Source: a virus. From it: 24,101 nucleotides of DNA. Position numbers and translations under genes: made by a program. The stretch lies in the IMG/VR virus record IMGVR_UViG_3300012036_000024, positions 1 through 24,101 of that record; one strand, 5' to 3'. Under the pieces are notes generated by a model. That model was not told the DNA's origin. It ran no database searches and worked only from the letters and a program-made list of their open reading frames with translations. How positions within the stretch are numbered: position 1 is the stretch's first letter; each line of letters opens with the position of its first letter. This document shows, one piece after another, positions 1 through 24,101 of this stretch.

Positions 1-554
1 CCTGCATTAGGAGCCACTCCCAGAATATTAGTGGCTCTTCCACTGTTATCCATAGTTAACTTAGCTGCATAAGCTAAAGGATTAAAGGTGTAGGGTGCCC
101 CTATTTCGCTTTCAATATCATCTTTTGAAGTTACCAACTTAAAGCTGTCTTCTAGATCTGTACGGTAAGATAGATAACTAACTCTTACACTAGCCTTATC
201 TGCTGTACCTGTAAACCCTGCTAAATCTGCACTTATGATAATATCTTCTCCACTTACTGTGAAGTCTGTATCTTTAATTAATTGAGTTCTCTGGTTTTTA
301 TCCGATCCAGATACTTTATACAATTCTACTGAAACCGTATTGTCTACGTAATTCCTGTAGTCTGAAAAATTCTCTCCGCTGAGTACTAGCTCAGATCCTG
401 TGTAATTTGTTCCGTATGTTGCTTCCTCACTATCCGGATCCAAGTAAAAATATCCTGGGCCAATGACACAAGATTTTAATGTTGGTTCTGGTAAAGGAAA
501 GCTTTGTGTTTTTTGTTTCTGGGTTACTGTAACTCCAGGTCTTGAATAAGCCAT
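1..554 (-). CDS. Contractile tail sheath protein, N-terminal part (cut by window edge)
   Basis: About 184 codons are present and the gene runs off the left edge. The protein starts MAYSRPGVTVTQ, the usual opening of tail sheath proteins (RPGV followed by a beta-strand). Near the cut it has GAPYTFNPLAYAAKL followed by a DNSGRA turn, which resembles the sheath segment where a conserved NPL precedes a helix. In the family, sheath subunits polymerise around the tail tube and contract on infection. The ATG at 554 follows the stop of the upstream gene by one base and has an AAGAGGAA ribosome site inside that gene's end. No TGA codon occurs in the visible part. The sheath call rests on the N-terminus only, but its place directly after neck-type genes fits. 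It implies a myovirus-like virion. Confidence 0.75.
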   Translation of the reverse strand, partial: MAYSRPGVTVTQKQKTQSFPLPEPTLKSCVIGPGYFYLDPDSEEATYGTNYTGSELVLSGENFSDYRNYVDNTVSVELYKVSGSDKNQRTQLIKDTDFTVSGEDIIISADLAGFTGTADKASVRVSYLSYRTDLEDSFKLVTSKDDIESEIGAPYTFNPLAYAAKLTMDNSGRATNILGVAPNA

Positions 555-555
555 C

Positions 556-1443
556 TTATCTTAATTCCTCTTTATTTTGTTGTAATTTTTTTATATTTGG
601 CTGTTGTTTAATTTTCTTTTTATCCCCTCTAAGAAGGATAGAAGCCATGCCCACTGGCGGTGATACAGAGAATAACCCAGCCTCCATAGCTGCTTCCCCT
701 GCTTTTCCAGCTTTACTTTTTTTCTCACTGGCTGCATAACTAAGCCCTGCTACGCCTAAGCCGTTTACTCCAAGAGCTACCGACACAGGTTGCATTGCTT
801 TTCTTTTTTTAATTAAATAGGTTCCCCTATCTGTTTTTCCTTGAACTTCCCTGTCCGGTAACCAGGAAGTTTTACTTTTAATGTAATCTTTTCCGTTTTT
901 TCTAACTAAAACGTCTCCACTAGTTTGGCCCACTGCTTTGCTTCCCAGTACGCTTACTTCTTTATGAACATCTCCTTTAATTTGTCTACCTACAAGCTCT
1001 CCTGTGTTTTTAATAACTTGCCCAGTCCCTTTAAATAAACCTTTGCCCTTTAAATCTTTCATAAGAATATTTAAGTTAGCTGCAGTGTTACCAAGAGATG
1101 TTCTAATTCCCCTGCTTAAAGAAGGGTCAGTGTTCTGCATCGGCCTTGTTTGAATTAAATCTTCGTCCGCTATTTTTGAACCTTTAGATTCCCCAAATGA
1201 TCTTACAGGGTCCCCCTTTACAGTTCCTTTAGAATTTTTACCTAATCTTAAAGCGTGTTCAGGGTTTTTAAAAGACTCCATATAATCTAGAGCTCCTTTA
1301 GCACCTCCTTTTTGATATTTAAGCTTAGTAGTCCTAAAAAATTTACCTAGATTCGTCCTCTCGCCTTTAGCTAAAGCTTTTACGCCCTTTGATATAGAGT
1401 CAAAAAGTGCTGCTTGTTTTTCTAATTCTATGTTTGAATTCAT
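556..1443 (-). CDS. Hypothetical virion protein with K-x-A tag and Gly-rich membrane-like segment
   Basis: A basic protein of 295 aa with no family I recognise. It starts MNSNIELEKQAALFDSI, so it carries the LEKQAAL tag seen in other virion proteins of this window within its first 15 residues. Near residues 222-245 it has a Gly/Ala/Val-rich stretch (VALGVNGLGVAGLSYAASEKK) that ends in Tyr and a Lys-rich run, the same cassette seen in at least seven neighbours. A second hydrophobic patch lies near residues 257-270. It sits between the tail-completion candidate and the sheath gene. It overlaps the upstream gene by 16 bp if TGA at 1440-1442 is sense, or by 4 bp (ATGA) if it is a stop. It ends with TAA. 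A structural or ejected protein is inferred from context only. Confidence 0.6.
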   Translation of the reverse strand: MNSNIELEKQAALFDSISKGVKALAKGERTNLGKFFRTTKLKYQKGGAKGALDYMESFKNPEHALRLGKNSKGTVKGDPVRSFGESKGSKIADEDLIQTRPMQNTDPSLSRGIRTSLGNTAANLNILMKDLKGKGLFKGTGQVIKNTGELVGRQIKGDVHKEVSVLGSKAVGQTSGDVLVRKNGKDYIKSKTSWLPDREVQGKTDRGTYLIKKRKAMQPVSVALGVNGLGVAGLSYAASEKKSKAGKAGEAAMEAGLFSVSPPVGMASILLRGDKKKIKQQPNIKKLQQNKEELR

Positions 1444-2282
1444 TTACTGTCTTCTTTGTAAAATTCTATCGAACTGAGTATTTTATAATACCCGTAAATT
1501 TTTCCGTTATCTGGTACTGTATATAATCTATTATTTCCTTCGGTGGAAGTCAAGTCTGCTCCTGTAATAATGTTTAAAGTCACTGCATCTATATAATCAA
1601 TAGAGTAAGTTTGGCCTTCTGGTGGGTCAAATAGAAGCGTAATCTGGGTACCCTCACTCTGTACTACAAAATCATGGTTCTCTAAGTACTCGTTCCCTTC
1701 TGAGTCATAAACCCTACAATTAAAAAGTCTATCGCTTAAAGAAAGCGTCTCTGCTTTTTTAAAGCCTACCGATACCGGTACATTTACTATTTCCTGGCCC
1801 TGAGCTTGTAGCCTTACAGTACTTTCTTGTCCTAGTCTTGGCCCTTCTAAATCTTGTATTCCTTTAGTCTTTAAAGACTCTTTATACGCTAGTAAAATGT
1901 AAAATAAAATGTTTGCTAACTCATCAGCAACAAAAGAGTTGTCTGACATGCACATAAAAGTCAAAGATCCTCTTCATATATCAGTTATATTATGATTAGA
2001 CTTACGGGTCCCACCTATAGTCTGGTGTAAGTAACTTCCGTTGTTTTTATTAGGTAAAGCTTCTCTTCGGGTAGTATTTGTCCATGAAAAATTTCCTCTG
2101 TCCAGAATAATAGAAGGTCTTTTAGCTGCCACTCCTAGTTCAGTAGAATACTTATCAGTTATAATTATCCCTGTTTTTCTTAAGTCTTCATTCCAAGTGT
2201 ACTTAGAATGATTAGAAAAAAACGTTTGTAAAAAAGAAAGAAATACTCATTTAGCCCTAAGGGATGGAGTTACTTTAAACAT
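1428..2282 (-). CDS. Neck / tail-completion (tail terminator-like) protein, TGA read as Trp
   Basis: Under the standard code this is two fragments; with TGA as Trp it is one protein of 284 aa. In-frame TGA codons give W12 (RAKWVF), W103 (DIWRGS) and W281 near the C-terminus. Two ordinary TGG tryptophans are also present (YTWNED, FSWTNT). The N-terminal half contains RPSIILDRGNFSW and then RGSLTFMCM followed by a helix with many small residues. This layout recalls small neck or tail-terminator proteins in myoviruses, but I cannot name a family. The C-terminal half is predicted beta-rich. It starts at an ATG just after a G8 tract that also acts as a purine-rich ribosome site. The last TGA overlaps the next ATG; read through, it adds WIQT and ends in TAG. 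Position directly before the sheath region supports a head-tail joining role. Confidence 0.55.
2076..2093 (-). repeat. 18-bp exact repeat, copy 1 (encodes NFSWTN)
   Basis: The plus-strand string ATTTGTCCATGAAAAATT occurs here and again at 3777-3794. In both places the minus-strand reading gives Asn-Phe-Ser-Trp-Thr-Asn: inside the tail-completion candidate here, and at the end of the -1 extension of the P-loop gene there. It could be a small duplicated coding fragment or chance. Confidence 0.6.
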
Positions 2283-2284
2283 TA

Positions 2285-2413
2285 TTAGCCCCCCCCTTCC
2301 TTTTCTTGAGCCTTACGTCTTAGCTCTTCTTCTATTTGTCGTATGACAGAGTCTTCTTCTAAAGAGGAAGGCTTACGTTTTACTTTTTTTATAATATCTT
2401 TTTTAGTACTCAT
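2285..2413 (-). CDS. Small charged protein, 42 aa
   Basis: A 42-aa lysine/glutamate-rich ORF beginning MSTKKDIIKKVKRK and ending in a charged helix (RQIEEELRRKAQEKEGGG). Its ATG overlaps the TAA of the upstream connector gene by one base (TAATG). It ends in three glycines encoded by a G8 run just before TAA. The next gene begins two bases after the stop, in the -1 frame relative to this ORF. There is no intervening stop in the -1 frame, so one base of slippage on the G run would fuse this ORF to the 284-aa protein. No homolog is recognised. It is short, but tight coupling on both sides favours a real gene or an N-terminal extension module. Confidence 0.5.
   Translation of the reverse strand: MSTKKDIIKKVKRKPSSLEEDSVIRQIEEELRRKAQEKEGGG
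2289..2296 (-). repeat. G8 homopolymer at gene junction
   Basis: Eight C on the plus strand (eight G in the coding strand) at the 3' end of the 42-aa ORF, a few bases before the next ATG. It may be the ribosome site for the next gene, a ribosomal or polymerase slippage site, or a replication-slippage hotspot. Confidence 0.8.
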
Positions 2414-3222
2414 TATTTATAAGCCTCAATGTTATATTCGTAAATTTGGTCATCTGGGTGAGCTAGAGAAATCTGCGCTTGCTGCTCTATTGGCACTCCT
2501 AGCATTTCTACTGGTCTTACTCTTTGTATATGATACCTTAAATCTTTCTTTACGTCAATTACTACATCACCTGAGGTTAAAATAGGTGTCGGTAGAGTGT
2601 AAAGCACGCTATCACTTGGGTAATATTCTCCTCAAACTAAAATATCTTTATATTTGGGCTCAGTTCTTTTTGTGCCTCTAAAAGGTATAGGTTTGAAAAA
2701 GCCTTCTCTCCACCCTGTTCCCCAGCAATTGCAGTCGTCACAAGTGTTTCCATTTCTTTTAAATAAAGTGCTGTCCCAGGATACTGCACACCTTTGTCCT
2801 CAAGTTCTTTTTTTAAGTAAAATAAAATCGACTCCTGCCTTGTCTTTTTTAAGAGCTAATTTCTTTAATTTAACAATTTTTAGCCAGCGACGATCAGGGG
2901 CTTCATCGTTTACATAGGCATAGCTTTGCGCAGGTTGTATTTCTTCCTCGTCAGTGCTTGTATTCTTAACTTTGATTTTATAGTACCAATCTCTTGTGTG
3001 GGTTCTTAAGCCATCAACCCCGCTATCTTCAAAAAAAGGCATTGAAGATTCAAGACCGCTGTCTATTAAATCGTAGTCCGTTAAATCATTAGAGGGGGCT
3101 TCACTCCGGTACAAAGAAATGCTGTAATCGCTTAAATCCTCTAAAGTGTCTTTAAAGCTTCAGGAGACGTCTAAGTGATCAGGAGAGTTGCGCTCTATTT
3201 TTAACTTTTTAAGCTCTATCAT
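2413..3222 (-). CDS. Connector/neck protein with FN3-like N-terminus and Cys-rich centre, TGA read as Trp
   Basis: One 269-aa protein once TGA is read as Trp; the standard code breaks it in three. The TGA codons give W21 (DVSWSFKD), W141 (KKRTWGQRC) and W197 (ILVWGEYY). Residues 1-90 resemble a fibronectin-III-like strand order: V-S-W-S-F, then SLYRSE, then YYKIKVKN. The centre has QRCAVSWD followed by CDDCNCWGTGW and a PIP turn. I recall this CxxC/GTG arrangement from phage neck or head-tail joining proteins, although I cannot cite a family accession; a small metal-binding knuckle is possible. The ATG directly abuts the TAG of the upstream gene, and its TAA overlaps the next ATG. Context between capsid and sheath genes supports a virion joining role. 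Confidence 0.6.
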
Positions 3223-3693
3223 CTATAAATTTAAATACTCGGAATGTACCCCTCCGTAGGCTCCATTTATATTTTTACTTCGTTTCCAAGACTGGGCTGC
3301 GTTCCTATATCGATTAATTACCATATTATAAAACACAGTATACCTTCCATATTGATCTTGATCTTGAATGGTTACGCCTCCTTGATCTGTATAAGTAAGA
3401 GTATTTCTAGCTGAGAGTAAGCCTTTGCTTACTAGTATATTTAGCATAGCTCCTGTTTGTAAGAGCCTTAAAGGGACTTCGCTAAAAGAATTAAATACCA
3501 TGTCATGGGGGCCAAACTCGTAGCTGAGTTCTCCTAAGGTGTCATCTAAAGCGTAATAAATCTCTAAATCTGTGCTTTCCTCTATACCCTCCAAATCGTT
3601 TTTAACAGCAGTGTCTTGAATGTAAGATCTAGTACGGTCTACATAAGGCTGATCTTCGGTTGGTACGCTTTCTACTATAATATTGCCTGACAT
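3223..3693 (-). CDS. Head-tail connector-like virion protein
   Basis: A 156-aa protein starting MSGNIIVESVPTEDQ, acidic at the N-terminus. It has a central segment VPLRLLQTGAMLNILVSKG and then LLSARNTLTYTDQGG followed by a C-terminal helix rich in Arg and Tyr (VFYNMVINRYRNAAQSW). No enzyme motif is visible. The pattern of an acidic arm, a helical core and a long C-terminal helix suits a connector or completion protein, but this is inference. It is the first gene after a promoter-like site (3720-3748) and is followed without a gap by the FN3-like connector gene. It ends in TAG and contains no TGA. Its only Trp is TGG. Confidence 0.5.
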   Translation of the reverse strand: MSGNIIVESVPTEDQPYVDRTRSYIQDTAVKNDLEGIEESTDLEIYYALDDTLGELSYEFGPHDMVFNSFSEVPLRLLQTGAMLNILVSKGLLSARNTLTYTDQGGVTIQDQDQYGRYTVFYNMVINRYRNAAQSWKRSKNINGAYGGVHSEYLNL

Positions 3694-3719
3694 AATTTAC
3701 TCTTAAGTGTTTTACTTTT

Positions 3720-3748
3720 AATATAAACTATGTTTAAGGCTTAGTCAA
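3720..3748 (-). promoter_or_regulatory. Sigma70-like promoter for the neck gene cluster
   Basis: On the minus strand TTGACT (3748-3743), a 17-bp spacer and TATATT (3725-3720) lie upstream of the gene starting at 3693. Unlike the other sites of this type it leaves a 26-nt leader containing an AAGAG ribosome site. Its boxes match those at 10543-10571 and 19826-19854 exactly. Confidence 0.6.
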
Positions 3749-3773
3749 TTTAAATTTAAAGACTAGGTTTCCC

Positions 3774-3866
3774 TTAATTTGTCCATGAAAAATTGAACTT
3801 TTCAAGAATAGGATTATATTGAGGCTCGCCTATGGTTTCATAGACTTTAAAAGATGCTTCTTTCCC
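3774..3866 (-). other. Candidate programmed -1 frameshift site and 28-codon extension
   Basis: The heptamer GGGAAAG (3866-3860) sits in the P-loop gene with codon phase AAG-GGA-AAG. That is the X-XXY-YYZ phase of the lambda G/GT tail chaperone slippery site. Slipping back one base after K178 continues as EASFKVYETIG and ends ILEKFNFSWTN at TAA (3774), giving 206 aa instead of 187. The -1 frame is closed upstream by TAA just before the heptamer, so it is reachable only by a shift. The extension begins K-E-A-S-F, identical to tags in other virion proteins of this window (VVKEASF, FLKEASF), which argues against chance. A sequencing indel is the alternative. I see no strong stimulatory hairpin. 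Confidence 0.5.
3777..3794 (-). repeat. 18-bp exact repeat, copy 2 (encodes NFSWTN)
   Basis: Second copy of the 18-bp string found at 2076-2093. It lies at the very end of the -1 extension of the P-loop gene, just before its TAA, in the frame that again reads NFSWTN. Confidence 0.6.
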
Positions 3867-4393
3867 TTATAAAAGACTCCCATTTCTGTAAGAGCTCTAT
3901 CTGTGTTTCCGTAATTTTGATTTAAAGACTCTACCCAGAAGTTTCTTGTGTAGTTTTCTTCAAGGCAAATACTTATCAACTCTAATATTGGATCTACTTC
4001 TTCCATTCTTTTATAAGCTTCTACGCTTTCCTTAGTTCTTATAAAGGATGGAGAAGTATTGGCCAAGATAAGGGAAGGCTGCAAAGATATAATAGCCCCA
4101 AAAACTCTTTGCCACTCTTTTATAAAATCAAACTCATCTATAATTACTATGCTTCCTTTTTTAAAAGAGCCAGTATTTAATTCCCCTCTAGCGCCTGAGG
4201 CTACATTAAAATACTTCTTGTCAAAAGATAGAGGCAAATAATGGTAATAAACTCTTTTACTTCCAGTCCTAAAAGGGTCTATAAGAACTATAGGTTTTTT
4301 AGTTTTATAATGCTCTTGTAGAGCCTTATTAAAAGATCTGGTCGTCTTTCCTTGCTGTCTTCCGCTTATTTCTAAATGTAGTATATCTGTCAT
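3830..4393 (-). CDS. Small P-loop ATPase, terminase-ATPase-like
   Basis: A 187-aa protein with Walker A GRQQGKTT (residues 11-18) and Walker B SIVIIDEFDF (81-90). Hydrophobic LILANTSPSF near residue 108 could be a motif III/sensor strand. This order and the Q-rich Walker A resemble terminase-type packaging ATPases, but there is no nuclease domain. It is therefore a stand-alone ATPase rather than a second terminase. It lies between the capsid terminator and the connector genes, an odd place for an ATPase. The ATG at 4393 has no ribosome site; instead a TATATT box lies 6 nt upstream, suggesting a leaderless message. The zero frame ends with TAG at 3830, and a -1 shift at GGGAAAG would add 28 residues. 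DNA handling at the portal or neck is speculative. Confidence 0.6.
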   Translation of the reverse strand: MTDILHLEISGRQQGKTTRSFNKALQEHYKTKKPIVLIDPFRTGSKRVYYHYLPLSFDKKYFNVASGARGELNTGSFKKGSIVIIDEFDFIKEWQRVFGAIISLQPSLILANTSPSFIRTKESVEAYKRMEEVDPILELISICLEENYTRNFWVESLNQNYGNTDRALTEMGVFYKGKKHLLKSMKP

Positions 4394-4399
4394 AGGTTT

Positions 4400-4428
4400 A
4401 ATATAAAAAAAAAGGCGCTCTTAACCAA
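4400..4428 (-). promoter_or_regulatory. Possible promoter overlapping the capsid terminator
   Basis: On the minus strand TTGGTT (4428-4423, partly in the terminator loop), a 17-bp spacer and TATATT (4405-4400) end 6 nt before the ATG at 4393. The -35 match is weak, and the -10 may simply be the end of the terminator T-tract. The geometry equals that of the better sites at 10543 and 19826. Confidence 0.35.
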
Positions 4429-4435
4429 GAGCGCC
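4405..4435 (-). terminator. Rho-independent terminator after major capsid gene
   Basis: A perfect 9-bp stem (GGCGCTCTT / AAGAGCGCC) with a 4-nt loop is followed on the minus strand by nine T (4413-4405). It lies 26 bp past the stop of the capsid gene and before the P-loop ATPase gene, so it should separate abundant capsid mRNA from the neck genes. Confidence 0.9.
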
Positions 4436-4460
4436 TTAAGATTTTAATCTTTCTTATCTA

Positions 4461-5366
4461 CTAAGATAAAGTAAGCTTAGCAGCTGATTTGATGTTGGCG
4501 ATAACCATACCAATAGTTTCGTAAGCTGATAAAGTTACTACGTTTCTCTTCTTATCTATGTCGAACTTAGTATCGTTAAGGATACAAAACTCGCCTAAGA
4601 ATTCTGGTGCTGTGAAGGAGTAGATCGTATTTGCTAGCAAGTCTGTCTTGTTAGAAATGATGATTCTACGGCCATAAAGTGTAGGATACTTAAATCCATT
4701 AATGGCGATTTCTCCTTTAAGAGCTCCGTCTCCAAATGTTCCTTGAGTATTGTTGTTAACAATAAGTCTGTTGAACATTTTGTTATCCATAAGCAAGGTT
4801 TCAGTTTGAAGCTGCTTACCGTCGATTTGATCAAAGAGTTCTCTGATTTTCTTCTCTGGTACTGCGTCGGTTGTACTGTCGTAATTCCCTGTAATCGCGT
4901 TGCTTGAAGCTGTGATAGCTGCGTCAATGTGGTTTAGGAAAGCTTCATCCTCAATCTTCTGAATGTCAAGAACACTATTCTGCTCGATTACCTGTGTTAA
5001 AGGCATTCTGTAGGCAAGTAGTTCTTCTTCAGTCTTCTGAAATTCTTCAGAAGAAATGGCGTGGAAAGCTAGTTCGATTCTTTTACCTTCCATGTAGTTA
5101 GTAGTTGGCTTACCGCGGAAGTTTACTAACATAGCCTTAGAGTCTGGCTCTAATTCTACGATTTTAACTACGCCGTCATGATTTACAGAAACCTGTAAGT
5201 CTGCCTGGCTAACGTACATTGGTGGCAAGATTTGTCTCGCAAACGAGACTTCTCTTAGTTTGTCTCTAACAAAAGCTGCGCCTTCGTTAGCTACTTTTTG
5301 CATTCCTTCGTTGGTGTCTAACCTTTTAAGAAATACGTCATTAATTGTTTTTGCGTCTATACTCAT
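4461..5366 (-). CDS. Major capsid protein, HK97-fold type
   Basis: A 301-aa protein. Visible features are an N-terminal helix-rich region (residues 1-40), an RGKPTTNY / YMEGKRIEL strand region near residue 90, a long helix around NSVLDIQKIEDEAFL and a C-terminal VVTLSAYETIGMVIAN strand typical of the HK97-fold P domain. Residues 22-29 read MQKVANEG, a K-x-A tag like those near the protease, so the N-terminus may be trimmed during maturation. It contains no tryptophan at all, hence no TGA. It follows the decoration-like gene by 18 bp, has the strongest ribosome site in the window (AGGAGGT at 5383-5377), and is followed by a strong terminator, all consistent with the most highly expressed virion gene. 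It ends in TAG. Confidence 0.85.
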   Translation of the reverse strand: MSIDAKTINDVFLKRLDTNEGMQKVANEGAAFVRDKLREVSFARQILPPMYVSQADLQVSVNHDGVVKIVELEPDSKAMLVNFRGKPTTNYMEGKRIELAFHAISSEEFQKTEEELLAYRMPLTQVIEQNSVLDIQKIEDEAFLNHIDAAITASSNAITGNYDSTTDAVPEKKIRELFDQIDGKQLQTETLLMDNKMFNRLIVNNNTQGTFGDGALKGEIAINGFKYPTLYGRRIIISNKTDLLANTIYSFTAPEFLGEFCILNDTKFDIDKKRNVVTLSAYETIGMVIANIKSAAKLTLS

Positions 5367-5376
5367 TTGTATAATT

Positions 5377-5383
5377 ACCTCCT
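5377..5383 (-). promoter_or_regulatory. Strong ribosome binding site of the capsid gene
   Basis: AGGAGGT lies 10 nt upstream of the ATG at 5366 and fixes that start. A full consensus Shine-Dalgarno is rare in this window; the only other clear one precedes the scaffold-like gene at 7136. Confidence 0.85.
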
Positions 5384-5384
5384 A

Positions 5385-5825
5385 TTAAAGTTTAAAGAAC
5401 TCAATTACTGAGTGATCTTTTTGTAAGTGGGCCAGTGTGTGTGAAGCTTTGGTGCAATAAGCTATTGCATCGCCGTCTGCGGCAGTAGTTTCTGCAAGCT
5501 TTCCATCTGTCCCAACCTTAAGTGGGGTACCAGCAGTAGGTGTACCAGTGAACTGGTCTGTTAAAGCTCTGTACTTGCCTAAAAGTGCAGTAAGTCTAGT
5601 GACGCCGGTTGCGCTAGCATCAGGCGAGAAATTAGAAGTACCGTCTCTATAAGACTCAGTCCAGATTTGCACAGCACCAATATCTCCATCAGTAGGCCAG
5701 TCAAATTCATCTTCATTTTTTACAACGAAAGATCCTGTAACGGCTTCTCCTGAATTTAAAAGACTAGTACTTGCAACTGCATCAAAACGAGCATTTTCGT
5801 TTAGATCTGTTAATAATCGAAGCAT
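5385..5825 (-). CDS. Capsid decoration / stabilisation-like protein
   Basis: A 146-aa protein. The C-terminal part has GTPLKVGTDGKLAETTAADG followed by AIAYCTKAS, the small beta-barrel signature (PVKV-dG-lv-A-dG-...-A) common to phage head-decoration and fibre-tip subunits. The N-terminal 80 residues are beta-rich with FSPDASATGV in the middle. Both Trp codons are TGG. It lies immediately upstream of the capsid gene, the usual place for a decoration protein, with an AAAGAGGA ribosome site before ATG 5825 and a TAA stop. It has no obvious K-x-A tag at the N-terminus, in contrast to the scaffold-like genes before it, fitting an outer-surface protein added after maturation. The family assignment is by fold-like pattern only. 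Confidence 0.6.
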   Translation of the reverse strand: MLRLLTDLNENARFDAVASTSLLNSGEAVTGSFVVKNEDEFDWPTDGDIGAVQIWTESYRDGTSNFSPDASATGVTRLTALLGKYRALTDQFTGTPTAGTPLKVGTDGKLAETTAADGDAIAYCTKASHTLAHLQKDHSVIEFFKL

Positions 5826-5844
5826 TTTTTATCCTCTTTTTAGT

Positions 5845-6204
5845 TTAAAATTCGTTTAATATATTTCTTATAAAACGGGATTCTGGTGACCCGCCACCTT
5901 CAGCAGGTTCGTCACTTAAAGTCCCAAGTTCAAAAGAGAATTTGGGGTCACTTATAAGTTCGGCTGCTTTTTCAAAAGTTTCAAGCTCTTCATAACTTTT
6001 TTCTTGAAACTTATTATATTGCTCTTCAAAGTCTTCCACAGGGTACGCTCCTATTTTCATAAAGCGCAGGGAAAGCTCATGAACCTTAGCTGTTTTATGC
6101 AGCTGGCCCGAGAGCTCCTCTATCCTATTTTCTAGGTTTTTATTTTCCCTGTTAAGAGTCCTTATTGCTAAGGCAGCTCTTTTGGTTAGACTTTCTTTAG
6201 ACAT
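5845..6204 (-). CDS. Small coiled-coil head protein with K-x-A tags
   Basis: A 119-aa protein starting MSKESLTKRAALAIRTLNRE. A coiled coil covers about residues 15-40 (NRENKNLENRIEEL). K-x-A tags occur at LTKRAAL, LHKTAKV and FEKAAEL. The C-terminal half is acidic with a GGG linker. Size, acidity, coiled coil and position between the scaffold-like genes and the capsid gene suggest a scaffold or core component cut by the prohead protease. No family is recognised. It ends in TAA with 19 bp to the decoration-like gene and contains no TGA or Trp. Confidence 0.55.
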   Translation of the reverse strand: MSKESLTKRAALAIRTLNRENKNLENRIEELSGQLHKTAKVHELSLRFMKIGAYPVEDFEEQYNKFQEKSYEELETFEKAAELISDPKFSFELGTLSDEPAEGGGSPESRFIRNILNEF

Positions 6205-6209
6205 TTAAT

Positions 6210-6527
6210 TTACTCTGCGTCTTCGCTAGCTGCAGCTTTAAACCCTTGGTACATAATCTGTCCCATTTCGTAAGCTTCTGCTACTTTTTCACGTTGGTAA
6301 AGTTCTTCGGCGTCGGCTTCCATTTTAGCTTCGGCTAGTTTTTCAACATCTTCCTCGCTATAGTTGCCTTCTCCATGCTCTGAAAGAAGAGTTTCGTCTG
6401 CCCATGAGGCATACTTATGGATTAGTTCCATTTCTTCGTTTACTTCTTCTTGAGGTGTTTCCTGCGCCTCTTTAGTTAGTTGCGCATCTTCGTCTCTCAT
6501 TCTGTTAAATGTGTCCATTAAACTCAT
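6210..6527 (-). CDS. Small acidic head protein with K-x-A tags
   Basis: A 105-aa very acidic protein starting MSLMDTFNRMRDEDAQLTKEAQE. Tags are LTKEAQ, VEKLAEA and EKVAEAY. The rest is predicted helical with many Glu. It is preceded by an AGGAG ribosome site and separated from its neighbours by 3 and 5 bp, so it is clearly part of one translation unit with the scaffold-like gene and the coiled-coil gene. Its single Trp is TGG. A core/scaffold role is inferred from composition and position; no homolog is recognised. Confidence 0.55.
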   Translation of the reverse strand: MSLMDTFNRMRDEDAQLTKEAQETPQEEVNEEMELIHKYASWADETLLSEHGEGNYSEEDVEKLAEAKMEADAEELYQREKVAEAYEMGQIMYQGFKAAASEDAE

Positions 6528-6530
6528 TTA

Positions 6531-7136
6531 TTAATTCTCCTCCGAATTAAGTTTATTATAAAAGTTAGTTAAAAATTCTGTGGTTACTAAGGATGCTTTT
6601 TTCTTCATCATCCCTTCGTTAAGTCCTTGTTGTGCCTTACCTGTATCAGTTGGGGCGTAATTATTCTGCAAGTCATAGCCGTCGTGACCAGCTTGCATCT
6701 GTGCTTCCGCATCAGCTTTAATCACCACTGGTGATTGTTGGGGCATAGAGACGCTTGAAATAGGTGGAACAGGGATATCTTTATTAGTAGGTGGCATAAT
6801 GCCCATTGCTACTAATTCAGCGTAAAAAGTATGCGCTGCAATTTGACCCATGTCCTTCGCTATCTTAACAAGCTCTTCGTCGTTCTTTGAAGCTACTTTC
6901 TCTGCTAAAGCTTCTGCACTTTTAGGTGTTTCTTCTTTTGCACTTGCAGTTTTTTCTTCAGATTCCGATTTTGCTTCGGCTTCTTCTTTTGAAACTTCCT
7001 CAGAGGCTTTGTCTGCAGCTGTTTTTTCTGCAGATTCCTCTTTAGAACTTTCTTCTGAGATCTTCGAAGCAAAAACTTCTTCAGCCGTTTTCTCTTGTCC
7101 TTCCAACTCGTTTAGAAGTTCTTCTAGTTTTGACAT
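6531..7136 (-). CDS. Scaffold-like acidic protein with multiple K-x-A tags
   Basis: A 201-aa protein. Residues 1-85 are low-complexity Glu/Lys/Ser/Ala with repeated tags EKTAEE, EKTAAD, EKTASA and EKVASK, about every 15-25 residues. Residues 85-110 form a hydrophobic helix (AAHTFYAELVAMGIMPP). A Pro/Gln linker follows, and the C-terminus has KKKASLVTTEFL and a final helix. Phage scaffolds are typically acidic, helical and located between protease and capsid genes, which fits. If the tag is a protease site, this protein would be cut into many pieces, as expected for a scaffold removed before DNA packaging. A consensus AGGAGGT ribosome site (7155-7149) drives it, suggesting high expression. It ends in TAA. 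Confidence 0.65.
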   Translation of the reverse strand: MSKLEELLNELEGQEKTAEEVFASKISEESSKEESAEKTAADKASEEVSKEEAEAKSESEEKTASAKEETPKSAEALAEKVASKNDEELVKIAKDMGQIAAHTFYAELVAMGIMPPTNKDIPVPPISSVSMPQQSPVVIKADAEAQMQAGHDGYDLQNNYAPTDTGKAQQGLNEGMMKKKASLVTTEFLTNFYNKLNSEEN

Positions 7137-7148
7137 ATTATATTAATT

Positions 7149-7155
7149 ACCTCCT
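7149..7155 (-). promoter_or_regulatory. Strong ribosome binding site of scaffold-like gene
   Basis: AGGAGGT lies 12 nt upstream of ATG 7136 and overlaps the TAG stop of the protease fusion gene. It matches the capsid ribosome site, so scaffold and capsid probably share high translation. Confidence 0.75.
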
Positions 7156-9073
7156 AGGAAGTTAGTTCGTTATAGATTGTATTTATTGTTTCTTCGTTCA
7201 GGTTGCTCATGTAATTTGATCTTTTCTCGAAAGTTTCTGCTGTTTTGGTAGTAAAGGATTCTCTAATTTTGGGATCTAAATCTTTACTCTTAAACCATTT
7301 TTTAACCATTCCCCCTTCATCTTTTTTTGCAATCGCTTTGGCCGAAGTTCTCATTTGTTTATATAAACTTCGTCCTACTACACTTGTAGTGAAAGCAGTG
7401 GCTAAAGGGTTTTTTCGTACTACGTTTTCCATCCCACTTATAGGTTCTCCTCTCTGTGCCTTTTCTTCTAATTTCGCACTTTGGTAATAACTTAAAGGAG
7501 TGGCCACTGCCATTGTTCCTATAAATTGAGGTACTCCTGCTTCTTTTGTTAAATGTCTTGGAGCTAGTGGTCGGGGATTAGAGTACTCATTATAAGAAGT
7601 GCCGGGAACATGCCCCATTTGCATAGTAGGACTATCTTTAAAATCTTTTTCTTGCTTGGTCTTAATACCGTAAGCTATACCGCCCGCTGCAATAGGAGCT
7701 ATTCAAGGATGCTTTCCTATAAATCTAGTAAATTCATCTACATTAGCTGACTCTCCAAAAAGTCTAGCGTAACCGGCATATAAAGTTCCAAGTGCAAACA
7801 TTGGTATAAAAGGGTCCTTAACAGGATTTAATTTAGGCTGCTCTTCCTCATCAAATAAAAGTTTATTGATAAAAGATCTTTCTGTAATTCGGTCTTGAGA
7901 CGAGTTAGGTTTTAATCCAAGTGCTCTAGGTTCCAAGGGAATAAAAGCAGCCCTCTTCTCTAGAATTCTATTGATTATATTTGTCTTTGTCAAGCTTAGC
8001 GAAGGAATTTCTTCTTTTATTTCATTTGCTATCTTTTCATTACAATAATCTATACCTATATCATCTGGTATCTCTTGTTTAAAATCGGCCGTACAATCAA
8101 ATACAACACCTTTTTGTTCTAATAAATCAGCGTCTTCTCTTTTTCCCATAGAATAAAGAGCCAATTTTTGAAAGTCTTCTTTTTTAGGTAGTATTCTTAA
8201 ACCGAGGAAGGTGCTAAGGGTTTCATTTAAAGGGTATTGGGCTAGCTTCTCTATAGCTTCTTGACTTAAATTTCCTTGAGTGCTTTTAATAAGACCTTTT
8301 GGATCTGTAGTTAATCATTCATTAGGTGCCTTAGGTTCGTCTACAAAAGACGCAGTTTTTTCTAACGTCTGTTGCATAGGAAGGTGAAGATTTTTAGCTA
8401 CTTTTTCTAGCCCTAAGGAAGCCATAAATCCGCTAACAGGATCAGCTGGGATAGTAACTAAGGATAAATCGAAAAATCTAGGCTTTAAATTTAAAGCACA
8501 AACTCTACGGCCATCTTTTAGGATAGCCCCCATCATGTTTTTTAAGTAGTGGCTATACTCATTACGAGTCTTTGCTTTTTGGCCTGTTATGGAGCAAACG
8601 TCATAAGGGACTTTGCACCCCATAGAAGTTTTTGGCAGTCTACCTTGCAGCAACTCTTTTATAATTTGAATAACATCTGGGTGATCCTCTTTTAGTTTAA
8701 CTACAAGTTCCACTCTTTTCATGTGGTCATTGTAATTAGAGAAGATGACCCTACCCATTGCTTTTTTAGGATCTTTATTTTGGTGATGCTTATAAACATG
8801 GCCGTATTCTTCAAAAGTTTTGTGATGAGCTTTTAAAGCTTCTTCTGGAAAATAGTCTCCATTTCTATTGGGGCCGTAATATTCTCCAGCACTTAGCGCA
8901 TTTACTATAGCGTATAAATAACCGTTCTCTCTTTCTAGGGAATTGATATACCTTTGCAGGTCTTCGTCAAAGGACGCAGTTTTTTCAAGCCCCTCGTTTG
9001 AGGAGAGGTCAATAAACTTGATAACTTCACTATTGTTATCTCCGTAAACGTACTCTGCTAGTTTATCAATCAT
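7154..9073 (-). CDS. Prohead protease with long C-terminal extension, TGA read as Trp
   Basis: With TGA as Trp (W253 in PNEWLTTD, W457 in KHPWIAP) three frame-sharing fragments become one 639-aa protein. Residues 40-235 form the prohead serine protease: GEYYGPNRNGDYF, then YGHVYKHHQNKDPKKAMGRV (candidate His) and PKTSMGCKVPYDVCS (candidate Ser), then RFFDLSLVTIPADP. LEKTASF occurs at residues 29-35 and again at 237-243, bracketing the protease domain. The extension (253-639) is helical, with ILEKRAAFIP, a Gly/Ala-rich segment after W457 (PIAAGGIAYGIKTKQ), LTKEAGVP and KTAETFEK. Phage proheads mature by proteolysis of scaffold and capsid; this arrangement suggests self-release from both flanks. 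Internal starts at 8164 or 7624 could also make separate products. It ends in TAG. Confidence 0.75.
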
Positions 9074-9076
9074 TTA

Positions 9077-9556
9077 TTAAAAGTCAAATCCTGCTGCAAG
9101 CATTCCGGCCATACCGTCATTAGGAGCGTCTCTAAGATCTCTCTTATCTCTTTCAATACTAGTTAAGCTCTCGTAAGTAGGTAAAGCAGGACCGCCCATA
9201 TCTGGTCTTTGTCTCATTTGAACGTTTTGAGTTATAAACCCACCGGCTGCAATAGGATCTTGAGCCAATGAGGGACTATTTTTATAAAGAGTGGACCAAA
9301 GATCCATTACTTCTTGAGGGTCCTCTTTAAGAAGTTCTTTATTTTTCTTAATCATAGCTTCATAGTATTCAGGCTCTTTATACTCAAGATATTTATCTTC
9401 AGCATGTTCAACCATCTTTTTAACAAATTGATTTATAATCAAACCTGCTCCTATCACTCCTAAAAGCTTAGAAACTCCTTTAAACGAAAAGTCGTTTGCT
9501 GCACTTTTAATCATAGTCATTTTTGCTGCTCTTTCTATAGTCTCTTTTTTACTCAT
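9077..9556 (-). CDS. Hypothetical virion protein, 159 aa
   Basis: It starts MSKKETIERAAKMTMIKSAAND, giving two K/R-x-A tags. A hydrophobic helix follows (residues 30-46, LLGVIGAGLIINQFV), then a charged helix rich in Lys/Glu/Tyr. The C-terminal 50 residues are Met/Gly/Pro-rich (QNVQMRQRPDMGGPALP). No enzyme motif is visible. It lies between the K-x-A-rich protein and the protease fusion, with 3 bp to the latter and an adjacent start upstream. An AGTAGGG ribosome site precedes ATG 9556. A minor head protein is likely by context; the single short hydrophobic helix could be membrane-active. The portal gene would be expected here, but this is too short and lacks portal features. Confidence 0.5.
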   Translation of the reverse strand: MSKKETIERAAKMTMIKSAANDFSFKGVSKLLGVIGAGLIINQFVKKMVEHAEDKYLEYKEPEYYEAMIKKNKELLKEDPQEVMDLWSTLYKNSPSLAQDPIAAGGFITQNVQMRQRPDMGGPALPTYESLTSIERDKRDLRDAPNDGMAGMLAAGFDF

Positions 9557-10537
9557 TTAAAATGCCCTACTTTTATTTCTTCCTGGTATTTGTTTCTTTT
9601 CTAATTTAGTATTTTTAGTCTTCTCTCTGTTAGCTCCATAAGTAATTCCAGCTGTTCCCGCTATTGTAGGCAAGGCTATGTAAGGATTATTTTTTGTAAA
9701 GCTTAGTAATCCTGTAAATCCTTCCCACCCCCATCTAATTAAGCCTTTTTCTTTAGCTTGTTTTTCTATTAAATTATCTCCTAGGTTTTCGATAGCTTCT
9801 TCCATTTCAGCTTTCTTTTCTAGTAGTTCCACCGTCGTTTCTGCTACCTCTCTTGCAGCTTTAACTAAAGGATTGGCTGTGTTTATTTTTCTAGAAGCGT
9901 GTTTTGTTAAGTCATCTGCATCGAAATCTATAAAATCTTTTTCTAAATGAGAGGCTAGCTTCTTAATATAAAATTCGTTTAAAGGTTCCCCAGTCCCTTT
10001 TGATATAGCTGCTTGTATGTGGTCCACTGGGATTCCTGATAAAGCTGCTTGTTTGGTTAAAGAATAGAGGGGGTTAAATTTCTTTTCTAGGGAGGCTGAT
10101 AAGTCTAAAAGATCTCTGTTAAGTTTGTCTACATGGTCTCTTCTTATTGAAGCTTCCTTATAAAGGGTTTTTTCGTCCTTAACAGGCTCTTCTTCTTCGT
10201 AGTCGTAAAACGAGGCTTCTTTTAAAAAGTCCTCGTTATCTTTTACAGGTGGTGTAAAGTAGTCTTCTTCGGAAGAAGCTTCCTTCACTACTAAAGGAGT
10301 CTTAACCTTAGTAGGGTCTGCTAATTCAAAATTTATATAAGCTTCATTTTTTGCTGTCTTTAAAAACTCTAAATGAGTCTTTATATTAGCAGTCTCAGCT
10401 ACTCTATCTATCTGATTTGGATTTAAACCGTTATCATGAGCTACTTTTTCAAGCCCTTGAGTTAAGGGGATCTCTCTATTTAAAAAGTCTTTTGAGACTC
10501 GTTCTCCTAGTTTTTGCAGTTCTTTCGGCTGTATCAT
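9557..10537 (-). CDS. Virion protein dense in K-x-A tags with C-terminal membrane-like segment
   Basis: A 326-aa protein. At least ten tags are spread along it: LEKVAHD, FLKTAKN, VVKEASS, FLKEASF, LYKEASI, LTKQAAL, IKKLASH, LTKHASR, LVKAARE and IEKQAKE. This is the highest density in the window. The N-terminal part (GLNPNQIDRVAETANI) is helical. Near residues 285-303 it has ALPTIAGTAGITYGANREK, the Gly-rich segment ending in Tyr and Lys. It is transcribed from a promoter-like site whose TATATT ends 5 nt before the ATG, and no ribosome site is visible, so the mRNA may be leaderless. It ends in TAA. It could be a scaffold-like core protein or the precursor of several peptides. It does not resemble a portal. 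Confidence 0.55.
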   Translation of the reverse strand: MIQPKELQKLGERVSKDFLNREIPLTQGLEKVAHDNGLNPNQIDRVAETANIKTHLEFLKTAKNEAYINFELADPTKVKTPLVVKEASSEEDYFTPPVKDNEDFLKEASFYDYEEEEPVKDEKTLYKEASIRRDHVDKLNRDLLDLSASLEKKFNPLYSLTKQAALSGIPVDHIQAAISKGTGEPLNEFYIKKLASHLEKDFIDFDADDLTKHASRKINTANPLVKAAREVAETTVELLEKKAEMEEAIENLGDNLIEKQAKEKGLIRWGWEGFTGLLSFTKNNPYIALPTIAGTAGITYGANREKTKNTKLEKKQIPGRNKSRAF

Positions 10538-10542
10538 GTTTA

Positions 10543-10571
10543 AATATATTTTAAGTAAACGTTAGAGTCAA
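10543..10571 (-). promoter_or_regulatory. Sigma70-like promoter, leaderless geometry
   Basis: On the minus strand TTGACT (10571-10566), a 17-bp spacer and TATATT (10548-10543) are followed by TAAAC and the ATG at 10537. Transcription should begin at or next to the ATG. The site sits in the 35-bp gap after the terminase stop, so head-protein genes downstream can be transcribed apart from the terminase. Confidence 0.6.
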
Positions 10572-10572
10572 A

Positions 10573-12933
10573 TTATAATAAAAATTTGTTTAAATTGTTA
10601 GAGCTTAAAGACATTAAGGACATAACAGCAAATATAGTTGCGTGTACAAAATCATCTGGCCCCGTGTTAACAAACTTCTGTGTGTTTTTTACTTCATCAA
10701 ATTCTATGATTACGTTTCTTATGTCTTGAGCTATATCAGAAATGTCTTCCCAATGAGGTAGCCTTAAATGCCCCCTTTTTAACATATCAAAGTACTTGGT
10801 CATAACGTAATTCCTGTTAAGAGTAAAAGCTCTCATTTTAGAATTATATTTAAAGATTTCTTTTTGAGTATGGATGTGCTGAAAAGCTAAAACCTTTTCT
10901 GGGCCTAGTCTGGCCCTGAATTCACTATTAGGAGCTTCGCCCATACCGTAATCAGCCGCTAAAACTCTACAATTCCATTTTTTGATTAATCTTGGAATTT
11001 CTTTATGTATAAAAGCGTAGTCTGCTTCCTTCCCTAAAAACTTTTTAGCGTAGACTACTTGCATTTTACCCTCCCTTTCCTGTACTATACTTATGCACGT
11101 ATGGGAAGCGTCACTATTTACAGGTCCGTAATCTATTCCCATAACACTTAACCTTCCTAGTTGGCCCCTATCAGGTTCGTCTTTCATTCTTACTTGGCTG
11201 TTACAAGCTCGGATAACTTCATCCTTGCTTATAGGGATGGCTCCAGCATCATACTCAAGCCCTAAGGTTTCATTATAGAATAAAGCCGTGGAAGTGTTTT
11301 CCATTTTATAGATAACATCCTTCTCCCATTTAACCCAAGGTGAGTGAGCAAAGTGTAATAAGCAAACTCTATAACCTTCTAATTTAGGCTTATCTTTATT
11401 ATGCATGTAAGTGCTAACCCATTCTCCTTTATCTATACGAAGGTCTAAAGGCTCTCCACTTTTCTTATCTATTAGCCCAGTTCTTCCTATATTATCAGGG
11501 CCTAAGATATTCCAATACCCGCTTACAGAGCTCTTTACTGCGTATTCATACTGTGTGCTTCTGAACCACAGATCGGCTAATGTTCCTTTAGTTCTTTTTG
11601 GGGTGCCGGCATAAACATTTTTCTTAATAAGGGATCTTGACATAGTTTCCTGAATAACAGTGATAACGTCCTTAAGTAGATCCTGAGTTTCATCAAAATA
11701 GTTATAGTCAGCACTAATACCTCTAATCCTGTTAGCGTCTAATAAGGCGTATTTTAAATCTATTCTGCTTTGATTAGTGAATTTCTTTTTTAAAACATTC
11801 TGTACTAACTTAGGGCTTACGTATTGATTATAAATTAAAGGGCTATTCATGATAACCGGCTCTAATTTAGAACGGCTAAATTCCTGAGTCTGAGCTACGG
11901 AGGGGCTAACGTAAAGCTGGCCGCTATCGCCATGCATCACAGCCCTGGACATCATAATATTGGCTAGTGTAGTACTTTTAGCTGTGTTATGAGTAGCTAG
12001 ATGATCTATGTAAAAAGTGTGTGTGTCTTCGACTTCTATGCCAGTAGAAGACTTAAGTCCCAGAGGTTTAATTTCTTCTATAGGATCATAATAGAAATCT
12101 TTAACAATTTCCTCATAAACCGGCTCTAGTCTTTTTAAAGGAGAGTCTTTTATAAACGTGAAAATAAACCTTTTAGCGTTTATTACATCTAAAGTTATAG
12201 CTCCTGTAGGCTCCCAATAAATCTCACTTTTAATTTTATATCTTAAAAGAATAGCTTCTATAGCCTTTATCCAGTCTAAATCTCAAAGAGTTACTTTAGC
12301 TGTTATAGCGTAAATGCCTACGTGCCCTTCATACTTAAACATAGCTTGCATGAAAGCTTTTAACTGTGTATGATTATAATTATAAAGCTCTGGGAATATA
12401 GGGTCCCCACGTTCGTAAGCTTTTACCTTTCCTTTAATGTCATTGAAACGAGCTTTAGGGGGCTCTATACTTTCCTCTAGCACGCACTCATTGTTATGAG
12501 AAGTAGCTATTAAATCTTTAGGGAGGAGGTCTTCGGCTTTTACTCAGCCTCGTTGAGTAAGAAAGGGGTGATTAAAAGTTACTTGAGCTTTGTGGCCCAT
12601 AGAGGTTTTTATAAGGAAGCTTTCCTGCTCTCCATTATCTCAAACATCTTTTATAGGTTTTACTTTATTAACAAGGGAGACTTCATCTAGAGTTACTAGC
12701 TTGTCCCCCTTTTTTAGCTTTTTAGCTTTTTTGGTTTGGCCATTCCAAAGATCCATAGGCTGATCATCTACTACGCACTGACGGCTAAACTTCATAACAA
12801 TGTCCTGGGCTGGACTGTTATAAATGCGCCTCATGTGCGGATAATCTTCTAAGGAAAAAGGCTCATTACCTAAATAAAGAAAATTTTCCGTAAAGTCTGA
12901 TATAGTTAACTCTACTTGCTTTTTCTTAGCCAT
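10573..12933 (-). CDS. terL: Terminase large subunit precursor containing an intein
   Basis: The precursor is 786 aa; removing the intein leaves about 522 aa, normal for TerL. The N-extein ends IVMKFSRQ and the C-extein starts TAKSTTLANIM, which together make the Walker A motif SRQTAKSTT. Further on are Walker B SADYNYFDETQDL (DE at about 414-415), the coupling motif YAGTPK (443-446) and the RNase H-type nuclease acids in MGIDYG (D601), LAADYGMG (D661) and GPDDFVHA (D760/D761). TerL pumps DNA into the prohead and cuts concatemers. The three in-frame TGA codons are all inside the intein; the exteins use only TGG for Trp. The gene overlaps the bS21 gene by 8 bp, so they are translationally coupled. 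It ends in TAA. Confidence 0.92.
11986..12777 (-). mobile_element. Intein in TerL Walker A, with decayed LAGLIDADG-like region, TGA read as Trp
   Basis: A 264-aa intein (precursor residues 53-316). It begins with Cys (CVVDDQPMDLWNG; later LKKGDKLVTLDE). Block B is VTFNHPFLTQRGWVKAEDLL, where the W of GWVKA is a TGA codon. It ends VEDTHTFYIDHLATHN followed by extein Thr, giving block F, the C-terminal His-Asn and a +1 nucleophile. Splicing restores the ATP-binding loop. Between blocks, LKAFMQAMFKYEGHV (191-205) resembles one LAGLIDADG helix of a DOD homing endonuclease, with Glu and Gly retained. A second copy is not evident, so homing activity is probably weak or lost. TGA codons are at 12640-12642, 12544-12546 and 12283-12285; without TGA decoding no terminase would form. 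Confidence 0.92.
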
Positions 12934-13108
12934 TTGATTTTGATCTGTACTTAGCTCTTTTTAATTTTTCTCTTCGCTTCTCAGAAGGTTTAGTGAAATG
13001 CTGCCGTTCCTTATACTCATCTAGTATACCAGCTCTCTGTACTCTAGACTTAAAATGTGTAAGGGCTCCTGTTAAATTATTATTTCTGACTTCTACTTTG
13101 ATTGACAT
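12926..13108 (-). CDS. rpsU: Ribosomal protein bS21, phage-encoded
   Basis: A 60-aa basic protein with the bS21 pattern: a short beta start MSIKVEVRNN, then ALTHFKSRVQRAGILDEYKE, then RQHFTKPSEKRREK and a Lys/Arg-rich tail. In cellular bS21 (about 70 aa in E. coli) the corresponding segment reads ALRRFKR...AG, then E-x-R-R-x-x-x-x-K-P-x-x-x-R. bS21 sits on the 30S platform near the anti-Shine-Dalgarno region and is exchanged easily; many large phages encode it, presumably to bias initiation toward phage mRNA. Here it overlaps the nucleotidyltransferase gene by 29 bp and the terminase by 8 bp. That is notable in a genome with altered stop-codon use and several starts lacking a ribosome site. 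It ends in TAA. Confidence 0.85.
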   Translation of the reverse strand: MSIKVEVRNNNLTGALTHFKSRVQRAGILDEYKERQHFTKPSEKRREKLKRAKYRSKSNG

Positions 13109-13949
13109 TTTTTTCTTCTGCCTTGTTTAAAGTTTTATTTGAGTTGTGTTCTTTTAATTCTTCGAATAAAGTACCGTGGGGTCCGTGCTCTATAAATTTA
13201 AAGACTACGTTATCCTCACTTTTTCTACCTATTCCGAACGCAACAGAATACGACTTTTTTCTGTCTTTATCAACCTCTCTTACAAAATCTCTTAAATCTC
13301 CGTAAAGGAGGGAAGTCTTTCTTTCTAATCTTTGAATCTCATCTGCCCCTATAAAGGAGTTATGATCTTTCCACTTATTCTTTTTCTTTACTAGCTCTCT
13401 TCTACTGTCCTTCCAAAGTCTAGCTCTTCTGTCAAACTCTCTTGATTTAGCCTTGGCCAGTATAAGCTCTGCCCAGTATTCGTTTTTAGGGTGTTTAGTT
13501 TCTTTTGGATCTCCCGGGGGCGTTAACCAGGAATCACTTAAGATCTCGTATACTCCTCAATCTGCGCTTGAAAAATACTTTAAAGTGTTTTCATGAAATT
13601 GGCTTACAAAGAAGTTTATAGGATGCTGGGTATCTTTTATATAAGAGCCGTTAATTTGCTTAGTCATTTTAGTTTTACCTACGGAAGGCTCAAAGCCTTT
13701 TATAGCTATGTTAACATCTATATCGCTGTCCCAGTCTCATTTATACCCTGTGATAGACCCAATTATAAATAAACCTTTAACTCTGTCCCCATCAAATATC
13801 TCTAAAACTTTTCTTAAAATCTGAGCCTTTACATGAGGATGTAGTTTTTTAGTAGTTAAATCAAAAACATTAGGGGCTAAGTTATCCTTAGGTGTATTTA
13901 AGATTCCTGCTATCTTTACGTGTATGTTTTTAGTCTTCTTCTTTTCCAT
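13080..13949 (-). CDS. Pol-beta-type nucleotidyltransferase, TGA read as Trp
   Basis: A 289-aa protein joined across two TGA codons (W71 and W131). The motif FIIGSITGYKWDWDSDIDV has the hallmark G-S (64-65) and D-x-D (D76, D78) of the DNA polymerase beta / minimal nucleotidyltransferase superfamily, and TGA provides W71 within it. A single loop of basic helices follows (EFDRRARLWKDSRREL, then KKNKWKDH). The C-terminal part is beta-rich (SVAFGIGRKSEDNVV). Members transfer a nucleotide to RNA, protein or small molecules; the substrate here cannot be read. It overlaps the upstream 291-aa gene by 20 bp and bS21 downstream by 29 bp, so it is in one operon with the terminase. A tRNA- or RNA-modifying role would fit next to bS21, but that is speculation. 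It ends in TAA. Confidence 0.75.
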
Positions 13950-14805
13950 GCCCCACTTCTTCTGGTTGTAAGTCCATCAAGTGCTTCTCTTCCCCGGCTC
14001 CGGTATCTTCTTGGGGATCGCCATGTCTTTTAATTTTAAACTCAAAACTAGTTACACCTCCCCCACTATTAATATCACTTTTTTCTTTCTCAAAGGAATC
14101 TATTCTGTCTGTAAGCTTAATAGCTAAATTACCCCATCTTTGTGCCAGCTCGGGTTTAATTTTGGATTGCTCTTTAAAGTTATAGTAAGCGTCTCCCATC
14201 ATATCTTTAAGCATAATGCCAAAATCCTTCTCGGGCGCCGCTCCTAGTTTCCATAGCAGGTAATCTTTATCTCCTTTTAAAGCTATCTTATAGTATTTTA
14301 GGAGCTGGGGCTCTTGTATAGTTTTTACGTAAGCTTGACGCTCTTTTAAAGTCCACTTACTTACATTAAAAAAGTAGTGTAGAAAAAGCTTTATATCCTC
14401 CGCACTGTACTCCATATTAAACTTACCATTAACTATAATTTCGATATCTTCGTCGGTCATTTTAGCTATGGCCATAGAAGTTATTAGTCTGTACATTAGC
14501 GGGTCGTCTAACAAGTTCATTGCTCCCTTTACAGGGTGGGTTTCCCCGGGTAAAGAAAACCCAGTGTATTCACAAAAGAACTCTGTTACTTGAAGATCTC
14601 GTATCCAGTCAGGGTCTGCGGGGTCTGGATTCTTTCCATCAAAATAATCTGGTTTTTCACTTCTAAGCGTTCTTAAGATAATAGGTATAGCTTGCTCTGG
14701 TACTGGCAACGAAAGGTTGTCCAGCTTATCTTTTAGAGTATCCAGAGGAAGCTTTGATACTATCAAAGCTTCTATATATTTTAAATGGGGTATTAAAGCT
14801 GACAT
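13930..14805 (-). CDS. Hypothetical protein upstream of the terminase operon core
   Basis: A 291-aa mostly helical protein I cannot assign. The N-terminus (MSALIPHLKYIEALIVSKLP) and middle (DEDIEIIVNGKFNMEYSAED) look like helix-turn-helix bundles. Near residues 190-240 is a conserved-looking GAAPEKDFGIMLKDMMGDAY followed by AQRWGNLAIKLTDRI. The C-terminus is acidic and Gly-rich, probably disordered. By size and position before the large terminase it could be the small terminase subunit, but no DNA-binding motif is clear. All Trp codons are TGG. It overlaps the nucleotidyltransferase by 20 bp and ends in TAA. Confidence 0.45.
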   Translation of the reverse strand: MSALIPHLKYIEALIVSKLPLDTLKDKLDNLSLPVPEQAIPIILRTLRSEKPDYFDGKNPDPADPDWIRDLQVTEFFCEYTGFSLPGETHPVKGAMNLLDDPLMYRLITSMAIAKMTDEDIEIIVNGKFNMEYSAEDIKLFLHYFFNVSKWTLKERQAYVKTIQEPQLLKYYKIALKGDKDYLLWKLGAAPEKDFGIMLKDMMGDAYYNFKEQSKIKPELAQRWGNLAIKLTDRIDSFEKEKSDINSGGGVTSFEFKIKRHGDPQEDTGAGEEKHLMDLQPEEVGHGKEED

Positions 14806-14809
14806 TGTA

Positions 14810-15040
14810 TTAAATTAAATTATTTAAAGATAAAAGCATTCGTAAGGACTCTCTATTAGGTACTGCAGTTAAGTCCACTACTTTAGACCCTCCTTCTGTG
14901 TAAATTACTAAGGGAGAGTAAGAGGGGCCTATCATGTGTTCAACTTCTAAATCAAACACGTACTCTAAGACATCACTTACTTCTTGGGCAAGTGTGTTGT
15001 AATAAGATGTACCGCTATGCTCTATAAGAACTTTATTCAT
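14810..15040 (-). CDS. Small hypothetical protein, 76 aa
   Basis: A 76-aa protein starting MNKVLIEHSGTSYYNTLAQE, with a predicted helix (QEVSDVLEYVFDLEVEHMIG) followed by strands PLVIYTEGG and VVDLTAVPNR. No motif is recognised. It starts 8 bp inside the upstream gene and ends 4 bp before the 291-aa gene, so it is translated in the same unit. An AAAGGA ribosome site precedes the ATG. Confidence 0.5.
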   Translation of the reverse strand: MNKVLIEHSGTSYYNTLAQEVSDVLEYVFDLEVEHMIGPSYSPLVIYTEGGSKVVDLTAVPNRESLRMLLSLNNLI

Positions 15041-15395
15041 TATCCTTTGAACCTAAGGCGTATCCAGTACCTCCAGCTCCAGCAGCTCCTCCTACAATAT
15101 ACTTTTTCTTGTTACTTTTTAGATGCTTTCTAGCTTTTAAACCTTTATTTCTGTACTTATCTCTGGCCGCCATTGCGTCTCCTTGAGATTTAGTTACTAA
15201 GCCTTCTTTATTTTTAGGGAGTTTTCTGCCTCTAAGGCCTTCATAAACTTCTTTAGCTTTACCTTTTGTGGAGCTAGTGCTATTCTTTATCGCTTGGATT
15301 AACCCTGTCCCTTTTGCTGCTTCCTTCTCCATTTCTTCTAGAAACGCTACGGCTGCTATTTTTCTTAATTCACTTTTTTCTATTAAATTACTCAT
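15033..15395 (-). CDS. Small basic protein with K-x-A tags and C-terminal Gly-rich membrane-like segment
   Basis: A 120-aa protein starting MSNLIEKSELRKIAAVAFLE, then MEKEAAKGTG, giving two tags. The centre is strongly basic (RKHLKSNKKKY). The C-terminus is IVGGAAGAGGTGYALGSKDNE, the Gly/Ala-rich segment ending in Tyr found across this window. A positively charged body with one short glycine-zipper-like helix could bind DNA or a membrane. It overlaps the 76-aa gene by 8 bp and is separated from the upstream gene by one base. No family is recognised. Confidence 0.55.
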   Translation of the reverse strand: MSNLIEKSELRKIAAVAFLEEMEKEAAKGTGLIQAIKNSTSSTKGKAKEVYEGLRGRKLPKNKEGLVTKSQGDAMAARDKYRNKGLKARKHLKSNKKKYIVGGAAGAGGTGYALGSKDNE

Positions 15396-15396
15396 A

Positions 15397-16170
15397 TTAA
15401 CTTATTTTACCTGTATTTTTAGTTGTTTTTTCTAATAAACTTTTTCCTTTATTTATATCACTGGCCGTTGGTATAGGTACAGCGAGTGATGCTGCAAATC
15501 CCGCTTTAGCCGACTTGCCTTTTAAAGATCCTCCAAAACCACCTTTTAGAAAGTTTTTCATTCTACCTCCAGAGAAGGCTGATTTAACCCATTTACCAAA
15601 TATATTAAGCAATCCAAAGCTGGCAGCTTTCTGTAATTGATAAGATTTAACCGGTACGTATTTTTCTTTTCGTATACCTTTTGGAGGCTTACGGTTTATA
15701 AACTCTTCCACCAAGTTATCTATAACCTCACCAGTAGGTCTATGTCTTTGGGTCTGCCCCACTCCTTTAAAGCTATCCGTATGATAATAAGAAGGTAATC
15801 TTTGCTTATACCCTCCTGGGTTCTTCATCATTAGTTTTAAAGAAGCTGTTTTCTCTTTAGTTTTCTCTTTATTTTTACGATCTATTAAATAAGCAACGCT
15901 TGTAAATACCGGAAATCCTACTGCACTGGCTAAAGTACCTTTTCCTATCTTCTTAGCTATAGTTTTTACATGGTCCCCCCTGCTTAATACCTTGCTACTA
16001 CCGCTCTGAGCCTTTACTATAGAAGTGTCTAGAGGATGAGTTACTGCTTGAACAACAGCCCCACTTACCCCTCCGGCAATCATATCTTTTTTAAATTCTT
16101 TAAAGAATTTCTCCTTTTCTTTCTCGCTTCGGAAAAATCCTTCCCCATTCTTAGCTAGTTTAGACAGCAT
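15397..16170 (-). CDS. Hypothetical virion-type protein with two hydrophobic segments
   Basis: A 257-aa protein starting MLSKLAKNGEGFFRSEKEKE. Residues 32-55 (AGGVSGAVVQAVTHPLDTSI) and about 77-95 (GKGTLASAVGFPVFTSVAYL) are hydrophobic, the second followed by IDRKNKEKTKEKTASL. The combination HPLD-x(4)-K plus a second hydrophobic helix ending in Tyr weakly recalls one repeat of mitochondrial carriers, but I do not claim homology. Tags are LSKLAKN, EKTASLK and LQKAASF. The C-terminal part is Gly-rich and basic (GGRMKNFLKGGFGGSLKG). It overlaps the upstream gene by 16 bp. An AAGGGGG ribosome site precedes the ATG. It ends in TAA. Confidence 0.5.
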   Translation of the reverse strand: MLSKLAKNGEGFFRSEKEKEKFFKEFKKDMIAGGVSGAVVQAVTHPLDTSIVKAQSGSSKVLSRGDHVKTIAKKIGKGTLASAVGFPVFTSVAYLIDRKNKEKTKEKTASLKLMMKNPGGYKQRLPSYYHTDSFKGVGQTQRHRPTGEVIDNLVEEFINRKPPKGIRKEKYVPVKSYQLQKAASFGLLNIFGKWVKSAFSGGRMKNFLKGGFGGSLKGKSAKAGFAASLAVPIPTASDINKGKSLLEKTTKNTGKIS

Positions 16171-16499
16171 TTAAAAAGCCCCCCTTGGCTAGCTTCTTGC
16201 GTGTTGAAAGTTTTATTAAAATCTGTTTGCATAATACTAAGAAATCTGGCCTCAAATAAATCATAAGATTCGTCTGCCATTAAAATATCTCCGTCCAGTA
16301 AATGAACCTCAGTTAAGTTTTCTGAGTCTATATGACAAGGTCTTATTCTTATAATTTCTTCAACTCTTACTAGATTTGGTACTCTTATACTCGGCTTTGT
16401 GTTTGAGGTAAAAGCGATTATCTGCTCTAAATCATCCATATCTTCAATATCATCTTCATACTCCAAAGAATGGAATTTTATAAACTTGTTTTTATTCAT
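16155..16499 (-). CDS. Small hypothetical protein, 114 aa
   Basis: A 114-aa acidic protein starting MNKNKFIKFHSLEYEDD. A beta-rich core reads SIRVPNLVRVEEIIRIRP, then LTEVHLLDGDILMADESYDL, the small sheet pattern (I-x-I ... T-x-V-x-L-x-x-G ... V-x-E-S) seen in FlbD-like and some phage proteins; this is only a resemblance. It has no K-x-A tag or hydrophobic segment, unlike its neighbours, so it may be a regulator or assembly factor rather than cargo. Its ATG overlaps the TAA of the upstream gene by one base, and it overlaps the next gene by 16 bp. It ends in TAG. Confidence 0.5.
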   Translation of the reverse strand: MNKNKFIKFHSLEYEDDIEDMDDLEQIIAFTSNTKPSIRVPNLVRVEEIIRIRPCHIDSENLTEVHLLDGDILMADESYDLFEARFLSIMQTDFNKTFNTQEASQGGLFKCCLN

Positions 16500-17446
16500 T
16501 ACGTTACAGGTATCTCTTCTAAAGTTTTTGTGTTGTCTGGCACTTTCGGGCTTTTGGGTGCTGAAGGTGTTTTAGCTTTTTTTACTGCTCCTCTTCTTTT
16601 TAGTCCATACGCTGCTCCTATTCCAACACTACCTCCTACAATAGCCCCTAAAACGGAAGACTCTATTAAATTTCTTTTTGTACTATCTATTTCTGGGTGC
16701 AAGTAACCTACTACTGGACCTGCTACCGCTCCAGCTCCAGCTCCTATTAAAGGCAGTTGAGAAACACTAGCCTGCTTATTTATGTATTTATACCCTGCGT
16801 ATCCTGACGCCCCTAATAAACCCCCGTAAGTTCCGTAAGACTTAAGTCTTTCCTTCGTTACTTTTTTCTGAGCTTTTGTGTGTAAATCAGAAGCTTCTCT
16901 TATCACCTTATCGTCTGCTTTTACTTTACTTAGTCGGGTAACCTCTTTTCCTAAATCATCTCTAAGAGTCTTAGCTTTTCTTATATTGCCCAGAGAGAAC
17001 ACTCCTTTTAAGGAAGCTTGCTTAATTACTCCTCTGCTTTCTAGCAATTTTAGCTTAACTGGTAAAGGAAATTTAGGGTCTTGAAGCATTCGAGTCTCAT
17101 AGTCTTGCTGCCCTTTTCTATAGATACTATCTGCTTTGTCCACTAAAGAAGCTTTTAATCTTTTTTCTTTGTTTTTATCTTTATTTTTCCCGTAAGCGTA
17201 AGTACCAACTGCTGCACCTGTTCCAAGGGTTAGAACTCCTACACTTGCTAATCTATTTTTCTTGGATTTATCTTTAAGCCTTTGTATCCTTTCTAAGTCT
17301 CTTTTAACTTTCTTAGATTTAGAAGAAAATCTACCTAATCCTAAATACTTAGAGGCCTCGTCATCATATTTGCTAAGTAATTTTGCCCCTATGTTATCAA
17401 TTCTTCTTTGGGTTCTTCCTGTTAAATTATTTAACCAATTCTTCAT
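16499..17446 (-). CDS. Basic virion-type protein with several Gly-rich membrane-like segments
   Basis: A 315-aa protein. The N-terminal 60 residues are very basic (RTQRRIDNIGAKLL; KVKRDLERIQRLKDKSKKNR). Hydrophobic Gly-rich segments occur at about 66-83 (ASVGVLTLGTGAAVGTYAYG, followed by a Lys run), 205-223 (GGLLGASGYAGYKYINKQ) and 234-280 (LIGAGAGAVAGPVVGYL; LGAIVGGSVGIGAAYG). Tags are VIKQASLKG and INKQASVSQ. Three glycine-zipper-like segments in one basic protein suggest a membrane-inserting ejection protein, by inference. It starts 5 bp after the stop of the 119-aa gene. A TTACAG/TTTAAT pair upstream is too weak to call a promoter. It ends in TAA. Confidence 0.55.
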   Translation of the reverse strand: MKNWLNNLTGRTQRRIDNIGAKLLSKYDDEASKYLGLGRFSSKSKKVKRDLERIQRLKDKSKKNRLASVGVLTLGTGAAVGTYAYGKNKDKNKEKRLKASLVDKADSIYRKGQQDYETRMLQDPKFPLPVKLKLLESRGVIKQASLKGVFSLGNIRKAKTLRDDLGKEVTRLSKVKADDKVIREASDLHTKAQKKVTKERLKSYGTYGGLLGASGYAGYKYINKQASVSQLPLIGAGAGAVAGPVVGYLHPEIDSTKRNLIESSVLGAIVGGSVGIGAAYGLKRRGAVKKAKTPSAPKSPKVPDNTKTLEEIPVT

Positions 17447-17451
17447 TTTTT

Positions 17452-17811
17452 TTAGTAATTAAAATTTTTCTTATTAGGGTCTGTAATTAAGGGCCTTGTT
17501 TCATACCCTAATAGGTTAGAATGGACTCCTTCGTCTCTAACATGTCTTTGGGATCTTCCTAAATACCCTAAGCCAGAAGCTAGTGTACCTAAGCCCATTC
17601 CTGCACCAGCGGCAGCCATTCCCGCAATTGGAGGTAACACTTTTCTTAGTCCTACTCCTGCTGCAGAAGGTACTCCAAATTCTAATAAAGTTTTAATCCA
17701 ATCTTTAGGTTCTTCTTCTGGATTGTCCCTATAATATTTTCTTAAAGCGTCCTTATACTGTTCGGTACGTATGTCTAATTTACTTATAATTCCTAGCGAT
17801 TCTGGGTCCAT
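17452..17811 (-). CDS. Small Gly-rich protein, first gene of the leftward late operon
   Basis: A 119-aa protein starting MDPESLGIISKLDIRTEQYK, helical and charged to residue 45. A hydrophobic Gly/Ala-rich region follows (residues 47-86, PSAAGVGLRKVLPPIAGMAA and GAGMGLGTLASGLGYLG), then a polar C-terminus. There is no K-x-A tag. It is the first gene after the divergent region and follows an excellent promoter whose -10 box ends 6 nt before the ATG. There is no ribosome site and no alternative start nearby, so a leaderless message is likely. It ends in TAA, 5 bp before the next gene. Confidence 0.55.
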   Translation of the reverse strand: MDPESLGIISKLDIRTEQYKDALRKYYRDNPEEEPKDWIKTLLEFGVPSAAGVGLRKVLPPIAGMAAAGAGMGLGTLASGLGYLGRSQRHVRDEGVHSNLLGYETRPLITDPNKKNFNY

Positions 17812-17817
17812 GTTTAA

Positions 17818-17846
17818 AACATAAGCAATTATTTATTTCTTGTCAA
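17818..17846 (-). promoter_or_regulatory. Sigma70 promoter with perfect -35 and leaderless geometry
   Basis: On the minus strand TTGACA (17846-17841), a 17-bp spacer and TATGTT (17823-17818) are followed by TTAAAC and the ATG at 17811. It heads the long leftward operon toward the terminase. The rest of the 158-bp divergent region (17847-17969) holds two TATAAG boxes on the plus strand without clear -35 partners, and an ACGT-TAATG-ACGT dyad before the plus-strand gene that could be an operator. Confidence 0.65.
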
Positions 17847-17969
17847 TTTTTTGGTATAAGAACAATGAGAGTGCTTAATTTTATAAGTCTTTTCGAGTTG
17901 CATAGGCTTGGTATTCTCAGCAAACACTCAGCTAATTAAAACGTTAATGACGTAATTAAGGATTGATGA

Positions 17970-18401
17970 ATGGTAGAAATTGTCCCCGCTGAAGACCTAG
18001 TAGACTATGTAAACTATTTTAAATTGCCCAAACCTAGGATGGGTAGTTTAGAGTACTTACATCATGTCTTTAGAACTTCAGCAGAGAGGTGTAAGGTTCA
18101 AAATGCGTTAACCTGCACCGACTACAATTATTTTGGTTTAGTTGTTAAAGAGGATAGGGTTGTAATAAACCCAGTGCTAAGGCCTTTGGAAAGCCTATCC
18201 TCATCTACTAGGTCAAAAATAAGAAAAAGAGGTTTTTCTTATTTGACTACTTCTTTTGTTCGGGTACTTTGCAATGGGGTAAAGTATAAAATTAAAGCTG
18301 AAATACAGCTTGGAGGTGAGATTTATTTAATCTCTTGTAACCTTGTAAAAACAAAAGAAGTTCAGAAATTAGAGAAATTATCTCTAAAATTTAAACTTTA
18401 A
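17970..18401 (+). CDS. Lone plus-strand gene, hypothetical protein, 143 aa
   Basis: The only convincing gene on the plus strand. It encodes 143 aa starting MVEIVPAEDLVDYVNYFKLP, with YNYFGLVVKEDRVVINPVL, a basic SSSTRSKIRKRGFSY region and a C-terminal sheet (VKYKIKAEIQLGGEIYL). No family is recognised. The ATG has an AAGGA ribosome site 7-8 nt upstream and the gene is followed within 10 bp by its own rho-independent terminator, so it is an independent transcription unit, like phage moron genes. It lacks the K-x-A tag and hydrophobic segments. Orientation suggests different timing from the late genes, perhaps regulation or host takeover. No in-frame TGA, and it has no Trp. Confidence 0.75.
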   Translation: MVEIVPAEDLVDYVNYFKLPKPRMGSLEYLHHVFRTSAERCKVQNALTCTDYNYFGLVVKEDRVVINPVLRPLESLSSSTRSKIRKRGFSYLTTSFVRVLCNGVKYKIKAEIQLGGEIYLISCNLVKTKEVQKLEKLSLKFKL

Positions 18402-18408
18402 AATTATA

Positions 18409-18457
18409 GCCCTTAATCGCTTTTTAGCGAATAGTAATTAAGGGCCTTATTTTTTTT
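18409..18457 (+). terminator. Rho-independent terminator of the plus-strand gene
   Basis: A perfect 9-bp stem GCCCTTAAT / ATTAAGGGC (18409-18417 with 18437-18445) encloses a nested CGCT-TTTT-AGCG hairpin and is followed by CTTATTTTTTTT. On the minus strand it is followed only by a mixed AT stretch, so it may also weakly stop leftward transcripts. The stretch 18458-18526 holds AT-rich sequence with ATGAAT/ATTCAT motifs and no gene I can support. Confidence 0.85.
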
Positions 18458-18526
18458 AGCCTACGAATTACTTTATCGTCATCCTCGCGAATCTTAGACC
18501 GTATGAAATTTCATTCAATATTATGA

Positions 18527-18688
18527 TTAAATGGGTATAATGCATGAATAGTCATTCATTATGAATCATTGATTAACTAATGTATCTCCAGAAGCTTGGT
18601 CTAAAAGCTCTCTGCGCTTTAGATATTCTTTGTAACCCTCGACTGCTTCCGCTTCTAATCTTTTAGAATTATAATCTGTTATAGCCAT
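18527..18688 (-). CDS. Small protein, 53 aa, TGA read as Trp
   Basis: It starts MAITDYNSKRLEAEAVEGYK, continues as a charged helix (EYLKRRELLDQASGD), then ...LVNQW with W41 encoded by TGA (18568-18566), and ends SCIIPI at TAA. If TGA were a stop the product would be 40 aa. It follows the stop of the 333-aa gene by 2 bp. A TTGATA / GATTAT pair with 17-bp spacing lies 8 nt upstream of the ATG, a weaker version of the promoters seen elsewhere. No homolog is recognised, and the 13 residues after the TGA are less certain than the first 40. Confidence 0.5.
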
Positions 18689-18690
18689 TT

Positions 18691-19692
18691 TTAAAGATAA
18701 TCTACTCTTCTTTCTATTTTATCAAAATTACCGCTTTCAAGCCTTTCTTTGCCCGCCGGGGTTAGCCTGTCTTGCTTATCATACCTTTTTAATTGCCTTC
18801 TTATGGCTATATGCACTTGTTCTTTTTTAGCAGGGTTTTTAAACTTTTCTTTATCAAGGGTGAAATCCGTACTGTCCCAATCAAAAGAATTAATAAAAGA
18901 ATTGACACTTGTGTTAGCTAATTTAGTTAAAAAGAAGGGCTTTAACCTTCCTTTTAATTTAACTTCCGCTGTCTTTCTAAAAGCTTCTTGTTTTTTCTGG
19001 GCTTGGCGATCTAAAGCGTATAACCCTCCTGCTCCTACTGTTGCAGTACCTACAGCTCCTATAGCTAGAATCTTGCCTAACCCCATTTTTTTCTCATTTT
19101 TTAAATCCTCTGCCCCGTCAAATTTAGAAGCGTTAAAGCTTTTATCTGGCGATTTTGGTGCTACTGGTTCAGAAGGTTTGGTGGGGCTAGTAAATTTCCC
19201 TCTATTTTTTGCCTTAGTTATCGCGTCTCCTATTTGCACATCTGTGTTAATCTTTTCCTGCTTTTGTTTAATCTTGGCTTTTCTAGCCTTATAGCTTTGA
19301 ATATCTACTTTAGATCTACCTTTTTCATTTATTACTTTATCATATTCCTTTATCTTGCCTCGCATAGATCTAGAATCTTTACGGGCGCTCGCAGCCAGAT
19401 TTCTACCGAACTGGTCCAGTTTTTTATTAGAACTTCCTCTTAAAGCTTTAGATAAAGTACTTTTAAAAGAAGCTTCTTTTACTACAGGAGGTTTTCCCGC
19501 GTCCCATTTTTTAATAGCTTGAGCGCTTCGATCCGCAGAGGAAGCTATACGGTTATTCCCGCTTTTCTTAGCTAGATTTGATATTCTGTTAAGCTGATTT
19601 ACTGTCAAACCTTTATCTATAGCTCCTTTAGAGTTTTCTATTTTAGTTAGTCTGCTTTGTAAAGCTTTTCTGTAAGTGTCTATTTTTGCCAT
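18691..19692 (-). CDS. Basic virion-type protein with K-x-A tags and a Gly-rich membrane-like segment
   Basis: A 333-aa protein, strongly basic. The tag VVKEASFKSTL lies near residue 72, followed by a long Lys/Arg-rich helical region (KARKAKIKQKQEKINTD). A Pro/Ser linker precedes a Gly/Ala segment at about 205-226 (GLGKILAIGAVGTATVGAGG) ending LYALDRQAQKK, then tags FRKTAEV and LTKLANT. The C-terminus is charged and helical. Both Trp codons are TGG. It overlaps the 46-aa gene by 13 bp and ends 2 bp before the next ATG. DNA binding or membrane insertion during ejection is inferred; no family is recognised. Confidence 0.55.
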   Translation of the reverse strand: MAKIDTYRKALQSRLTKIENSKGAIDKGLTVNQLNRISNLAKKSGNNRIASSADRSAQAIKKWDAGKPPVVKEASFKSTLSKALRGSSNKKLDQFGRNLAASARKDSRSMRGKIKEYDKVINEKGRSKVDIQSYKARKAKIKQKQEKINTDVQIGDAITKAKNRGKFTSPTKPSEPVAPKSPDKSFNASKFDGAEDLKNEKKMGLGKILAIGAVGTATVGAGGLYALDRQAQKKQEAFRKTAEVKLKGRLKPFFLTKLANTSVNSFINSFDWDSTDFTLDKEKFKNPAKKEQVHIAIRRQLKRYDKQDRLTPAGKERLESGNFDKIERRVDYL

Positions 19693-19820
19693 TTTTTTAA
19701 GATATTAATTTTATTTTCTTTTATCCAGTCTTCTATAGGAGGAACGTCTCCTTTGTTTACATGCTTGTTTACGCTATCTCAGTCAGCTTTTCGTTTATCT
19801 CAAAATCCGTATTCTTCCAT
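19680..19820 (-). CDS. Trp-rich small protein, 46 aa, two early TGA codons
   Basis: MEEYGFWDKRKADWDSVNKH starts the protein, with W7 and W14 encoded by TGA (19802-19800 and 19781-19779). Two further Trp are TGG (IEDWIKE, LKKWQK). With the standard code it would end after six residues. The reading is supported by its fit between genes: it starts 14 bp past the helicase stop, ends in TAG and overlaps the next gene by 13 bp. A promoter (TTGACT-17-TATATT) ends 5 nt before the ATG. No homolog is recognised. Two TGA codons within 14 codons make it sensitive to whether TGA decoding is working. Confidence 0.6.
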
Positions 19821-19825
19821 AGCTA

Positions 19826-19854
19826 AATATACTTTAAGATGGAGACTTAGTCAA
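19826..19854 (-). promoter_or_regulatory. Sigma70-like promoter, leaderless geometry, inside helicase 3' end
   Basis: On the minus strand TTGACT (19854-19849), a 17-bp spacer and TATATT (19831-19826) are followed by TAGCT and the ATG at 19820. The -35 box lies within the last codons of the helicase gene. Its boxes equal those at 10543-10571 and 3720-3748. Confidence 0.6.
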
Positions 19855-21225
19855 GGCGTCTAAATTATTGTCGTCAATATCTGCGTTTTGCAGAGCTTTT
19901 AAAAACCCTTTGTTTAGCGCGTCTTTATCATCGGCTAGCCTTTTAATGTACTGGTCAGTAGTAAACCCTTTCTTTCCTTCTCTAGCTGTGCTGAAATAGT
20001 TTTTTATAGAAACCTTTCTTTGAGAAGGAGGTAAATGGTCGTGAGAGCCCATTCTTACTGCTCGGCCATGCACTTGTTTTAACCTTGCGTTATTCCAGTG
20101 AGGTTCCATAGTTTGGACTAGTCGAGTTCCTTTTAAATCAAGACCTTCAGACCCTGCCCCGCTTATTAGCAAGTGCTTAATCTTTCCTTTGTTATAGTTT
20201 TTAATAATCTTTTTGCGCTCTTCATCATTTGTTTCGCCTGTAAACACTCCTGATTTTATTTTATTTTTCTTTAAAAGAGCCGCCATAGGATGTACACCAC
20301 TTTCAAGGTAATTAGAGTAAGTAACTCCTTTATAATTAGGATTAGCTTTATGCGCCTCTGTAATATCCTTTACCATTCTTTGAAGCTTTGGAGTAGGAGT
20401 AGACTTACCTGTGTAAGCTTTAGTAGTATTACTTATCTGTCTTGTAGCGTTTAAGAAAGAATTCATCCCGGGAGCTTCTTTTTTAGAAGGCGGAATACCT
20501 TTCTTTATTTTATATTGCAGGGTAGGTTTTTCGTCTAAAGCTTTTGAGTAAACGCTCCACTGGTAATCTGACATAGGAACGTTTACGTCTTCCTCTATAA
20601 CACGGGGAAAGTTCTTAGATGAGGACTTATGGTAGTCCACTTTATCCATAGCTTTAAGAGTTAACTCATTCATGTTTTTAGGTGTTAGCTTGACTCCAGG
20701 CTCTACTCCTTTTAGAATTCCTCCTATAGACGGCCAAACTTTTTCTTCCTGAACATATTTATCGTAAAACTTCTTTTTGTTTCTAGGAACGTCTATTCCA
20801 ATTCCCCTTAAAAGAGGAATTAACTCGCTAGGCTCATTTCTGATAGGAGTTCCTGTTAAAAAAACTTTTTTATCTGCTTTAAATTCGTCTGGGTACCGGC
20901 TTCTTTTACTTTCTATTCTTCCCATTCTGTGAGCTTCATCAAAGGCTAGAATCCCTTGGCTTTTAGGCTGGGGCTTAGTGTAAGAAGAGTAATCTAAAGG
21001 AGTCTTTACTTTGTGTTTAACCTTTTCTTTTTTAAAGTTTCCACGTAGGGAGGCCGGGCCTATTACACTTAAAGGCTTTTTAATTTCTTCAGAGGCTCTT
21101 AGAGCTGTTAAAGTTTTTCCGGAACCTAATCCATGGTATAAAAGGACACCGTTATGGCGCTTTATTTTATCTATAGATTCTCTTTGGTGTTTTTTAAGTG
21201 GAGTCTTTTCTTTTTTCTTTGGCAT
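19834..21225 (-). CDS. SNF2-like superfamily 2 helicase/ATPase
   Basis: A 463-aa protein with a full SF2 motif set: LKKHQRESIDKI (Q-motif-like), Walker A GLGSGKT (32-38), Walker B DEAH (96-99), LTGTPIRN (123-130), motif V ISGAGSEGLDL (354-364) and motif VI QVHGRAVRMGSH (384-395). The order and spacing fit SNF2/Rad54-like translocases and the related D6/D11 type ATPases of large DNA viruses. No extra domain is evident, so it is compact. It has no K-x-A tag of the strong type and no TGA. It overlaps the 196-aa gene by one base (TAATG). Helicases usually sit in replication modules; here it is embedded among virion-type genes, so it may be packaged or act on DNA at late times. Substrate unknown. 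Confidence 0.88.
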   Translation of the reverse strand: MPKKKEKTPLKKHQRESIDKIKRHNGVLLYHGLGSGKTLTALRASEEIKKPLSVIGPASLRGNFKKEKVKHKVKTPLDYSSYTKPQPKSQGILAFDEAHRMGRIESKRSRYPDEFKADKKVFLTGTPIRNEPSELIPLLRGIGIDVPRNKKKFYDKYVQEEKVWPSIGGILKGVEPGVKLTPKNMNELTLKAMDKVDYHKSSSKNFPRVIEEDVNVPMSDYQWSVYSKALDEKPTLQYKIKKGIPPSKKEAPGMNSFLNATRQISNTTKAYTGKSTPTPKLQRMVKDITEAHKANPNYKGVTYSNYLESGVHPMAALLKKNKIKSGVFTGETNDEERKKIIKNYNKGKIKHLLISGAGSEGLDLKGTRLVQTMEPHWNNARLKQVHGRAVRMGSHDHLPPSQRKVSIKNYFSTAREGKKGFTTDQYIKRLADDKDALNKGFLKALQNADIDDNNLDALTKSPS

Positions 21226-21815
21226 TAAATTAAGCCTCTATCTTTTAAAGCTTTGAAAAGTTTTTTATCTGCTAAAACTTCTTTATCTATATATTCTTGT
21301 CCAAACTCTTGAGAGGTTGTACCTACTTGTTTAAAACCTAATCTCTTAGCAGGTGTGGCTATTCTTTTTGGGATTGCCATGCCTATGTGTTCAGTTTCTT
21401 TTGGGTCCGTTATTTTTACTACTCCTGGAAAATTTTTAGTATCAGTATCTATTAAAAATCCCGGCTTTTTTATTTTTTTAAAAACATCGTCTAAGGCCTC
21501 TCCTGGAAAATGGCCTTTAAGCTTGGCTCTAAAGTTTGCTTCTTTCTTAAAATGGTTTTTAATGTCAGCGCTTATTCTCTTACCTGCTCCGTGTCCTGCC
21601 CAAGTCAAAGCTCCTACTGCCGCTAGTCCTGCTCCTACTTTACCTGGAGCTTTTTTAAACCTTTGGGGGAGTTTTTTTAGCTGCTTAGCGTAAGTTATTG
21701 GGTTTAGCGTAGTTTTTTCTATTCCTAGAACTTTATCAGTTATGATCCACTTTGCTGGGACTAGCCCACCTACTACCGCGTAATCTTTTGCTGTGGCTTC
21801 TCTTTTTTTAGACAT
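21225..21815 (-). CDS. Hypothetical protein with K-x-A tag and Gly-rich segment
   Basis: A 196-aa basic protein. It starts MSKKREATAKDYAVVGGLVP. Near residues 58-78 is a Gly/Ala segment (KVGAGLAAVGALTWAGHGAG) followed by KRISADIKNHFKKEANFRAK, which includes the tag FKKEANF. The C-terminal 90 residues form a predicted alpha/beta domain (GFLIDTDTKNFPGVVKITDP; HIGMAIPKRI; GQEYIDKEVL) with no catalytic motif I recognise. Trp codons are TGG. The start lies one base past the stop of the ligase fusion, and the end overlaps the helicase start by one base. Confidence 0.5.
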   Translation of the reverse strand: MSKKREATAKDYAVVGGLVPAKWIITDKVLGIEKTTLNPITYAKQLKKLPQRFKKAPGKVGAGLAAVGALTWAGHGAGKRISADIKNHFKKEANFRAKLKGHFPGEALDDVFKKIKKPGFLIDTDTKNFPGVVKITDPKETEHIGMAIPKRIATPAKRLGFKQVGTTSQEFGQEYIDKEVLADKKLFKALKDRGLI

Positions 21816-21816
21816 G

Positions 21817-23853
21817 TTATTTCTTGGATTTATTCTCTTTTTTAAGTTTTAGGGCTGCATTATATTGAGTGTGAGCGCTTAAGGAATTTAAAGATCCTCC
21901 TAAAACTCCTGATGTCAGCCCTCCTACGATACCAATCCCCTTACTTAAGCTTCTTTCCGGGGAACCACCAGTATCCTTAATAAACTCTTGTCTCGCATTT
22001 TGTAATTCGGGTGCGTCTTCAACAAATTTTTCTATAAACCCTGGATCCCGCTTTCCCGTACTCTTATATTTACCATAAGACTTTTCTGAAGTTGTAACAA
22101 GGTTTGTAGTATCATCTACTAGTTTAGTAGCCCTTTTAATTTTCTTTAAACTTTTGATTGCCGCCCTGGGATTTAAAACTTGTAAGGAATCCTTTGCCCC
22201 TTGCCTTAAATAACTAGAAAGCTCTGGTGCCCTCCCTTTAACAGCTTTTGCAACTCCTGCTAACCCGGCAGCTGAAAGCCCTGTACTAATAACAAAGCCC
22301 CCTAAAAACCCTCCAACGTTTCCTGCAGCTTTATGCTTAGCATGGCCTTTCTTGTTATTAGTAGCATTGTTAAAGGTTATAACCCCTGTTGGGTCTATCC
22401 CCGCTCCAAAGTCTTGTAAAAAATTTGTTTCTTTATTTTGATCCTTGGCTTCTTTTTTCATGTGGCGGCTTTTGTTCTCTCTCCCTATAAGCTTTAAACG
22501 ATAATCTTTCTTTTCCATTTTTTCGCTTCTTAGTTCTTTAAATATTGGAGCTTGAAATAACCCACTGCGGTGTTTATGTTGAGCTTGTACTTTAGCTCAC
22601 TGTCCTATAAACGCGTTTGGGTTTTTAAAAGCTTCTTCTCTGGTTTTATCATCCAATCCGCTTCCGAATTTTATCTCTTTTGCAGATCCTTCAGGGATTC
22701 CTTTAAATCCTCCTACACCTTTTCCTTCATATTTAGACCCAGGCTTTGCTGGGTAGGTGCCTGTTATTTCTACGTCAAAGTCTTTTTTCTTTTTTACTTT
22801 AATAGGAGTGTTACTGTTCTTAGGGTAAATTACTATTCCTTCCCTTGTTAAAGGGTTAGACCCCATTTGAATCTCTTTTAGAAGATTTTTCTTTTCTTGT
22901 TTAGAGTAAGCTAAAGGAGGTAATTTAAGTTCATTGAACGATTCCTGTACTTCTCTAAGCATTTGAAGCTTTTCCTTGAAAGACTTATCTTCTACATTCT
23001 TTCCTTTAAATTTAACTACGTCAAATATTCTAAGGTCAAGCGGTCTCTTCTTTTTTTGAAGTTCCCGGGACTTAGGTACACTAGAATTCAACACTCTGCT
23101 AGTCTCGCTACCTTTTTCTCCTGGTACGTAAAGTTCCGCTCTTAAAATAGTTTTTCCTAAAGTCTTAGGACTAGTCTTTTTCCATAGCTGGGTCTTAAAC
23201 GTATGGTCTATTAAATCCTCGCTTCGTTTACTCTTTCTATAAGAGAATACATCAGGTCTTTTGTTTGGTCTTAAAACTACTAAGTTATGAGCACCATCTA
23301 GTTTAGGCGACCATACTTCGTTATCAGAGCTTTCTTCTGGATCTATTTTATCAAAGTCTTTATTAGAATAGCTTTTTTTATAAGAAGGAACGTCTTTATA
23401 AGCTTTAGACTTTTTATTAGGAGTGTAGTTGTAAAACAACCACTCGTCACTTCCCGGCTTTTTTAAGAGTATATACCTTTTAGTGCTATTCCCTCCGTGG
23501 CGATTGAATTCTATCTTTGAATCTCCCGCTTTTAAAATATCTACTTTTTCCCTTGCAATAGACCTTACAGTGCCTTTTCCGTAGCCTTTTTCTATAGTAC
23601 CACTCCAGCCCATATAATTCCTTGTATGGTCGTTAGTGCGTACTGCAGTAGTCTTTACCCCAGATCCTGGTAGCTTTTTAGTAGCCCAGGAATACGCTTT
23701 GGAGGACCCTGGAGGAGAAAGTCTTATGTCATAGTGAAACCCCGCCCTATCAGCTGTATGCGCTTGAATATTTAAATCTCATTCGCTATTCTCAGCTCTG
23801 GGTATAGAAGTTTTTTGACCTTTTTTAGGTATTCCGGGTGCGTATTCGGGCAT
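21817..23853 (-). CDS. LigD-like 3'-phosphoesterase / ATP-dependent DNA ligase fused to a virion-type tail, TGA read as Trp
   Basis: One 678-aa protein across two TGA codons (W25, W419). Residues 25-95 match the LigD phosphoesterase domain: IQAHTADRAGFHYDIRL (H32, H40, D42, R44), then NDHTRNY (H76, Y80), then GTIEKGYGKGTV. H40-D42-R44-H76-Y80 has the spacing I recall for the Pseudomonas LigD active site. The ligase follows: nucleotidyl lysine in SPKLDGAHN (K184), LRAELYV (E240), REGIVIYP (about 338-343), IKVKKKKDF (351-359) and an OB fold with FGSGLDDKTREEA, FIGQW and SGLFQAPIFKELRSEK. From about residue 446 a basic, Gly-rich tail carries MKKEAKDQ and GGFLGGFVISTGLSAAGLAG. LigD enzymes clean and seal DNA ends. 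A start at 22518 could make the tail alone. Confidence 0.82.
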
Positions 23854-23857
23854 TTAA

Positions 23858-23995
23858 TTAAAGTAAATATTTCTCGTATTTCTTTTTATAGTTATCAGGC
23901 ACTTTAGAAACGTATCCAGCTACTATTTGCTTATTTAAGAATCCTAGATCCTCAGCCTTTTTAACTAAATATTGTACTGTTGCTTTTTTAATCAT
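23858..23995 (-). CDS. Small protein, 45 aa, carrying a K-x-A tag
   Basis: It starts MIKKATVQYLVKKAEDLGFL and ends YKKKYEKYLL at TAA. The segment LVKKAEDLGF is a tag followed by LGF. The product is basic and helical. The stop lies 4 bp before the start of the PE-ligase fusion. Its ATG overlaps a TGA of the upstream partial gene (ATGA). A tag on a 45-aa protein with little else suggests that the tag itself is the functional part. No homolog is recognised. Confidence 0.5.
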   Translation of the reverse strand: MIKKATVQYLVKKAEDLGFLNKQIVAGYVSKVPDNYKKKYEKYLL

Positions 23996-24101
23996 TTTTT
24001 TTTATTTAAATAATTGGCAGTTTTGTTTCTAGATTTTTTAGAATTGGAGTTTTTGTTTTTTGTGTAGTGTGCTGTTCCTGCTATCCCTAGAGCACCTAGC
24101 C
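23965..24101 (-). CDS. C-terminal end of a protein with Gly-rich membrane-like segment (cut by window edge)
   Basis: Only the last codons are present: LGALGIAGTAHYTKNKNSNS and then KKSRNKTANYLNKKK. The Gly/Ala segment ending in Tyr and a Lys/Asn-rich run is the cassette found in many proteins here. If TGA at 23994-23992 is sense, it continues WLKKQQYNI to TAG (23965). If it is a stop, the gene ends at 23992 with an ATGA overlap to the next gene. Nothing can be said about its function. Confidence 0.5.

Follow-up and report, generated by a model that had tools for sequence, protein, structure and literature searches.

Domain organization of the PE-ligase

The window analyzed here is a 24,101-base stretch of an uncultured phage (IMG/VR record IMGVR_UViG_3300012036_000024). 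Read from position 23853 to 21817 on the minus strand, it encodes a single frame, P0001, that joins a 3'-phosphoesterase (PE) domain, an ATP-dependent DNA ligase and a basic, Gly-rich tail (Table 1). Translation with table 11 breaks this frame at two TGA codons, at residues 25 and 419. The first-pass annotation, which drew on sequence features alone, had one TGA read through as sense inside the OB fold; this holds for residue 419, where two relatives (L091 and L038) encode W with no in-domain TGA of their own, while the second codon, at residue 25, had gone unmentioned. When all TGA columns of the window are pooled, W is the commonest aligned residue (41), supporting a TGA=Trp reading in these genes. 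A second assembly, IMGVR_UViG_3300012267_000400, carries the same fused frame at 99.6-99.8% nucleotide identity to the window, and we regard both the domain assignment and the fused frame as secure. In the related 210-kb record G003, an array of 26 tRNAs, one with a CTA anticodon, lies with a tmRNA at 100001-140000 (L131, L132); the sole tRNA-Trp has the anticodon CCA, yet TGA encodes Trp in the late genes.

Table 1. Features of the window discussed in the text, with their positions.
Feature	Position	Strand	Support or remarks
PE-ligase-tail ORF (P0001)	21817..23853	-	678 aa with TGA=Trp; same frame in L002/G005
In-frame TGA as Trp, residue 25	23779..23781	-	Trp commonest aligned residue (32 homologs)
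LigD-type 3'-phosphoesterase domain, residues 27-142	23428..23775	-	Pfam LigD_N, PDB PE matches, alignment
ATP-dependent DNA ligase core (nucleotidyltransferase + OB fold), residues 180-445, K184 nucleophile	22519..23316	-	PHROG_114, motifs, AlphaFold, Foldseek
In-frame TGA as Trp, residue 419, in OB fold	22597..22599	-	Ligase motif VI downstream; W here in L091 and L038
Basic Gly/Ala-rich helical tail, residues 446-678	21820..22518	-	Homologs in L116 and G004; mostly low pLDDT
K467-E468-A469, candidate prohead-protease site between ligase and tail	22447..22455	-	Aligns with N-terminal FHKSA of L116 tail gene
196-aa protein, FKKEANF motif, next gene after P0001	21225..21815	-	
SNF2-family helicase, 463 aa	19834..21225	-	Homolog of Arash gp217, 40% identity
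Large terminase, intein-interrupted	10573..12933	-	Pfam Intein_splicing, PHROG_675
326-aa head-operon protein, 11 K-x-A motifs (0.6 expected)	9557..10537	-	Homolog of Arash gp220
Putative prohead protease, 8 K-x-A motifs (0.76 expected)	7154..9073	-	PHROG head maturation protease, 8.1e-6; homolog of Arash gp222
Major capsid protein, K-x-A near residue 25	4461..5366	-	PHROG_2522; homolog of Arash MCP

The N-terminal region had been proposed to be a LigD-type 3'-phosphoesterase with its catalytic set in register. A profile search returned Pfam LigD_N at 37-41 bits (cut-off 31.1), phmmer against the PDB retrieved the PE structures 3p4h (3e-8) and 3p43 (9e-8), and alignment places H32, H40, D42, R44, H76 and Y80 in the expected set, all in agreement with that proposal, which a PE-region profile search with no LigD match would have refuted. 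The residues of H-x-A-x-R-A-G-x-H-x-D-x-R were part of our search pattern and are invariant by construction, so independent conservation comes only from the ligase residues and from H76 and Y80, neither of which is in the pattern and which are invariant and at least 90% conserved, respectively, among 36 aligned homologs.

The ligase core is matched by the phage ATP-dependent DNA ligase profile PHROG_114 over residues 166-475 (E=1.5e-26), with Pfam DNA_ligase_A_M at 18.7 bits, under its cut-off of 26.2. K184-x-D186-G187, E240, E338-G339 and K352/K354 are present and invariant or nearly so across 36 aligned relatives, and motif VI (residues 434-445) is present in a divergent form (QAPIF). Structure prediction, a check suggested with the first-pass annotation, gave AlphaFold pLDDT above 90 across most of residues 21-440, and the top Foldseek match was T4 DNA ligase on DNA (1.1e-12). 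The claim of an ATP-dependent ligase with all main motifs is thus borne out by profile, motif alignment and predicted fold.

P0001 shares with the LigD of bacterial NHEJ (PE-LIG-POL or POL-PE-LIG) the PE catalytic set, the ATP-ligase domain and the PE-then-LIG order, but differs from it in several respects. It has no POL domain by Pfam, its ligase core is best matched by a phage ligase profile, and its PE motif has a two-residue insertion, H-x7-H in place of the H-x5-H of LigD. Against the NCBIfam LigD equivalogs it falls far below the cut-offs (TIGR02777, 37.8 vs 144; TIGR02779, 22.2 vs 227.75). POL was above cut-off in 0 of 43 related records, and a POL-PE arrangement was found in two IMG/VR relatives (L015 and L027). 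The absence of a Ku gene from the window, remarked on at first pass, is upheld by a Pfam search, and widening that search found none in the 43 related records, many of which are fragmentary. As it has no POL domain, no Ku was found in the 43 records and the equivalog scores are so low, P0001 is not LigD proper.

Distribution and domain partners of PE-ligases

Scanned with a degenerate DNA pattern of the PE motif, IMG/VR yielded at least 119 matching stretches. Among the matches listed, these amount to at least about 96 PE loci, at least 55 of which also encode this ligase domain. Queried with P0001, 50,697 phage records yielded ligase-domain matches only, in vibriophages, and a PE-only query of cultured phages found no match. 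In cellular genomes, most matches to the motif pattern were Acetobacteraceae LigD or stand-alone PEs of archaea; phage-type PE-ligases numbered only three, all in MAG contigs, and a single-protein scan of cellular genomes found no relative. Given this cellular spectrum, PE-ligases with both domains are chiefly phage enzymes, widespread in uncultured phages. A quick PE tree (121 columns), from which we use only this grouping, placed the window with G004, L037 and L038 (support 98).

In relatives the PE domain, alone or together with the ligase, is fused to 2H/LigT, histidine phosphatase, DUF192, GNAT, ASCH plus topoisomerase IB, SNF2, and RNA ligase plus RNase H. Long frames of high GC content that contain numerous TGA codons (L003, L012, L097) were not scored as fusions. 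One frame combines PE, ASCH and topoisomerase IB (L020:3794-6838, +), and the tail of another PE-ligase (L105:2807-5089, -) has an HExxH-like segment (MIAHEAGHAKIHG). Two records have open frames of 13,617 and 14,712 aa, L067 (G001:C1, PE at 85043-85357) and L053 (G002:C1:288398-332533). In the L067 frame, one polypeptide combines RNA ligase, PE and RNase H with a minor-tail (tape-measure-type) domain of phages; the remainder gave no Pfam match above cut-off. In L053 the PE lies inside a similar giant frame.

Partners such as 2H/LigT, histidine phosphatase and RNA ligase with RNase H would suit an enzyme of RNA or mixed end repair that heals 2',3'-cyclic or 3'-phosphate ends left by host anticodon nucleases or other RNases. 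We consider this improbable for P0001, whose ligase is of the DNA type by both PHROG_114 and closest folds and whose partner is an SNF2 helicase.

Three of 21 large records encode a separate NAD+-ligase as well as the PE-ligase, which argues for a special role of the latter in these. In most large records no NAD+-ligase was found, so the PE-ligase may have a replicative role there; in G003 no second ligase was found.

Fusion history of the tail

The first-pass annotation described a virion-type tail fused to the ligase. The basic, Gly/Ala-rich helices and K467-E468-A469 are indeed present, but the fusion is peculiar to this lineage. Homologs of the tail are separate genes in L116 (4.7e-39), where the gene begins just after the ligase stop, and in the 69.7-kb record G004 (8.1e-14), where it encodes 380 aa. 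The G004 ligase (621 aa) bears an in-frame tail of its own that is unrelated to that of the window and showed no homology to G003 proteins. In G003 the ligase is 439 aa long and has neither tail nor K-x-A, and many other family members stop right after the ligase core. Since the tail is a separate gene in two relatives, is replaced by a different one in G004 and is absent in G003, the window arrangement is best explained by a recent, lineage-specific joining of neighboring genes and would therefore not represent the general build of such ligases.

Might the fusion not be one working protein at all, being an assembly or sequencing artefact or a tail translated from an internal start? Two in-frame ATGs near the junction (M446 and M465) could give a separate tail product, and the separate tail genes of L116 and G004 are in keeping with that idea. 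We nevertheless judge it very unlikely, as the second assembly keeps the fused frame despite small sequence differences and the G004 ligase also bears an in-frame tail.

A candidate prohead-protease site

P0001 contains one K-x-A against 0.92 expected; this single copy is not above chance, and we rejected it as a stand-alone signal. A better argument comes from its correspondence to the tag of the L116 tail gene: the N-terminus of that stand-alone protein, MLPFHKSA|AKDSS, sits where the window has HMKKEA|KDQN, and FHKSA occurs twice in it. The K-x-A that had been described as a tag within the tail is present, but we read it as a candidate cleavage site where the ligase meets the tail and not as a retained tag.

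Across the group, the pattern is far stronger. Among about 340 spaced residue pairs behind a hydrophobic residue, [hydrophobic]-x-K-x-A ranks first in the proteins of the window (44 vs 15.3 expected). It also ranks first in the head-gene region of Salmonella phage Arash (47 vs 15.1) and again in the tails of PE-ligases (27 vs 11.8 overall; 15 vs 3.5 in the first 80 aa), whereas in ligase cores it is depleted (rank 322 of 330). A stricter count gave 25 in tails against 8.2 expected (0 of 1000 shuffles) and 8 in cores against 19.3; for these counts tails were cut at the first TGA, recoded contigs excepted. K.A pairs without the flanking residue showed no enrichment, which points to the importance of the hydrophobic position two residues earlier. 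Proteins especially rich in the motif are the putative prohead protease, the 326-aa head-operon protein and small acidic head proteins, a pattern that Arash shares.

This distribution looks like that of the prohead-protease site of this phage group, by analogy with SPN3US. As with the T4 internal proteins and with gp53/gp54 of SPN3US (PMC10052503), a short recurrent site is found in head and cargo proteins along with N-terminal tags. The SPN3US site is A-x-E (PMC10052503), while the candidate here is hydrophobic-x-K-x-A.

Gene neighborhood and the SNF2 helicase

P0001 is encoded in the operon of the terminase and capsid genes, upstream of the terminase, and G003 and G004 show synteny here. An SNF2 helicase is encoded by the second gene downstream of the ligase. 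Among the matches listed, PE-ligase and SNF2 genes are on the same strand and no more than 3.3 kb apart in all 11 loci in which both were found, and in two of these the proteins are fused, in both orders. Arash (OQ632216, PMC10585845) is a distant, cultured relative with homologous capsid, terminase, protease, SNF2 helicase and K-x-A, but differs in that no PE match was found in it. MS of purified particles identified the Arash helicase, gp217, by 38 unique peptides; the 1148 spectra assigned to it compare with 1333 for the capsid protein (PMC10585845 Table 2). The particles also held many metabolic enzymes, and the authors allow for carry-over of abundant proteins (PMC10585845).

Late proteins of these phages show further recurrent features. 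In G003 a short tag resembling MDKAxFIFEKIA is common to the helicase and several neighbors, in most of them at the N-terminus. The tag occurs eight times in that genome, seven times at 179-187 kb, around a ligase that is itself untagged. One tagged late protein (G003:182921-183985) has a segment that by eye is DnaJ-like. A 933-aa SNF2 protein (L038:2662-5463, +) has K-x-A directly behind the helicase core, at 457 and 472, and again farther along, as ligase tails do. Proteins encoded at 15397-16170 of the window (-) and at G003:179436-179732 resemble one mitochondrial-carrier repeat and carry K-x-A; the former scores 22.1 bits with Pfam Mito_carr, against a cut-off of 22.3. The terminase intein of the window lies near the Walker A region, and the G003 and G004 terminases are also long (891 and 829 aa).

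A probably packaged end-healing and sealing enzyme

For P0001 we infer a course of events that includes substrate, cleavage, packaging and timing, with packaging supported by the motif statistics, the late-gene neighborhood and the SNF2 homolog detected in Arash virions. Expressed with the head genes, the protein would enter the prohead, and in this lineage the fused tail would assist its entry. The prohead protease would free the ligase from the tail at MKKEA|KDQ, after residue 469, and the freed ligase would remain in the head alongside the SNF2 translocase until both are injected together with the genome. There, the PE domain would convert ends bearing a 3'-phosphate or 3'-ribonucleotide to 3'-OH, and the ligase joined to it would seal the nick or end, mending nicked or damaged incoming DNA or circularizing the genome without Ku. 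The substrate specificity and timing given here follow established LigD biochemistry.

The main rival is an intracellular late enzyme that heals and seals nicks in concatemers before terminase packaging, stays out of the particle and is fused to a virion protein merely as a matter of co-expression. Late-operon ligases could act before packaging, and the position of P0001 ahead of the terminase within one operon, the untagged G003 ligase, the many tailless family members and the large records in which no NAD+-ligase was found all fit such a role. Two findings speak against an unpackaged enzyme, which we consider rather unlikely: the enrichment of K-x-A in the tails of diverse PE-ligases with its depletion in their cores, and the linkage, in two loci as a fusion, to a helicase with a homolog that is abundant in virions. 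Packaging of the PE-ligase is likely, by a modest margin of confidence, and P0001 is on balance a phage end-healing and sealing ligase that probably is packaged with the helicase, freed from its tail by the prohead protease and active, independently of Ku, on incoming DNA.

Such a protein would have company among known phage systems. Polyvalent proteins, such as P1 DarB, are multidomain, lie beside late genes, include SNF2 helicases and 2H domains and presumably enter the cell along with the injected DNA (Iyer et al. 2017, PMC5512222). P0001 fits this build, with PE, ligase and tail in one polypeptide beside terminase and capsid genes and larger fusions in relatives, but the module here is a PE-ligase, with 2H in some relatives. 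The text of that study does not mention LigD, and it reports that the 2H domains it covers never associate with RNA ligases (PMC5512222). Mycobacteriophage Corndog likewise uses NHEJ-type parts and recircularizes its injected genome, but brings a Ku-like protein (PMC4351075), whereas here there is a PE-ligase and no Ku was found.

Implications

Gene neighborhood, fusion partners and the cleavage-site motif suggest that many such phages carry the PE-ligase in the particle and inject it with their DNA. More broadly, and more tentatively, a large group of uncultured phages may pack an SNF2 translocase and a LigD-like PE-ligase in their heads, trimmed by a K-x-A prohead protease, as an injected, Ku-independent end-joining system for genome repair or circularization at entry. 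The proposed K-x-A site offers a sequence handle for predicting head cargo across this group, and Arash, as a cultured relative, lets both the site and the helicase be tested. Little is known of how incoming phage DNA with nicks or blocked 3' ends is made ready for replication, a task generally expected to fall to enzymes of the host or to newly made ones. If our reading is true, a particle-delivered PE-ligase would put repair at the moment of entry.
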